A stretch of DNA of 64,000 bases, from contig NZ_CP139302.1 of the NCBI RefSeq assembly GCF_034092375.1, positions 1,240,001 to 1,304,000 on the forward strand, written 5' to 3'. Origin of the DNA: Prochlorococcus sp. MIT 1300 (GTDB lineage Bacteria; Cyanobacteriota; Cyanobacteriia; PCC-6307; Cyanobiaceae). Positions 1-64,000 of this stretch are shown here, piece after piece. Positions within the stretch are counted from its first letter, which is position 1, and each line of letters begins with the position of its first letter. Under the pieces are notes generated by a model. The model had not been told where the DNA came from. It saw only the letters and a program-made list of their open reading frames with translations, and searched no databases. Position numbers and translations under genes: made by a program.

Positions 1-284
1 TCTTTCATTGTTGTTGTTGAGAGTTTGTATGCTGCCTGTAAAGCTTCTAAGGTAGCTTCTTCAATAGTTTCTTTAGACTCATTCAGAATAGTGTTGTTGA
101 ACTCAATTCGAAGGGGCTTTTGATTGCCCGAAATCCATACACTTACTCTCTTACTTTCATCTGTTGCTTGAAGCTCCATTTCATCCAATTCAACTTGAAG
201 GCTTTGTGCTTCTTGTTGGATTTGTTGTGCTTTTCGAAAAGCTTCAGTTAATTGACCGAAATTGGGTAGTCCGAACGCTGCCAT
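1..284 (-). CDS. ebfC: YbaB/EbfC family nucleoid-associated protein (partial, C-terminus off the left edge)
   Basis: Small DNA-binding protein of the YbaB/EbfC family, which coats the nucleoid as a dimer and often accompanies recombination or replication genes. About 94 residues are visible. It begins [20 protein letters not shown], followed by a long Gln/Glu-rich helix and the family's beta region with [10 protein letters not shown]. This matches the helix-beta-helix order of YbaB proteins. The start at 284 is an ATG lying 25 bases after the murB stop, so it is probably the last gene of a murC-murB-ebfC transcript. Family members are about 100-120 residues, so only a short C-terminal tail is missing. 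Confidence 0.85.
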
Positions 285-309
285 GGTTTTTAGAGGCGAT
301 AGTTGAATG

Positions 310-1242
310 CTAATGGTTTGAGTTAGATCCGAAGCCAAGAAATTTAACTTCAGTATGTAGTTTTAATCCATAGGCTTTTTCGACTTCGCATTGTATAAAG
401 CTAATCAAATCATTTATGTCTTTTGCAGAAGCTGCTGCTTGGTTGACAATAAAATTGGCATGAATATTGGAAATTTCTGCCCCACCTATTCTGTAACCTT
501 TTAAGCCTAGCCCATCAATAAGTTGTGCGGCTTTTAATGGTTCTGGATTGCGAAATACGCTGCCGCAATTAGGAAGGCTGTATGGTTGTGTGCTTGTCCT
601 ATGTATCAGGTTTTCGTTTGTTTTTCGGCAGACTTCGTCGCTGTTATGTCCAGCCTCTAATTGTAAAGTGGCTGAGATAACAATCAAATCATCTTCTTGC
701 AAGCGACTATGGCGATAACCATAGAGAAGATCTTCTTTTTTAAGTTCAAATTGCTTGCCTTCACTTAGGGACATTACGGTTAAGGTTTTCAGCAGGTCTG
801 AGATGCAACCCCCTTGTGCACCAGCATTCATGACCACAGCTCCTCCTAGTGTTCCTGGTATACCTATTGCCCATTCCAGGCCATGGAGACCTTCCTTGGC
901 AGCACGTCGAGACAAGCTAGGCAGTGGTTCGCCAGCGAAGGCTTTCACTAATCCGGTATCTCCATTCACTTTTGCTCCGTTTAACTTGCGAGTGCATACA
1001 CTTAATCCTTGCAAAGTTTTATCGTTAACCAATAGATTTGACCCTGCTCCTAAAACTTGGCAGGGAATGTTTTGGGTGTGTGCCCAATTGATAAGTAATT
1101 GCAGTTCATTGGGATCATTTGGCTCTGCAAAAAACTCTGCTTTTCCTCCAACACGCAAAGTAGTGAAATTTGCTAATGAGACAAGGCTTTGCAGATTCAG
1201 TTCTTTAATCAAGGGCGTTATGCTGCCATAGTGGAGCACCAT
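310..1242 (-). CDS. murB: UDP-N-acetylenolpyruvoylglucosamine reductase MurB
   Basis: Reduces UDP-GlcNAc-enolpyruvate to UDP-MurNAc with NADPH and FAD, the second committed step of peptidoglycan precursor synthesis in the cytoplasm. The 310-residue product shows the FAD-binding region ([38 protein letters not shown]). It also has the substrate segment YGYRHSRLQ, the GSVFRNP loop carrying the proton-donor Ser, and a C-terminal TEVKFLG with the conserved Glu. The compact form fits the shorter bacterial MurB type. Its 5' end overlaps the murC stop by 25 bases, so the two are almost certainly translationally coupled. Confidence 0.96.
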
Positions 1243-2603
1243 TCTTCTAAATCATTCTTCTCATTTAAATGATTCCAAATATTGTTTATATCGCCAGCAC
1301 CGATAACAAGAATAAGATCATTATTGCGACTATACTTTTTGATTGATGTTGTTAAAGTCTCGAGATTTTTACCTAAGAATATGGGTACATTTGGGTTTAG
1401 CTTATTAATAGCTTGTTTTAATGCCTGACTGTTTGCATTGTTTATAGGCTTTTCTCCTGCAGAATAGACTGGTGCCAAGAATAAACAATCAACTTTGCTA
1501 AGAACTGAGGCAAACTCTTGTATAAATTCTTTCATTCTGCTGTAGCGATGTGGCTGGAAGACCACAACCAGTCTTTCAGGGGGATTATCAAAGATAGTTT
1601 TTTTACTTTTTATCATTATTTTAGCCATCGAGATTGTTGCAAGGACCTCACTAGGGTGATGTGCATAGTCATCAACAATTTGTCTACCATTCCAATTACC
1701 TCGAAACTCAAACCGGCGTCCAGGTGTTTGTAGTTCTCCCAAATGTTTTTTGATTTCTTTAAATGGTATGTTTTGTAGTCGACATGCACTAATTGCTCCT
1801 AAAGCATTGCTGAGATTATGTAATCCAGGTACTGGTATTTGAATACGAGAAATAAGTTTTCCTTTTTCATAAAAGTCTGCAATGGTTTGGTCTCCATATA
1901 ATGCAATAGGTATTGCGGCAAAGTCGACGTCTTCGATGTTATTGATAGACCACCAGGCGGAAGCTTTGAAGTTATCCCTCAAGATGCGGCAGTCATAGTT
2001 AGCCAAGAGGCTTTTGGAGCCTTCAGCAAACTTTTGCATAGTTTTTATTAATTCGTTTAGGTTTGGATAGTGGTCTGTGTGATCTAGTTCCAAATTTGTT
2101 ATTACACTGCAGTTTGCTTGAAATTTCACAAGGGTCCCGTCTGATTCATCGGCTTCAGCTACAAGAATTTCTCCATTACCTACATGGCTATTGCTACCAA
2201 AGCAAGGTACATAGCCACCAATTGCCGCTGTCGGGCCCTGATTGGCTTTCTCAAGCAAGGTGCTAATAAAGGTGCTTGTAGTGGTTTTTCCATGGCTTCC
2301 GCCTACAGCTATGGAAGTTTGTTCTTTTATTAGCTTTGCCAGAAGGTCTGACCGGTGCCATATTTCCAAGCGTAGGTTTTCAGCAGCTTTTAACTCTGGG
2401 TTGTTTAGGGGTATTGCGCTGCTTTTAATGATTAAGGGGCTGATTTCGTATGTCTTGCAAAGTTGGTGAATATTCGAATCCCTTTGTCCCTTAAAAAATT
2501 TAACGCCTTTTTCTATTAGTTGGCGGATGCTTGGGTTGATTTGTTGATCTGATCCAGAAATGAGATGTCCTCGATCAGCCAGTATTAGGGCCAGTGCAGA
2601 CAT
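1218..2603 (-). CDS. murC: UDP-N-acetylmuramate--L-alanine ligase MurC (true start lies upstream of 2603)
   Basis: ATP-dependent ligase that adds the first L-Ala to UDP-MurNAc. Visible motifs are the ATP loop [39 protein letters not shown] and FQPHRYSR. The first ATG (2603) opens at [12 protein letters not shown], which is inside the family's N-terminal nucleotide-fold motif. The same frame continues upstream to a TGA at 2691-2693 and encodes IHFIGLGGVG just before this Met, so the protein certainly begins further out. No ATG, GTG or TTG exists in that extension; an ATT at 2649-2651 (giving NSKRPIHFIG) is the most plausible start. Head of the murC-murB-ebfC group, divergent from gap2. Confidence 0.93.
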
Positions 2604-2678
2604 CCCTACACCACCAAGGCCTATGAAGTGAATGGGTCTTTTGCTGTTAATCGGATTCGCCGTAGGAGGAGTAGACGG

Positions 2679-2810
2679 TTGAAAGATAGGTCACCTTTGC
2701 AAGAAAGGCCCGCTTTTGCATGGTTTTTGGAGCAGGTCGTTACTCCATGGATTGTTTTTCTTCGTTTTCTGTCCTCTGATTCGACAAGAATTTTTGGCAT
2801 TTCTGTATGA
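2679..2810 (+). CDS. candidate small protein upstream of gap2 (43 aa)
   Basis: Possible small gene, not recognised. A perfect Shine-Dalgarno-like AGGAGGAG at 2664-2671 sits seven bases before a TTG codon at 2679. That codon opens 43 codons ending at 2810, 39 bases before the gap2 ATG. The predicted peptide has a basic start (KDRSPLQERP) and a hydrophobic/aromatic middle (FAWFLEQVVTPWIVFLRFL) that could bind a membrane. In this genome most genes lack so strong a ribosome site, which is the main support. Against it, the region also lies opposite the murC leader and TTG starts are weak evidence. A chance ORF remains quite possible. Confidence 0.35.
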   Translation: MKDRSPLQERPAFAWFLEQVVTPWIVFLRFLSSDSTRIFGISV

Positions 2811-2849
2811 TCGGCGGCCAACTTACTTTGCGGTATTCCCGCTTTAGAT

Positions 2850-3872
2850 ATGACTCTGCGCGTTGCGATAAATGGATTTGGCCGAATTGGTCGCAATTTC
2901 ATGCGTTGTTGGCTGAGCCGAGGAGCCAATACAGGTCTTGAAGTAGTAGGCATCAACGTCACTTCTGATCCCAAGACCAATGCCCATTTGCTCAAGTATG
3001 ACTCAATTTTGGGTCAGATCAAAGATGCTGAAATTGGTTATACCGACGATACTTTTATAATTAATGGGAAAAGCATTAAATGTTTTTCAGACAGGAATCC
3101 TCTTAATCTTCCATGGAAGGAATGGGGAGTAGATTTAGTTATTGAATCAACAGGTGTTTTTAATACTGATGTTGGCGCAAGTAAGCATTTAGAGGCTGGA
3201 GCTAAAAAAGTGATTCTGACAGCTCCAGGCAAAGGCGATGGAGTTGGAACCTATGTTGTTGGGGTTAATGCTGATCAGTATCAACATGATGATTATCAGA
3301 TATTGAGCAATGCAAGTTGCACGACAAACTGCTTGGCTCCAATCGTTAAAGTTCTAGACCAAAAGTTTGGAATCAATAAAGGCTTAATGACTACAATTCA
3401 TAGCTATACTGGTGACCAAAGAATTTTGGATAATAGTCATAGGGATTTACGTCGTGCAAGGGCTGCAGCAATGAATATTGTTCCTACTTCCACTGGAGCT
3501 GCGAAAGCTGTTGCTCTTGTTTATCCAGAAATGAAGGGCAAACTTACTGGTATAGCAATGCGAGTTCCAACTCCTAATGTATCGGCAGTGGACCTTGTTT
3601 TTGAAGCTGGATGCTCAACAAACGCAGAAGAGGTTAATGCAGTTTTGAAACAAGCCTCTGAAGGGTCTATGAAGGGTATTATTAAGTATGGAGATCTTCC
3701 ATTGGTTTCTAGTGATTATGCAGGAACTAACGAATCCACGATTGTCGATGAAGCGTTAACTATGGCTATTGGGGATAATTTGATTAAGGTACTCGCCTGG
3801 TATGACAATGAATGGGGCTATAGTCAGCGAGTAGTAGATTTGGCAGAAATAGTTGCTCAAAGATGGAAATAA
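2850..3872 (+). CDS. gap2: glyceraldehyde-3-phosphate dehydrogenase, Gap2 type
   Basis: Interconverts glyceraldehyde-3-phosphate and 1,3-bisphosphoglycerate. The cyanobacterial Gap2 type works in the Calvin cycle with NADPH or NADH. The 340-residue protein shows the N-terminal Rossmann motif [14 protein letters not shown], the catalytic Cys in [19 protein letters not shown] with the catalytic His region, and the C-terminal [15 protein letters not shown]. Sequence and length fit the photosynthetic (GapA/GapB-like) branch better than glycolytic Gap1, an assignment made by inspection only. It is transcribed divergently from murC and converges on thiL. I see no clear intrinsic terminator in 3873-3954. 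Confidence 0.96.
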
Positions 3873-3954
3873 GTTCTAAACTTATTCGGGAATAATTAGC
3901 CTTTTGCTTCAACATTTATAAATCAAGATTTGGCCTTTTGGGACCATAATTTGA

Positions 3955-4938
3955 CTATGTAAAATGTTTAAAGCAAGTATTTGGTTTGATCTCCTCCCTG
4001 GTGTCTTTCCATATAATTAATGGCTCTCCTTCTTCTATGTGTCCAATAATTTGACATTTTGGATTTGATTTAATCCATGCATTTGCCCATGTTTTAGGCA
4101 GGCTTACTACAAGTTCAAAATCTTCTCCTCCATTTAGGCACCAGTTATCCCAAATTTTTCCTGACGGCCAATTTTCGGCTACCGGAAGTCTTTCAGGATC
4201 GAGCACAGCAACACATTGGCTGCTTTGACAGAGATTATTGATGGCTTCTAGGAGCCCGTCACTGCTATCAGTTCCACCTGCACGGAATGGCAAGTCTTTA
4301 GGTTTAGTGTTTTTGAGTGCTTTTAGGGCTGCTAAAGCAGGCTTGGGTCTTTGATGGGCTAATAAAGCTTTCTTTTGAAGGGTTTCTGGTAGTTCCGTAG
4401 TAGAAAGGTTTAAATCCTTTTGTAACAAGGCGAGACCTAATCGACTGAGTCCATGTGGACCACTTACCGCTAAATAATCTCCGGGTTTTGCAGAAGATCT
4501 ATGGAGCCGGAGGTCACCTAAAGAACCAATAGCAGTTATGGAAAGTATCCTTTCGCTCCCTTGGGAACAATCCCCCCCCAGTAGTACGCCGCCAAATTTT
4601 TCTAAGCATTCAGAAATACCCTGGTATACGCCATCAACCCATAACCATTGTGTATTTGGCGGGGTGACCAATCCAACAGTGACCCCAAGGAAATGGTCGC
4701 TTCCGCTTGCAGCCAAATCTGACAGATTTGCTGCAACTGATCTCCATCCCACATCATTCGATGAAGTCGTGATCTCGCTAAAGTGAATACCTTCCACGAA
4801 GAGGTCCGTGTTAATTAAAAGTTTTTTTTCGTTAAGATTTAACTCTGCAGTGTCATCATCAGCCTGATTGTTCGGGACATATTTGCTTATTCTTTTTAGT
4901 AGTTTTCTTTCGCCAATTTCTTTAATAGTTTCATCCAT
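3955..4938 (-). CDS. thiL: thiamine-monophosphate kinase ThiL
   Basis: Phosphorylates thiamine monophosphate to thiamine pyrophosphate with ATP, the last step of vitamin B1 synthesis. The 327-residue product has the AIR-synthase-like fold markers: NTDLFVEGIHF near residue 45, LGGDCSQG, GGTDSSDGLLEAI with the metal-binding Asp, and the C-terminal LNGGEDFELV. Its first codons overlap the end of the cyclophilin gene by 8 bases (4931-4938), so the pair is likely co-transcribed and coupled. thiG, another thiamine gene, lies about 20 kb away on the same strand. Confidence 0.95.
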   Translation of the reverse strand: MDETIKEIGERKLLKRISKYVPNNQADDDTAELNLNEKKLLINTDLFVEGIHFSEITTSSNDVGWRSVAANLSDLAASGSDHFLGVTVGLVTPPNTQWLWVDGVYQGISECLEKFGGVLLGGDCSQGSERILSITAIGSLGDLRLHRSSAKPGDYLAVSGPHGLSRLGLALLQKDLNLSTTELPETLQKKALLAHQRPKPALAALKALKNTKPKDLPFRAGGTDSSDGLLEAINNLCQSSQCVAVLDPERLPVAENWPSGKIWDNWCLNGGEDFELVVSLPKTWANAWIKSNPKCQIIGHIEEGEPLIIWKDTREEIKPNTCFKHFT

Positions 4939-6007
4939 GTTCCTCTAGACGATTGGCACCGTCAAGCACTTTGATAGAAAGCACTCGATCATCTCCTCCT
5001 AAGTTTTCTAATACATTAAAACCTTCGACGATGTAACCAAAAGCTGCATTTCTCCCATCAATTAGGTTGCGCCCTGCAGGTGTGAGCTCTGGTTCATACA
5101 AAAAAATGAAGAACTGAGAAGAACCATCATCTACTGCTTGGTCAGAATGAGACCAGCCTAGAGTGCCAAATGTAGAAAAAGGAAGTATTGGGGTTGATTT
5201 GTATAAACCAACATCTTCAAAGGTTTCATTGTAAAGGGTTTGAGATTCCTCTGGAACCCTTATTTCTAAAGGCACACGTCTTTCATCTCCAGTGTTGGGA
5301 TTGATATAACCAATGTCTGGGCCGTCTGGATCCCCAGTTTGTAGTATGTAAAAGTCTTCGGCTCTATTAAATGGTAAATTATCATAAAATCCTTTAAGAG
5401 CTAGATCTACAAAGGCCCCTGAAGTCAGTGGTGCATTGTAACCATCAATTACAGCGATCATCTCTCCTTTGTTTGTATTAATTGAGACCGTTGCTCTTCC
5501 TAGTAATCTAGGTAAATCTTTGAATTCATCTGGAATATTGTAAGGAAAACCTTCAGTTAAGAAAAGTCCTTCTAGGTCGCCGATTTGATTTAGTGCTTTT
5601 CTACGTGTCTCTATGAAATTTGTTTGATTTTGACTGCTAGCATCTTGTCCAAGACTTTGTAGGCTTTCTTCTAAGGCCTCTAAGAGTGCTTTGCCTTCTT
5701 CTTGACGATTGATTGGAATATTCTCCAGGATTTGTTTTTTGCGAGTGGTTAAGAGAAATTGGGTGGAACTTGCTGCTTCGTTTAAAGCTGCCCATTTATT
5801 TCCAGGTATTTCGTTGCTAGTTACTTCAAGTGTGTGTTGAATCCCTTGCAGATCCGTTTGTTGTACAGGTAGTGCGTTGCGCAATATTGCAGAAGGATCT
5901 TTCAAAGCATTGCCAGGAGGGAGCCCAGCTAAAAGAGGCTTGCTTGCTAGGAGCCCAGTGGTGAGAAGGATTGTGAGGGCTGAAATAAGTAGACGCAAAA
6001 TTGGCAT
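4931..6007 (-). CDS. cyclophilin-type peptidyl-prolyl isomerase, thylakoid-lumen (CYP38/TLP40-like)
   Basis: Predicted exported peptidyl-prolyl cis-trans isomerase of 358 residues. It begins with a hydrophobic signal segment ([18 protein letters not shown]), followed by a helical N-terminal region of about 150 residues. The C-terminal half is a cyclophilin domain ([68 protein letters not shown]). This order matches plant CYP38/TLP40 and its cyanobacterial homologues, which help photosystem II assembly in the lumen. The cyclophilin active site is not fully canonical, so isomerase activity may be weak. That function is inferred from the architecture. It is followed by thiL and is divergent from efp. 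Confidence 0.85.
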
Positions 6008-6070
6008 TTAGCAGTTGAGTCCTTGTGGACTTTGGCACAGCTCTATGATCACCTAATCCGTTCCGCGGGA

Positions 6071-6631
6071 ATGATCTCAAGTAACGACTTCCGGACAGGT
6101 ACCACGATTGAACTGGATGGAGCTGTTTGGCGTGTTGTTGAATTCCTGCATGTCAAGCCTGGTAAGGGCTCTGCTTTCGTGCGAACCAAGTTAAAAGCTG
6201 TTCAGAGTGGAAATGTGGTGGAGAAAACTTTTCGTGCTGGAGAGATGGTTCCACAAGCTTTGTTGGAAAAGTCCACCCTTCAGCACACTTATATGGAGGC
6301 TGGGGATTATGTCTTTATGGATATGTCTAGTTACGAAGAGACTCGCTTGACTTCTAAACAAATTGGCGAGGGTCGTAAATATTTAAAAGAAGGCATGGAG
6401 GTGAATGTGGTTGCTTGGAATGGAGATCCGCTGGAAGTTGAGTTACCTAACTCTGTAGTTTTAGAAGTCACTCAAACAGATCCTGGAGTGAAGGGTGATA
6501 CTGCTACAGGTGGTACTAAGCCAGCCATCCTTGAAACTGGCGCCCAGGTTATGGTTCCCCTTTTTATTTCTGTTGGTGAGAAAATTAAGGTTGACACTCG
6601 TAATGACAGCTATCTCGGGAGGGAGAACTAA
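6071..6631 (+). CDS. efp: translation elongation factor P
   Basis: EF-P binds stalled ribosomes and speeds peptide-bond formation at polyproline stretches. With the start at 6071 the protein is 186 residues, the usual family length, and begins [17 protein letters not shown]. An earlier ATG at 6023 would add 16 unlikely residues. Domain I carries [13 protein letters not shown], with Lys32 at the position of the modified Lys34 of E. coli. Domains II-III follow ([42 protein letters not shown]). It lies five bases ahead of accB, so the two are co-transcribed, an arrangement common in cyanobacteria. Confidence 0.96.
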
Positions 6632-6636
6632 ACAAC

Positions 6637-7134
6637 ATGCAGCTTGATCATGAACAACTGCACCTTCTGCTTTCAGCATTGGAGCAAAGCGATATCCAAG
6701 AGTTTCGTCTGGAGGGGGATGACTTTCGCTTAGAAATCAGGCGAAATTTACCTGTTGCTTCTCAGACCTTAGTTCCTGTAATTTCTCCACCTACTACTGA
6801 GGTCCCAGCCACTTCATCAACTCCTCAACCCAAGTCAGAGCCCTCTCAGCCGGCAGGAAACCCACCTCCAGCAGGAGCTGGCTCTAGAGCTGATTTGCTA
6901 GACATTACAGCTCCTATGGTTGGGACGTTTTATAGAGCCCCTGCTCCAGGGGAACCCTCTTTTGTTGAAGTGGGTAATCGTATTGGTGTGGGTCAAACGG
7001 TTTGCATTCTTGAAGCAATGAAATTGATGAATGAATTGGAGTCCGAGGTCAGTGGTGAAGTAGTTGAAATTCTTGTGGATAACGGAACTCCCGTGGAGTT
7101 CGGTCAAGTGTTGATGAGAGTTAAGCCAAACTGA
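6637..7134 (+). CDS. accB: biotin carboxyl carrier protein of acetyl-CoA carboxylase
   Basis: Carries biotin between the carboxylase and carboxyltransferase subunits in the first step of fatty acid synthesis. The 165-residue protein has an N-terminal segment (residues 1-35), then a Pro/Ser/Thr-rich flexible linker (about 45-83). A C-terminal biotinyl domain follows, in which the motif CILEAMKLMNE places the biotinylated lysine at Lys129. It follows efp by five bases. The gene converges on pdxA with only two bases between the stops. Confidence 0.96.
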   Translation: MQLDHEQLHLLLSALEQSDIQEFRLEGDDFRLEIRRNLPVASQTLVPVISPPTTEVPATSSTPQPKSEPSQPAGNPPPAGAGSRADLLDITAPMVGTFYRAPAPGEPSFVEVGNRIGVGQTVCILEAMKLMNELESEVSGEVVEILVDNGTPVEFGQVLMRVKPN

Positions 7135-7136
7135 AT

Positions 7137-8168
7137 TCAAGGATGACTTAAATCCCAAGCTGTTCTTATAGCTGCAATCATGCTGTTAGGTCTTGCTTTA
7201 CCTGTCCCTGCGATGTCAAAAGCTGTTCCATGATCCGGGGAGGTTCTGAAAAAAGGCAGCCCTAACGTTGTATTGACAGCTTCATCGAAAGCTAGAAGTT
7301 TGATTGGAATCAATCCTTGATCATGATAAAGAGCAAGTATTCCATCGTAGGTATTAGAGGTTATTCTCCCTTGCCATGAAAGAGCGGCTGAAAGCCAGCA
7401 AGTGTCTGGTGGCAATGGTCCTTCTAGTTTTATATCTGGATTTTGTATTCGCCATTTGTCTAAAACTGGTTTTATCCATTCTTTTTCTTCTGTGCCTATT
7501 AATCCTTCTTCTCCTGCGTGGGGGTTTAAACCAGCAACTGCAAGTTTTGGATTTTTATTAAATTTTTTACAAAACTGTGAAAGTATATTTAGCTTTTCTT
7601 CTAAGACTAAAGGGGATAAGTAGTTGTTAAGTTTTAGTAGCGGTATATGGGTTGTTGCTAGAAGAGTGTTTAAGCGCCAGTTGTTATGAGGGGATAAAGC
7701 TGTAAATAACATTGTTGCTTGTTGGCTATTTGTAAGCTTTGCTAGTACTTCTGTTTGACCTGGATAATTATGTCCAGCTGCATGCCAAGAATGTTTTGCA
7801 ATAGGTGCTGTTACTAGTGCTCTTCCATTTTTTTGGAGTGTTAGTTCAATCGCTCTCGTAAGCCATCTAAAACTTGCCTCACCATTTTCTTTTGATGCTC
7901 TTCCTGGATTTGCGATGGTATTTAAGGGAATATTATTGATTGTTAGATCTTTTGGATTAGCTATTTGGTTTATCCCTTGTGATATGAGCCTTCGATAAGT
8001 TTCTTCGATTTGTTTTTGGCAACCCACAAGCAATGGTTTCATTGTTGAAGGTAATTTTTTCGATGCAAGTGCTTTAAGTGTGATTTCTGTGCCGATCCCA
8101 CCAGGGTCGCCCAAAGCGATTACAATTGTTTCATCCTTTGGTATTGAAGATTTTTCTGGGAATGTCAT
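7137..8168 (-). CDS. pdxA: 4-hydroxythreonine-4-phosphate dehydrogenase PdxA
   Basis: Oxidises 4-phosphohydroxy-L-threonine in the DXP-dependent route to pyridoxal phosphate (vitamin B6). The 343-residue sequence shows GDPGGIGTEI at the start, the metal-binding His region in APIAKHSWHAAGHNYPGQTE, and the C-terminal LYHDQGLIPIKLLAFDEAVN and TSPDHGTAFDIAGTGKA. Its ATG overlaps, on the opposite strand, the ATG of the small gene at 8167, so the two genes begin essentially back to back and must share promoter sequence with each other's coding DNA. Confidence 0.95.
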   Translation of the reverse strand: MTFPEKSSIPKDETIVIALGDPGGIGTEITLKALASKKLPSTMKPLLVGCQKQIEETYRRLISQGINQIANPKDLTINNIPLNTIANPGRASKENGEASFRWLTRAIELTLQKNGRALVTAPIAKHSWHAAGHNYPGQTEVLAKLTNSQQATMLFTALSPHNNWRLNTLLATTHIPLLKLNNYLSPLVLEEKLNILSQFCKKFNKNPKLAVAGLNPHAGEEGLIGTEEKEWIKPVLDKWRIQNPDIKLEGPLPPDTCWLSAALSWQGRITSNTYDGILALYHDQGLIPIKLLAFDEAVNTTLGLPFFRTSPDHGTAFDIAGTGKARPNSMIAAIRTAWDLSHP

Positions 8169-8364
8169 GTTGCGTTTAATTCTGTTGGGCTTGTTGTTTT
8201 TTGGATTGACTAGCGGATTGCGTGATGGATGGCTTGTAATTAAGTGGTCACAGCTTTTGAATCAAGTTGGTTTTGCAGAGGTCGATCCTGATAAGCCTTT
8301 GAATTGGAACGAATTTTTATTTAGTTGGTTGGAGAGGAATGTAGACAAATCTACTTCTGATTAG
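8167..8364 (+). CDS. conserved small hypothetical protein with N-terminal hydrophobic segment (65 aa)
   Basis: Not recognised as a named family. From the ATG at 8167 it gives 65 residues beginning MLRLILLGLLFFGLTSGLRD, a likely membrane anchor or signal. A soluble tail rich in Trp and acidic residues follows (DPDKPLNWNEFLFSWLER). The reading frame is open upstream to 8080, but that extension runs antisense through pdxA and lacks protein-like character, so I take the internal ATG. It sits head-to-head with pdxA and ends one base before the stop of the convergent epimerase-like gene. Confidence 0.6.
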   Translation: MLRLILLGLLFFGLTSGLRDGWLVIKWSQLLNQVGFAEVDPDKPLNWNEFLFSWLERNVDKSTSD

Positions 8365-8365
8365 T

Positions 8366-9271
8366 CTATTTTTTAAGGTTGAGATCTTCTTTAAAGCAAT
8401 CCTTTAACCCGGATTTATAATCTGGATGAAGCAACTGATAGCCTAGTTCTTCACACAGCAATCGGTTTTTTATTCTTCTATTTTCCTGCCAAAATGATAA
8501 GGCCATTGGATTCATTTTGCTTTTTGCTATTTCAAAGGGTTCTAAAGGCGGTAAAGACTTATCTAGTAATTTTCCTGCAAAACGTAGTACGTCAATATTT
8601 GAGGCAGGGACGTTATCGGCAATATTAACGATTAAGGGTTTTTGACCTTTTTCAGCAAGGCTGATGAGATGCATTGTTGCCCCAGCTATGTCATCAACAT
8701 GAATTCTAGAAAATACTTGTCCAGGCTTATCAACCATTCTGACATTGCCTTTGCAGATGCTTGTGATTGCTGAGCGTCCAGGGCCATAAATTCCAGGAAG
8801 TCTCAGGATTTGAATTGGCAGCCCAGTTTGTTGCCAAGCTTCTTCACATGACAAACGTCTTTTACTTCTTAATTGAATTGGTTTAGGAGAATCTTGTTCT
8901 GAGACCCATTTGCCTTTGGAGTCTCCATAAACTCCTGTGGTCGATAGATACCCCACCCATTTGAGCGACATATCTTTCAGTTGTTCTTCTAGGCAGCTAA
9001 GGACTGGGTCTTTGCCATCTGCGTCTGGAGGAATCGAACTAAGCAAATGTGTAAATTTTTCTAGTTTTAGGTTTGTAGGGATTGTTTTATTCACGCTGTC
9101 AAAAATTACATCTGCCCCTTGGCTATTGATTTGTCTACGACTGCAAACGGCTTCGTTCCCAAGAGCTCTGGCAAGAGCTGCAATGTGTTGGCCACTAAAA
9201 CCTCCTCCTAGGACAAGTAGCTTGGAGCCTTTAGGAAGAGGTGTTGACCTGTTGACAAGTGATTCAAGCAT
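8366..9271 (-). CDS. NAD(P)-binding SDR / epimerase-like protein
   Basis: Extended short-chain dehydrogenase-type protein of 301 residues. The Rossmann motif LVLGGGFSGQHIAALARALG is at residues 20-40. YLSTTGVYGD holds a Tyr in an epimerase-like setting, and RLPGIYGPGRSA resembles the substrate-side loop of NAD-dependent epimerases. The sequence resembles the YeeZ/SDR_a5 group, whose substrate is unknown. No sugar-pathway genes are adjacent, so I do not propose one. The region upstream of its start (9272 on) is shared with the short gene at 9411. Confidence 0.8.
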   Translation of the reverse strand: MLESLVNRSTPLPKGSKLLVLGGGFSGQHIAALARALGNEAVCSRRQINSQGADVIFDSVNKTIPTNLKLEKFTHLLSSIPPDADGKDPVLSCLEEQLKDMSLKWVGYLSTTGVYGDSKGKWVSEQDSPKPIQLRSKRRLSCEEAWQQTGLPIQILRLPGIYGPGRSAITSICKGNVRMVDKPGQVFSRIHVDDIAGATMHLISLAEKGQKPLIVNIADNVPASNIDVLRFAGKLLDKSLPPLEPFEIAKSKMNPMALSFWQENRRIKNRLLCEELGYQLLHPDYKSGLKDCFKEDLNLKK

Positions 9272-9410
9272 GAGTACAAGTGTATTAGTCGGCTAGTTGC
9301 CAGTGCTTAATTCACCTTTGAGTTTCTTCACCACATCCAAGTCCATCGTTTTTGGACAATTCTGCAGGGTTTGGTTTGTTCATCGGCTTAGTGGTTTCAA
9401 TCTTTGCAAT

Positions 9411-9524
9411 ATGGCAGTTGTCAGCCTTGTGCTTTTTGCAACATGTTTGGCTCCGGAGGAGCCTGCTCGACAAGCTTCCATCTGCGAAAGATATAACTCT
9501 CCACAGGCTTGTCGGGTGCTGTAA
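9411..9524 (+). CDS. candidate small secreted Cys-containing peptide (37 aa)
   Basis: Short ORF starting at the ATG at 9411. Residues 1-15 are hydrophobic (MAVVSLVLFATCLAPEE) and look like a signal or membrane segment. The short tail reads RQASICERYNSPQACRVL, with two Cys spaced as in a small disulfide loop. The frame is open further upstream to 9297, but that part is not protein-like. I recall similar short peptides ending in a C-x-R-x-N-S-P-Q-x-C motif in marine picocyanobacteria, which I cannot verify here. Function unknown. Confidence 0.5.
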   Translation: MAVVSLVLFATCLAPEEPARQASICERYNSPQACRVL

Positions 9525-9532
9525 ACGGTTTA

Positions 9533-9970
9533 TTAGGCCGCTTGTAAACTCCATTCTTCATCCAAAGTAGTTTTGCTTTGAGATTGTTTTTCAGGAATAT
9601 GAGATTGTTTTTGCTTCTCCAACTCTGATGGTTTTGCCCATTGGAGTAAACGTAATGCAAGGCGAAGATCGCCATCCATCCATGCCCTTATGGCCATTGC
9701 GCGTCGTGGGTCATAGAAGCGTTGACGCCTGTACCAATGGAAAGCTTCTTCATCAGATTTGTCACCATTACACGAAAGACATGCTGGCACACAATTTTCT
9801 GTAAGGCTTAACCCTCCTCTGCTGCGAGGGATAATGTGATCAATAGATTCAGAAGCTTTCCCGCAATAAATGCAACTCTTTTGGGTAAATGCATGTAGCG
9901 ATTGCCTCCACCTTCTAGCTCTTAATTTTGGGCAGAGATCATCGAGAAAAACCGCGTCTCTGTAGTGCAT
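9533..9970 (-). CDS. HNH endonuclease
   Basis: HNH-family nuclease of 145 residues. The core has CIYCGK (Cys33, Cys36), the catalytic DHIIPRSRGG (Asp44-His45), Asn59, and CLSCNGDK (Cys64, Cys67). The four Cys form the zinc-binding knuckle typical of this class. The N-terminus is basic (RARRWRQSLHAFTQK), fitting DNA contact. The C-terminal 50 residues are a low-complexity Gln/Lys/Ser tail. It is divergent from the SNF2-type helicase at 10154, with 183 bases between. HNH proteins serve restriction, homing, repair or phage defence, and the substrate is not given by the sequence. Confidence 0.9.
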   Translation of the reverse strand: MHYRDAVFLDDLCPKLRARRWRQSLHAFTQKSCIYCGKASESIDHIIPRSRGGLSLTENCVPACLSCNGDKSDEEAFHWYRRQRFYDPRRAMAIRAWMDGDLRLALRLLQWAKPSELEKQKQSHIPEKQSQSKTTLDEEWSLQAA

Positions 9971-10153
9971 CCGAGGTTATCGGTTGAAGTCAGTTTGCCT
10001 TGATTGAAGAGTAAGTCAATGTTTGTTTTGTTCTATTTACAGTTCTAGTTCTTTGCTTGCTAACTTTCTTGCCAGATTCTCTAAAAGCAGTAAATTTGTT
10101 TTTACTCTCAAACTGGATTTGTTCTTACGTCTTTAACTCGTTGTTCTCTGGGC

Positions 10154-11722
10154 TTGACCTCAGGAGGTTTGATAAAAGTATCGTTTCCTTTTGATGCGGT
10201 TACTCATGCTCAATTACGCAGAATTAGGCCTCGAGGTTATTGGCGGGGTTCTCGAGTTGGCTGGGAATTTCCCTTGGCTGCAGCTAACAGTCTTCAAAAT
10301 TATTTAGGGAACAGATTTGTAGTTGAAGAAGAATTAACTAATTGGTTGTCTTTGTTTAATCATCCCTTACCTCCTTTGCCCAGGCATAGGTTTTTAATTT
10401 CAGAGGGAGATTTAGACAAAGAGTTATTAGATGGTCGCCATCCCCTTTCGCACCAGCGTGTTGGTGCTAGATGGTTGTTGGCTAGGCGAGGGGCGGTACT
10501 GGCGGATGAAATGGGGCTTGGAAAGACTTTGACAGCACTTTTAGCTGCTAGGGCAATGGTGCGAGCAGCAAATGTCAAGGTAATGGTTATTGCTCCAGTA
10601 GGTCTCCACAATCATTGGCTTTATGAAGCTAAAGCTTTGGGATTATCTATTCATTTGCAAAGTTGGGCCAAATTGCCCAAGGAGTTGCCAAAAGCTGGAA
10701 CAGTTTTAATCGTTGATGAGGCACATTTTGCACAAAACATTAAGGCAAAAAGAACTCAAGCAATGTTGCGCCTCGCTCGGCATCCACGTTTACGAGCAAT
10801 ATGGTTGATCACTGGAACACCATTTAAGAATGGCCGACCTTCACAGCTGTTTCCACTATTAGCTGCTATCGATCACCCTTTAGCTAGAGATCAAGTCAAT
10901 TACGAAAAGTCTTTTTGTAATGGTCATTGGGTAGAGAAACAAGGCCGCCAAGTTTGGGATTGTTTAGGTGTAAGTAATTTGAGTATTCTTCGTCAGTTAA
11001 TTAGACCTTTGTTTTTAAGCCGTAGAAAACAGTATATTTTGGACTTGCCTCCCAAATATCGATTTGATCATAAAGTTGTTTTAACTGACTCTCAGGCGCT
11101 TGGTTTTGACCATCGAATTGACTTAGTGATAGATGATTATCGTAGAAGAGTTCAAGAAGGCTTAGTTTCGTCAGATGCAGAATCATTAGCAATTTTAACT
11201 TCTTTGAGAAGAATTGGCTCCGAGTTTAAATTGCCAGCTGTGAAAAAGTTTTTAGAAGATAGACTTCGCAAATCTGAGGCAGTAGTTATTTTTAGCAATT
11301 TTGTAGAGCCATTGGAATTGCTTCAAAGTAGCCTCGGGGGAGAACTCCTGACAGGTCGTCAGAAACTTGTAGAACGAGAGGAAGCTGTAAATAATTTTCA
11401 AGGAGGATCTAGTTCTTTGCTATTTGCAACTTTTGCTGCTGGTGGCTTAGGTTTTACTTTGCATAAGGCAAGGCATGTGGTTTTACTTGAGAGACCTTGG
11501 AGTCCTGGAGATGTTTTACAGGCTGAAGATAGATGTCATAGAATTGGTATGGATTCTGCTCTTAATATTCATTGGTTTAAGTTGGGTTTTGCAGATCAAT
11601 TGGTAGATGCTCTAGTTTCCACAAAAAATGACACCATAGAAGTTTTGCTAGGTCATGATAAGTTGCGCATCAAGCGTCAATCATTGGCAAAAATGTTGCT
11701 TAGTTGTGTGCAGGATGCCTGA
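10154..11722 (+). CDS. SNF2-family DNA helicase/translocase with HARP-like N-terminal domain
   Basis: SF2/SNF2 ATPase of 522 residues. Motif I is LADEMGLGKTLTALL (Lys124), motif II is DEAH (188-191), motif III ITGTPFKNG. Motifs V-VI are FAAGGLGFTLHKARHVVLLE and QAEDRCHRIGM. Residues 7-56 (KVSFPFDAVTHAQLRRI...YW...GWEFPL) resemble the HARP domain of annealing helicases such as SMARCAL1, by inspection only. The start is uncertain: TTG at 10154 is used here, while AGGAGG at 10162-10167 lies too close to the next TTG (10169) but could serve a start a few codons in. It is divergent from the HNH nuclease gene. The 3' end overlaps the convergent lipoprotein gene by 46 bases. Confidence 0.88.
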   Translation: MTSGGLIKVSFPFDAVTHAQLRRIRPRGYWRGSRVGWEFPLAAANSLQNYLGNRFVVEEELTNWLSLFNHPLPPLPRHRFLISEGDLDKELLDGRHPLSHQRVGARWLLARRGAVLADEMGLGKTLTALLAARAMVRAANVKVMVIAPVGLHNHWLYEAKALGLSIHLQSWAKLPKELPKAGTVLIVDEAHFAQNIKAKRTQAMLRLARHPRLRAIWLITGTPFKNGRPSQLFPLLAAIDHPLARDQVNYEKSFCNGHWVEKQGRQVWDCLGVSNLSILRQLIRPLFLSRRKQYILDLPPKYRFDHKVVLTDSQALGFDHRIDLVIDDYRRRVQEGLVSSDAESLAILTSLRRIGSEFKLPAVKKFLEDRLRKSEAVVIFSNFVEPLELLQSSLGGELLTGRQKLVEREEAVNNFQGGSSSLLFATFAAGGLGFTLHKARHVVLLERPWSPGDVLQAEDRCHRIGMDSALNIHWFKLGFADQLVDALVSTKNDTIEVLLGHDKLRIKRQSLAKMLLSCVQDA

Positions 11723-12057
11723 CGAATTCTGAATTCTGCTTTAAGGATTGGATCATTAAAATTATCTTGTGACTTAATTAGTTTTGTTGCTGCAAGAACA
11801 TCTTCACATGCTTTTTCCTTGTTATTATTTAAGATGTGTAAAAGGACTCGATCATTAATTAAAAAAATATTAGCGGGATATTTTTTGATTAATTCATCAC
11901 ACAAGGCGATAGAAGATCCAATAGATTCAATATTAAGTTTTTCAAGGCAACTGTTTTTGTTGTCTCGATTGCTTCTGATCTCATTGAAATCACAACCTGC
12001 AATCGCAAGCAACAAGCCTGTGCAGAAGATATTAATTAGCCTTTGATAATTCTTCAA
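11677..12057 (-). CDS. putative lipoprotein, unknown function (126 aa)
   Basis: The N-terminus KNYQRLINIFCTGLLLAIAGC is a type II signal peptide with lipobox AIAGC at residues 18-22, so the mature protein should be a lipid-anchored periplasmic or outer-membrane protein. The rest is helical and Lys/Asn-rich, with paired Cys and a TPR-like flavour (SIALCDELIKKYP, KEKACEDVLAATKL), but no domain is certain. It overlaps the upstream exported-protein gene by four bases (ATGA-type, 12054-12057), implying coupling. Its 3' end runs 46 bases into the SNF2 gene on the other strand. Confidence 0.7.
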   Translation of the reverse strand: MKNYQRLINIFCTGLLLAIAGCDFNEIRSNRDNKNSCLEKLNIESIGSSIALCDELIKKYPANIFLINDRVLLHILNNNKEKACEDVLAATKLIKSQDNFNDPILKAEFRIRQASCTQLSNIFAND

Positions 12058-12470
12058 TAGCTATAACGATCCCTGCTTCCTTTTTTCTTAGAATTAATAC
12101 TTTTGTCTTGGATTTCGGATTCACTTATGTTGCTATTAGTGATTGGGGTTGCCCCTCCAAAGAGATCACCAAGATAGCTTCCACAGTTTGGATATGTTGT
12201 TGGCTCCTGGACTACAGCTTCAGTAATCATCACTGCCGCGTGTCTTGGAGATGTTTTGAAGAGCCCATTGGATTGTCTTTTGATCAAGGCATATGCGGCC
12301 CTCCAGCTGACTTCATGTTCATTTCCATTGTCACGCATATAACAATAAATCTGGGCTCCTTTTTCACTTGTGTCTCTTGGAGAGGCTTGGCCTAACTGGG
12401 TTAGGAGGTTCATGCCAGCCATGCTGATTAGGGTAATGCAGAAGAAAATCCTTTTTGGATTTAGGAACAT
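12054..12470 (-). CDS. putative exported protein, unknown function (138 aa)
   Basis: Begins with a signal-peptide-like segment (IFFCITLISMAGMNLLTQLGQA, about residues 9-30). The mature part has YCYMRDNGNEHEVSWRAAYA and SPRHAAVMITEAVVQ, then PNCGSYLGDLF, and a charged Ser/Lys-rich tail. Two Cys (in YCYM and PNCGSY) may pair outside the cytoplasm. I take it as a conserved picocyanobacterial protein of unknown function. It is first in a two-gene unit with the lipoprotein at 11677-12057, which it overlaps by four bases. Confidence 0.7.
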   Translation of the reverse strand: MFLNPKRIFFCITLISMAGMNLLTQLGQASPRDTSEKGAQIYCYMRDNGNEHEVSWRAAYALIKRQSNGLFKTSPRHAAVMITEAVVQEPTTYPNCGSYLGDLFGGATPITNSNISESEIQDKSINSKKKGSRDRYSY

Positions 12471-12532
12471 TGGTTAAAAGCAAAGCAGTATCCATCAACG
12501 TATCGATTTCTTAGTTTGTGTCCAGAGTTTAT

Positions 12533-13066
12533 TTATGGATTCATAAGACCCAGAGGCCCCAAAAGCCTAACTATTAATGGAAGTAAGAGTAGAACTGTTA
12601 TTAATCTGACGGCATGTAGTGCTGCGACAGCTGCTCCTACTCCTAATTCTGCTCCCACTAGGCTCATTCCACTTATTCCCCCAGGAGCAGCTCCTAGAAG
12701 AGCTACTAAAGGATCTAGCCCTAATAACCTGCTACTCCAAAGCCCAACAACAATTCCTGTCAAAACTAGAGTAGTGGTAATCAGAATTGCTGGGCGCCAA
12801 AGTGTTTGTAGTTGTTCGAATGATTCTCTTGTAAGCCCTGTACCAATGACAGTTCCTATAGCTATTTCTACAGCTGTTCTAGTACCTACAGGCCATTGTG
12901 CTGCATCAAGTCGACCGCTAAGGCTTACAAAGCCTGCGCCGAGTAATGCGCCTGCCAAAGGTGCAGCAGGAATACCGGTAAAGAGCATTAATAGGCCAAT
13001 CGTTGTTCCACCTAATAGGTAAATAAGCAAATTTGATAATTGAAGAGTCATGATTAAATTCTGCAT
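12533..13066 (-). CDS. AbrB-family membrane protein, single repeat (half-size)
   Basis: Integral membrane protein of 177 residues belonging to the AbrB duplication family (once annotated 'ammonia monooxygenase', an obsolete label). Successive hydrophobic segments include LLIYLLGGTTIGLLMLF, AAPLAGALLGAGFVSL, VEIAIGTVIGTGL, and the Gly-rich LLGAAPGGISGMSLVGAELG that marks the family. E. coli AbrB contains two copies of this unit in about 350 residues. Here only one copy is present, so a dimer or a partner half may form the complete membrane unit. The transported substrate is unknown. It stands alone, divergent from the gene at 13168. Confidence 0.8.
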   Translation of the reverse strand: MQNLIMTLQLSNLLIYLLGGTTIGLLMLFTGIPAAPLAGALLGAGFVSLSGRLDAAQWPVGTRTAVEIAIGTVIGTGLTRESFEQLQTLWRPAILITTTLVLTGIVVGLWSSRLLGLDPLVALLGAAPGGISGMSLVGAELGVGAAVAALHAVRLITVLLLLPLIVRLLGPLGLMNP

Positions 13067-13167
13067 TTTGTAAGTTTGCCTGGATATGAAATTTTTACCA
13101 GATGCTTTTTTAAGACTTGAGGTCTTTGAATCTTTGTGTTGTTATCGGAGCAGGTTATTTTTCTTCT

Positions 13168-13446
13168 ATGACCTCTTCTTGTTCTTTTCGCATCACTCGT
13201 ACCACTGAAGATCTTGCTCAGACAGTCTCTGCTCTTTCTCAGAGATTGGTGAAACTAGAACAAAAGCAAGAGTCTTTGGAATTGCTCTTGAGGCAACGCC
13301 AAGTTGAGCCTGATCCTGAGGAGATGGCAATGCTTGATGGAGTCGATCAGCTTTTGTTGGAATGTAAAGAGCTTTTAGATGGCTCAGAACAATTAAATGA
13401 GGAGGATGACTCATGGTCTTGTGATGAAGACAATATTGCTGCTTGA
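13168..13446 (+). CDS. small coiled-coil acidic protein, unknown function (92 aa)
   Basis: From the ATG at 13168: MTSSCSFRITRTTEDLAQT, then a heptad-like helix (LSQRLVKLEQKQESLELLLRQRQ) predicted to form a coiled coil. An acidic C-terminal half follows (EPDPEEMAMLDGV, NEEDDSWSCDEDN). No enzyme motif is visible. An earlier TTG at 13117 is possible, but the upstream residues look unrelated. It ends 41 bases before the next small gene on the same strand. Confidence 0.6.
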   Translation: MTSSCSFRITRTTEDLAQTVSALSQRLVKLEQKQESLELLLRQRQVEPDPEEMAMLDGVDQLLLECKELLDGSEQLNEEDDSWSCDEDNIAA

Positions 13447-13487
13447 AGGCCTCTTTAGGTGGCAAAATAAAAAAAATAAAGGCAACC

Positions 13488-13709
13488 ATGGCTTCTACCA
13501 TTTCTGCCTCAGGCTTTAACCATTCACCTCGATCTAATTTGTCTAAGACTGCCTTTACCACAAAGGCTTTCTATGAGGGTGGCCATCAGTTAGAGAAGCT
13601 TGAATTTGCTTTGGCAATTTCTGAAGCTCGTGGAGATCAAATTCGTTCAGCAGTGCTAAGAGCTAAAATTGCCGATCTAGGAGGAAATGTTGAGGAGCCA
13701 GGTACCTGA
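13488..13709 (+). CDS. small conserved hypothetical protein (73 aa)
   Basis: Read from the ATG at 13488: MASTISASGFNHSPRSNLSK, a polar start. A helical core follows (FYEGGHQLEKLEFALAISEARGDQIRSAVLRAKIADLGG). The core resembles short helical proteins conserved in marine picocyanobacteria, with no known function. An in-frame TTG at 13443 would add 15 Lys-rich residues and is less likely. It lies 41 bases after the coiled-coil gene, so the two may share a transcript. Confidence 0.55.
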   Translation: MASTISASGFNHSPRSNLSKTAFTTKAFYEGGHQLEKLEFALAISEARGDQIRSAVLRAKIADLGGNVEEPGT

Positions 13710-13880
13710 ATTGATTATTTTCCCTTTCAAAAAATTTGACTTGTTGCTTTAAGATCTTTTAATCTTGAGAGGTGTTTATCTTCGATGTCCCTTTCTGCAT
13801 TGATTCCAGGTTAAACTTCTCCAATAAACGATTTTTTTAGCACAATTTTGACATCTATTCTTGTGAGATCCCAATTCACA

Positions 13881-14072
13881 ATGAAAGCTCCAAGCGAACA
13901 GCGTGAGGCTTATATGAACGCTGCCGATAATTTATTTGATTCTGCTTGTGCACAAGCAGAATCAGGTGATCTTCAGGGAGCAGGTGTTTTGATTCTTAAA
14001 GCACTTGATCAGGAAAGAAGAGCAGGTGGAGTTGGTCCTCAGGTTTTACAGTTGATAAAACCAAGGTCTTGA
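13881..14072 (+). CDS. small conserved hypothetical protein (63 aa)
   Basis: Read from the ATG at 13881: MKAPSEQREAYMNAADNLFD, then CAQAESGDLQGAGVLILKAL and a basic C-terminus (QERRAGGVGPQVLQLIKPRS). The pattern suggests two helices of a small all-alpha protein. The 171-base gap before it, with a TTGACT at 13736-13741 and TTTAAT about 16 bases on, may hold its promoter. No function can be given. Confidence 0.55.
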   Translation: MKAPSEQREAYMNAADNLFDSACAQAESGDLQGAGVLILKALDQERRAGGVGPQVLQLIKPRS

Positions 14073-14165
14073 CTAGTTGCCTTTTTTACTTAGTTATAAT
14101 TTTATCTATAATTAATTTACAGGATTGATCTTAAGAATAATCCACTGGAATAAATTTAGTATTGA

Positions 14166-14237
14166 AGCGGGTGACCGGACTCGAACCGGCGACGTTCAGC
14201 TTGGGAAGCTGACATTCTACCACTGAATTACACCCGC
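14166..14237 (-). tRNA. tRNA-Gly(CCC)
   Basis: On the minus strand the sequence folds as a cloverleaf. The acceptor stem GCGGGTG pairs with CACCCGC. The anticodon stem TCAGC/GCTGA encloses the loop TTCCCAA (anticodon CCC). The T arm is GCCGG-TTCGAGT-CCGGT with the invariant GTTCGA. The discriminator base is T at 14166. It reads the GGG glycine codon. No CCA is encoded. The upstream side holds an AT-rich TATATA stretch that could be its -10 region. Confidence 0.95.
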
Positions 14238-14286
14238 ACACTTTATATATTACTGCTATCTAGCAATAGAGCTTTCTAGGTGATAT

Positions 14287-15432
14287 TTAGTGAAGTATTT
14301 TCTGCGCAGCTGCTAATCCTGCCCCCATATTATTGTTAAGTCCTAGCGTCTGCAGGGTTGCTTCTATTGAGGCTATTGCAGTTAGAAGGTCTCGATCACT
14401 AACAAATCCAAGGTGGCCTATCCTGAAAATCTTTCCTTTTAAGTGGTCTTGCCCTCCAGCCAGGAGGATGTCATATCGATTTTTAATTTCTTTGCGCAGA
14501 ACTTCTGCATCAATATTATTCGGTACAACTGAGGTAATTGCTGGGCTGCCAAAGCCATCAGCAGCATATAAAGACAGTCCAATAGCCTTCATACTTGCTT
14601 GTGCTGCCGCTCGGTGACGAGCATGCCGATTGAAAATTGCATCTAATCCTTCTTCCTCCATCATTGCTAATGCTGCTTCAAGCGCAAAGTAGAGGTTGAC
14701 TGCAGGTGTAAATGGGTTGCTATTTTGGGCAGCAGTTTTTCTATATGGCTTTAGGTCCAAATAAAACTTTGGCAGGTTTGATTTGTCTGATGCTTTCCAA
14801 GCTTTTTCACTCATAGCGACAAAGCTGAGTCCTGGTGGCATCATGTATCCTTTTTGAGAACCAGATGCAACCACATCTAGACCCCATAAATCCATTGGAA
14901 CATTGCATGCACCCAGGCTTGTGACACAATCAGCAATCATTAATGCAGTGCCATGAGAATTAACGTATTTACTTATCTTTTCTAAATCATTGAGAACCCC
15001 AGTTGATGTTTCCGAGTGAGTAATAATCACACCTTTAATTTCTTTTGAGGTATCTGATTCAAGTGCTTGCTTGAAAATATCAGGATCAAGAGGTTGGCCC
15101 CATTCGGCTTTTATAACTTCGACATCTAGCCCATAAGACTTAGCGACTTTGACCCACCGTTCCCCGAATTTGCCATTGCTCCCACATAAAACTTTATCGC
15201 CGTAGCTGAGAGTGTTGATGATTCCTGCTTCCATTGCTGCAGTGCCGCTACCGGTTATCACAACAACGTCATTGGATGTTTGATGCAGCCAACGCAATTG
15301 TTCATTGGTACGTTTCACTATGGTTTGGAACTCCCCACTTCGATGTCCGATTGGGTGACGCCCCATTGCTTTAAGGACTGTTTCTGGTACTGGTGTTGGC
15401 CCAGGAATCATTAGGGTGAGCTTGTCCTTCAC
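14287..15432 (-). CDS. class V aminotransferase (serine/alanine-glyoxylate type)
   Basis: PLP-dependent aminotransferase of 381 residues. N-terminal motifs are MIPGPTPVPETVLKAMGRHP and GHRSGEF, then VVVITGSGTAAMEAG. The cofactor Asp is in ADCVTSLGA, and the Schiff-base lysine is Lys194 in ASGSQKGYMMPPGL. Close to serine-glyoxylate or alanine-glyoxylate aminotransferases, which recycle photorespiratory glyoxylate; cyanobacterial members were also annotated as 'soluble hydrogenase 42 kDa subunit', a misnomer. A photorespiratory or serine-metabolism role is inferred. It sits next to tRNA-Gly(CCC) and is divergent from cbiD. Confidence 0.88.
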   Translation of the reverse strand: MKDKLTLMIPGPTPVPETVLKAMGRHPIGHRSGEFQTIVKRTNEQLRWLHQTSNDVVVITGSGTAAMEAGIINTLSYGDKVLCGSNGKFGERWVKVAKSYGLDVEVIKAEWGQPLDPDIFKQALESDTSKEIKGVIITHSETSTGVLNDLEKISKYVNSHGTALMIADCVTSLGACNVPMDLWGLDVVASGSQKGYMMPPGLSFVAMSEKAWKASDKSNLPKFYLDLKPYRKTAAQNSNPFTPAVNLYFALEAALAMMEEEGLDAIFNRHARHRAAAQASMKAIGLSLYAADGFGSPAITSVVPNNIDAEVLRKEIKNRYDILLAGGQDHLKGKIFRIGHLGFVSDRDLLTAIASIEATLQTLGLNNNMGAGLAAAQKILH

Positions 15433-15486
15433 GGTCTCATGGCTAACACTTGAACATCTTAAAAAACCATCTACTTAGTTAGTCCT

Positions 15487-16671
15487 TTGAGAGAAATTTT
15501 CTCCCCCAGAAAAACTAGATTCACATTACCTATTTGGGTCGCAGCGGCAGCGCGAGCTGCAACTCAAGTACTAATCGGGATGAGTTTTCAGTCTGAACAA
15601 GAGCTTTGCATCCCTAATGAGAAAAAGAAAATTTCTGTTTCTGTTGCATCGGCAGCCAAGGTTGGGACATGTGATGGGGCCTTGGGGATTAGTTTTTGTC
15701 ACTCTGGGTTAGGACTTGACTTAACCCAAGGTTTGGAGGCTTGGGTATATGTTCAGTGGGATGAGGAACACATATATTCCAATGCTTTAGAAGCATCCCA
15801 GATCGAAAATAACCATCAATTTTTTAGTCTGGTGCCTGGGACTGGTGTAGGACGTTATCAAGTGGATGGATCTATTTGTGCTTCTAAATTTGCCTATGAT
15901 TTGTTGAAAATTAATTTAAGACCTTTAGTTCCTATTGGTCGTTACCTAAGATTAGAGGTTGTTTTCCCAAAAGGCAGTGATCTTGCGGCAAGAACAAGTA
16001 ATGAATCTTTTGGAGTAGTTGATGGATTATCGTTAATAGGAATTACAGCAGAAGCTCAAGTTAGCGCTTCTCCAGAACAGCTTAATAAGAATCTAGAAAA
16101 ACTTGCAAGTATAACTGACCATAAGGGTTTTGATGGCTTCCTAACTTTGGTTATAGGCGAAAATGGGCTCGATTTGGCTGCTAGCACAGGTTTAAATGTT
16201 CATCCGATTTTAAAAACAGGTAATTGGGTAGGCCCTTTATTGATCGCTGCGGCAAAGGCGAATGTGAAGCAGTTAGTGTTGTTTGGTTATCACGGTAAAT
16301 TAATTAAATTAGCAGGTGGCATATTTCATACACATCATCATTTGGCTGATGCTCGACTAGAGATTTTGAGTGCCTTAGCACTGCGTACAGGCTTGCCTGT
16401 GGACTTAATAAAATCTCTTATTAGTTCTGATTCGGTTGAGCATGCATTTAAAACCTTGACATCTATAGATCCTTTGTTGTCAAAAAGGCTTTGGGAACAG
16501 CTTGCTGGAGAAGTGGAGAGAAGAAGTTCTGAGTATGTTAAACGTTATTGCGCAAGCAAAATGTCTATTGGCTCCGTTTTATTTGATCGTTCTCGCAAGG
16601 TTAGAAGAGTTGGTCCAGTTGGTTTGGAACAACTATCAAGCTTGGGAATCAGGTCTTTGTGTTCCAGTTGA
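15487..16671 (+). CDS. cbiD: cobalt-precorrin-5B C1-methyltransferase CbiD
   Basis: Methylates C1 of cobalt-precorrin-5B with SAM in the anaerobic route to cobalamin or pseudocobalamin. The 394-residue frame shows the CbiD N-terminal pattern in TLPIWVAAAARAATQVLIG and the central PLVPIGRYLRLEV and SPEQLNKNLE. The C-terminal half has VLFGYHGKLIKLAGGIFHTHHHLADARLE, the family's most conserved stretch, seen at residues 275-303. The start is a TTG at 15487; a later ATG would cut into the conserved region. No cobalamin riboswitch is visible in the 54-base gap upstream. cobH, another corrin gene, is at 48.3 kb. Confidence 0.9.
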   Translation: MREIFSPRKTRFTLPIWVAAAARAATQVLIGMSFQSEQELCIPNEKKKISVSVASAAKVGTCDGALGISFCHSGLGLDLTQGLEAWVYVQWDEEHIYSNALEASQIENNHQFFSLVPGTGVGRYQVDGSICASKFAYDLLKINLRPLVPIGRYLRLEVVFPKGSDLAARTSNESFGVVDGLSLIGITAEAQVSASPEQLNKNLEKLASITDHKGFDGFLTLVIGENGLDLAASTGLNVHPILKTGNWVGPLLIAAAKANVKQLVLFGYHGKLIKLAGGIFHTHHHLADARLEILSALALRTGLPVDLIKSLISSDSVEHAFKTLTSIDPLLSKRLWEQLAGEVERRSSEYVKRYCASKMSIGSVLFDRSRKVRRVGPVGLEQLSSLGIRSLCSS

Positions 16672-16728
16672 GGAACTATTAACTAATCTAAGTTTTAGCA
16701 AGGCTGGTTTTTACGATTTTTCGTTCAT

Positions 16729-18315
16729 ATGTCTGATTCCATCTCTCAAGCTCAAAGAGAGCCTGCAATAGTAATTCTTGATTTCGGCTCACAGTACTCT
16801 GAGCTCATTGCACGGCGCATCAGGGAAACAGATGTCTATTCATTGGTGATTAGTTACGGCACCTCCGCTAATGAATTAAAAGCCTTGAACCCTAAAGGAA
16901 TAATTTTGAGTGGAGGCCCTAGCTCTGTGTATTCAGAAGGGGCTCCTCTGTGTGATCCAGCGATATGGGATCTAGGTATTCCAGTGCTTGGAGTTTGTTA
17001 TGGAATGCAGTTGATGGTGCATCAGCTAGGAGGTGAGGTTCAGCCTGCTACAGGGAAAGCTGAGTATGGGAAAGCACCTCTTTATGTAGATGATCCAACA
17101 GCATTGCTTACTAATGTCGAGAGTAGTTCCACAATGTGGATGAGTCATGGTGATGCAGTTAAAAAGTTGCCAAAAGGTTTTGTGCGTTTAGCACATACTG
17201 CTAATACATCTGAGGCTGCAATCGCTTCTCATGAATCTGGTCTTTATGGGGTTCAGTTTCATCCTGAAGTTGTCCATTCTGTCGACGGAATGGCATTAAT
17301 TAGGAATTTTGTTTATAATATATGTAATTGTGAACCGGATTGGACTACCAGTGCATTTATCGAAGAGGCTATAACTCAGGTAAGGAACCAGGTTGGAGAA
17401 AAAAGGGTTTTACTTGCATTGTCTGGAGGGGTAGATTCTTCTACATTGGCTTTTTTATTGCATCAAGCCATTGGAGATCAGTTGACTTGTATGTTTATAG
17501 ATCAAGGCTTTATGCGTAAGGGTGAGCCTGAATTCCTAATGGAATTCTTTGATAAAAAATTCCACATTAATGTTGAATATATTAATGCACGTCAAAGGTT
17601 TATAACTAAACTAGAAGGCATTATTGACCCTGAAGAAAAGCGCAAAGTAATTGGCGCTGAGTTTATTAGAGTTTTTGAGGAAGAAAGTAATCGCTTAGGC
17701 CCTTTTGATTATTTAGCACAGGGAACTCTTTATCCTGATGTAATAGAAAGTGCAGGCACTAATGTAGACCCAAAGACTGGTGAAAGAGTTGCCGTTAAAA
17801 TTAAGAGTCATCACAATGTAGGTGGTTTACCTAAAGATTTGCAATTTAAATTAGTTGAGCCTTTGAAAAGACTCTTTAAAGATGAGGTAAGGAAAGTTGG
17901 CCGCTCTTTAGGCTTACCAGAAGAAATAGTTCGCAGACATCCTTTCCCTGGCCCAGGGCTGGCAATTCGTATTTTGGGAGAGGTTACAAATGAAAAATTA
18001 AATTGTTTGCGAGATGCAGATTTTATTGTTCGAGAAGAAATTACTAATGCTGGTTTATATCACGATATTTGGCAGGCTTTTGCCGTTTTGCTTCCAGTGT
18101 ATTCAGTTGGAGTTATGGGAGATCAAAGGACATATGCATGGCCAATTGTAGTTAGATGTGTCTCCAGTGAGGATGGTATGACTGCAGATTGGTCAAGACT
18201 GCCCAATGATCTATTAGAATTAATATCAAATCGTATTGTAAATGAGGTGAAAGGTGTTAACAGAGTAGTCCTAGATATTACCAGTAAACCTCCTGGAACA
18301 ATTGAGTGGGAGTAA
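16729..18315 (+). CDS. guaA: GMP synthase (glutamine-hydrolysing)
   Basis: Converts XMP to GMP using glutamine and ATP. The 528-residue protein has an N-terminal class I glutamine amidotransferase (nucleophile Cys in [15 protein letters not shown], His/Glu in FHPEVVHS). Next comes the ATP pyrophosphatase loop [15 protein letters not shown] and the C-terminal dimer domain ending in [13 protein letters not shown]. All catalytic elements are present. The stop TAA overlaps the ATG of the next gene (TAATG), so a membrane protein is translationally linked to guaA. Confidence 0.97.
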
Positions 18316-18584
18316 TGAAATCAATTCATAGTTTTTTATCTATTTTGTTTGGCACAATACTGATCTTTGCCTTGCTTGGATCAATTAGTGGAAGTGCAGA
18401 AGTTTTTATTTTTGGGATTGTCTCTTTAATTCTATTGGTTATATATTTCCTCCCTTCGTTAATTGCTTTTTCAAGAAAATGTCCCAGTGCCTTGGCAATT
18501 ACTGCACTTAATTTATTTTTAGGTTGGACTTTATTCGGTTGGGTTGCGAGTTTGGTTTGGGCATTGAGGAATTATAATTACTAG
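18315..18584 (+). CDS. T4 Imm-like superinfection immunity family membrane protein (89 aa)
   Basis: Small membrane protein. Two hydrophobic spans (FLSILFGTILIFALLGSI; VFIFGIVSLILLVIYFL) are followed by PSLIAFSRKCPSALAITALN and LFLGWTLFGWVASLVWAL. The last two elements are the signature of the superinfection immunity (T4 Imm) family, whose phage founder blocks DNA entry of related phages across the inner membrane. Cellular members are common and mostly uncharacterised, so a defence role here is inference. The ATG at 18315 overlaps the guaA stop by one base. Confidence 0.8.
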   Translation: MKSIHSFLSILFGTILIFALLGSISGSAEVFIFGIVSLILLVIYFLPSLIAFSRKCPSALAITALNLFLGWTLFGWVASLVWALRNYNY

Positions 18585-18598
18585 GGTTTCTATTTCTA

Positions 18599-18934
18599 AT
18601 GAAAGGCTTTTCAATATTAATTGCACTGCTAGGGGTTCAGTTGATATGTCAGGGCTGTGCCTCTAGGGATTATTTTAATTATTATTCATGTGATGGACAG
18701 GAGATTCTAGGGACTAATAAAACTCCTTTTAGAATATCGCTTAATGATAGAAAAGTAAAAATAAAATCTTCTGGAAAGGAGCAAACCTTTTTTTTAGGCA
18801 AGGAGTTGGATGGGTTTGCTACCTTGGAGAGAATTGATTCTTCCAATCTTTTAATAGATTATGGGCCAACCTCTCTTTTGCCTAAGGGATTTATCGATTT
18901 GAAGTCATGTGAAATGTATCCGTTTGGTAGATAG
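18599..18934 (+). CDS. putative lipoprotein, unknown function (111 aa)
   Basis: Signal peptide MKGFSILIALLGVQLICQGC with lipobox ICQGC (Cys20), so a lipid-anchored exported protein. The mature part begins with polar residues (ASRDYFNYYSCDG), then beta-rich segments (TPFRISLNDRKVKIKSS, TLERIDSSNLLIDYG). No domain is recognised. Cys30 and the C-terminal LKSCEMYPFGR Cys could form a disulfide. It follows the Imm-like gene by 14 bases on the same strand. Confidence 0.6.
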   Translation: MKGFSILIALLGVQLICQGCASRDYFNYYSCDGQEILGTNKTPFRISLNDRKVKIKSSGKEQTFFLGKELDGFATLERIDSSNLLIDYGPTSLLPKGFIDLKSCEMYPFGR

Positions 18935-19086
18935 ATTTTGACTTTTATGGGTGGTAGCTTTTCTCTCATCTGATCTTTTAAGCGTAAAGCGGTTGTGATT
19001 GTGTTAGAGAATGAATTCCATTTATGTTTTTAGGGCTGGTTTCAAGCATTCGATGCCGATAGTCTGGAGCACTGGCCAATAGCTCA

Positions 19087-19698
19087 TTGACAGCTACTCA
19101 CACTCAGGACTTCCGTCTGCAGCGTCGTCTTCAGCAGGACAGTATTCAGCTTTCAGGAAAAACGGTTTATATAAACCCTTTCCTTTATTGGCGTCGTTTT
19201 GATACCAATACAGATCGATGGCTAAGAGAACCCGGACAATTGGGTGAAGATCAAATCACGCTGAACCGAAGTCGTTTTTACCCAGAACTGGAATGGTCTT
19301 TATTAGATGATTCACAGCGGAATCTCAAAGATGCTGCGGTGGAAATGTTCCTTAAAAGCCTCGAATTGATAGGTACTTTTCATCCAGACCTGACAGCTGG
19401 CCAATTGTTGGAAGTAGAGAGAAAGATGACTGTTACTAAGAAGGAGGCTTTTGAGCGTTGGGTAGGGAAGTCATTAAGGAGGCGCTTAAATGAAGAATCA
19501 AGAGAAAAGCAGCGCTTTGAACGAGAGAGAGTTTTCAGGATGTGGAGAGAGTGGTTCTGCCTAGAAGCTAGTCATCAGGCCATGGGGGTTTTTCTCGCGA
19601 CAGTAATTTTGTCTGGTTTTGTGGGTTGGTCGATAGGACTATCGAAAACCACTTCAACCACATTTTTGGTACCGTCTGAGCAAACTGGAATTAGATAG
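19087..19698 (+). CDS. conserved hypothetical tail-anchored protein upstream of PBP2 (203 aa)
   Basis: Not recognised. The N-terminal half has aromatic-rich motifs (YINPFLYWRRFDT, RSRFYPELEWSLLDD). The middle is a strongly charged helix (SLRRRLNEESREKQRFERER, residues 129-148). A single transmembrane span near the C-terminus (GVFLATVILSGFVGWSIGL, 167-185) leaves a short outer tail. The start at 19087 is a TTG. It is the first of three closely spaced plus-strand genes ending with the PBP2-type transpeptidase, so a cell-wall or division link is suggested by position only. Confidence 0.6.
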   Translation: MTATHTQDFRLQRRLQQDSIQLSGKTVYINPFLYWRRFDTNTDRWLREPGQLGEDQITLNRSRFYPELEWSLLDDSQRNLKDAAVEMFLKSLELIGTFHPDLTAGQLLEVERKMTVTKKEAFERWVGKSLRRRLNEESREKQRFERERVFRMWREWFCLEASHQAMGVFLATVILSGFVGWSIGLSKTTSTTFLVPSEQTGIR

Positions 19699-19713
19699 AC
19701 CCTGAGGCTGCTT

Positions 19714-20121
19714 ATGGCCGATGAATCTTTTGACAACATTCGCTTGTCATTCATGCAGGATGTACTGCCTGTTGGAATTGCAATGTTTGAAAGAGCGCGC
19801 CAAGGAGGCGCTGAGAAGCTTGTAGAGGCATTTACTAAATCCACTGCTCCTCTGGAAGAGCTGCGTCTGGAAGGAGAGCCTGCTGCTAGATCACTTCGTG
19901 ATCGTTTAGATCAGGTAGCCCCTGGTTTGGGGAACCCTGTGATGTCAGTCAATGTTGCAGTTGAGAATGAAGAGTCTGTTGATGAATTGTCGTCTTTCGT
20001 CGAGAATCAAGAAGAGGAGGAACTCGCTTTTGTTCTTACTAGAATTGAAGCAAGACTGCATGAATTGGAAGATTGTTTGATTGATCATGAAAGTCATTCA
20101 GATGACTTGCCATTGGATTAA
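19714..20121 (+). CDS. conserved hypothetical acidic protein upstream of PBP2 (135 aa)
   Basis: Not recognised. It opens MADESFDNIRLSFMQDVLPV with a helical segment (GIAMFERARQGGAEKLVEAF). The rest is highly acidic, ending in EEEELAFVLTRIEARLHEL and a His/Asp/Ser tail. No membrane segment is present, so it is probably cytoplasmic. It starts 15 bases after the tail-anchored gene and ends 11 bases before the PBP2 gene, which points to a three-gene transcript. Confidence 0.6.
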   Translation: MADESFDNIRLSFMQDVLPVGIAMFERARQGGAEKLVEAFTKSTAPLEELRLEGEPAARSLRDRLDQVAPGLGNPVMSVNVAVENEESVDELSSFVENQEEEELAFVLTRIEARLHELEDCLIDHESHSDDLPLD

Positions 20122-20132
20122 GGATTAAATGA

Positions 20133-21947
20133 ATGGCTAAAAAGCCTAACTATTCAGGTATTTCTAATCAAAGGAACGCTGGCATATATAACCAATCGAC
20201 ACTATTTCTTTTGTTGATTTTATTTTTTTGTAGTGCAATTTCGGGACGTTTATTTTGGCTCCAGGTCTTAAAAGGTAACAAGTATAGGGAAATGTCAGAA
20301 CAGAATAGAATTAGATTGGTCGCCAGATCTCCCATGCGAGGGCGACTTCTTGATCGCAATGGAGAGGTTCTTGCTTCTAATAAGTTGAGATATAATTTAT
20401 ATATTAAATCTCGTTTAATTAGGTCAATAGATTGGCCTTCCATGAAAGAATCATTATCTAACTTGTTAAAAATTGATTCAAATCTCTTGGAGAATCGATT
20501 TCAGCTTGGTCTTGACAAGGATAAGCTTCGTATAACTTTAGCAACAGATTTAACGCCTCAGCAAGTTCTTCGTTTTAAAGAGCAATCAGATGAATTATTA
20601 GGCGCACAAGTTGATATTGAGGTAGTTCGCTTTTATCCTCATAGAACTTTGGCGGCTCATGTATTGGGTTATACACAACCTATTACTAATGAGGAGTTCA
20701 AGGTTCTTTCTTCAGATAATTATGTAATACAAGACAGGATTGGACGTACTGGATTAGAGGCAGCTTATGAGTCGCATTTGCGTGGAGAATGGGGTGGGGA
20801 GATGCTTGAAGTTGATGCGGTTGGGACAATACAACGTAGTCTGGGTCAGAAATCGGCAATTCCAGGTAAAGATCTAACTTTAACTATTGATCTTGATTTG
20901 CAAAAGGCTGCTGAGGATGCACTGGCTACAAAAAGAGCTGGTGCAATTGTTGCCTTAGATCCTAGAACTGGTGCTGTTCTTGCTATGGCTAGTCGACCAG
21001 GCTTTGATCCAAACTTTTTTTCGAAATTTTTTACTAGTCAAAAAGAATACGATCAATTATTCCTTTCTTCTCAAAAGCCTTTATTTAGCAGAGCAGTTAA
21101 CTCATATGATCCAGGTAGTACTTGGAAACCAGTAACTGCTGTAGCTGGTATGGAAACAGGTAAATATCCTTCAGATGTAGTTTTAATGACTACATCATGC
21201 ATTAAATATGGATCACATTGTTTTTATGAATATAATCGACGTGGATTTGGAAAGATTGGATATGAGGACGCTTTGCGTTTTTCAAGTAATACTTTCTTTT
21301 ACCAAATTGGTATAGGAGTAGGCTCCAAAGCTCTTTATAAAGCTGCCAAACAATTAGGTTTTGATGCACTTACAGGAATTGAGCTGTCTTATGAAGAAAG
21401 CAAGGGCATTGTTGGTAATGAAGAATGGGCAGAAAAAGGTCGGGGTTGGGGAGAACCAGGAAAAACCCCATGGATTCCCGAAGATATGGCCAGTGCATCC
21501 ATTGGGCAGGCTGTTGTGCAGATAACTCCTTTGCAACTTGCAAGGGCATATGCCGTGTTTGCTAATGGGGGATATCTAATTACTCCTCATTTGGCTGCTC
21601 GTGATATTGATTGGTATTCATCAAAGCGCCGCAGGAAGGTTCGCCTGAAACCTTCAACTCTTGAGACTATTCGCAAAGGGCTTCGCAAAGTTGTCGAAAT
21701 TGGAACTGCTGCCCCTATTAACTTGCCTCATTTACCTAAAATTGCTGGTAAAACTGGAACCGCAGAAGATAGCACTGGGGGCAATGATCATGCATGGTTT
21801 GCATGTTTTGCACCTTATGAGAATTCAGAGATTGTTGTTGTCGCTTTTGCACAAAATACGCCTGGAGGTGGCTCTGTACATGCTTTACCTATGGCTAGAC
21901 AAGTTCTTGAGGCCTGGAACCAGGGTAGGGTTCAATCTGCTTTTTGA
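20133..21947 (+). CDS. mrdA: penicillin-binding protein 2 (class B transpeptidase)
   Basis: Class B PBP of 604 residues that cross-links peptidoglycan outside the cytoplasmic membrane. An N-terminal membrane anchor (STLFLLLILFFCSAISGRLF) precedes a dimerisation domain beginning at RSPMRGRLLDRNGEVLASN. The transpeptidase domain shows SxxK in DPGSTWKPVTAV, SxN in SSNTFFYQIG, and KTGTAE. The active-site Ser lies in STWK. The length and the VDAVGTIQRSLGQ segment fit MrdA (elongation) rather than FtsI, although the split between these paralogues is not certain here. It follows two unknown genes in a likely operon and converges on sqdX. Confidence 0.9.
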   Translation: MAKKPNYSGISNQRNAGIYNQSTLFLLLILFFCSAISGRLFWLQVLKGNKYREMSEQNRIRLVARSPMRGRLLDRNGEVLASNKLRYNLYIKSRLIRSIDWPSMKESLSNLLKIDSNLLENRFQLGLDKDKLRITLATDLTPQQVLRFKEQSDELLGAQVDIEVVRFYPHRTLAAHVLGYTQPITNEEFKVLSSDNYVIQDRIGRTGLEAAYESHLRGEWGGEMLEVDAVGTIQRSLGQKSAIPGKDLTLTIDLDLQKAAEDALATKRAGAIVALDPRTGAVLAMASRPGFDPNFFSKFFTSQKEYDQLFLSSQKPLFSRAVNSYDPGSTWKPVTAVAGMETGKYPSDVVLMTTSCIKYGSHCFYEYNRRGFGKIGYEDALRFSSNTFFYQIGIGVGSKALYKAAKQLGFDALTGIELSYEESKGIVGNEEWAEKGRGWGEPGKTPWIPEDMASASIGQAVVQITPLQLARAYAVFANGGYLITPHLAARDIDWYSSKRRRKVRLKPSTLETIRKGLRKVVEIGTAAPINLPHLPKIAGKTGTAEDSTGGNDHAWFACFAPYENSEIVVVAFAQNTPGGGSVHALPMARQVLEAWNQGRVQSAF

Positions 21948-21956
21948 ATATTTGAA

Positions 21957-23102
21957 TTAAGCAGCTAATTTGTCTGAGTCTTCAAGAACCTGTTTGTAAT
22001 AATCTCTGAGTTGGTTTGTTGCTCCAGACCAACCCCAACGTTCTGCTTCTTGTCTGGCCGCTTTGCGCATACCTTGTCTCTCTAGATCATTTCCGAGAAT
22101 TATTTTTGTGGCTTGTATCAGGCTATCTGCTCCTCCATTAGTTCCGTCTGGGTCATAGAGACAACCATTTTCTCCATTAGTAATAATGTCGGGGATTCCT
22201 CCTTTGTTGGCTCCTACAACCGGGCATCCTGCAGCCATAGCTTCTAGGAGGACTAGCCCTAATGTTTCGGTACTTGATGGAAATAAAAATGCATCGCCAC
22301 TTGCATAGGCGCTTGCTAACTCCTCGCCTTCTAAATAGCCAACGAAAGTAGTAGCAGTATTTTCGAAAATCTTTTCTAATTGTTGTCGATAAGGACCATC
22401 ACCAACTAATGCCAAACGAGATTTGGGCAGTGCTTCTAAAACGGGCTTTATTCGTTCTATTTGTTTTTCAGCAGAAAGGCGTCCTACATATATCAAAAGC
22501 TCCCCTTCGTCTTCGTATTTGCCTAGTAAACGTTTTCGCATGCTTTCATTTCTTAAATTTGGTCTAAATAAGTCTGTGTCTACTCCTCTTTGCCATAAAG
22601 CAGTGTTTTGTATTCCTTTTTCGCTGAGCTCACTAACCATTGCCGTGGAGGTGCAAAGATTTAAGATTGCCTGATTGTGCGCGGCCTTTAATAATTCCCA
22701 TAAAAGTGGTTCAAGCATCCCCATCCCATAATGTTCAAGATATTTGGGAAGATGTGTGTGGTAGCTAGCTAATAGAGGGATTCCATTGGTTTTTGCTAGC
22801 CAAATGCCTCCTAGCCCTAGTACTGCTGGATTTACTACATGAATCAAATCTGGTTGGAATTGTTCCAGGGCTTCAGAAGTAGCAGGGCCTGGTAGCCCTA
22901 GCTTTAGTTCTGGATATAGAGGTAATGGCATTGCCGGTACCCCTGTGACTTTGGCGCCCAAAAATTCTTTAGGAGCTCCTTCGGGGCAAAAAACTAAAAC
23001 TTCATCCCCCGCCTCAATTAGATGAGGGATAGTTTTAGTGAGCCGAGTCACGATTCCATCCACCTTGGGGAGGAAAGTCTCTGTGAAAAAGGCAATCTTC
23101 AC
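21957..23102 (-). CDS. sqdX: sulfoquinovosyldiacylglycerol synthase SqdX
   Basis: GT-B glycosyltransferase that moves sulfoquinovose from UDP-sulfoquinovose to diacylglycerol, giving the thylakoid sulfolipid SQDG. The 381-residue protein opens with MKIAFFTETFLPKVDGIVTR. The C-terminal GT4 donor site is SSTETLGLVLLEAMAAGCPV followed by GANKGGIPDII. Adjacent sqdB makes the donor sugar, which fixes the assignment among similar GT4 enzymes. It lies 30 bases after the sqdB stop, so the two form an operon. Confidence 0.95.
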   Translation of the reverse strand: MKIAFFTETFLPKVDGIVTRLTKTIPHLIEAGDEVLVFCPEGAPKEFLGAKVTGVPAMPLPLYPELKLGLPGPATSEALEQFQPDLIHVVNPAVLGLGGIWLAKTNGIPLLASYHTHLPKYLEHYGMGMLEPLLWELLKAAHNQAILNLCTSTAMVSELSEKGIQNTALWQRGVDTDLFRPNLRNESMRKRLLGKYEDEGELLIYVGRLSAEKQIERIKPVLEALPKSRLALVGDGPYRQQLEKIFENTATTFVGYLEGEELASAYASGDAFLFPSSTETLGLVLLEAMAAGCPVVGANKGGIPDIITNGENGCLYDPDGTNGGADSLIQATKIILGNDLERQGMRKAARQEAERWGWSGATNQLRDYYKQVLEDSDKLAA

Positions 23103-23132
23103 TGGTACAAAGAGATGCTTAGGAGTAGACCT

Positions 23133-24329
23133 TTAGGAAGTCTTGTTAATGGCTTTAGCTTGAGCTGAGGTCCATGCAGAAATACATGGAATTCGTTGCT
23201 TGTCACAACGATCAGCCCATTTACGAGCAACATCTACAACTTCGGCTAATAAACCATCATCGAGTGTTGTTGGCTTTAGTCCTAGTTCAATGAAGCATCG
23301 GTTGTCTACGATTAAATCATTTTCAACTGCTTCGTTCCTTGGGTTAGGTAAGTAATTAACTTTTGCTCCTGTAAGCGAAGCGACCTTTTTAGCAAGTTCG
23401 CCAACTTGGTGACTTTCAGTCATTTGATTGAAAATCTTGACCCTTTCCCCTTTTTCGGGAGGGTTCTCTAAAGCGAGTTGTACACATTTCACTGAATCCC
23501 GTATATGTATGAAGGCACGAGTTTGACCACCAGTGCCATGCACAGTGAGTGGATATCCAATTGCTGCTTGCATGAGGAATCTATTTAATACTGTTCCATA
23601 GTCACCGTCATAATCAAAGCGATTGGTTAAACGCGGATCTTTACTGGTTGCTGCTGTGTTTGTACCCCAAACTATTCCTTGATGGAGATCAGTAATGCGT
23701 ACATTGTCGTTTTTGTTGTAGTAAAGGAATAGAAGTTGATCGAGTGTTTTTGTCATGTGGTAGACGCTGCCAGGACTGGCGGGATGAAGAATTTCTTCTT
23801 CAAACCGACTTCCATCCGGTTGAGGTACTTCGACTTTGAGATATCCCTCTGGGATAGTCGCTCCTCGATGAGAGCCGTATCCATAAACACCCATAGTCCC
23901 TAAGTGAACTATGTGAATATCGAGACCACTCTCAACTATTGCAGCCAAAAGATTGTGAGTACCGTTGACATTGTTATCAACGGTATATCTCTTGGTTGCA
24001 GTGGATTTCATTGAGTATGGCGCTGCACGTTGTTCAGCAAAGTGAATTACTGAATCAGGTTTTTCTTCTAGAAGAAGATCGAGCAGTTCTTGATATTCAT
24101 GCGCTATGTCTAATCGTAGAAAGCGCATTGGCTTTCCACCTGTTTCTTCCCATGCTTTTAAACGGTCTCCAATGCTCGAAATCGGAGTCAGTGACTCGAC
24201 TTCGAGATCAATGTCGATTTTCCGACGACTCAGATTGTCCACTATGAGAACTTCGTGGCCTTCATCAGCCAGGTTTACAGCACATGGCCAACCACAGAAT
24301 CCGTCGCCACCAAGAACGAGAACTTTCAC
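23133..24329 (-). CDS. sqdB: UDP-sulfoquinovose synthase SqdB
   Basis: Extended SDR enzyme that makes UDP-sulfoquinovose from UDP-glucose and sulfite for sulfolipid synthesis. The 398-residue sequence begins with VLVLGGDGFCGWPCAVNLA, the SqdB-type Rossmann motif. It also has GTMGVYGYGSHRGATIPEGY, the catalytic YHMTK, and the SqdB-specific RFDYDGDYGTVLNRF and GGQTRAFIHIRDS. The length is typical. It starts the sqdB-sqdX unit. SQDG replaces phospholipid in low-phosphate ocean water, an established role in picocyanobacteria. Confidence 0.97.
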   Translation of the reverse strand: MKVLVLGGDGFCGWPCAVNLADEGHEVLIVDNLSRRKIDIDLEVESLTPISSIGDRLKAWEETGGKPMRFLRLDIAHEYQELLDLLLEEKPDSVIHFAEQRAAPYSMKSTATKRYTVDNNVNGTHNLLAAIVESGLDIHIVHLGTMGVYGYGSHRGATIPEGYLKVEVPQPDGSRFEEEILHPASPGSVYHMTKTLDQLLFLYYNKNDNVRITDLHQGIVWGTNTAATSKDPRLTNRFDYDGDYGTVLNRFLMQAAIGYPLTVHGTGGQTRAFIHIRDSVKCVQLALENPPEKGERVKIFNQMTESHQVGELAKKVASLTGAKVNYLPNPRNEAVENDLIVDNRCFIELGLKPTTLDDGLLAEVVDVARKWADRCDKQRIPCISAWTSAQAKAINKTS

Positions 24330-24387
24330 CCCAAACTCCTGCAGGAAAGAGCAAGTCGCTCATTTCACGCAAGCTACTACAGGGTTT

Positions 24388-24555
24388 TCAGCTAAGTCTC
24401 AGAGTTACAGCAATCAAGGACGTCAAAAGCAGTAATCCCAAGGCCACGATTAGCCCAGATCGATTGCCAGCACTTGCTTTTGTCTCAATTACTTCAATTT
24501 TGGGTTCTTTTGCAAAAGCGTTGAGTCTTCCACCTTCTTCTTTTGTTACTGCCAC
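24388..24555 (-). CDS. psb34: Psb34-like small photosystem II assembly protein (ssl1498 family)
   Basis: Short gene on the minus strand with a GTG start at 24553-24555 and TGA at 24388-24390, 55 codons. The peptide begins MAVTKEEGGRLNAFAKEPKI, the HLIP-like N-terminal motif of the ssl1498/Psb34 family. It ends in one transmembrane helix (SGLIVALGLLLLTSLIAVTL). Psb34 binds PSII assembly intermediates at the CP47 site where HLIPs bind, as known from other cyanobacteria. It lies 58 bases upstream of sqdB on the same strand, so it may lead the sulfolipid transcript. Confidence 0.75.
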   Translation of the reverse strand: MAVTKEEGGRLNAFAKEPKIEVIETKASAGNRSGLIVALGLLLLTSLIAVTLRLS

Positions 24556-24638
24556 AAATTTCCTTCGACTCGGCGGAGACTATTGACCTAAGTGCTTAGG
24601 GATTCTTTTCCGTTACTTTCCGTTATGGAAGGCAGTCT

Positions 24639-25445
24639 TTATTTTGCAACAAGTCCAGTGCTTGGTGAGCTGGCCGATGCTGCTATTTGTTCAGGGATTC
24701 GTCCCGCTAAAAAGGCTTTTCGGCCTGCTCTAACGCCCTCAGACATTGCTTCCGCCATTTGGGGCGGATTTCTTGCTAAAGCTATGGCTGTGTTCACTAG
24801 AACGGCTGAGGCGCCCATTTCAAGGGCTTGGGCGGCTTCACTGGGAACCCCGATACCAGCATCTACGACTACAGGGACTTTTGCATTTTCAATAATTATT
24901 TGGATATTGGCTGCATTTTTGAGACCTTGACCAGAACCTATTGGTGATCCCAATGGCATGACTGTTGCACACCCAACTTCTTCTAGTCTTTTTGCTAAGA
25001 GAGGGTCAGCATTGATGTAAGGAAGTACTGTAAAACCTTCTTGAACAAGCTTTTCAGCTGCTTCTAAGGTTCCAATGGGATCAGGAAGAAGATACTTTTT
25101 ATCTGGAATTACCTCTAATTTGATGAAATTATTGTCTTCTTGACCAGCTAATTTCGCTAATTCTCTTCCCATTCTTGCCACTCTGATTGCCTCGTGGGCA
25201 TCGGAGCATCCAGCAGTATTTGGCAGCATCCAAATCTTTGACCAATCGATTGCTTCAAGAAGTCCTTCATGCCCTTCTGTCTTATTTTGGACTCTTCTGA
25301 CCGCTACCGTCACCATCTGGGATTGAGAACTCCTCAGGCTTTTGTTCATTAAATTCAAGTTTGGAAACTTGCCAGTTCCAGTGAATAAGCGACTGTGGAA
25401 TGTCTTGTTGTTGATAGTCAGAGGGTCGATCGAATGAGAAGACAT
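24639..25445 (-). CDS. thiG: thiazole synthase ThiG
   Basis: Forms the thiazole phosphate of thiamine from deoxyxylulose-5-phosphate, dehydroglycine and ThiS-thiocarboxylate. The start chosen is [20 protein letters not shown] at 25445; the ATG at 25493 would add an atypical stretch. Motifs: [11 protein letters not shown], the Schiff-base lysine region [29 protein letters not shown], and [20 protein letters not shown]. The length of 268 residues is normal for the family. Divergent from the exported-protein gene at 25543. Confidence 0.95.
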
Positions 25446-25542
25446 GAGTGCGTTTGGTAATGTTTTCAGGCAAAGGCGTGCATTTTTGAACAACCGTTTT
25501 CAGCCAATAGGCTTTAAGTTGCATTCATCATCAGGTGTTTGA

Positions 25543-26070
25543 ATGTTTTTTCTGTTGGCAACTGATCCCCCAGTTTTAGCTAGGCCTGCGCCTGATCCAA
25601 GCCTGCAGCCAGGACAGGCTTATCAAGCTCTTCCAGTCATTCTTGAGGGCTCAGTTGAAAATTTTGATCCTGTAGCCAGAGCTCAGCAACTCGCAAAAAC
25701 TATGCCTCGCAAATGGTGTGGTTTTTACGAACCTTTCGCGAATGCTTCTAAGGTGGCAGTGATATTGGACTTTAGAGAAGTTAATGCTGTAGGACAAATG
25801 GTTGCGTTGAATGGAGAGATGCAATTAGGCAATGTTAAAACTCTTGTGCAAGGCAACTTAAATGCAAAATCGGATCAATTAGAAATTCTACCTATTTCAA
25901 CTGAGTTGATTCCTGGGATTGAAAGTGGCGGCAGCTTTATGGGATTAGAAGGTATTGAACTGTCTGGTTGGACTTCATCAAGTTTTGCCAACCCTGGAGG
26001 TAAACTTGTATTAAATAAGTCCTGCGCAGATATATCTTCAGAACCCCCTGTCGTCGATACTATTTGGTGA
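25543..26070 (+). CDS. conserved hypothetical protein, possibly exported (175 aa)
   Basis: Not recognised. The start MFFLLATDPPVLARPAPDPS could be a truncated signal peptide. The body is beta-rich (VAVILDFREVNAVGQMVALN, MQLGNVKTLVQGNLN), with a Gly/Ser-rich region (GIESGGSFMGLEGIELSGW) and a single Cys near the end (LNKSCADIS). No catalytic motif is visible. Head-to-head with thiG, and its last 33 bases overlap the convergent TPR gene. Confidence 0.55.
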   Translation: MFFLLATDPPVLARPAPDPSLQPGQAYQALPVILEGSVENFDPVARAQQLAKTMPRKWCGFYEPFANASKVAVILDFREVNAVGQMVALNGEMQLGNVKTLVQGNLNAKSDQLEILPISTELIPGIESGGSFMGLEGIELSGWTSSSFANPGGKLVLNKSCADISSEPPVVDTIW

Positions 26071-26595
26071 GTCGACATTGCCTATTTTCTCAAGTCTCTT
26101 TAGTTGTTTTTGTGCTGTTTTATTGTTTGGCTCAAAATTCAAAACTTTTTGATATAACTCTATTGCCTCCTCCCTTTTCATGAGCTTTTCTTGCGCAAAT
26201 GCAAGATTATTTAGTGCCACTGGATAATCTTCTTTAGCCTTTAACGCAGTTTTGTAATGTTTGACAGCAGCTTCAAAATCATCTTGTGCTGCTAACGCAA
26301 AACCAAGTGCATTTTCGATTAAAGCAGTCGCTTCATCTGGTTCATTCTCAAGTCTCTTTAATGCTTTTTTCAAGGTTGTTACTGCTTGTGGAAAAAGTCT
26401 TTTTCGCAGTTGTACAGATGCTAATTCGTAGAGATCTGAGGCCTCTCTTGAAGATGCTGCACCGCTTTTTTCAAGCTTTAATAGATTTATTTCGTCTTTG
26501 CGTGTGCGAAGTAATTGTCTCCCTACAAGGACTGCCAAGATAGCTAGTAGGCCAACAAGGCCAATTAAGTAGGTTTCAGGTTGTAGAAGTTTCAT
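26038..26595 (-). CDS. membrane-anchored tetratricopeptide repeat (TPR) protein
   Basis: 185 residues. An N-terminal transmembrane segment (TYLIGLVGLLAILAVLVG) is followed by a basic loop and then TPR helices: AVTTLKKALKRLENEPDEAT, FEAAVKHYKTALKAKEDYPV, and EEAIELYQKVLNFEPNNKTA. TPR units usually mediate protein assembly, and similar cyanobacterial proteins assist photosystem biogenesis, though no partner can be named. Convergent with the gene at 25543, overlapping by 33 bases. Upstream of it lie 202 bases with no evident gene before rplT. Confidence 0.8.
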   Translation of the reverse strand: MKLLQPETYLIGLVGLLAILAVLVGRQLLRTRKDEINLLKLEKSGAASSREASDLYELASVQLRKRLFPQAVTTLKKALKRLENEPDEATALIENALGFALAAQDDFEAAVKHYKTALKAKEDYPVALNNLAFAQEKLMKREEAIELYQKVLNFEPNNKTAQKQLKRLEKIGNVDSPNSIDDRGF

Positions 26596-26797
26596 GGTTG
26601 ACGTTCTCCGGCACTGGAGAAGAAGATCCCAAGAGTTGTTAAATGGTTAGTTATGAGGAGATGATGGGACAGATTCGTTGGGCGTTCTTTTGCCCATGGT
26701 TCCTGCCTTTAGAAGCATTCATAAATTGTGCTGAACGGTAAGTGTATATAGATCTTTTAAACAAGAAGAGATTTACAATTTTTTTGTCTTAATAAGC

Positions 26798-27145
26798 TCA
26801 GCTTTTGATTGAAGCCAAGACCGTTTCAAAGCTTTTAGGATCAGCAACCGCAAGTTGAGCCAACATTTTGCGATTTAGCTTTACGTCTGCTTTTTTTAAA
26901 CCACCAATGAAGCGGCTATAGCTAATTCCGTTCGACCTAGTTGCGGCATTAATGCGAGCAATCCATAGGCGCCTGAAATCTCTTTTGCGTTTTCTTCTGT
27001 CTCTGTAGGCATTGCAAAGAGCCTTCATGACTCTTTGGTTGGCAGTTCGAAATAGTGTTCCGTTACTTCCACGGAACCCTTTCGCGAGCTTCAGGATTTT
27101 ATTTCGACGTTTGCGGGCAACATTGCCTCTTTTGACGCGGGCCAT
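26798..27145 (-). CDS. rplT: 50S ribosomal protein L20
   Basis: Primary rRNA-binding protein of the large subunit. The 115-residue sequence starts [20 protein letters not shown] and has the basic L20 helix, the Arg-rich [20 protein letters not shown], and [21 protein letters not shown]20 also represses its own operon in other bacteria by binding leader RNA, which may hold here. It follows rpmI by 52 bases, the common rpmI-rplT pair; infC is not in this window's operon. Confidence 0.98.
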
Positions 27146-27197
27146 GGCAAGGATTAATGAAAAGGCAAGAAGATTTACTAGAAACTTTTGGGGACTT

Positions 27198-27395
27198 TTA
27201 AGCGTAGGGGAGCATCAAGCTCACATTTTCCGCATCCCTCTCGTTTACAACAGCTTTGGTCGCAAGATGTCGCTTAAGTTTTGGACTCTTGTGATCTAAG
27301 AGATGATTGCGGAAGGCACGTCTACGCAAGAATTTGCCTGTACCAGTTGCTTTGAACCGCTTAGCGGCTGCTTTGCGGGTCTTCAGCTTTGGCAT
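27198..27395 (-). CDS. rpmI: 50S ribosomal protein L35
   Basis: Small basic large-subunit protein. The start is the ATG at 27395 ([20 protein letters not shown]), giving 65 residues; an earlier in-frame ATG at 27425 is not used by the family. The rest reads [20 protein letters not shown], as in other L35 proteins. It leads rpmI-rplT. The 89 bases up to the divergent SpoIID gene must contain promoters for both directions. Confidence 0.97.
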
Positions 27396-27484
27396 GTCCC
27401 ACCCAAAATGCACAAATATCAACACTACTGCCTAGACCTCCCTAAAGCCAAGCCCGAGACTATGTATTAATCAAAATTTGTTCA

Positions 27485-29092
27485 ATGGCGGCAAAAAAAA
27501 ATTCAACAAAATGGCTTTCTAGTCCTTTCTGGATGAGTGCTGGGATCCTTGTGCTTACTTTGTTTTGTGGGGCTTGTAAACCTGATTCCTCTAGTTCAAC
27601 GGGTAAAGAAATTTCTATAAGTGCGAAATCATTAGATGTTCCTCCGACTCATAGAAAGGTTCCTTTGCCCCCGCTGATTGTGCCTTCAAATCCAGTTATA
27701 TGGGTTTCTTTAGCTTCCCATTTGGGGGGGAGGTCGACTGAAGGTGTTCCTGTGGCTCCTCTTGTACTCAAAAGTCCTGATACACCTTTGGTCCTTCGTG
27801 ATGCGAATGGCTTGGAATATCAAGCCTTAGAGATTCTCCTGAAATGGCAGAGTTTTCCTTTGGGGAGCCCATACAAGATTTCTCGCAAGGTTGCAGGTCC
27901 ATTTGCAAGTTTTGAATCTGCTGAGCGTTTTGCTTTCGAATTACGTAATTCGGGATTGCATCCTGTAATAGCTCGCCCAGGTGAATGGGAAGTTTGGTTG
28001 CCTAAGGGGATTTCATTTTCTGCAAGTGTTCCAATGGAATTACGTGAGCAGACAATTGTCACATCCATTCAACCGGTTCTTCAAATTAATGGCTCTGAAA
28101 AGGTTTTAAAAGGTCCTATCAATATAGAAGCTAATAGTGGATTGATTTGGGATGGGGGGGTTTACCAAGGTCCTTTTGTTTTGCAAGCTGATGCTTATGG
28201 CAGCTGGACTCTGGTTGAGAAAGTTCCATTACAGCGTTATTTAGAGGGAGTTGTTCCACATGAAATTGGCTCATCTTCTCCCAAAGCTGCTTTAGGTGTG
28301 CAGGCTGTACTTGCAAGAACATGGGCTTTAGCAAATAGCCATAGGTTTTTGATTGATGGATATCATCTTTGTAGTAATACTCAGTGTCAGGTCTATAAAG
28401 ATCCCAACTACGCGAATTCACTGGTTAAAGAATCTATTAAAGAAACTGCTGGTTTTATTTTGAGTTCAAATAAAAAACCTATTCATGCTGTTTATCATGC
28501 AAGCAATGGAGGCGTTATTGCTTCCGGGACTGAGGCATGGGCAATTGACCCTTTGCCTTATTTAAAGACTAAGTTGGATGGTCCGCCTTCCTGGAACAGG
28601 AGTTATAGACTTCCTTTAAGCACAAGTGTCGATGTTAAGGATTTACTCAAAAGGGGCAAAGAGGCCTATGGGAGTAACCATAGACGTTTTCGATGGACTA
28701 TGACTCTTACAGATTCGGCCTTGAAAGATGCTTTGGGCGAGCAGGGTAAGAACTTGATTCTTCCTTTGGAAGTTAATGTTTTAAAACGTGGAACAAGTGG
28801 AAGAGTATTAACGCTACAAGTGAGGGGGAAAAAGCAAAAATTTTCAGTGATATTAACTTTAGATGCTATTCGACGTCGATTACCTCAGCTCCCCAGCACC
28901 CTTTTTGTTGTTTCGTCACCAAGTGAAGGAGACTGGCGTTTTGCAGGTGGAGGATTTGGCCATGGTGTAGGTCTTTCCCAAGCAGGAGCAATAGATTTGG
29001 CGTCCCGAGGATGGCCTATAGAACGGATTCTTGATCATTACTATCCAGGAACTAATTATGCTCCTTTGCCTGGCTTTTCAAAAGCCCCTTAG
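27485..29092 (+). CDS. SpoIID/LytB-domain lipoprotein (putative peptidoglycan-modifying)
   Basis: 535 residues. A lipoprotein signal (SAGILVLTLFCGAC, lipobox Cys31) anchors it outside the cytoplasmic membrane. The C-terminal SpoIID/LytB core shows PLQRYLEGVVPHEIGSSSPK, LGVQAVLARTWALANSHRF, YHASNGGVIASGTEAW and GGGFGHGVGLSQAGAIDLAS. SpoIID of sporulating bacilli is a lytic transglycosylase. Cyanobacteria do not sporulate, so the family here probably works in wall remodelling or septation, an inference. The N-terminal 250 residues are without a named domain. The next gene, a GT2 enzyme, follows 24 bases on. Confidence 0.88.
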   Translation: MAAKKNSTKWLSSPFWMSAGILVLTLFCGACKPDSSSSTGKEISISAKSLDVPPTHRKVPLPPLIVPSNPVIWVSLASHLGGRSTEGVPVAPLVLKSPDTPLVLRDANGLEYQALEILLKWQSFPLGSPYKISRKVAGPFASFESAERFAFELRNSGLHPVIARPGEWEVWLPKGISFSASVPMELREQTIVTSIQPVLQINGSEKVLKGPINIEANSGLIWDGGVYQGPFVLQADAYGSWTLVEKVPLQRYLEGVVPHEIGSSSPKAALGVQAVLARTWALANSHRFLIDGYHLCSNTQCQVYKDPNYANSLVKESIKETAGFILSSNKKPIHAVYHASNGGVIASGTEAWAIDPLPYLKTKLDGPPSWNRSYRLPLSTSVDVKDLLKRGKEAYGSNHRRFRWTMTLTDSALKDALGEQGKNLILPLEVNVLKRGTSGRVLTLQVRGKKQKFSVILTLDAIRRRLPQLPSTLFVVSSPSEGDWRFAGGGFGHGVGLSQAGAIDLASRGWPIERILDHYYPGTNYAPLPGFSKAP

Positions 29093-29116
29093 AGTCCATG
29101 AACTTCTTCACCAATT

Positions 29117-30442
29117 ATGGCCGCAGCTTTTGCTCGTATTGGTGACAATCGTCAAGTTAAGACAGCATTGTTTTTAATTGCTTGTGGATGGGCAGGAGCA
29201 GCTCCACATTTTTTGCTGACTCAAGCTACCAAGCTTGTCCCTGCAATCGCTTTGGCAATTTTGCTAGGTGGATATGGTTTGCAAAAAGTACTTGTGGATC
29301 GAAGAAAGACTTTTTTGAATACCTTAGAAGTTCCAATTGATTTAGCGGATGCCGGAGATTGGCCTTCGGTGGATGTTTTGGTCGCTGCTAGAGATGAAGA
29401 GGCAGTCATTACAAGGTTGGTTGAACGCCTGAGTGCTCTTCGCTATCCCGAAGGGAAGCTGAGCATTTGGATTATTGATGATGGCAGTCAAGATCGAACG
29501 CCAATATTGTTAAAGAATTTGCGCGAACAATTTCCCATATTGCATGTGATTTGCCGTGATAAGGATGCTGGTGGTGGTAAATCAGGTGCTCTAAACGCAG
29601 CTCTGACCTCTGTCAATGGTGATTGGTTGCTTATTCTTGATGCGGACGCACAATTTCAGCCTGAATTGCTATTGCGTGTAGTTCCTTATGCAGAAAAGGC
29701 TGGTTGGTCGGCGGTTCAGCTTCGCAAAGCTGTTGTCAATGCTCAACAAAATCTTTTAACTCGTGTTCAGGCTATGGAAATGGCCATGGATGCATTAATA
29801 CAGAAAGGTCGACTGGCGGGAGGGGGTGTTGCTGAATTGAGAGGGAATGGTCAGTTGTTACAGCGTGAAACTCTTCAAAGATGTGGTGGATTTAATGAAG
29901 AAACAGTTACTGATGATTTGGATTTAAGTTTTAGATTTTTAACTCTTCGAGCAAAGATTGGGATCCTTTGGAATCCTCCTATTCAAGAAGAGGCCGTTGA
30001 GACTTTCTATGCTCTATGGCGGCAACGTCAGCGGTGGGCAGAGGGTGGTTTGCAGCGATTTTTTGATTATTGGCCAGTTTTGACCTCAAAGCAATTATCT
30101 ATTTCACAACGTTTTGACTTGTCTTGTTTTTTCCTTTTGCAGTATGCGCTGCCAGTTGTGTCTATATCGGATTTAATAACCACTATTTTTGTAAGGACAA
30201 CTCCTTCATACTGGCCCTTATCAATAGTTGCATTTTTGGTTTCCGGCTTGGCTTATTGGCGAGGTTGCCGTACCAAGAGCGAGGGACCAACATTGCCTGC
30301 ACCAACTTTTGGGTCATTGTTAATAGCAATAATTTACTTAGTCCATTGGTTTGTAGTTATCCCTTGGGTCACAATCAAAATGGCAATCTTTCCTAAACGG
30401 TTGGTTTGGGTAAAAACCACTCATGCTGGGCGACAAAGTTAA
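29117..30442 (+). CDS. membrane glycosyltransferase family 2 (BcsA-like)
   Basis: Processive-type GT2 of 441 residues. Two N-terminal hydrophobic spans (VKTALFLIACGWAGAAPHFL, ATKLVPAIALAILLGGYGL) are followed by the GT-A core with DDGSQDRTPIL and DADAQFQPELLL. Then come ELRGNGQLLQRE, TDDLDLSF, and the QRQRW motif of processive enzymes. C-terminal membrane spans follow (TFGSLLIAIIYLVHWFVVIP). Cellulose- or chitin-synthase-like relatives carry the same motif set, but the product polymer is unknown. Paired with the SpoIID lipoprotein gene and convergent with dnaX. Confidence 0.87.
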   Translation: MAAAFARIGDNRQVKTALFLIACGWAGAAPHFLLTQATKLVPAIALAILLGGYGLQKVLVDRRKTFLNTLEVPIDLADAGDWPSVDVLVAARDEEAVITRLVERLSALRYPEGKLSIWIIDDGSQDRTPILLKNLREQFPILHVICRDKDAGGGKSGALNAALTSVNGDWLLILDADAQFQPELLLRVVPYAEKAGWSAVQLRKAVVNAQQNLLTRVQAMEMAMDALIQKGRLAGGGVAELRGNGQLLQRETLQRCGGFNEETVTDDLDLSFRFLTLRAKIGILWNPPIQEEAVETFYALWRQRQRWAEGGLQRFFDYWPVLTSKQLSISQRFDLSCFFLLQYALPVVSISDLITTIFVRTTPSYWPLSIVAFLVSGLAYWRGCRTKSEGPTLPAPTFGSLLIAIIYLVHWFVVIPWVTIKMAIFPKRLVWVKTTHAGRQS

Positions 30443-30457
30443 TATTATAGCTTTTAT

Positions 30458-32206
30458 TTAGGATTCTATGTCTATTACTTTTCCATTAAAGAAATCAGCA
30501 AGATTTTGAGCTTTATTCTCAATCTCATCTTGTTTGGCTGGTGAAATTTCGTCTGAGTTACTGTCATTTATTGCTTCTTTTTTTGACGCAGAATCATCTG
30601 CTTTGTTTTGGATTGTCTTTGTATTAATAATTGGCTTACTAAGTCTCTCAGGATTTGAATTATTTACTGGAGAAGATGATGTTGGTTGATTTACTGGACT
30701 TACGGTATTTTGTTTTTGGATTATCAGCCGTCTAGAAGCGCCTAGTGCCTTGCCAAGTGCTTCCTCTAGAAGGGCCGCACGACTTTGAACCATGCTCATC
30801 CAGTTTTCCGAAACTTCAACCACTGCTTTATCTCTAGTGAGTTGGACTAATTTGGCTTGTTGAGAAAGCAACATTCTGGTTGATGGTAGTTCTAATCGGC
30901 CTAATACTTGTTGCCATAGTTCAGGTAATTTTTTAGAGGCATAATCTTCTATTTTGTTCGCATTATTTGAAATCAATTGTGGAGCTCTTTCATTTGCTTG
31001 AAGATCTGTATTTATTTGTTTTGATTGAGTTTGTGAAGGTATGGATGGTTTTGCCGATCCAGCTGACCCTTGCAGGATTTCTTTAGGTTGAATTTCTTGT
31101 ATGTTTTTATTTTGGTTTACTGAATGCAACATACTTAGGAGGAGTACTTCAAGCCAAAGACGTGGTTGCATACTTTGTCGCAATTGGTATTCAGTACCTT
31201 TTAAGTTATGTTGCCAGCTTAATAGCTTTGAATGTTCAAGATCTTTCGAGATAGCTACTAGCTTCTTATGACTTTGGGCGGAAACACTTGTGAGTTCCTC
31301 TCGATTTGGAGCGGCTATGATAATAATTAGGTCCCGTAATATTTCGGTGATTCCCTGGAGAATTGCTATTGGCTCTCTACCTTTTTCTATAAGCTCTCTA
31401 CAAGTTTCTATAATATTCAAAGGTTGTTCAATTATTAAGGCATTTACTAATTTTATTAGTTCTTCCTCAGGCACTGCACCCAATAACTCCCAGATTGTTT
31501 CTGGCTTAATGGGCCCTGGCATTAGGCTTACTTGATCTAATAAACTTTCTGCATCCCTTAACCCTCCTTGAGATCTTTGAGATATTACTTTGATTGCTTC
31601 TTTCGTAATTTCTATATCTTCTTTAGAGGCGATAAATGACAGATGATTCTCTATTGCTTCAAGTCTTATTCTTCTAAACTCAAAGCGTTGACACCTGCTA
31701 AGGATAGTAGGCAATACTCTTTGAGGATCAGTTGTGGCTAGAACAAATACAACTTGGGGAGGTGGTTCTTCTAATGTTTTTAGAAGAGCATTAAATGCTG
31801 CAGTGGAAAGCATATGGCATTCGTCAATTACATATACTTTCCATCGAGCTTGCACAGGAGCAAAACGCGATCTTTCTATCAATTCTCGAATATTATCAAC
31901 ACCTGTATTGGAAGCAGCATCTATTTCGATTACATCTAGTGCGGTGCCTTTTGTAATTGCCTGACAGATTTCACACTTACCACAAGGTTCAGGAGTGGCG
32001 GTTTCGCTACTAAGACAATTTAATGAACGTGCAAGTATTCTTGCACTGGATGTTTTACCCGTACCTCTTGGCCCACTGAATAGATATGCTGTCGCTATTC
32101 GATTGGTAACTATGGCTTGACTCAGTGTTTCTGAGATAGCCTCTTGCCCTACCAACTCTCGAAAGCTTTGGGGTCGGTATTTATGGTGAAGTGGTTGGTA
32201 AACCAT
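30458..32206 (-). CDS. dnaX: DNA polymerase III subunit gamma/tau
   Basis: Clamp-loader ATPase that opens the sliding clamp and organises the replisome. The 582-residue protein begins HHKYRPQSFRELVGQEAISE. It has Walker A GPRGTGKTSSARILARSLNC, a zinc module (CGKCEIC), and Walker B/DExH (VIDECHMLSTAAFNALLKTL). Sensor segments and a Ser/Asn-rich C-terminal linker follow. Tau-like length. It is last in the minus-strand run tig-clpP-clpX-LRAT-dnaX, starting 33 bases after the LRAT gene. holA, its delta partner, is at 47.2 kb. Confidence 0.96.
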   Translation of the reverse strand: MVYQPLHHKYRPQSFRELVGQEAISETLSQAIVTNRIATAYLFSGPRGTGKTSSARILARSLNCLSSETATPEPCGKCEICQAITKGTALDVIEIDAASNTGVDNIRELIERSRFAPVQARWKVYVIDECHMLSTAAFNALLKTLEEPPPQVVFVLATTDPQRVLPTILSRCQRFEFRRIRLEAIENHLSFIASKEDIEITKEAIKVISQRSQGGLRDAESLLDQVSLMPGPIKPETIWELLGAVPEEELIKLVNALIIEQPLNIIETCRELIEKGREPIAILQGITEILRDLIIIIAAPNREELTSVSAQSHKKLVAISKDLEHSKLLSWQHNLKGTEYQLRQSMQPRLWLEVLLLSMLHSVNQNKNIQEIQPKEILQGSAGSAKPSIPSQTQSKQINTDLQANERAPQLISNNANKIEDYASKKLPELWQQVLGRLELPSTRMLLSQQAKLVQLTRDKAVVEVSENWMSMVQSRAALLEEALGKALGASRRLIIQKQNTVSPVNQPTSSSPVNNSNPERLSKPIINTKTIQNKADDSASKKEAINDSNSDEISPAKQDEIENKAQNLADFFNGKVIDIES

Positions 32207-32239
32207 GCTGATAGGTTAACTGTCAGGAGGGTAAAAGAT

Positions 32240-32917
32240 TTAGATTTGATTGTTGGACTTGGCCAGCAAGATATTAATTCCTTCTTCTAGATTTTTAAGT
32301 TTAGTAAGCTCGTCGGCAATAATTTGACCTTTTACTAAAAGAGGTGAAGAATTAATTTCTTTTGATTTTTTCAGCCGCGTATTTGGCGAACTTGTTTTAT
32401 TTTCTTCTATTTCTTCCAGTATTTGTTCAAGTTTTTTCAACAAGATAGTCTGTATATTTATTAATTCTGTCAACCTTTTTTGGGCTATTTTTTTTGAGTC
32501 TAAATCAAGAGATTTTTTTTGGAGCAATAGGTTTAATCCTTTCCATAGCAGATCAGGGATTGCATTGCCTAAAGCCTTCGCACCTAATATGCTTTTTTGA
32601 GATAAGTTTTCCAGTTGAACACTTCGATGACGCCCTGTTTTGCACCAGTTGGCAAAATGTTCACAGTTGTTAAATAGTAAGTTATATTTTTGTTCTCCTA
32701 TGCGACTCATGGCTCGCCTAAGAGTAACTCCTGCAGATACTGCCTCGTCATGATCAACTATTTGGATAACTTCTCCACCAGCAAATTCATTCATAGGACT
32801 CCTTAGGATTTCTCGCCCTTCTAAGTAATGAGCCACCGTTCCATCGCCTAGGTCTATGCCATGATGTTGAAATAAACCATGCTGCCTAGCTACCTGAAGA
32901 TGGTCGCCAGCAACCAT
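32240..32917 (-). CDS. LRAT-domain (NlpC/P60-fold) protein of unknown function
   Basis: 225 residues. The N-terminal 110 residues form a lecithin:retinol acyltransferase-like domain: GDHLQVARQHGLFQHHGIDL with the catalytic-position His18, VAHYLEG with a second His, and the nucleophile region LLFNNCEHFANWC with Cys85. These match the permuted NlpC/P60 papain-like triad of LRAT, H-rev107 and phage/bacterial relatives, which act as thiol acyltransferases or phospholipases. The C-terminal half is a charged coiled coil (KKLEQILEEIEENKTSS). The gene begins four bases after clpX, so it is probably co-translated. Substrate unknown. Confidence 0.82.
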   Translation of the reverse strand: MVAGDHLQVARQHGLFQHHGIDLGDGTVAHYLEGREILRSPMNEFAGGEVIQIVDHDEAVSAGVTLRRAMSRIGEQKYNLLFNNCEHFANWCKTGRHRSVQLENLSQKSILGAKALGNAIPDLLWKGLNLLLQKKSLDLDSKKIAQKRLTELINIQTILLKKLEQILEEIEENKTSSPNTRLKKSKEINSSPLLVKGQIIADELTKLKNLEEGINILLAKSNNQI

Positions 32918-32921
32918 TGGA

Positions 32922-34286
32922 TTAGGCAGTCTCTGATTCTTGTTCGGTTCTTTCTTCAGTTGGATTTAAGGGTAAGATTTTTGTACCAGTATGAGCGTCT
33001 ACCATTGATCTAGTCACTGTGAAGTTTTTTACATCCTTATTAGATGGAAGGTCATACATAAGATCAAGCATTAGCTCTTCAACTATTCCTCTTAATGCTC
33101 TGGCCCCTGTTTTTCTTCTGAATGCTTCTTGGGCAATTGCTTCGACTGCTGTTGTCTCAAATTCCAATTGAACATTATCCATACTTAAAAGGGTACTGAA
33201 TTGTTTTACGAGTGCATCACGTGGTTCTGTAAGAATTGATTCCAATGCTTGAGCATCGAGAGGTTCCAATACAGCACTTACAGGCATTCGCCCAATAAAT
33301 TCTGGTATGAGTCCATACCTGACTAAGTCATCAGGTTCGAGACTTTTGAGTATATGAGTTGTATTTAGCTCACGATTTATTCGAGTGCGGCCGCGACTTT
33401 CACTTTGCATAAAACCGATGCTGTTGCGCCCGAGTCTTTTTTGGACAACTTCTTCTAGACCTACAAATGCTCCACCACACACAAAGAGGATTTGACTTGT
33501 ATCGATTTGAATGCAGTCGTGGTGAGGGTGTTTTCTACCTCCTTGAGGAGGCACATTTGCGATGGTTCCTTCAAGCATTTTTAATAAGGCTTGTTGGACC
33601 CCCTCTCCAGAGACGTCTCTAGTAATGGAAGGGTTCTCGCTTTTTCGAGCAATTTTGTCGATTTCATCAATATAAATAATTCCTCTTTGCGCTTGATCAA
33701 CATCCATATCTGCTTGTTGAAGCAGCCTCAGGAGAATATTTTCGACATCCTCTCCTACATACCCAGCCTCTGTGAGTGTTGTTGCATCAGCAACTGCAAA
33801 AGGAACATCTAGTAATTCAGCAAGTGTTTGTGCAAGTAATGTTTTGCCGCAGCCAGTTGGCCCAATTAAAAGAATATTTGATTTTTGCAATTTGGTAGAT
33901 GTTTGATCAGCTTCTGCTTTTCCATCTCCTTGCCATGCAAGGCGCTTGTAGTGGTTATATACAGCCACTGAAAGAACTTTTTTTGCTGCTTCCTGACCAA
34001 CTACCTGTTGATCAAGGAAATTTTTGATTTCGAGTGGCTTAGGTATTGACGCAAGAGTCGGGGCTGGTTTCCCACTATTTCGAACTAACTGAGAGCCTTT
34101 GCGAACAGTGTCCCCATTGTTGCGGGGATTACCCTGGCTGTCTAAAAGCTCTTCATCCAAAATCTCGTTGCAGAGATCTATGCATTCATCGCATATATAC
34201 ACGCCAGGACCTGCGATTAGCTTTCGTACTTGCTCCTGGGATTTCCCGCAAAAGGAGCATTTCAGATGGGCGTCGAACTTAGCCAT
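32922..34286 (-). CDS. clpX: ATP-dependent Clp protease ATP-binding subunit ClpX
   Basis: AAA+ unfoldase that feeds tagged proteins to ClpP. The 454-residue sequence has the N-terminal zinc-binding domain ([17 protein letters not shown], then [11 protein letters not shown]) and Walker [19 protein letters not shown]. Walker [10 protein letters not shown] and the long insertion with [13 protein letters not shown] and IRGF-type segments follow. A C-terminal helical domain ends [20 protein letters not shown]. It follows clpP by 115 bases and precedes the LRAT gene by four, so the clpX transcript likely extends into the LRAT gene and dnaX. Confidence 0.97.
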
Positions 34287-34401
34287 CGGGCTCTAGTCGC
34301 TTCAAGTAAGAGGATCACAGATCTGACAGAGGTGTCAGCCTGAACTAACAGGATCGTCCCGAAATGGAGCTGCGTCAGCTTTCCGTAACGATTCAGATGT
34401 T

Positions 34402-35058
34402 CTAGAGACTGTCAACAACTTGATCTATCAGGCCGTATTCAACCGCTTCTTGCGGGGAAAGAAAGTGGTCTCGGTCAGTATCTTCAGAGATTTTGTCTAG
34501 TGATTGACCTGTATGGTCCGATAAAAGCTTATTCAGTGTCTCTTTGAGGTAAAGGATTTCTTTCGCTTGGATTTCAATTTCCACAGCTTGACCTTGAGCA
34601 CCACCTAAAGGTTGATGAATCATGATCCTGGCATTTGGGAGAGCCAGTCTTTTCCCTTTGCTTCCACCTGATAGCAAGAAAGCACCCATACTTGCCGCTA
34701 AGCCATAGCAAATGGTGACTATGTCAGGTGCTACTTGTTGCATGGTGTCGTAGATGGCTAAACCTGCTGTTACAGAACCACCTGGAGAGTTGATGTAGAT
34801 GCTGATATCTTTTTCTGGATCTTCAGCTTCTAGGAAAAGCATTTGAGCGACTAATGCATCTGCAACTTGGTCATTAACCTCTGTTCCTAGAAAAATGATT
34901 CTCTCTCGTAGGAGCCGTGAGTAGATATCAAATGCTCGCTCGCCTCTACCTGACTGTTCAATGACCGTCGGCAAAACTCCATGGGCTGATGAAGGAAGAT
35001 GTCCTTTCCATTGGTTGTGGATTGGGTGGGTGCGATAAGCATTAATCACGCTAAACAA
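34402..35058 (-). CDS. clpP: ATP-dependent Clp protease proteolytic subunit ClpP
   Basis: Serine protease chamber working with ClpX. The triad regions are [12 protein letters not shown] (Ser), [13 protein letters not shown] (His) and the Asp-containing [36 protein letters not shown] is the substrate-strand motif. 218 residues from the ATG at 35058; a GTG three codons in (35049) may be the real start, since related proteins begin at that Ile-Asn/Asp. It lies 39 bases after tig and 115 before clpX. Cyanobacteria hold several ClpP paralogues, and the pairing with clpX suggests the ClpP2-type partner. Confidence 0.95.
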
Positions 35059-35097
35059 AAATTGAGGTGTGCGTTGTGAGCAATCTATTTGTAGAAG

Positions 35098-36519
35098 TTA
35101 AGTCTTAGGGGTTTTTGAAGAAGGTTTTTTGGCTGTCGATGCGCTTTTGCCTTGATTCCCTTTTTTAGTATTTACTGTTTTTGTTGTGGGAGATTCCTTT
35201 GTTGGAGTGATTTCTATGATTTTATTATTTGTGCCTAGCCATGCCAATAATTTATCCTTCAATAAATCTTCTTCAACTATTGTTTTTAATTTATTGAAAT
35301 TGATATTGCGCTCGCCTGCAAGTTGTTGCTTGACCTCATTGAACTTTTCCTCAACCTCTTTGTCCTCTAGTTGTATGTTTTCAGATTTTGCCAAAGCATT
35401 TAGCGCTAATTTCTCTTTGAGGTTTTCTGTCGCTTCTCCTCTTGAAGACTCCATTAATGATTTAACCAGATCTTCAGTAAACATTGACTTGACATCCATT
35501 CCTTGTTGAGCAAATTTGGATGCAGTTTGTTCTACAATACTTCTGATTTCATTTTGAATTAGTGTTTCAGGAATGTCTACCTCTAATTCATTGACAATTG
35601 CTTTTACTAGTGCGTTTTTTTGGTTATTTTCGTTGCGCCTCTTAAGATCTTCTTTGAGTCTTTCTTCAAGCTCAGAGCGAAGTTCTTTGAGGGTTTTCTT
35701 GTCACTGGCTTGTTGAGCAAAAGCGTCATTTAGCTCCGGAAGCTCTCTCTGTTTTAGCTCCTTTAGCTTGATCAAGAAGAATGCTTTTCTTCCACGGGCT
35801 TTTTCATTGGGATATTCATCAGGGAATTGACACTCTACTTTTTTCTCTTGATTGGTTTGCATTCCAATAATCCCTTCAATAAAGCCAGATATCATTCGAC
35901 CTTCCTCTAAATCCACATCCATAGAATCTGAGCTCCCTCCTTCAACTTCAGTTCCATCATCTTCAAATGTTCCAGTGAAACTTATAACTGCAACATCTCC
36001 CATACTTGCAGACCGATTTTCCACTGGTACGAGGGTTGCTAATTGTTTTCTAGATTGTTCAATTAGTTCATCCACTTGACTTGGATTGAACTCTTCTTTT
36101 TCGGCTTTGGCTTCTAGGCCTGTTGTAGCTTTGAGGGTTGGAGTAGGAGATATTTCTGTTTCTAGAGTAATTGTTAATGATTGATCTGGATTAAAGGTTT
36201 GGAGTAACGCTTCGTATCCACCAGGCACTGTTGGTTCCGAGATTGGCTCGATGGCTTCTTGTTTTAGAGCTTCTTGCCATGTTGCATCAATGAGATTTTC
36301 TAAGGCAGCAGCCCTTATGCGTGTAGTGCCAATTTGCTGTATTAGGACAGCTTGGGGGACCTTGCCTTTTCTAAATCCTGGCAGCTTTACCGATTTACTC
36401 AAAATCGTTAAAGCCTTTGTATAGCTAGCTTTACAGCGATCAGCCGGGACCTCCATTTCGATTGAAAGGCGACTTCCGGGAAGTTGTTTGGTATGGACCT
36501 TTAATGTGACGACACTCAT
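35098..36519 (-). CDS. tig: trigger factor
   Basis: Ribosome-bound chaperone and peptidyl-prolyl isomerase that meets nascent chains. The 473-residue protein has the N-terminal ribosome-binding domain with KLPGFRKGKVPQAVLIQQIG, the FKBP-like domain (MGDVAVISFTGTFEDDGTEV, GFIEGIIGMQTNQEKKVECQ), and a long helical C-terminal arm. It ends in a Lys/Ser/Thr-rich tail. It heads the tig-clpP-clpX order that is widespread in bacteria. Divergent from asd with 173 bases between. Confidence 0.96.
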   Translation of the reverse strand: MSVVTLKVHTKQLPGSRLSIEMEVPADRCKASYTKALTILSKSVKLPGFRKGKVPQAVLIQQIGTTRIRAAALENLIDATWQEALKQEAIEPISEPTVPGGYEALLQTFNPDQSLTITLETEISPTPTLKATTGLEAKAEKEEFNPSQVDELIEQSRKQLATLVPVENRSASMGDVAVISFTGTFEDDGTEVEGGSSDSMDVDLEEGRMISGFIEGIIGMQTNQEKKVECQFPDEYPNEKARGRKAFFLIKLKELKQRELPELNDAFAQQASDKKTLKELRSELEERLKEDLKRRNENNQKNALVKAIVNELEVDIPETLIQNEIRSIVEQTASKFAQQGMDVKSMFTEDLVKSLMESSRGEATENLKEKLALNALAKSENIQLEDKEVEEKFNEVKQQLAGERNINFNKLKTIVEEDLLKDKLLAWLGTNNKIIEITPTKESPTTKTVNTKKGNQGKSASTAKKPSSKTPKT

Positions 36520-36692
36520 GGGTGAGCTTCATATCCAGCTCAGTACCTTAAGTAACAGTGGGTTTTCCGCTCGCCACGTATTGTGGCTTCAACGTTTTGC
36601 ATTATTCAAGGGTGTAGTTCTTGAAGAGTATTTGTTTGGGCTCTTTAGCTGGCTCGACCTCCTGCTTCTTGTTCTATAGCTGAATAAATCGA

Positions 36693-37724
36693 TTGCTTTC
36701 CTCCATTTTGTTTCCGGACCGCCCTCTTACCGTTGCTGTTTTAGGCGCTACAGGTGCTGTTGGGGAGGAATTGGTAAGTTTGTTGGAAGAGCGAAACTTT
36801 CCTGTTGGCGAGCTTCGATTACTGGCGTCTAAGCGATCTGCAGGCAGTTTGAGGGTTTGGCGAGATAAGCCCATCAAAGTAGAAGAAGTTAATGAGGCTG
36901 CCTTTCAAGGTGTTGATTTAGTCCTTGCCTCTGCTGGTGGATCTATTTCAAGAAAATGGAAAGAAGTCATTCTTTCAGCGGGGGCTTTGATGATTGACAA
37001 TTCAAGCGCATTCCGCATGTCAGCTGATGTGCCTTTGGTTGTTCCAGAGGTGAATCCTGAGGCAGCAGCGAACCACAAAGGAGTTATTGCAAACCCTAAT
37101 TGCACGACAATTCTTCTGACCTTGGCCCTAGCACCTTTGGCTAGAAGGTTTTCAATGCGCAGAGTGTTGATTTCAACCTATCAATCTGCTAGTGGAGCTG
37201 GTGCACGTGCTATGGAAGAGTTAAAAGTACTTAGTAGGGATGTTTTGGAGGATAAGAAACCAATAAGCGAAGTACTTCCGTATTCATTAGCTTTTAACTT
37301 ATTCCTTCATAATTCACCTCTCGCATCTAATAGTTATTGTGAGGAGGAAATGAAAATGGTTAATGAGACTAAGAAAATTATGGGTCTTCCTGATTTACTT
37401 GTTTCGGCTACCTGTGTTCGCGTGCCGGTACTCAGAGCTCATTCGGAGGCGGTAAATATAGAGTTTGATCAAGTATTTGATTTGGAGGAAGCTCGTCACT
37501 TGTTAAAAGAAGCACCTGGTATTGAGATAATTGAGGATTTTGAGTCCAATCGTTTTCCGATGCCCGTAGATGTAACTGGTCGAGACTTAGTCGCTATTGG
37601 TCGTATTAGAAAGGACATTAGTCATCCCAATGCTTTGGAGCTTTGGCTTTGTGGTGACCAGATCCGAAAAGGTGCAGCTCTTAATGCGGTTCAGATAGCT
37701 GAATTATTTCTGACTAGAAGATGA
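36693..37724 (+). CDS. asd: aspartate-semialdehyde dehydrogenase
   Basis: Reduces aspartyl phosphate to aspartate semialdehyde, the branch point to threonine/methionine and lysine/diaminopimelate. The 343-residue protein shows the Rossmann motif [20 protein letters not shown] and the nucleophile Cys in [13 protein letters not shown]. It also has [16 protein letters not shown] and the C-terminal [13 protein letters not shown]. The start used is TTG at 36693; another TTG at 36708 is possible and would lose only five residues. Its last four bases overlap dapA, so the two are coupled. Confidence 0.95.
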
Positions 37725-38629
37725 GTTCTGCCGCAGCACTTTCGCCCACCCCTTTTGGTCGTTTGCTTACGGCCATGGTGACTCCTTTTGATCTTGAGGG
37801 ACATGTAGATTTGGCCTTGGCAGGACGCTTGGCGCGTTATTTAGTTGAGGAAGGGTCAGATGGATTGGTTGTTTGTGGGACAACCGGTGAATCGCCAACT
37901 TTGACCTGGAAAGAACAACATCAATTATTAGAAACGGTCAGACAAGCTGTAGGCTCAGGGGTGAAGGTTCTCGCTGGTACTGGTAGCAATAGCACTGCTG
38001 AGGCCGTTGAGGCCACATCTCAGGCCGCTGCGGCTGGCGCAGATGGTGCTTTGGTAGTAGTTCCTTATTACAACAAGCCGCCTCAGGAGGGTTTGGAAGC
38101 ACACTTTCAAGCAGTTGCAGCAGCTGCCCCAGATTTGCCATTAATGCTTTACAACATTCCTGGAAGAACTGGTTGTTCAATTTCGCCCAAAACTGTTTCG
38201 CGACTAATGCAATACCGCAATGTAGTGAGTTTGAAAGCTGCCAGTGGGTCTACTGATGAAGTAACGCAATTGAGAATGGAATGTGGTTCTCGATTAGCTG
38301 TTTATAGCGGTGATGATGGTTTGCTTTTGCCAATGTTGGCCGTTGGTGCAGTAGGTGTGGTTAGTGTGGCTAGTCATTTAGTTGGTCGACGCTTGAAAGC
38401 AATGATCGATGCTTATTTAAGTGGCCAAGTTGCTATTGCATTGGATCATCACGAGAAACTGCAACCTCTTTTTAAGGCATTATTTATGACTACTAACCCT
38501 ATTCCAGTTAAGGCTGCTCTTGAATTAAGTGGTTGGCCTGTTGGGTCCCCAAGAAGTCCTTTGCTCCCTTTAAATCCGGCAATGCATGATTCATTATCTA
38601 AAACCCTCCTTGCCCTGCGTCAAACCTGA
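37721..38629 (+). CDS. dapA: 4-hydroxy-tetrahydrodipicolinate synthase
   Basis: Condenses aspartate semialdehyde with pyruvate, the first committed lysine/diaminopimelate step, in the cytoplasm. The 302-residue TIM-barrel protein carries [12 protein letters not shown], the catalytic Tyr in YNIPGRTG, and the Schiff-base lysine in [10 protein letters not shown]. The motif is KAASG where many homologues have KEASG. ATGA overlap with asd couples their translation, and rnj follows 83 bases on. The product feeds the peptidoglycan made by the murB/murC and PBP2 genes in this window. Confidence 0.97.
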
Positions 38630-38712
38630 CGCCATGGCTGTTATGCGGTTTGAGTTTGTTGCCACCGCTATTTTTCTAAACCTCCAAGGTTGTTTTTAAT
38701 ACCATTCTTTCC

Positions 38713-40734
38713 ATGACACCTAGCCAAACTATTTCAACTAATTCCAGAACCAGTGTTGCCTCCAAGGGAAACTCCAATACCCCACAGTTGAGGGTAATTC
38801 CTTTAGGCGGTTTGCATGAAATTGGTAAGAACACATGTGTCTTCGAATACGGCGAAGACATCATGCTTGTTGACGCAGGTCTTGCCTTCCCAAGCGACGG
38901 GATGCATGGTGTAAATGTTGTAATGCCGGATACGAGTTACCTCAGAGAAAATCAGCACCGTATTCGTGGCATGATTGTTACTCATGGCCATGAAGATCAT
39001 ATTGGTGGGATTTCTCATCATTTAAAGAATTTTCATATTCCAGTCATTCATGGGCCTCGATTGGCAATGTCGATGCTTAGAGGAAAGATGGAAGAAGCTG
39101 GAGTCACAGACAGAACTACTATTCAGACTGTTGGTCCAAGAGATGTGGTTAAGGTTGGTAAATATTTTTCCGTTGAATTTATTAGAAATACTCATTCAAT
39201 GGCTGACAGTTTCACATTAGCTATTACAACACCTGTTGGAGTGATTGTTTTCACTGGGGATTTTAAATTTGATCATACCCCTGTTGATGGAGAACATTTT
39301 GATTTAGCAAGACTTGCTCATTATGGGGAACAAGGAGTTTTATGTCTTTTTAGTGACTCAACTAATGCGGAAGTTCCAGGTTTCTGTCCACCCGAACGAT
39401 CAGTATTTCCTTCACTTGATAAACATATTTCAGAGGCAGAAGGGCGCGTCATTGTAACTACCTTTGCTAGTTCAATCCATCGAGTCTCTATGATTTTAGA
39501 ATTAGCTCTTAAAAATGGAAGAAAGGTAGGCTTGTTAGGAAGATCTATGCTTAATGTAATAGCGAAAGCTAGAGAATTGGGATATATGCGTGCCCCGGAT
39601 GATCTATTTGTTCCAATTAAGCAAATTAGAGATCTTCCAGATCGTGAAACATTGTTATTAATGACTGGCAGTCAAGGTGAACCTTTGGCTGCTTTGAGCC
39701 GAATTTCTAGATGTGAGCATCAACATGTTCAGCTTAAGACAAGCGATACAATTATTTTTTCTGCTAGTCCAATCCCTGGGAATACTATCTCTGTAGTTAA
39801 TACCATTGATAGATTAATGATGCTTGGAGCAAAGGTTGTTTATGGCAAGGGTGAAGGTATACATGTTTCAGGGCATGGCTTTCAGGAAGATCAAAAGTTG
39901 ATGCTAGCCCTTACAAAGCCAAGATTTTTTGTTCCAGTACATGGTGAACATCGCATGCTTGTTTGCCATAGCAAGAGTGCTCAATCTATGGGAGTACCTG
40001 AAGATAATATTTTGATCCTTGATAATGGAGATGTTGTTCAATTAAGTCCTAACTCAATAGCTAAAGGGGATCCTGTAAAGGCAGGGATTGAATTATTAGA
40101 TGCTTCTAGAAATGGAATTGTTGATGCACGAGTGCTTAAGGAACGTCAACAGTTAGCTGAGGATGGGGTTGTGACTATTCTTGCGGCAATTAGTACAGAT
40201 GGGGTAATGGTGGCACCACCTAGAGTCAATTTAAGGGGTGTTGTTACTTCAGCTGATGCAAGGAAAATGTCCTTTTGGACTGAGAGAGAAATCGGATGGG
40301 TTTTAGAAAATCGTTGGAAGCAGTTGACTCGTAATACGGGAGGTAAGGCTACTGAGGTTGATTGGATGGGTTTACAGCGAGAAGTTGAAGTTGGCCTGAC
40401 TCGACGGATGAGGCGTGAGTTGCAAGTTGAGCCTTTAGTGCTTTGTTTAGTACAACCAGCACCTTCTGGTACTACTCCATATAAAGGAAGGGCAGTTGAT
40501 CCTGACTTAGTAGCCGATTCGCGATCTAGCAATAATCAACGAAATAGAGATCGAGGCAACTCAACAAATCATCCAATAGATTCTGCTCAAAAAGTTGTTA
40601 AGAAAGTATCTCAACCATCTGATTCGAGCCCTACTAAAACTTCTGCTAATAGCTCTACTCCTAATGTTCAATCGAAGGGTGAAGATGAAAGTCCAGCTGG
40701 CCGCACTAGGCGTCGAAGATCGGCTGCAGCATAA
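38713..40734 (+). CDS. rnj: ribonuclease J
   Basis: Metallo-beta-lactamase/beta-CASP nuclease with 5' exo- and endonuclease activity in RNA decay and processing. 673 residues. Motifs: VDAGLAFPSDGMHGVN, the metal-binding THGHEDHIGG, HSMADSFTLAITTPVGV with FTGDFKFDHTP, then the beta-CASP region and VPVHGEHRMLV. The last about 90 residues are a Ser/Asn/Lys-rich low-complexity tail typical of cyanobacterial RNase J. It follows asd-dapA on the same strand and converges on tilS. A perfect inverted repeat starts at its stop codon. Confidence 0.95.
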   Translation: MTPSQTISTNSRTSVASKGNSNTPQLRVIPLGGLHEIGKNTCVFEYGEDIMLVDAGLAFPSDGMHGVNVVMPDTSYLRENQHRIRGMIVTHGHEDHIGGISHHLKNFHIPVIHGPRLAMSMLRGKMEEAGVTDRTTIQTVGPRDVVKVGKYFSVEFIRNTHSMADSFTLAITTPVGVIVFTGDFKFDHTPVDGEHFDLARLAHYGEQGVLCLFSDSTNAEVPGFCPPERSVFPSLDKHISEAEGRVIVTTFASSIHRVSMILELALKNGRKVGLLGRSMLNVIAKARELGYMRAPDDLFVPIKQIRDLPDRETLLLMTGSQGEPLAALSRISRCEHQHVQLKTSDTIIFSASPIPGNTISVVNTIDRLMMLGAKVVYGKGEGIHVSGHGFQEDQKLMLALTKPRFFVPVHGEHRMLVCHSKSAQSMGVPEDNILILDNGDVVQLSPNSIAKGDPVKAGIELLDASRNGIVDARVLKERQQLAEDGVVTILAAISTDGVMVAPPRVNLRGVVTSADARKMSFWTEREIGWVLENRWKQLTRNTGGKATEVDWMGLQREVEVGLTRRMRRELQVEPLVLCLVQPAPSGTTPYKGRAVDPDLVADSRSSNNQRNRDRGNSTNHPIDSAQKVVKKVSQPSDSSPTKTSANSSTPNVQSKGEDESPAGRTRRRRSAAA

Positions 40735-40750
40735 ACAATATTTTGTTTAT
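40731..40750. terminator. perfect inverted repeat between rnj and tilS, possible bidirectional terminator
   Basis: ATAAACAA (40731-40738) and TTGTTTAT (40743-40750) form an 8-bp stem around a TATT loop. The left arm contains the rnj stop codon. It lies between two convergent genes. The stem is almost all A:T and no T-run follows on either strand, so it is a weak intrinsic terminator at best. Confidence 0.35.
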
Positions 40751-40769
40751 CCTTAGTTCAAAATATATT

Positions 40770-41837
40770 TTATTTTCTATCTGAAACTATCTCTCTTCTT
40801 TCTAAAAGAATAGTTTCCCTGTCCCATATTATGTACCATCTATCAGCCAGACTTTTAGAGCCAGGTGGCTTGCTTTTTCCTATCCTCCAACTTATGTCTT
40901 CTAGGGTTTTTGAGGTTAACTTTGGGACACGTTTCTCTTTTAACCAAGAAGCTAACAATAGAATCCTTGCATTTGAAGGTATGGAGGCTAATTCTGGTCT
41001 TTTGAGGCCTTTTTCGTTTTTCAGGCTTCTGATTGCTATTTTAGCTAATGTCTCTTGACTTTCTTTATATCCCTGTAGTCTTTCGGATAATTTTGATATG
41101 CGTAGTGTGCATGCTGGGTAAAGCAGCTCAAGTAAAGGCAATATTTTTATTCTGATTTTATTTCTACTAAAATCTTCCATTTGATTGGCAGGGTCAATCC
41201 AAATTGGTAAATCTAATTCTTTGCATATAGCGAGGGTATCCTCTCTGCTAAAGCAGAGCATTGGTCTGGACAGATTTACTTTTTTATCTTGAACTTCTTC
41301 ATTTAATTGCCTGCTTTTGTGAAGGCTGCTAAGGCCAGCCAAGTCTGTACCACGCGCCAGATTTAAGATGAGTGTTTCGGCTCTGTCATTCGCTGTATGT
41401 GCTGTTAATACATTTTGGCATGGTTCTTGTGGTCGCAATGAGGAGATTCTTTCTGTTTCTGTAAAGAGCTCTTGATATCTCCACTGACGTGCTTTTGCCT
41501 CGTTTTTAGTTTCTTTTGATTGGGCAGTACTTACATAAATAGGGAGGTTCTTTTCTGTGCACCATTGCTTTAGTTCAAGACCTATTCGCTTTGAACCTTT
41601 GTGCCAGGAATGATCACCATGCCATATATGAATTCTCCATTGGTGAATTCTTTGTAGATCTACTAATAGACCCACCATTGCCATTGAGTCTTGACCCCCT
41701 GAAACGGCTAATACAAGAGTAGATTTCTTGGGAAGAAGCGTCGGGTTTTTGATGAGATCGATGTGCAGTCGTTCATGCCAGTGAGTCCATTTCAGTCGCG
41801 GGGCACTAGAAGAGAGGTCATTCAAAGATTTGCTCAC
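40770..41837 (-). CDS. tilS: tRNA(Ile)-lysidine synthetase TilS
   Basis: Modifies C34 of tRNA-Ile(CAU) to lysidine so that it reads AUA codons. The 355-residue protein has the PP-loop ATPase motif LVLAVSGGQDSMAMVGLL. It also has IHIWHGDHSW, NVLTAHTANDRAETLILNLARGTDLAGL and PIWIDPANQMEDFSRNKIR, all TilS landmarks. The C-terminal part is shorter than in E. coli TilS, as usual in cyanobacteria. It is divergent from ycf23 (65 bases apart). Confidence 0.93.
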   Translation of the reverse strand: MSKSLNDLSSSAPRLKWTHWHERLHIDLIKNPTLLPKKSTLVLAVSGGQDSMAMVGLLVDLQRIHQWRIHIWHGDHSWHKGSKRIGLELKQWCTEKNLPIYVSTAQSKETKNEAKARQWRYQELFTETERISSLRPQEPCQNVLTAHTANDRAETLILNLARGTDLAGLSSLHKSRQLNEEVQDKKVNLSRPMLCFSREDTLAICKELDLPIWIDPANQMEDFSRNKIRIKILPLLELLYPACTLRISKLSERLQGYKESQETLAKIAIRSLKNEKGLKRPELASIPSNARILLLASWLKEKRVPKLTSKTLEDISWRIGKSKPPGSKSLADRWYIIWDRETILLERREIVSDRK

Positions 41838-41902
41838 CTCATTACACTTGGTAGTTGATAGCTCTGACGAGTGGGAGAATTTCTGTATTCATTGGTGCTT
41901 AG

Positions 41903-42676
41903 ATGACACGTCTTTTCCATTTGCCAAGGGTCCTGAGCGAGAGTCTTCAGGAGAATCGACTCTTTAAGGTTATTGCCGGATTGAGCAATTTTGATGAAGC
42001 TTCAGTTGCTCGGATATCTCATGCCGCTGGGGTTGGTGGTGCGGATCTGTTAGATGTTGCCTGCCAGCCTGACTTGGTTCGTATAGCCGCTGAACTTTCA
42101 GGGTTACCCATATGTGTTAGTTCAGTTGAGCCTGAGTTGTTTCCCGCTTGCGTCGCGGCTGGTGCGGTAATGATTGAAATTGGAAATTTTGATACTTTTT
42201 ATCCTCAAGGTCGAGTTTTTAAGGCTAATGAGGTTTTGGATCTCACTCGTGAGAGTCGCAAGCTTCTACCGGATGTTGCGCTTTCTGTAACTGTGCCACA
42301 TGTTTTGCCATTAGATGAACAGGCACAGTTGGCTATTGAGTTGATTAAATCTGGTGCTGATGTGATTCAAACGGAGGGAGGAACGATTGCAAAACCTTTG
42401 AGCTCAGGCACCTTAGGCCTCATTGAAAAAGCATCGCCAACACTTGCAGCTGTACATAGCATTTCTAAAGCACTTAGATCTGAACTTCTCGATAATCCTA
42501 TTCTTTGTGCTTCAGGCTTGTCAGAAGTTACCGTCCCAATGGCAATAGCTATAGGAGCTTCGGGAGTTGGTATTGGCTCGGCAATAAATCGATTAGACGA
42601 TGAACTTGCCATGATCGCAGAGGTTTGTCGTATCAAGCAATCTTTACAACCTCTTAGATTGCCTACAATAAAATAA
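41903..42676 (+). CDS. ycf23: Ycf23/DUF561 family TIM-barrel-like protein
   Basis: Protein of 257 residues belonging to the family encoded as ycf23 in red-lineage plastids and found across cyanobacteria. Visible landmarks: FKVIAGLSNFDEASVARISH, GGADLLDVACQPDLVR, MIEIGNFDTFYPQGR, and ASGLSEVTVPMAIAIGASGV. The repeated beta-alpha pattern and a Gly-rich C-terminal site suggest a phosphate-binding TIM barrel. The reaction is unknown. The 113 bases before uvrB are very AT-rich and contain a weak A/T inverted repeat. Confidence 0.85.
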   Translation: MTRLFHLPRVLSESLQENRLFKVIAGLSNFDEASVARISHAAGVGGADLLDVACQPDLVRIAAELSGLPICVSSVEPELFPACVAAGAVMIEIGNFDTFYPQGRVFKANEVLDLTRESRKLLPDVALSVTVPHVLPLDEQAQLAIELIKSGADVIQTEGGTIAKPLSSGTLGLIEKASPTLAAVHSISKALRSELLDNPILCASGLSEVTVPMAIAIGASGVGIGSAINRLDDELAMIAEVCRIKQSLQPLRLPTIK

Positions 42677-42789
42677 TGATTTTCTTCTATTTTTTATAAA
42701 TTATTTTATATGAATAAAAAAATAATAGTTGATTCATGTGAAATTTTTAAAAGCTTAAAGACCAGACTTCCGTTTATTTTTGACAATTA

Positions 42790-44832
42790 ATGGTTAGTTA
42801 TTGCCTTGACGCACCATATTCTCCAAAAGGCGATCAGCCCAAAGCTATTGATAGCTTGGTTGAAGGCTTGAATGCAGGTAATCGATATCAAACTCTTCTA
42901 GGAGCAACAGGTACTGGTAAGACCTTTACTATTGCAAATGTTATTGAAAAGACCGGAAGGCCTACATTGCTGCTTGCACATAATAAGACGTTAGCAGCGC
43001 AACTTTGTAATGAACTAAGGGAATTTTTCCCTAAGAATGCAGTTGAATACTTTATTTCATATTATGATTACTATCAACCTGAGGCATATGTTCCTGTTAG
43101 CGATACTTATATAGCAAAAACTGCTTCTATTAATGAGGAAATTGATATGCTTAGGCATTCAGCAACACGTTCTTTATTTGAAAGACGCGATGTTATTGTG
43201 GTTGCTTCTATAAGTTGCATTTATGGGCTTGGCATGCCTAGTGAGTATTTAAAAGCAGCTGTAAAATTTGAAGTAGGTTCTGCTGTCAATTTAAGAGGCT
43301 CATTGCGAGAACTAGTTAACAATCAATATTCTAGAAATGATTTAGAGGTGGCGCGAGGTAGATTTCGTGTTAGAGGAGATGTCCTTGAAATAGGGCCTGC
43401 ATATGATGATCGTTTGGTTCGTATTGAATTGTTTGGTGATGATATAGAAGCAATACGTTATATTGATCCAACTACAGGCGAAATACTGGAAAGCTTAGAA
43501 TCCATAAATATATATCCTGCAAAACATTTTGTTACCCCTAAAGATAGACTGGACACTGCAATTAAAGCAATTCGTGATGAACTAGATGATAGATTAGAGT
43601 TTTTGCAAGCGCAAGGTAAATTGTTGGAAGCACAGAGACTAGAACAGCGAACCACATATGATTTAGAAATGCTGAGAGAAGTAGGTTATTGCAATGGAGT
43701 AGAGAATTATGCAAGACATTTGAGTGGCCGTTCTCCAGGTACACCCCCTGAATGTTTAATTGATTATTTTCCAGATGATTGGTTGCTGGTTGTTGATGAA
43801 AGTCATGTAACTTGCTCACAATTACAAGCTATGTACAATGGTGATCAAGCTCGTAAAAGTGTTTTGATCGATCATGGCTTTAGATTGCCAAGTGCGGCAG
43901 ATAATAGGCCATTAAAAAGTGAAGAGTTTTGGGAGAAAGCAAAACAAACTGTCTTTATTAGTGCTACGCCAGGAGATTGGGAGCTAACGAAGAGTAAGGA
44001 TGCGATAGCAGAGCAAGTAATTCGTCCTACAGGTGTACTTGATCCCATTGTTGAAGTGAGGCCAACAGAGGGGCAGGTCGAGGATTTGTTGACTGAGATA
44101 GGAAAAAGGGTGAAAAAAAAGCAGCGCGTTTTGATTACAACTCTTACGAAAAGAATGGCTGAAGACCTTACTGATTATTTGGCCGATAATGCAGTGAGAG
44201 TTCGATACTTACATTCAGAAATTCATTCTATAGAACGAATAGAAATTATTCAGGATCTACGATTAGGAGAATATGATGTTTTGGTAGGAGTTAATCTTCT
44301 TAGAGAAGGTTTAGATTTGCCAGAAGTATCTTTGGTAGTGATTCTTGATGCTGATAAAGAAGGTTTTTTAAGGGCTCAAAGATCTTTGATTCAGACTATT
44401 GGTCGAGCTGCAAGGCATATTGAGGGTGTAGCTCTTTTATATGCTGATAACCTCACTGACTCTATGGCCAAAGCTATTAGTGAAACTGAGAGAAGACGTC
44501 AAATACAAAATGAATACAATCAAATTCATGATATTACACCTAAACCAGCTGGTAAAAAGGCATCCAATTCGATCCTTTCTTTCTTGGAACTTTCTAGACG
44601 CTTGCAGCAAAATTCAAATAACAAGGAATTAATTAATATTGCAGGAGAATGCGTTCAATCATTGAAAGACGATAATGATAATGGCTTAGCTTTAGAGGCC
44701 TTGCCAGAATTAATTGATCAGTTAGAAAGTAAAATGAAATTAGCTGCTAAACAACTTGACTTTGAGGAAGCTGCTACTCTAAGAGACAGAATTAAACAAC
44801 TTAGAAAAAGATTAATAGGGAAAACACTCTAG
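42790..44832 (+). CDS. uvrB: excinuclease ABC subunit B
   Basis: Damage-verifying helicase of nucleotide excision repair, important for UV-exposed phototrophs. The 680-residue sequence has Walker [17 protein letters not shown] and the beta-hairpin region [17 protein letters not shown]. It also has DEAD-like [44 protein letters not shown], and a C-terminal UVR motif with [18 protein letters not shown]. Complete. No LexA-type box was recognised upstream by eye. Confidence 0.98.
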
Positions 44833-44855
44833 AAACTATTTACAGAGGCATAAAT

Positions 44856-45395
44856 TTGATTGATTTTTTGCACAAAAGGACCAAACTATCTTTATTGTTT
44901 TTGTGCTTCTTTGTTTGTTTGCCTATATCGGCAGACACCCTTCTGAAGCGTAGTCTCTTAGATGAGATATCTTTTGTAGAAATCAATGAAAGCTTAAAGC
45001 CCAATGACTTTTGCACTGAGAATCCAATTATTTCCCAACAGATCATTGATGTTGGCACTAGGTTGGGTGTTCAATTAATTTCTGGCCAGCCACTTTTAGC
45101 CAAAAAAGATGCCACTTATGAGGCACTTCATGGAAGCCTAGGAACAATTGTTGTGAGCCCTAGATATATGTCTCCTTCTGTAAGATGTCAATTAATAACT
45201 CATGAATTTATACACGTTTTGCAACATCTAAGAGGAGATTTAAAAGCTGTTATACCTATGGGTTGGCCTATACCCTCCAATGCAATATTGAGATTTGGTT
45301 CATTGCAAGAAGCTGAGGCCTATGTTTATCAAAATAAGGCTGCACTGGTTTTAAAGTATCTCTTATTTATCGAAAGAAATATTTTAAATGATTAA
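44856..45395 (+). CDS. small exported protein with HExxH zinc-metalloprotease-like motif
   Basis: 179 residues from a TTG start. A signal peptide-like N-terminus (LSLLFLCFFVCLPISADT) suggests export. Residues 115-125 read THEFIHVLQHL, an HExxH motif with a further His at 124. Downstream GSLQEAEAYVYQN (149-161) offers Glu152 or Glu154 as a third zinc ligand, as in gluzincins. The spacing between motif and Glu, about 32 residues, is plausible for such proteases. It could be a degenerate peptidase-like protein instead. Located 23 bases after uvrB and convergent with lysC. Physiological substrate unknown. Confidence 0.6.
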   Translation: MIDFLHKRTKLSLLFLCFFVCLPISADTLLKRSLLDEISFVEINESLKPNDFCTENPIISQQIIDVGTRLGVQLISGQPLLAKKDATYEALHGSLGTIVVSPRYMSPSVRCQLITHEFIHVLQHLRGDLKAVIPMGWPIPSNAILRFGSLQEAEAYVYQNKAALVLKYLLFIERNILND

Positions 45396-45404
45396 AAAAT
45401 AGAT

Positions 45405-47168
45405 TTATATGTTCTGGTGTAAATTGAACCCATTGTGGACTACATTTAAGGCTTTTGTTCCATCTGCTTCTGCTATAACGCAGCTTGTGCGTATTTCACT
45501 TGTTGTTATCATTTCAATATTAATATTTGCCTGAGCTAGTGCGCGAAACATTTTTGCTGCTGTTCCTATTTTAGCTGGCATTCCAGCTCCCACAGCACTA
45601 ATTCGTGCTATAGCGGGTCCGTCTTCTAAGCTTGCACCTGGCCATTGGGCAAGTAGAGGGATCAGTGCATTTCCCGCTCTTTTGCGGTCATCTTTATTTA
45701 AGGTAAAGCTAATATCTTGGCTACCATCTGAGTGTTTTCTTTCCGATTGAACAATCATATCTAGAGTGATTCCATTTTCCGCGAGAGTAGAGCATAAGGC
45801 GGCTGCAGTACCTGGCTTGTCTGGTACTTTGCGAACACTTACTTGTGCCTGATGTTTATCAAGTGCTACTCCTCTAACTTCAGGTTCACCTAGGCCAGCA
45901 ACCATCGGATTGATTGTAATCTGATCTTCAGTTAGTTCAAAAGTTTCTCCAACTGACCTAAGTGCTTTTGTCCCAAGACTTGCATCTATAACGCAGCTTA
46001 CTTTTACTTCGCTTGTTGCAATTAGCCTTAGGTTAACTCCTGAACGGGAAAGCACTTCGAAGAGACTAGCTGCAATACCTGGTCTACCCATTATCCCTGC
46101 TCCACGAATGCTTAATTTTGTCATGTGATTTTGGGTCGATAGTTTGCCACCTAATTTTTTAATTAACTCTTCGCAGATTTTATTAGCCTCAGCTAGTGCA
46201 TTTTGGCTTATGGTAAAACTAATATCATTACTATTTCCTTCATGTGTTGCTTGAATAATTAGATCAACATTGATTCCACCACTTGAAAGTGCTTCAAATA
46301 ATTTGGCTGCGATTCCTGGTTGATCAGGCACATGTGAAAGCGCCAGAACTGCCTGATTCTCTAAGAGTTCAAGCCCATCTACTGGTTTTCCTAATTCTAA
46401 GCCTTGGAGACCAATTGAGTTTTTTAAATCACTAGTCAGGGTAGTGCCACAGTCATCACTCCAACTGGAGCGGACCTCAAGAAGAACCCCATAATTTCTC
46501 GCTATTTCTACAGCCCTGGGATGAAGCACAGAAGCCCCAAGACTTGCAAGCTCTAGCATTTCATTGCAACTAATTTGCTTCATTAGTTGGGCATTTTGTA
46601 CTTCCCTGGGATCAGTTGTTAAAACTCCTGGGACGTCTGAGTAAATTTCACATTTGTCTGCTTCAAGTGCCGCGGCTAGCGCAACGGCCGAGGTGTCTGA
46701 TCCTCCCCTGCCAAGAGTGGTGATTTCTGCTGTTCCGCCGGTACTAAAGCTTGTTCCCTGGAATCCTGCTACAACAACAACTTGTCCATTTTCTAATCGT
46801 GATTTCAGGCGATCAGTTCTTATTTCTAAAATTCGAGCACGACCGTGAGCTGATTCAGTAACGATGCCTACTTGAGCTCCAGTCATTGAAACAGCATTCA
46901 CTCCTAATTCATGAAGAGCTATTGAAAGTAATGCTATGGAAACTTGCTCTCCAGTTGCCAAGAGCATATCCATTTCTCGTTGTGGGGGGTTTGGACTTAT
47001 AGCTTTTGCCAAATTTGAGAGTTCATCGGTGCTGTTGCCCATAGCAGAAACGACTACCACTAATTCGTTTCCCTCCTCCTTACTTGCGGCAATTCGTTTT
47101 GCCACTGCTTGGATTCGCTCCACGCTCCCTACAGAGGTGCCGCCAAATTTTTGAACGAGCAAAGCCAT
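45405..47168 (-). CDS. lysC: aspartate kinase (with four ACT domains)
   Basis: Phosphorylates aspartate, the first step towards lysine, threonine, methionine and diaminopimelate. The 587-residue protein begins LLVQKFGGTSVGSVERIQAV and has the kinase core (VVVAGFQGTSFSTGGTAEIT, LGRGGSDTSAVALAAALEAD, EIYSDVPGV). It then repeats ACT-domain blocks: HVPDQPGIAAKLFEALSSGG, KLSIRGAGIMGRPGIAASLF, VRKVPDKPGTAAALCSTLAE, and ISAVGAGMPAKIGTAAKMFR. Four ACT units are typical of cyanobacterial LysC and indicate feedback control by lysine and threonine. Confidence 0.97.
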   Translation of the reverse strand: MALLVQKFGGTSVGSVERIQAVAKRIAASKEEGNELVVVVSAMGNSTDELSNLAKAISPNPPQREMDMLLATGEQVSIALLSIALHELGVNAVSMTGAQVGIVTESAHGRARILEIRTDRLKSRLENGQVVVVAGFQGTSFSTGGTAEITTLGRGGSDTSAVALAAALEADKCEIYSDVPGVLTTDPREVQNAQLMKQISCNEMLELASLGASVLHPRAVEIARNYGVLLEVRSSWSDDCGTTLTSDLKNSIGLQGLELGKPVDGLELLENQAVLALSHVPDQPGIAAKLFEALSSGGINVDLIIQATHEGNSNDISFTISQNALAEANKICEELIKKLGGKLSTQNHMTKLSIRGAGIMGRPGIAASLFEVLSRSGVNLRLIATSEVKVSCVIDASLGTKALRSVGETFELTEDQITINPMVAGLGEPEVRGVALDKHQAQVSVRKVPDKPGTAAALCSTLAENGITLDMIVQSERKHSDGSQDISFTLNKDDRKRAGNALIPLLAQWPGASLEDGPAIARISAVGAGMPAKIGTAAKMFRALAQANINIEMITTSEIRTSCVIAEADGTKALNVVHNGFNLHQNI

Positions 47169-47196
47169 TCAATTATCAGAATGAGTGTTGATTATT

Positions 47197-48216
47197 TCAC
47201 TTAGGAGGGTAGAAACGGGGATCTATAAGCAGACAGTCGCGGAATGCATTTCTAGCGCTGGTCCCTTTTTTAATTGCAGCTTCAATTTCTATTAAACGAC
47301 TTAGCTGGTCAAGAAAAATTCTTGGGGTTTTTCCATTTAACTTTTTCCTCATCACATAAACCCTTTTGGGATTGGCTATACCAGCCGCCTTTGCAATAGT
47401 TCCTACATCGGTTTCTCCTTGCTTTTCTAGAAGGCTGATCCAAAGTAATCCCCGTATCTGGCCAGTTAGTGTCGCAAGTAACCTAAGTGGAGGTTCTCCA
47501 TTTGCGAGTAGTGCATCAATTAAGGCTATAGCTTCTATTGGTTTGCCTTCTATGAGAGCATCCCCTACTGCAAAGGAGTTTGTAGTAATGCCTTCAATCA
47601 AGGCATTAACACTATCTGCAGTAATTCGAGTTCTAGCTTCATTGGTTTTTCCGGCTATTTGGGAATGTAATGAGAGTTTTTGCAGCTCCATATAAAGTCT
47701 AGAGCTGTCATTTCCTATTGCTTCAACAAGAGCAGTTACTGCAGAAGCCTCTATCTGTAATCCAAGCTCGTTGGCAGTTTTTTCTACGAGCTCCTTTTGA
47801 CCGGAAGTGTCCCATGTTGTTGGTAGTAGAAAATTTTTTTCTACTACCAACCCTGTTTTTTTTAGTTCAATAAGTGCTTTAGTTGTTTTTAGGCGTCCAT
47901 CTGGTTTCGTTGAATTGCATAGGACCAAATGGCTTGCTTCTGGAATTAGTTCAATGGTTTGAAGGAAGCTTGTTGTTAATTCACTAGTGCATCCATTGCA
48001 AAAGCTGCTGTTTTGAATAATTACTAATCTGCCTCCTCTGCCTAATGGGGGAGTTCGGCTTTCCTCAAGCGCTTGATTAGCTTGTCCAGGTATGGAACCG
48101 TCGAGGCGACTTAAATTGGTGCTGATCCAGGAAGGGTCAAGAACTGTTTTTTGAAGCTTTTGAATTTCTCGGTCTTGTGCGGCTCCATCATCCCCCCAAA
48201 TTAGGTAAATGGGCAT
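47197..48216 (-). CDS. holA: DNA polymerase III subunit delta
   Basis: Clamp-loader subunit that opens the beta ring. The start is the ATG at 48216 (MPIYLIWGDDGAAQDREIQK), giving 339 residues; a further upstream ATG at 48270 adds a basic stretch not seen in the family. Motifs include SELTTSFLQTIELIPEASHL and ALLANGEPPLRLLATLTGQI. The C-terminal region matches the HolA fold (EAIGNDSSRLYMELQKLSLH). Divergent from cobH, 66 bases apart. Its DnaX partner lies at 30.5 kb. Confidence 0.9.
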   Translation of the reverse strand: MPIYLIWGDDGAAQDREIQKLQKTVLDPSWISTNLSRLDGSIPGQANQALEESRTPPLGRGGRLVIIQNSSFCNGCTSELTTSFLQTIELIPEASHLVLCNSTKPDGRLKTTKALIELKKTGLVVEKNFLLPTTWDTSGQKELVEKTANELGLQIEASAVTALVEAIGNDSSRLYMELQKLSLHSQIAGKTNEARTRITADSVNALIEGITTNSFAVGDALIEGKPIEAIALIDALLANGEPPLRLLATLTGQIRGLLWISLLEKQGETDVGTIAKAAGIANPKRVYVMRKKLNGKTPRIFLDQLSRLIEIEAAIKKGTSARNAFRDCLLIDPRFYPPK

Positions 48217-48282
48217 CTCTTTGGCTGCAATGATGATCTTTACTCGATGATGCCTTAATAGTGCTTGCACTTAGGAGAGATT

Positions 48283-48930
48283 GTGACAACCTCTGACCAT
48301 CCGATTTTTCTAGAGAGCATTAGCTTCATTAAAGAGCGTTTGGGCTTTACAGGTTTAAACACTCTTGAGCAAAGTGTTTTAGAGCGTTTAATTCATAGCA
48401 GCGGCGATTTTGCAATCAGTTCTTTATTGGCTTTTAGCCCTCAGGCTTGTGAAATTGGCCTTTCAGCCCTTAAGGCTGGCGCGCCCATTCTTGTGGATAC
48501 GACTATGGCTGCTGCTGCGGTAAGGCCCATGGCTCAACGAACAGTGAATTCACTAGTCATTAATGCGTTGGATTGGGTTCCTGATCAAATACCTCAAGGG
48601 TTCACGAGGACAGCTGTTGGGATGGATGCAGCTTGGAAAAATCTTTCTGAACAATATACAGATCAAAAATCACCCATAGTTCTAGTTGGAAGTGCACCTA
48701 CTGCTTTGCAAGTACTTTTGGATTTAATTTCTCGGGATTATGCTAAGCCAAGTTTGATAATTGGTATGCCAGTTGGGTTTATTGGCGTCTCTGAGAGTAA
48801 AAAAAGATTGGCTAAAAGTGGTATTTCTCAGATTCGTATTGATGGCACTAAAGGTGGGGCTGGTCTGGCAGCAGCGACTATTAATGCTTTGCTACGCGAA
48901 TGTAATTTAGTTGATTTCTATGAGACTTAG
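48283..48930 (+). CDS. cobH: precorrin-8X methylmutase (CobH/CbiC)
   Basis: Moves a methyl group from C11 to C12 to give (cobalt-)hydrogenobyrinate. The start is GTG at 48283, with AGGAGA at 48273-48278 about four bases before; the earlier in-frame TTG at 48265 has no such site. The 215-residue product shows [36 protein letters not shown] and [20 protein letters not shown], ending [19 protein letters not shown]. Together with cbiD it documents corrin synthesis. Its stop overlaps the convergent mutS stop by four bases. Confidence 0.93.
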
Positions 48931-51740
48931 GCTGCGGAAAGGGGTGAATTAATTTGTCTTTTTTTTATCTGCTGGATAATTTGGCTGGAGGGTTCTTCTT
49001 GGAGTTGGCTTAATACCCTCTCGGCAGATTCGATTACAATTTGAGGAACGCCTGCTAAGCGAGCTACTTCGATTCCATAACTTTTACTCGCACCTCCAGG
49101 AACTACTTGATGAAGAAATACAAGATCTTCCCCTGTTTCTTTTACTAGTACTTGAAAATTATCGACATTCTTGAGTTCATTAGATAATTCATTTAATTCG
49201 TGATAGTGAGTTGCAAAAATGGATCTGCTTTTTAGTTTTTGGGCTAGGAACTCGCTTACAGCCCAGGCGATTGATAGACCATCAAAAGTTGCTGTCCCTC
49301 TTCCTATTTCATCGAGGAGAACTAAGGAATGCTTAGTTGCATGATTAAGTATATAAGCAGTTTCGGCCATTTCTACCATGAAGGTTGACTTGCCTGTTGC
49401 TAAATCGTCAACTGCCCCTACACGAGTAAATATTTGATCTGTGAGGCTTAAGTGTGCTTCTTTAGCGGGTATCCAACTGCCGATTTGTGACATTAATTGA
49501 ATGAGTCCAATCTGCCTTAAGAAACAGCTTTTTCCACTAGCATTTGGACCAGTAAGGACCATAAGATCAGTGCCTTTGCCTAAAGAGATATTGTTTGGGG
49601 TAAATCTTTTTTCACTTATGAGTAATTCTACAACTGGATGGCGACATCCTTTGATAACTAAAGTGCGGGATATTTTGTTTGATTGTTTTGCAATTATCTC
49701 AGGCCGACAATAGTTATTTGTAGCGGCTACCTCTGCTAGTCCAGTAATTGCATCTAAGGCCGCAATGGAGCGAGCGGATTTACGAATCAGTTCAGTATGC
49801 TCTCCAACAGATTCTCTTAGCTTACAAAATAGTTCATATTCTTTTTGGGCAGTTCTAGCTTTGGCCTGAAAGATTCGTCCTTCTCTTGCTTTGAGATCAG
49901 GAGTAATAAATCTTTCTTCATTTGCTAATGTTTGCCTCCTGATCCAATGCTCAGGGACATTCCCTGCTTTTGCTTTGCTTACCGATAAAAAGTACCCAAA
50001 AGTTCTGTGATACTGAATTTTCAGATTTGTATTACCACTAATTTTACGTTCTATATTTTCTTGATTATTGAGCCAGGTATTTTGATCATCAAGATGGTTC
50101 CTTAAACCATCTAGTATTTGATCGACTCCATCACGAATTATTCCTCCTTCTGTCAGGCTTAGAGGAGGATTTGGATACAAGTGATGACGAATAAAAGTTG
50201 CTAGATTTAATAGTTGAGGCTCAACTTTTTGTAATTCCTTAAACCATTTTGGAGTGGCTTCTTCGGTTAGTCCTTTTAATAAGTTGGCAATTTTTGGTAG
50301 GCGCTCTATTCCATCAGCAATAGCTTGTAAATCTCTTGCCCCCGAATGACCACCTCCTGCGCGACCAGCTAAGCGTTCTAAATCTCCCATTGTTTTAAGT
50401 AGCCGACGTAATTCTTGTCGCAACGTTCGATGATTGACTAAAGCAGAGATGACTGTTTGGCGAGCAAGAATTTGTTCTTGATCAATTAGGGGTAATTCAA
50501 TCCACCTCCTAAGACATCTACCCCCCATTGCTGTAAGGGTGCGATCTAAAGCCCACAGTAAAGAACCCTGCAATTGCCCATCTTTTTGAGTGCAAGTTAG
50601 TTCAAGGTTTCGACGAGTTTGTGAATCAAGAATAAGATGGGTATTTGCAGTAGTTTTTTGTGGTTTATCTAGAGGGAATGGTGTGACTTCTTTATTCTTT
50701 TGATCATCAGTATGGACTGGGTGTGTCTCTCTTAAATAATTCAATAAACCCCCTGCTGCTCTAAGTGCTAAAGGTGAGTTTTCAAGTCCTAAACCATAAA
50801 GAGTTTCTATTTTAAAATGCTTTTTGAGAGTCTGTTCTGCTTCAATCCGACTAAAAGGAGTGGTTGCTACTTTTGTTACCGGTAAATATTCTGGGCACCA
50901 TGATTGCGCTGAATTTTCGTTGTTTTCACTTATTAGAAGTTCGGATACTTCTAATTTGGTTAATTCCTGAAATAGTTCAGTTTTCCCCGATCTTTCAGTA
51001 ACTAAGAATTCGCCTGTACTTACATCGACTGTTGCTAGTCCCCATTGAAAGTCTTTTGTGTTTTGATCAAGAAGAACAGCTGCCAACCAATTGTTGCGTC
51101 TTGCCGCCAACATTCCTTCTGCAATAACAGTACCTGGAGTTAAAACTTTTGTAATTTGTCGCTTAATGAGAGTGCCCTTAGAAGGCTTATTTTCAAGTTG
51201 ATCACATAAAGCGACACTTAGGCCCTTTTTAATGATTTCGGAGCAATATCTCTCAGTTGCATGATGTGGTATCCCTGCCATAGGAATACGCCCAATGGTT
51301 TTACCCCCATCTTTTCCAGTAAGAGTTATTTCTAGTAATTGAGAAATCTTAATAGCATCTTCAAAAAAGCATTCAAAGAAATCCCCTAACCGATATAGCA
51401 AAATCCTTTCTGGATGTTGACCTTTAAGCTCTACGTAATGTCGTAAGACTGGAGTTAATTCTGCCTCATTGATTTGTGTGTGGTGTGTGTATTTAGTAAT
51501 ACCAGCCTTCAGGGGTTCCTTTTGCTTCTCATCACTCACGACCTCTGCGCTTAGTTCCTCTTGCGTTGTTGGTGCTTTGTTTTGCCTGGGTCTTTTAAGC
51601 GCGTCCGCAAGAAGTTGTTCGTCAGAAAGGTCTGGCTGCAAATCAGGCGTTTTGAGTTTGTGGGATGAATTGGAGTTACCTAAAACCTCGGCTGTTTCCC
51701 CAAACAAGCTGCCTTGCAGTGATTCAGCCTCGGCCACCAT
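48927..51740 (-). CDS. mutS: DNA mismatch repair protein MutS
   Basis: Recognises mismatches after replication. The start taken is the ATG at 51740, preceded by AGGAGAGG on the minus strand; longer starts up to 51839 would overlap untypical sequence. The 937 residues include a variable N-terminus and the mismatch-binding [20 protein letters not shown]. Further motifs are the connector and core domains, Walker [18 protein letters not shown], and [20 protein letters not shown]. The Phe-x-Glu motif that stacks on the mismatch is FFE here. Long N-terminus common in cyanobacteria. Divergent from psbZ. Confidence 0.94.
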
Positions 51741-51895
51741 GTGTCCTCTCCTCCTTATTGAGACGCATCGTAAGGGCTTTAATTGTCTTTGCATGTGAAG
51801 CCTCGCGACACCAAAGGCTCCCTTGTGCCCAGAGATCACAACCTCATGGGAGAATTACGCAATGCTGAGAGCAATGGCTCCACCGCACGATTCCC

Positions 51896-52096
51896 ATGCA
51901 GTTCATTAGTTTCATCGCCGCGAATGCCCTCCTTTTCGCTTCATTGATATTGGTTGTGGGGGTTCCGGTGCTTTACATGACCCAGAACAACCCTGAGGAC
52001 CGGCGCAATAGGGAAATCAGAGCTATCGAGGTAATCGGTGGTGTTTGGTTTCATCTCGTCTTGATCAACGGGATTATTGCTTTCTTCGTGGTCTGA
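51896..52096 (+). CDS. psbZ: photosystem II reaction centre protein Z
   Basis: Small two-helix membrane subunit (Ycf9) that stabilises photosystem II dimers and energy transfer. 66 residues: MQFISFIAANALLFASLILV, then VGVPVLYMTQNNPEDRRNRE forming the turn, and the second helix GGVWFHLVLINGIIAFFVV. The VGVPV segment and terminal FFVV are family markers. It is divergent from mutS and lies 61 bases before ribH, as known in picocyanobacteria. Confidence 0.9.
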   Translation: MQFISFIAANALLFASLILVVGVPVLYMTQNNPEDRRNREIRAIEVIGGVWFHLVLINGIIAFFVV

Positions 52097-52157
52097 ACTT
52101 AAACAGCTGGCCCCTTCCGTTTGATGGGATTATGGGATCAGTGTTTGCAAACTAGGT

Positions 52158-52649
52158 ATGCCCACATTTGAGGGACGTTTCACTAATGTCAGTGATCTGA
52201 GGATCGCTGTTGTAGTTGCGCGTTTTAACGATTTAGTCACTTCGAAGCTTCTAAGTGGATGCTTAGATTGCTTGGAGAGACATGGCATCGATACCTCAGC
52301 TTCAAGTAAGCAACTTGATATTGCCTGGGTCCCCGGTTCCTTTGAGTTGCCAATTGTTGCTCAACGCTTGGCCTCCTCTGCTAATTATCAAGTTGTTGTG
52401 ACCCTGGGGGCAGTTATTAGAGGTGACACTCCTCATTTTGATGTGGTGGTTGCTGAGTCCAGCAAGGGGATAAGTGCTGTTGCTAGGGAAACGGGTATTC
52501 CTATCATCTTTGGTGTTCTGACTACAGACACGATGCAACAAGCACTTGAGAGAGCAGGAATTAAGAGCAATCTTGGATGGAGCTATGCTTTGCAGGCTTT
52601 AGAGATGGCTTCTCTTATGACTGTTCTTCCACCAAGAAAGCTTTCTTGA
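52158..52649 (+). CDS. ribH: 6,7-dimethyl-8-ribityllumazine synthase
   Basis: Forms the lumazine precursor of riboflavin. The 163-residue sequence shows [55 protein letters not shown] with the catalytic His, and [17 protein letters not shown]. All residues lining the active site appear intact. It follows psbZ by 61 bases and is followed by a terminator-like hairpin and tRNA-Gly(GCC). Confidence 0.96.
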
Positions 52650-52698
52650 TGCATTTGGGAATTGACCAGGTCCCCTCCTTTGGGTCATGCTATTACTA

Positions 52699-52724
52699 CT
52701 TAGGGAAGTTACCCTAAGAATTTT
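52699..52724 (+). terminator. hairpin plus T-run between ribH and tRNA-Gly(GCC)
   Basis: CTTAGGG (52699-52705), loop AAGTTA, and CCCTAAG (52712-52718) form a perfect 7-bp stem, followed by AATTTT. This looks like a short rho-independent terminator for psbZ-ribH. The T-run ends exactly at the first base of the tRNA. The short stem means it may be leaky, and a role in the tRNA leader is also possible. Confidence 0.6.
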
Positions 52725-52796
52725 GCGGATGTAGCTCAGTGGTAGAGCATCTCCTTGCCAAGGAGAGGGTCGAGAGTTCGAATCTCTTCATCCGCT
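52725..52796 (+). tRNA. tRNA-Gly(GCC)
   Basis: Cloverleaf with acceptor GCGGATG pairing with CATCCGC and discriminator T at 52796. The D arm is AGCTCAGTGGTAGAGC. The anticodon stem TCTCC/GGAGA encloses TTGCCAA (anticodon GCC). The T arm is GAGAG-TTCGAAT-CTCTT. It reads GGC/GGU. No encoded CCA. The surface-polysaccharide genes begin downstream of it. Confidence 0.96.
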
Positions 52797-53181
52797 TTTA
52801 GAAAGCTGTCAGATATACAGAGTCTCCCTTGATCAAAGCATTGGTTCTTATGCGAACAAACCAATGTTTTAAGAGCAAAATATTGAGATTGATTTTTTTT
52901 ATTTCTAAACTCTTAGGAACAAACAGGGTCTGAAGACTCATAAGCCCCTCTTTTTGGATGAACTAATCAGGAAATTGTCTCTTCTCCAAATATAAAGTTG
53001 CTTGATCTTTTAGAGCAATATTTAACGCTTGAGCCTAGGCGCTTTCTGAATTTCCTAGCTACTAATCTTTTGAAAATATTCAAGCTGTTCATCGATTGGG
53101 ATTGAAAAATTAAGGTTTCTTCAGGGATTAGTGAGATTAAATATTGGTTTTGATCCTTTCCCAATCAATCAACCAATTGTT
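52797..53181. other. 385-base gap after tRNA-Gly(GCC) with no convincing gene
   Basis: No named gene, RNA or repeat was found here. A plus-strand frame without a normal upstream start runs from about 52970 to a TGA near 53106 and reads protein-like (LLDLLEQYLTLEPRRFLNFL), so a gene remnant is possible. A minus-strand ORF at 52967-53164 has no recognisable features. No second copy of the tRNA 3' end was seen in the gap. Confidence 0.3.
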
Positions 53182-54015
53182 TTATTTTGTGAAGTCTACC
53201 CTGCTTGAATTGCACGATGGATTCAACTTATACTTATCTATAAAATGTTCAACTGGCATAGGCTCTTTCTTGATAAAAAGGTAATTCATTCCATCATTAA
53301 CGTAAGGATAATATCCTAAGTCTGCAAGCTGATTGACTATTTCAATTTGAGTGTATTCAAATGATTTTTCTAGGACTTGATTGTCAAGCATCTCGATCCA
53401 AACAATTGGTTCAAACTGTTTTAGGGTCCTTAGCATTCCCTTAAGCACTCTTTTTTCTGCACCTTCCACATCTAGCTTGATTGCATCTACCTCTACAAGG
53501 TACAAATCATCTATTTTGATTTGCGGCACTTTATCTACTCTGACTTTTTTGCCCCAGTCTGGGCCTTTGTTCACACCATAAATAGGATCCCATAGAGATT
53601 TTAGTGTTCCTACTCCAAAATTATCTTCATAGACATAAAAGTCTGCTGAACCTGCTTCGTTTGATGCAGCGGCATTAATAATCAATGCATTGGGATTATT
53701 CTTAAGTGCTAGTTTAACATTTTCTTTAACAGCTTCGATAAGAATCATGTTCTTGGTATTTGATATTGTGTTTTGAATAAAGGCTGAGTGGTTGCCAATA
53801 TTTGCACCGATATCTATAAACCCTGAGATTCCATTGGGCTTAAGTTCTAAAATTAAAGCTCGAAAAACATATAGCATGGACTGTTCGTAGAATCGCTTGT
53901 GAGTAGCAATGGTGTCAGAAATATATTCTCCTTCATCATGTACATATAGATTGGGATGAGTTAAATTATTTTCTTCATTTATTATTGTAACTCCAGTTAA
54001 TTCAATTTTCCTCAT
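53182..54015 (-). CDS. FkbM-family SAM-dependent methyltransferase
   Basis: 277-residue methyltransferase. The SAM-binding motif I is FIDIGANIGNHSAFI (about residues 60-75). The FkbM signature VDAIKLDVEGAEKRVLKGML follows at about 170-190. FkbM members O-methylate sugars or small molecules, and next to a polysaccharide locus this one probably decorates a surface glycan, which is inference. It stands alone on the minus strand between the tRNA-Gly side gap and the GNAT gene. Confidence 0.85.
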   Translation of the reverse strand: MRKIELTGVTIINEENNLTHPNLYVHDEGEYISDTIATHKRFYEQSMLYVFRALILELKPNGISGFIDIGANIGNHSAFIQNTISNTKNMILIEAVKENVKLALKNNPNALIINAAASNEAGSADFYVYEDNFGVGTLKSLWDPIYGVNKGPDWGKKVRVDKVPQIKIDDLYLVEVDAIKLDVEGAEKRVLKGMLRTLKQFEPIVWIEMLDNQVLEKSFEYTQIEIVNQLADLGYYPYVNDGMNYLFIKKEPMPVEHFIDKYKLNPSCNSSRVDFTK

Positions 54016-54068
54016 TTAATTACCTCTTTGATGGTTGACAGGCCTTCATTCATTTAGCTCTACCTTTA

Positions 54069-54542
54069 TTAAAAAGTCGATTTATGTAAGTTGATTTTTT
54101 CGAGTAGAGTTTGATTTTGGTTGGCTGTGAAGCCAAGTTGTAAATAAAAATCCTTTTCATTTGTTGTCATTAAGTAGATGTGTTCAACACTTCTTATTGA
54201 TTTTGAAGTTAGAAGTGCTTCTACAACTTGTCGACCAAGTCCAAGTCCCTGAAGGTCTCCTGCAACCACGATATCCCATAAAACTGCTCGACAAATTCCA
54301 TCAGTGGTAGCTCTTCCAAACCCAACCATTCTCTTTCCTCTCCAAAGGCTCACTACAACGTTGCTTCCTGCCAGGAGTAAACGTAATTTTTTGTAGCTAC
54401 GTCCTTTTGCCCAGAAAGCATGTTTGTCTAGTAAGGTTTTGAGCTTATTCATGCTGCGGGTTGGTTTTAGTCCTGGACCAAGACCAAACCACCTCATACC
54501 AGGTGCGCCTGGCAAATGTTTGATCAGTTTGATGCCGGCCAT
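54069..54542 (-). CDS. GNAT-family N-acetyltransferase
   Basis: 157 residues. The GNAT core is [20 protein letters not shown], then the acetyl-CoA loop [20 protein letters not shown] and [19 protein letters not shown]. The N-terminus ([20 protein letters not shown]) is a feature of a cyanobacterial GNAT group. Substrate unknown. It is divergent from rfbA, with only 42 bases between start codons, so their promoters must overlap each other's 5' regions. Confidence 0.85.
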
Positions 54543-54584
54543 TTAATAATCTCAATGGCAGCATTTTCCCAGCGCAAGGGCTTT

Positions 54585-55460
54585 ATGACTAGAAAAGGGA
54601 TCATTCTTGCTGGAGGAACTGGCACCAGATTGAATCCAATAACGCAGGCTGTCAGTAAACAGCTACTTCCTGTTTATGACAAGCCGATGGTGTTTTATCC
54701 ATTGACGACTTTGATGTTGGCTGGAATTAGGGAGGTTTTGATCATTACCACACCTATTGATCAAGCTGCCTTTCAAAGGCTGTTGGGTGATGGATCTGCT
54801 TTGGGTATGAAGATTTGCTATGCAGTACAGCCAACTCCTGAAGGGTTAGCACAGGCCTTTTTGATTGGGGCTGACTTTCTTGCAGGCTCGCCAGCAGCAT
54901 TAGTCCTTGGTGATAACTTATTTCACGGTCCAGATTTTGTGCCGCAGCTTTTAGATAGTTCGTCTTCTGAGGCTAGTGCCACAGTTTTTGCCTACCCAGT
55001 AAGTGACCCTGAGAGATATGGAGTGGTTGAGTTTTCTAAAGAAGGTAAGGTAATAAGTATTGAGGAGAAACCTTCTAAACCAAAGAGTCAATTTGCCATT
55101 ACAGGCCTTTATTTTTACGATGAAACTGTTGTAGAAAGAGCAAGCAAAGTGAAGCCTTCGGCTCGGGGCGAATTAGAGATAACAGATTTAAACCAACAGT
55201 ATCTGGAAGAGGGGGCTTTAAGGGTTCAGTTGATGGGAAGGGGTATGGCATGGCTTGATACCGGCACATGTGATTCCTTGCATGAAGCTGCTGCGTATAT
55301 AAGAACCCTTGAACATCGCCAGGGCCTGAAAGTTGGATGTCCAGAGGAAGTTGCCTGGCGTCAGGGTTGGATTGATGATGACCATTTATATGCTTTAGCT
55401 CAACCATTACTGAAAAGTGGCTATGGCAGCTATCTTGTGCAGCTGCTGCAAAATCATTAA
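54585..55460 (+). CDS. rfbA: glucose-1-phosphate thymidylyltransferase
   Basis: Makes dTDP-glucose, the first step to dTDP-L-rhamnose. The start at 54585 ([20 protein letters not shown]) gives 291 residues, the family norm; ATGs at 54516 and 54555 would add unrelated residues. Motifs: [12 protein letters not shown] with [41 protein letters not shown], and [17 protein letters not shown]. First of rfbA-rfbC-rfbD-rfbB on the plus strand. Confidence 0.96.
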
Positions 55461-55469
55461 GAGACTTGT

Positions 55470-56060
55470 ATGGAAGTAAAGCAGCTATCAACTATTGAAG
55501 GTTTGACTATTCAAGGGCCTCTTTTGCTGCAACCTAGAGTTTATGGTGATGACAGGGGGTTTTTCTTTGAAAGTTGGAATCAACTTTATTGGAACGAAGT
55601 CATGGATCAGAATTGTCAGTCAATCTGTCCTTTTGTTCAAGACAATCATTCACGCTCTGTTCAAGGTGTTCTTCGTGGATTGCATTACCAGTTACCACCC
55701 AATCCTCAAGGGAAGCTTGTACGTTGCTTAGTAGGCGAAATTTTTGATGTAGCTGTTGATTTGAGATTGGATTCTGAGACCAAAGGGCTTTGGGTTGGAA
55801 GGATATTAACTTCAGAAAATAAAAACCAATTATGGATTCCTGCTGGATTTGCTCATGGTTTTCTTACGCTATCTACCTCTGCTGAAGTTCACTATAAAAC
55901 CACTGATTTTTGGAATCGTGATTGTGAAAGATCGATACGTTGGAATGATCCTGATTTGTCCATTGCTTGGCCAGATTGCTCCGTACCGATTACGCTCTCA
56001 GATAAAGATAAATCTGCTCCTTTTTTAAAAGAGCTTAACGAGAAACAATTTTTTTCATGA
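55470..56060 (+). CDS. rfbC: dTDP-4-dehydrorhamnose 3,5-epimerase
   Basis: Epimerises the 4-keto-6-deoxy intermediate at C3 and C5. The 196-residue cupin-fold protein shows GDDRGFFFESWNQLYWNE, DNHSRSVQGVLRGLHYQ with the catalytic His region, VRCLVGEIFDVAVDLR, and WIPAGFAHGFLTLS. It follows rfbA by nine bases and its stop overlaps the rfbD start by four (ATGA), fitting a coupled operon. Confidence 0.95.
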   Translation: MEVKQLSTIEGLTIQGPLLLQPRVYGDDRGFFFESWNQLYWNEVMDQNCQSICPFVQDNHSRSVQGVLRGLHYQLPPNPQGKLVRCLVGEIFDVAVDLRLDSETKGLWVGRILTSENKNQLWIPAGFAHGFLTLSTSAEVHYKTTDFWNRDCERSIRWNDPDLSIAWPDCSVPITLSDKDKSAPFLKELNEKQFFS

Positions 56061-56947
56061 AGGTTCTTCTGACTGGTGCTTCAGGCCAGCTTGGCCACGC
56101 TTTGCAAGCCTCTACTCCTGATAATGTGCACTTAATAAGTTGTAGACACCATCAACTTGACCTTACAGATGAAAACAAAACCTATCGACTTGTTTCTGAG
56201 ATTAGGCCTGATTGGGTGATCAATGCTGCAGCTTTTACCGCGGTAGATCAAGCTGAAAATAAATCTGATTTATGTTATGCAATTAATGCTCAGGCTCCAG
56301 CTACCTTGGTTAAGGTGGTAGACGAAATTAATGGCCGCCTACTACAAATTAGTACAGATTTTATCTTCAATGGGGAGCAGGGTAATCCATATTCGTTGCA
56401 TCAAGATGCTAAGCCTTTAGGAGTCTATGGAGCTTCTAAAGCTGCTGGGGAGGAGGCCGTATTGGAATTTCCTGGTTCAAAAGTACTTAGAACTAGTTGG
56501 CTTTATGGCCCTGTTGGAAGTAATTTTTGTTTGACGATGTTGCGATTGCACGCGACTCGAGCTGCAAGAGGTCAATATTTAGATGTGGTAGCAGACCAAA
56601 TTGGTTCACCAACTTCTACTTATTCGCTAGCAGGAGCTTGTTGGGGTGTCTTGGCTATGGGTAATTCTGCTGATCCCAATCGTATATTTCATTGGAGTGA
56701 TTCAGGAGTAGCAAGTTGGTTTGATTTTGCCGTTGCAATAGGGGAGCTTAGTGTTTCTATAGGACTTCTTGATGAAGCTGCTATCGTGAGACCAATTACC
56801 ACCGAGGAATATCCAACCCCGGCTAAACGACCAAAGTATTCGGTTTTAGATTGCTCATCTACACGTAAGTTGCTTCACCTCTATCCTCTCCATTGGCGTA
56901 GTTCTTTAGAGAAGGTGTTAGTTGACATTTCTAGAGGCGTTTCATGA
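56057..56947 (+). CDS. rfbD: dTDP-4-dehydrorhamnose reductase
   Basis: NADPH-dependent SDR enzyme that makes dTDP-L-rhamnose. The 296-residue product has VLLTGASGQLGHALQAST, INAAAFTAVDQAENKSDLCY, STDFIFNGEQGNPY and the catalytic YGASKAAGEEAV. The Tyr and Lys of the SDR site are present. It overlaps rfbC by four bases. The next gene, rfbB, follows after 44 bases. Confidence 0.95.
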   Translation: MKVLLTGASGQLGHALQASTPDNVHLISCRHHQLDLTDENKTYRLVSEIRPDWVINAAAFTAVDQAENKSDLCYAINAQAPATLVKVVDEINGRLLQISTDFIFNGEQGNPYSLHQDAKPLGVYGASKAAGEEAVLEFPGSKVLRTSWLYGPVGSNFCLTMLRLHATRAARGQYLDVVADQIGSPTSTYSLAGACWGVLAMGNSADPNRIFHWSDSGVASWFDFAVAIGELSVSIGLLDEAAIVRPITTEEYPTPAKRPKYSVLDCSSTRKLLHLYPLHWRSSLEKVLVDISRGVS

Positions 56948-56991
56948 TTAACATTATGCACAGCTAATTTTTTTACGCAAAATTCAGAACT

Positions 56992-58101
56992 TTGATTGAT
57001 TTCTCTCACAACTTTAATAAAGATTGTAAGATCTTAGTAACAGGCGGTGCTGGTTTTATAGGTGGTGCCTTGGTGAGGCGTCTACTAATAGAAACTAAAG
57101 CTACTATTATTAATCTTGATAAATATAGTTATGCAAGTGATGCTACAAGCATTGATGAAGTGTTAAGTGGCCTAGGTTCGGTTGCTAATAATCGTTATAA
57201 GTTATTAAAAGTAGATCTTAGGTCCGAATCTGATACTGCTTTAGCTGTTCAGATGGCAGACCCAGATCTGGTAATGCATTTAGCTGCAGAAAGTCACGTT
57301 GATCGCTCTATTGATGGTCCTTCTGCATTTTTAGAAAGTAACATTTTAGGTACGTTTAATCTGCTTCAAGCATTACGAGATCATTGGGAAAGATTGCCAG
57401 AAGATAGAAAGCAACTTTTTCGATTACATCATATTAGTACTGATGAGGTTTTTGGTTCTTTAGGCTCTAAGGGAAGATTTTCCGAAATTACTCCTTATAA
57501 CCCCCGTAGTCCATATTCTGCTACAAAAGCAGCAAGTGATCATTTGGTTAGCGCTTGGCATCATACTTATGGTTTGCCAGTGGTTTTAACTAATTGCTCT
57601 AATAATTATGGGCCCTGGCAATTTCCTGAGAAGCTTATTCCTGTAGTTATTTTAAAGGCTTTAGAAAATCAGAAAATACCTTTGTATGGAGATGGTGCCA
57701 ATGTTCGAGATTGGCTTTTTGTAGAAGATCATGTTGATGCTTTGTTGCTGGTAGCAACTAAGGGAGTATGTGGCCGAAGTTATTGCATAGGTGGATCTGA
57801 AGAACATAGTAATAAACAAGTAGTTGAGTCAATTTGTAAAATACTTGATGAAAAATTGCCAAAGGGAAAGTCTTATACAGAATTAATTACATATGTCACT
57901 GATCGGCCTGGACATGATAAAAGATATGCAATTAATCCTGATAGGATAACAAGTGAATTGGGTTGGCATCCAAGTAAAACGTTTGAGGAGGGTCTAATCA
58001 CAACTGTAGAGTGGTATATAGCCCATCGTGATTGGTGTGAAAAAGTATCAAAGCGCTCTGGATATTTTGGAGACAGAATCGGCATTAGTACTGCTAACTA
58101 G
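56992..58101 (+). CDS. rfbB: dTDP-glucose 4,6-dehydratase
   Basis: Forms dTDP-4-keto-6-deoxyglucose, the second enzymatic step of the rhamnose path although its gene comes last here. 369 residues: VTGGAGFIGGALVRRLL, HLAAESHVDRSIDGP, HHISTDEVFGSLG, and the catalytic SPYSATKAASDHLV. The start is TTG at 56992 and no better start lies nearby. It converges on fcl with only five bases between the stops. Confidence 0.95.
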   Translation: MIDFSHNFNKDCKILVTGGAGFIGGALVRRLLIETKATIINLDKYSYASDATSIDEVLSGLGSVANNRYKLLKVDLRSESDTALAVQMADPDLVMHLAAESHVDRSIDGPSAFLESNILGTFNLLQALRDHWERLPEDRKQLFRLHHISTDEVFGSLGSKGRFSEITPYNPRSPYSATKAASDHLVSAWHHTYGLPVVLTNCSNNYGPWQFPEKLIPVVILKALENQKIPLYGDGANVRDWLFVEDHVDALLLVATKGVCGRSYCIGGSEEHSNKQVVESICKILDEKLPKGKSYTELITYVTDRPGHDKRYAINPDRITSELGWHPSKTFEEGLITTVEWYIAHRDWCEKVSKRSGYFGDRIGISTAN

Positions 58102-58106
58102 TTTTA

Positions 58107-59108
58107 TTAGGCCCGTAAATTCCCTCTTTCTAAGGCCTGTTTGAAATCTTCATAAGCCATTTTTATTCCTTGATCTAATGTAATTTTTGATTGCCAACCT
58201 AATTTGCTTAAGCGAGAAATATCTAACTGTTTTTTAGGTGTGCCATCTGCTTTTGTATGGTCCCAGCAAATTGTCCCTTCGAAGCCAACAACTTCAGCAA
58301 CTTTCATCGCAATTTCTTTGATCGATGCATCCTTTCCAGTTCCTACATTTAAGAACGAAAGAGGCTCTCCATCATTGTCAAGAGGGGCATCTTTTGCATT
58401 TGGACTCCATTGTTTTAAAGCAAATACACATGCCTCACCTAAGTCTTCAACATAAAGAAATTCCCTAAGTGGCTTACCTGTTCCCCAGCAGATAACTTCT
58501 CTGGATTGATTGATTTTCTCTTCATGGAAGCGTCTTATAAGAGCTGGTAAAACATGGCTATTTTTACTATGGTAATTGTCTCCTGGTCCATATAAATTTG
58601 TAGGCATTAAACTAATTGCATCAAAGCCTTCTTGTAATCTAAGTGCATCACAAAGCTTGATCCCTGCAATCTTTGCTATTGCATACCATTGATTGGTAAC
58701 TTCTAATGAGCCTTTAAGTAGCTCTTCTTCTTTGATTGGTTGCTTTGCAAATTTAGGGTATATACAACTACTCCCTAAAAATAATAGCCTTCTAACTCCT
58801 GCTAGCCATGCATTTTCAATTATATTATTTTGTATCTTTAGGTTTTGGAGTAAAAAATCAGCTGGATATGTATTGTTGGCATATATTCCACCAACTTTGG
58901 CCGCTGCTATAATAACAATATCGGGTTCATGGTAGGAAAACCATTCACGTACTTTTTCATTATTAGTGAGATCAAGTTGTTTTCTATTCGTTGAAATTTG
59001 ATTTGTATAGCCTGCTTTGTTCAGGGCCTTACTGATCGCATTACCAGCCATTCCGCTTGAACCGGCTATATATATTAGATCTTCTTTCTGTATCAGATAA
59101 CTTTTCAT
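58107..59108 (-). CDS. fcl: GDP-L-fucose synthase
   Basis: NADPH-dependent epimerase-reductase that turns GDP-4-keto-6-deoxymannose into GDP-L-fucose. 333 residues. The nucleotide motif IAGSSGMAGNAISKALNK is at the N-terminus; VIIAAAKVGGIYANNTYPAD, LGSSCIYPKFAKQPIKEEEL and WYAIAKIAGIKLCDALR carry the Ser-Tyr-Lys site. It follows gmd by nine bases on the minus strand, so the two enzymes of GDP-fucose synthesis are co-transcribed. Confidence 0.96.
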   Translation of the reverse strand: MKSYLIQKEDLIYIAGSSGMAGNAISKALNKAGYTNQISTNRKQLDLTNNEKVREWFSYHEPDIVIIAAAKVGGIYANNTYPADFLLQNLKIQNNIIENAWLAGVRRLLFLGSSCIYPKFAKQPIKEEELLKGSLEVTNQWYAIAKIAGIKLCDALRLQEGFDAISLMPTNLYGPGDNYHSKNSHVLPALIRRFHEEKINQSREVICWGTGKPLREFLYVEDLGEACVFALKQWSPNAKDAPLDNDGEPLSFLNVGTGKDASIKEIAMKVAEVVGFEGTICWDHTKADGTPKKQLDISRLSKLGWQSKITLDQGIKMAYEDFKQALERGNLRA

Positions 59109-59117
59109 ATCAACCTT

Positions 59118-60230
59118 CTATAATCTATTGGGTGGATTCTCTATAGATCCAATGACTTCAAAGCCTTGACTTTTTAGATAGGCTTCTTTTTTGGCATCTT
59201 TTCTATCCACTTTAATCATTTCACTAATTAGCTCTTCAAGTGTAGTTTTTGGCTTCCAGTTCAGCTTGTGAAAAGCATTAGTTGCATCACCTACAAGAGA
59301 ATTCACCTCTGATGGACGAAAGTAGCGAGGGTCTATCCGAACGACTATCGATCCGTCTTTTCTTTTCGCCACTTCTTCTGTTCCAGCACCTTCCCATTTT
59401 AACTTGCCCCAGCCAAGTTCTATAGCAGCTAATTCAATAAACCTTCGTACTGATTCTTGTCGGCCAGTGGCAATTACAAAGTCCTCAGCAGTTTCTTGTT
59501 GAAGCATTAACCATTGCATTTCAACATAATCACGTGCATGTCCCCAATCTCTTAAAGCATTTACATTTCCCATAAAAATACATTCCTCGAGTCCGGCATC
59601 GATCCGGGCTAACCCACGAGTAATTTTACGGGTAACAAATGTTTCTCCACGTCTTGGAGATTCATGGTTAAAAAGTATGCCATTGCAAGCGTACATTCCA
59701 TATGATTCTCGATAATTTACTGTGATCCAATAAGCATATAGTTTTGCAACTCCATAGGGGCTTCTTGGATAAAATGGAGTCGTTTCTTTTTGTGGAACTT
59801 CTTGAACGAGTCCATACAGTTCGCTTGTGCTGGCTTGGTAAATTCTTGTTTTGTCAATTAACCCAAGCATTCTTACTGCTTCTAAGACTCTTAACGTGCC
59901 AAGAGCATCACTATTTGCAGTGTATTCAGGTGTTTCGAAACTAACTGCCACATGACTTTGAGCGCCCAAATTATAAATTTCGTCAGGCTGAACTTGTTGA
60001 ATGATTCTAATGAGATTTGTGCTATCAGTAAGATCACCATAATGAAGAACCAGTCTTTGGTCCGGGTCATGTGGGTCTTGATATAGATGATCTATTCGAG
60101 AGGTGTTGAAACTGCTTGCTCTGCGCTTAATGCCGTGAACAACATAACCTTTTTGAAGCAGAAGCTCGGCCAGGTAACTCCCATCTTGTCCTGTGATTCC
60201 TGTAATTAGGGCAATTTTGCTATGGCTCAT
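59118..60230 (-). CDS. gmd: GDP-mannose 4,6-dehydratase
   Basis: Removes water from GDP-mannose to give the 4-keto-6-deoxy sugar for GDP-L-fucose. 370 residues. [20 protein letters not shown] begins the Rossmann fold; [20 protein letters not shown] is the Gmd-specific cofactor loop. [16 protein letters not shown] and [13 protein letters not shown] hold the catalytic Tyr-Lys. Typical length. It heads the gmd-fcl pair, and the 184 bases to the divergent glycosyltransferase gene should contain both promoters. Confidence 0.97.
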
Positions 60231-60414
60231 AGCGTTTCTCCTCTATTTTTGGGTTAATTCAGAAGCTGCTTTGGCTAAAGCGCTTGGCTTGTGTTTTTGT
60301 TGAGAAAGTTTCATATCCATTGAGATAAAAAGATGAAGTACTACCTCTTTTCGGCATGAAGGAACAGACTCTTATTTAGCTGTTGATGGTCGTATGGACC
60401 AGTGATCTCAGAAC

Positions 60415-61359
60415 ATGACTTTGGTTGTCCTATTTCACTATGGCGAGTTTCAGCCTTTGTGGCAGCAAAGGGGCTTGTTGCAATGCGGTCCGCATATAGC
60501 TGCAAATAGCCCAGGAATCCAAGTGATTGCCTCAAGGGTTCCTGATTTGCAGCAGAGTTTACTTTCTAAAGGACTCACCCCTTCAGGAGTTTTAGTCAAT
60601 TACATAGACCCTTTTTTGATTAGGGCATCACCTCTTACTGAATTGGACTCTTGGGTTGGTCCCAAATTGCTTGTTTGTGGCGATCTTCATCACGGTCCAA
60701 ACCCTATAGGCACATTGGTGACTTACCAGGCCAAGGAATTTCATGATGCCGTCTTGGTAAGTTTTAATCCTGTCTTGTTACAAGAAGTGCGTTCCCATTT
60801 GGCGGTACCAGTGCATTCCATACCGCCTGGTTTTTTTCGCTATCCAACTCGCCCTTTAAACCCTTACTTTCAAAATCGTTTAATTCATGTGGGTAGCCTC
60901 GGTATTCATCACCCTCGACGTCGTCAGATAGTTACTAAACTTTTAGAACGCAAACAAATACCTTTTACTCATACAGTAACGCGAAATAATGAAGAAGCAG
61001 CGGATCTTTATAATGGGAGCGCATTGGTACTAAATATACCCCTTAACAATGATTTGAATCATCGTTTTTTTGAAATCATGGCTGCTGGTAGTCGCCAGAT
61101 TATTTTTGGGAACAAGCAATTGCTAGGGCCACATTATGAGTTGGCAAATAGAAAAGATATTTTTTGGGTTCAAACTATTGAGCAATTAGAGGACCTAGTT
61201 ATTAAGCTATTTAGAAACCCACACCTTCTTAAGTTTGAAATATTACCACCACCAAGTTATGATTTAATTGACCTTCTGAAAAGTTGTTTTGGTATTAGAG
61301 AAATACCTTCCTGGAGTAAGGCTGATACAAGTACTATATATAGGGAATTACAAGGGTAA
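60415..61359 (+). CDS. putative glycosyltransferase (CgeB-like, GT-B fold)
   Basis: 314 residues. The C-terminal half has IHVGSLGIHHPRRRQIVTKL, then ALVLNIPLNNDLNHRFFEIM followed by AAGSRQIIF, the pattern of the CgeB-like 'glycosyl transferase group 1_2' domain. The N-terminal part contains LVCGDLHHGPNP and SIPPGFFRYP. Donor and acceptor sugars are not deducible. It is the first gene of a plus-strand group with the next two glycosyltransferase-like genes. Start ATG at 60415. Confidence 0.75.
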   Translation: MTLVVLFHYGEFQPLWQQRGLLQCGPHIAANSPGIQVIASRVPDLQQSLLSKGLTPSGVLVNYIDPFLIRASPLTELDSWVGPKLLVCGDLHHGPNPIGTLVTYQAKEFHDAVLVSFNPVLLQEVRSHLAVPVHSIPPGFFRYPTRPLNPYFQNRLIHVGSLGIHHPRRRQIVTKLLERKQIPFTHTVTRNNEEAADLYNGSALVLNIPLNNDLNHRFFEIMAAGSRQIIFGNKQLLGPHYELANRKDIFWVQTIEQLEDLVIKLFRNPHLLKFEILPPPSYDLIDLLKSCFGIREIPSWSKADTSTIYRELQG

Positions 61360-61364
61360 GATTT

Positions 61365-62516
61365 TTGTATTACTACATTGAACATACAAGTCGTTTTAAT
61401 TGCAATACAGGTATTCAGCGTTGTGTAAGAAGCATTGCTCGTGCATTGATCAGAATTGGTATACCATTAAGACCTTTAGTATGGGATAGACAGCGATCAG
61501 ATTTTTGTGCAGCCTCTGCTGCAGATTTGAATCACTTAGAACGTTGGAATGGCCCAAAGATCGAGAGTTGGGCCGAATCAAGGTTGCGGTTGGAAGTGAA
61601 TGAATCTCATGTAACTGATAATTGGCTATTGATAGTTGAGTTGGTTAGTGGTCCCTATCAACCATCTTTACCGGAGATTAAAAAGGCTTCAAATAGACTC
61701 TCTCTATCAGTAGCGTGGGTATTTCATGATGCAATTCCTCTGAGATTCTCTCAGTTGTATGGAGCTAGGTCAGCTGTTACGGCTTCTCATCATGCAAAAT
61801 ATATGGCTGGACTATCTCAGTTTGAGATCGTTTTAGCTAATTCGTATACAACCTCCATTCATTTAAAGACATTTTTGAGCAAAAATAAACTACCCTATTC
61901 TCATGTAAAAGCATTGCCTTTAGCATGTGAACTTATGGGAGTTGAGCGATGTGATATCCCAACAAGATTTGAGGAAGGTGAAATAGTTGATTTGTTGTGT
62001 GTCAGCTCACTTGAGCCTCGCAAGAATCACTTGGGTTTGTTGAAAGCAATTTCTACTTTAGCTGCAAAAGAACGGTTTCCTGCAAGGCTTACATTAGTGG
62101 GGTGGGGTAATGATCAGAGAACCATTAACATAGTCGAGCGTGCAGTTGAAATTGATTTACCTATTCGTTGGGAAAATAATGTCGACGATAATTCTCTAGT
62201 TCAACTTTATAGATCTTCTAAATTGACAATATATCCTTCGTTAGAAGAAGGCTTTGGTTTGCCTGTTGCTGAAAGTCTATGGCAACGTAGACCATGTATA
62301 TGTAGTAGAGATGGCGCCTTAGGTGAGCTAAGTGTTAAGGGAGGTTGTTTAGGGATCAATACCTCGAATTGGTACGAGATTGAAGGTGCTATTGAGCGAT
62401 TTTTGCATGATGAATCTCTTCAAGTGCAATTATATAAGGAAGTTTCCTTACGTCCAACCCGCAGCTGGCATACATATTCATTGGAAATGTGTGAGTTATT
62501 GGGAATCGAATTATGA
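61365..62516 (+). CDS. glycosyltransferase family 4-like
   Basis: 383 residues. The N-terminal domain begins MYYYIEHTSRFNCNTGIQRC (TTG start); AWVFHDAIPLRFSQLY and ANSYTTSIHLKTFL are followed by the C-terminal GT4 donor site: SSLEPRKNHLGLLKAI, YPSLEEGFGLPVAESLWQRR. These are the EPRKN and E-x7-E elements of the GT4 fold. It starts five bases after the previous gene. It likely adds a rhamnose, fucose or mannose residue to the surface glycan, but the specificity is unknown. Confidence 0.87.
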   Translation: MYYYIEHTSRFNCNTGIQRCVRSIARALIRIGIPLRPLVWDRQRSDFCAASAADLNHLERWNGPKIESWAESRLRLEVNESHVTDNWLLIVELVSGPYQPSLPEIKKASNRLSLSVAWVFHDAIPLRFSQLYGARSAVTASHHAKYMAGLSQFEIVLANSYTTSIHLKTFLSKNKLPYSHVKALPLACELMGVERCDIPTRFEEGEIVDLLCVSSLEPRKNHLGLLKAISTLAAKERFPARLTLVGWGNDQRTINIVERAVEIDLPIRWENNVDDNSLVQLYRSSKLTIYPSLEEGFGLPVAESLWQRRPCICSRDGALGELSVKGGCLGINTSNWYEIEGAIERFLHDESLQVQLYKEVSLRPTRSWHTYSLEMCELLGIEL

Positions 62517-62604
62517 AAAATAGATTTTTAAGATTATTGTTATGCTTTCTATTTTTTCTAGATCTAAAAAACCATTTCCTTAAATGCTTTTTGAATAATT
62601 GATT

Positions 62605-63714
62605 ATGTTTAAGGAGAAATGGTACCTTTACTCTAATGATGCAGATTTTGCACTTGAGTATTTACGAAATGATATTCAATCAGCAACCTTGCTAGAAGAA
62701 AAGGCATGGCTAATACATTTTTTAACTCAATTTGGTCAATTTGAAGAGGCTAAGTATTTTTTGGATCAATTCACCCCAGAAATCCTGAATTATAATTATG
62801 CGCGAGCCACATTACTTAGGATACGGCAATTCTCAGGTCACCCTAACCCTTGGGAGGCAATGCTTTTGCCAGGTGAAGAACAGATATTCCAATGGCACTG
62901 TGAACAAATTATGAATCAGTCAACACCTTTAGATATTTATTTAGGGGGTGGTTTAGGTGATCAACTTGAATTTATTTCTAGACTTAAACCAAGCTTGGTC
63001 GATCATGATCTTTTTCATAGATTAAACATAGTTCTTCCTCAGAAAAGTCAATTAGCCTTAGCATCATTTTTAAAGAAATTTACTCCACGTGACTTTCCTG
63101 AAATACGATTTGAGGATAATAATATAAGTTTAAATAAAGCTTGGATAAGCATGATTCCGTTTTTTGCTCTGTTAGCTAATTATAGATTATTAAAGCCACC
63201 TGAGCCAGTCTTTTCTTCTTTTAATAAGGCTCGAAATGCGAACTCTCTGCTTTTTTGCTGGAGGAGCAAAGTTGATAGAAGTGAGAAGTTATGGGCTCAT
63301 TTAAGGAGCCTACCATTCTTGGAGATATCTGCTATTTATCGTCACTTAGTTCCTTTTGCAAAACAGAATGGCATAGCTTTAATTGACATAACTAACTATC
63401 GTGAACATGAAATTCTTGAGCTTTCAGAATATTATCCCGTTTTACAGCTAAGAAATAATCAGATAAAGAGCTTTATGGATACTGTTCAATTACTTAAATC
63501 AAGTTCGGGAATTATTAGTGTAGATACTGCTCTCGTTCATTTATCCTCATGGTTTGGTTTAAAAATGTCGATCTTGTTGCATTCCTTCCCTGACGGAAGA
63601 TGGTGCACTAATAAATCATATAAGATGGAAGTTGTTCAACAGTTAGAATATAATAATTGGCATAATATAAGTATTGAAGTGATCAATCATCTTATTTCTC
63701 GCTATTTCTCTTAG
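62605..63714 (+). CDS. glycosyltransferase-like protein (GT9/GT41-like C-terminal region)
   Basis: About 369 residues from the ATG at 62605; a TTG at 62599 would add two residues. Residues 115-130 contain YLGGGLGDQLEFISRLKP, and the C-terminal portion has SSGIISVDTALVHLSSWFGL and LLHSFPDGRW. That pair resembles the sugar-nucleotide side of TPR-type glycosyltransferases and GT9 (heptosyltransferase) enzymes. Only a short helical N-terminus precedes it, so TPR repeats are not evident. Its stop overlaps the stop of the convergent partial gene at the right edge by four bases. Confidence 0.65.
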   Translation: MFKEKWYLYSNDADFALEYLRNDIQSATLLEEKAWLIHFLTQFGQFEEAKYFLDQFTPEILNYNYARATLLRIRQFSGHPNPWEAMLLPGEEQIFQWHCEQIMNQSTPLDIYLGGGLGDQLEFISRLKPSLVDHDLFHRLNIVLPQKSQLALASFLKKFTPRDFPEIRFEDNNISLNKAWISMIPFFALLANYRLLKPPEPVFSSFNKARNANSLLFCWRSKVDRSEKLWAHLRSLPFLEISAIYRHLVPFAKQNGIALIDITNYREHEILELSEYYPVLQLRNNQIKSFMDTVQLLKSSSGIISVDTALVHLSSWFGLKMSILLHSFPDGRWCTNKSYKMEVVQQLEYNNWHNISIEVINHLISRYFS

Positions 63715-64000
63715 TAGTAAGGATTGCTTTTATTATCTTTGAGAATGTTCAGCCAGCATTCAATTGTATGATTACGATTCTGCTTGGTTTGACTTAATTC
63801 TTGGAGAGCTTTACCTTCTCGTTCTCTGATATATGGATCGAGAAGAGATTGTATATGTTTAATCCAGTCTTCGGTATTTTTGCAAAGCCTGCCTTCCCAT
63901 TGCCATCTTTCACATAGCTCTCTATAGGATATTGCTTCTGAGGCGATCCATGGAATACCTAAACTGCTGAACTCGAGAAGTTTGAGTTCACTTTTGAATT
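63711..64000 (-). CDS. glycosyltransferase, C-terminal part (cut by right edge)
   Basis: About 95 C-terminal residues are visible on the minus strand, stop TAA at 63711-63713. They begin FKSELKLLEFSSLGIPWIAS followed by EAISYRELCE, the donor-binding 'K-x-x-E-F-x-x-x-G-x-P' segment of GT4-type enzymes. A helical tail ends in LNILKDNKSNPYY. The N-terminus lies outside the window. It belongs to the same surface-polysaccharide region. Confidence 0.75.
   Translation of the reverse strand, partial: FKSELKLLEFSSLGIPWIASEAISYRELCERWQWEGRLCKNTEDWIKHIQSLLDPYIREREGKALQELSQTKQNRNHTIECWLNILKDNKSNPYY

Follow-up and report, generated by a model that had tools for sequence, protein, structure and literature searches.

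A diverged, probably HARP-type SNF2 motor and an HNH nuclease encoded back to back in a conserved picocyanobacterial gene block

SNF2 motors and HNH nucleases meet in the animal protein ZRANB3, which carries the motor at its N-terminus and the HNH domain at its C-terminus, together with PIP, NZF, SRD and APIM elements; HARP is not listed for ZRANB3 in the same review (PMC12841045). In Drosophila SMARCAL1 a single HARP domain is sufficient (PMC4035279), and other SNF2 proteins reportedly gain annealing activity when HARP domains are fused to them (reviewed in PMC4035279). For phages, a survey of jumbo phages proposes that Snf2/Swi2 helicases take the place of UvsW in recombination (PMC7824862). 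In the open-licence literature we found no papers on HARP in phages and none on an HNH-SNF2 gene pair in picocyanobacteria. Here we describe such a pair, which we regard with some confidence as two functionally separate genes, i.e. a phage-type HARP-SNF2 motor and an independently conserved HNH nuclease.

The pair is located in the window, i.e. the whole stretch of 64,000 nucleotides that was analyzed, which belongs to a genome of 1.86 Mb in a single contig. The HNH gene corresponds to the minus-strand ORF 9533..9970 (145 aa, ATG start) and the gene of the HARP-SNF2 family DNA translocase to the plus-strand ORF 10154..11722 (522 aa, TTG start), leaving a divergent intergenic gap of exactly 183 bp (9971..10153). 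These ORF coordinates bear out the preliminary description, which had reported two genes sharing a 183-base divergent gap. The family around the window, which we take to be the Cyanobiaceae of the GTDB, includes Prochlorococcus, Synechococcus, Cyanobium and Vulcanococcus among its named members. Beyond the HNH gene the window carries an epimerase/dehydratase-like gene, pdxA, accB and efp, and beyond the SNF2 gene a small ORF, a gene for a DUF6554 protein and an AbrB-like gene. In most genomes of the family the DUF6554 gene (12054-12470) borders the block, and it is apparently also kept where SNF2 was lost. An Rfam search of positions 9300-12600 returned no match. The annotated TTG start of the SNF2 gene is putative and the start codon is ill-defined: an in-frame ATG upstream of the SNF2 core is absent in 38 of the 78 family loci scanned (one of these 78, L072, being a false anchor), and in two loci (L102 and L119) the stretch from the upstream stop codon to the core contains none of the codons ATG, GTG and TTG. 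Residues upstream of the core look conserved in the start-region scan (window positions 10090-10180), and the gene may use a non-canonical start codon.

The SNF2 protein matches PF00176 (E 9.5e-21, 74.6 bits, cut-off 24.9) and the Helicase_C profile PF00271 (E 3.7e-14, 53.3 bits, cut-off 23.5), and the motifs LADEMGLGKT, DEAH and QAEDRCHRIG are all intact. Within the Walker A stretch DEMGLGKT (residues 118-125; 10505..10528, plus strand), residues D118, M120, G121, G123, K124 and T125 are invariant in the family, as is the Walker B DEAH box (residues 188-191; 10715..10726, plus strand), and nearly every position is invariant in helicase motif VI, QAEDRCHRIG (residues 456-465; 11519..11548, plus strand). 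Both the SNF2-related and the Helicase_C domain as well as the invariant motifs identify the protein as a member of the SNF2-family ATPases, in agreement with the earlier assignment, which relied on DEAH and LADEMGLGKT. The AlphaFold2 model (pLDDT 85.6, pTM 0.76) shows an SNF2 fold; its best structural match is 8atf_G, with 370 residues superposed at rmsd 3.8 (Z 24.5). Foldseek and VIA-align cover the motor alone (residues 69-502), the HARP-like domain lying outside the aligned part, and the absence of a SMARCAL1 or ZRANB3 entry among the structural matches listed says nothing against kinship. A search of BFVD returned many phage SNF2 proteins and no finer placement.

Outside the family, the best matches are encoded on viral contigs, with 41% identity over residues 95-499. 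When 291 genomes sampled across the phylum were searched at E<=1e-40, matches were obtained in 20 genomes of the family and in one genome elsewhere (G194). In the motor tree the family forms one clade with a long stem, which joins the viral proteins L141-L144 with support 1.00. By sequence, the SNF2 protein is closest to phage helicases, and its host range comprises small marine and freshwater cyanobacteria, in which it is a fixed chromosomal gene. Near the viral motors we observed a RusA gene (L141), ERF (L143), a DnaB-like helicase (L144) and a primase/helicase (L147); this small sample suggests a background of phage DNA replication and recombination. An SNF2/RAD54 helicase of strain SS120 (PMC6102989) is a different gene, since it spans about 3.2 kb.

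Upstream of the motor, residues 4-66 (10163..10351, plus strand) form a diverged N-terminal domain, with the HARP-like stretch at residues about 4-62. With PF07443, the Pfam HARP profile, the window protein scored no hit up to E 10, the outcome of a check that the preliminary description had proposed; the domain is therefore called HARP-like and not a curated HARP member. Matches do emerge among its relatives. The N-terminus of L039/L058, the homologue first encountered beyond the family (33-35% identity), hits HARP with E 0.013 to 0.016, below the curated cut-off, and the closest viral homologues match PF07443 just before the SNF2 domain (L141, E 0.0065; L143, E 0.0054). In a mixed set of phage and bacterial SNF2 proteins, PF07443 matched 11 of 30 (best E 7.9e-6); in the cases listed, most scores stayed below the cut-off of 25 bits. 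Eight of these HARP domains, picked by eye for the motif, served as seeds of a new profile. Run against about 51 proteins, which is a small set, this profile found residues 6-51 of the window protein with E 0.00015, and also many of its orthologues with similar or weaker scores. Alignment of the N-terminal profile of the window protein to a phage HARP profile by hhalign gave a probability of 96.6% over 59 columns, with an E-value of 6.9e-10 that refers to one comparison and not to a database. In control runs, 23 stretches taken from elsewhere in this protein alignment reached 0.1-0.3%, and one of 100 column shuffles scored above 20% (maximum 77%). Homology to HARP was thus detected through profiles and intermediates, and we read the N-terminal domain as HARP because the phage relatives match PF07443 and the profiles align with each other. 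The HARP domain suspected previously for this protein is therefore likely by way of phage intermediates and profile-profile comparison, while a direct Pfam match did not materialize. Every link in these comparisons is remote; judged from them, the protein probably belongs to the HARP-SNF2 type with the layout of SMARCAL1, in a diverged form. Two HARP-like units precede the motor in six viral proteins (L174, L175, L181, L186, L214 and L220), as in vertebrate SMARCAL1.

The same data bear on the idea that the protein is a RapA-like ATPase recycling the transcription machinery, or else an ordinary SNF2 protein in which HARP plays no part, which we consider unlikely. A match to NF003426 (E 5.5e-7) points to RapA; it is weak, falls far below the cut-off and is confined to the ATP-binding stretch. 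The negative result with the direct HARP HMM would suit a generic SNF2 protein, but the profile-profile evidence speaks for HARP and the closest relatives are HARP-bearing phage proteins.

The HNH protein, present as one full-length copy in the window genome, matches PF01844 (E 1.5e-10, 41.5 bits, cut-off 21.4) and PF14279 (E 3.2e-9). In its core (residues 33-74; 9749..9874, minus strand), which is the stretch matched by Pfam HNH, C33xxC36, D44-H45, N59, C64xxC67 and N68 are invariant, cyanophage homologues included. Since these residues do not vary, the sequence reads as an HNH motif of the H-N-N variant, accompanied by two CxxC knuckles, and the residues of the beta-beta-alpha-metal core together with the zinc ligands place the protein among the HNH endonucleases. 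The Cys-x2-Cys knuckle and the DH at residues 44-45 noticed earlier are accordingly intact (C33, C36, D44-H45) and backed by the PF01844 match. Within the family a C-terminal element, WYRxQxFYDPRRAMAIRAW, is near-invariant. The AlphaFold model of this protein (pLDDT 58) is too poor to be used. Median identity to the window protein is 72% for HNH and thereby exceeds that of SNF2 (58%), pdxA (57%) and the epimerase-like gene (46%).

Further HNH genes exist in these genomes. One group of Prochlorococcus-like genomes (g18) carries a second paralogue of 113 aa with about 62% identity, which has no C-terminal tail and occupies a separate fixed locus (L055:7149-7487, L229:6923-7261, L230:7359-7697) next to a membrane-protein gene resembling TauE/SafE. 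In the window genome, contig positions 1482497-1482649 belong to a different HNH protein with an open frame of about 188 aa, a type that occurs across cyanobacteria. A UV-induced Prochlorococcus HNH gene, PMM1528, has been described (PMC2921402); it may represent the other HNH family of these genomes and not the HNH gene of the window.

Relatives of the HNH protein in phage collections are mostly cyanophage HNH endonucleases (at least 120 records, 31-41% identity), and some of the cyanophage copies lie on the strand opposite to the flanking structural genes. Both observations would be expected if the gene were a selfish homing endonuclease of cyanophage type that became fixed and merely survives. 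We consider this improbable: the gene occupies one fixed locus in nearly the whole family, is more conserved than most of the flanking genes and is kept in genomes of 1.6-1.8 Mb, its paralogue has been kept vertically in one clade, and a selfish element would decay once fixed. The conservation pattern of HNH fits a cellular role.

Across 151 sampled genomes of the family, SNF2 was found in 105 and HNH in 129, which is more than chance. HNH is present on the same contig in 103 of the 105 genomes with SNF2, always divergently oriented and 97-304 bp away, which is the range of the gap across the family; the remaining two are fragmented assemblies. The survey of gene neighbours proposed in the preliminary description was thus positive, with the pair adjacent in 103 of 103 family genomes carrying both on one contig. 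The family loci that were read share a collinear block that runs from a gene resembling peptidyl-prolyl isomerases through efp, accB, pdxA, the epimerase-like gene, HNH, SNF2, the small ORF, DUF6554 and the AbrB-like gene to others. A scan of genome contigs with the single SNF2 protein as query found no locus; repeated with an SNF2 alignment, it delivered 80 further named picocyanobacterial loci, in which every tested junction of the block holds at 97-100%. The HNH-SNF2 junction was observed in 79 of 79 cases, SNF2-DUF6554 in 76 of 76, epimerase-HNH in 72 of 74, pdxA-epimerase in 75 of 75, accB-pdxA in 71 of 71 and efp-accB in 66 of 66. Linkage of HNH and SNF2 does not rise above background synteny, and their adjacency says nothing in favor of a joint function, because the neighbouring junctions are equally conserved.

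This matters for the proposal of a split ZRANB3-type pair, i.e. a two-protein system in which SNF2 regresses or reanneals branched DNA and HNH nicks the product. Such a system would account for the invariable divergent adjacency, and ZRANB3 itself unites both activities in one protein (PMC12841045). Moreover, SNF2 without HNH was seen solely in one incomplete genome (G119), and both genes are missing together in the lineages G025 and g9/g50. However, the adjacency equals the block background, and one clade lost SNF2 and kept HNH with no visible relaxation. Nor was an HNH gene of the window kind present near SNF2 or HARP-SNF2 genes in any of 80 viral loci, and among the proteins examined no fused SNF2-HNH protein was found. 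We therefore regard the two-protein system as doubtful, and the split pair envisaged at the outset gives way to frozen gene order, which explains the pairing mostly. A wider version, in which HARP-SNF2 and HNH act jointly on branched or stalled replication DNA as a two-gene counterpart of ZRANB3 with a phage-derived motor, and in which the motor-less clade pairs the nuclease with another helicase, appears somewhat more doubtful still.

Of 25 sampled family genomes with HNH and no SNF2, one (G001) has a contig ending at the HNH gene, where the state of SNF2 is not readable. Five HNH-only loci were fully read (L052, L053, L054, L056 and L057); in each the block is kept and SNF2 is removed. These five genomes form one clade, streamlined and Prochlorococcus-like, which indicates one SNF2 loss event followed by long retention of HNH. 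Identity of HNH to the window protein in this clade is 69-77%, the same as in SNF2-bearing relatives. Survival of HNH in this clade indicates that its role does not need SNF2. In the other direction, genomes without HNH are also without SNF2, reflecting about two events. Genome G025 (L222) lacks exactly HNH and SNF2, with intact flanks and about 350 bp between the flanking genes, apparently a clean double loss. Both genes are also missing in g9 and g50; support for where these two branch in the species tree is weak, and gain and loss of the pair are thus not separable there. This asymmetry would fit a weak dependency of SNF2 on HNH.

The fixed position of the pair also bears on an anti-phage defence module composed of helicase and nuclease, which the preliminary description had considered as well. 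Among the PADLOC models, ZorD, DpdE and DrmD do match the SNF2 motor (best E 2.3e-24) and PDC-M01B/PtuB the HNH protein (E 9.7e-8), but these matches are partial and cover the shared motor or the HNH core only. No other Zorya, Dpd, DISARM or Septu gene resides beside the pair, let alone the full gene set of one of these systems. In addition, the pair occupies a single fixed core locus and not variable islands, and HNH is retained in streamlined genomes. A role in defence is thus very unlikely.

Taken together, we favor two functionally separate genes, which share a promoter region within a vertically inherited block of the Cyanobiaceae chromosome. The SNF2 protein would be a compact HARP-SNF2 translocase on double-stranded DNA, kin to the HARP-SNF2 proteins encoded by phages; the family probably obtained it from this phage pool when it arose or close to that time, and has kept it since. 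By analogy with SMARCAL1, HARP would bind branched DNA or single-strand/double-strand junctions, and the motor would drive reannealing, branch migration or fork regression through ATP-driven translocation on the duplex; such a substrate and an annealing or branch-migration activity are most likely on these grounds. HNH is probably a small zinc-knuckle nuclease with nicking or structure-directed activity, which would nick DNA in a separate step of repair or replication; we infer this activity and the repair role from the intact active site and the strong conservation. Two observations speak against the favored reading: HARP was not directly detected in the window protein, and a pure bystander view does not predict that genomes without HNH are devoid of SNF2. 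If the HARP assignment holds, abundant ocean cyanobacteria carry, fixed in their chromosomes, a gene with the annealing-helicase layout that is mostly treated as an innovation of animals, this layout is common in phages, and the 522-aa protein offers a small object for study and a possible source of the eukaryotic family. The motor-less clade that kept HNH provides a natural test of the part of each gene in fork repair in streamlined genomes.

How does the locus compare with known systems? Like ZRANB3/AH2, it brings together an SNF2 motor and an HNH nuclease. However, ZRANB3 is a single polypeptide with the motor first and HNH last, whereas the window encodes the two in separate, divergent genes and not in one polypeptide, and the Pfam domain scan revealed no NZF/RanBP-type zinc finger. 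With SMARCAL1/HARP the window protein shares the placement of HARP directly N-terminal to the SNF2 motor; SMARCAL1 is an animal protein and the sequence similarity is remote. The N-terminal RPA-binding motif of a SMARCAL1 orthologue is absent and would have no room, since only about five residues precede the HARP-like domain. To our knowledge, bacteria lack RPA. For HNH, the best match of solved structure is GmHNH of Geobacter metallireducens (PDB 4h9d; E 2.4e-6, residues 15-73), which aligns over the core alone. Cyanophage HNH proteins (PSS2, P-SSP7, ACG-2014f and others) share the zinc-knuckle core and W-Y-x-x-Q-x-F at 31-36% identity, but the family tail WYRxQxFYDPRRAMAIRAW is eroded in them. 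Closest to the motor are the viral proteins L141-L144 (PHROG 62, "DNA helicase"), which likewise carry a HARP-like domain directly before the SNF2 motor and form one clade with the picocyanobacterial protein at 31-37% overall identity and at most 41% over the motor. Phage versions often possess a further N-terminal region and some possess two HARP-like units, whereas the picocyanobacterial version is a short gene fixed in the chromosome, and its HARP is more diverged.
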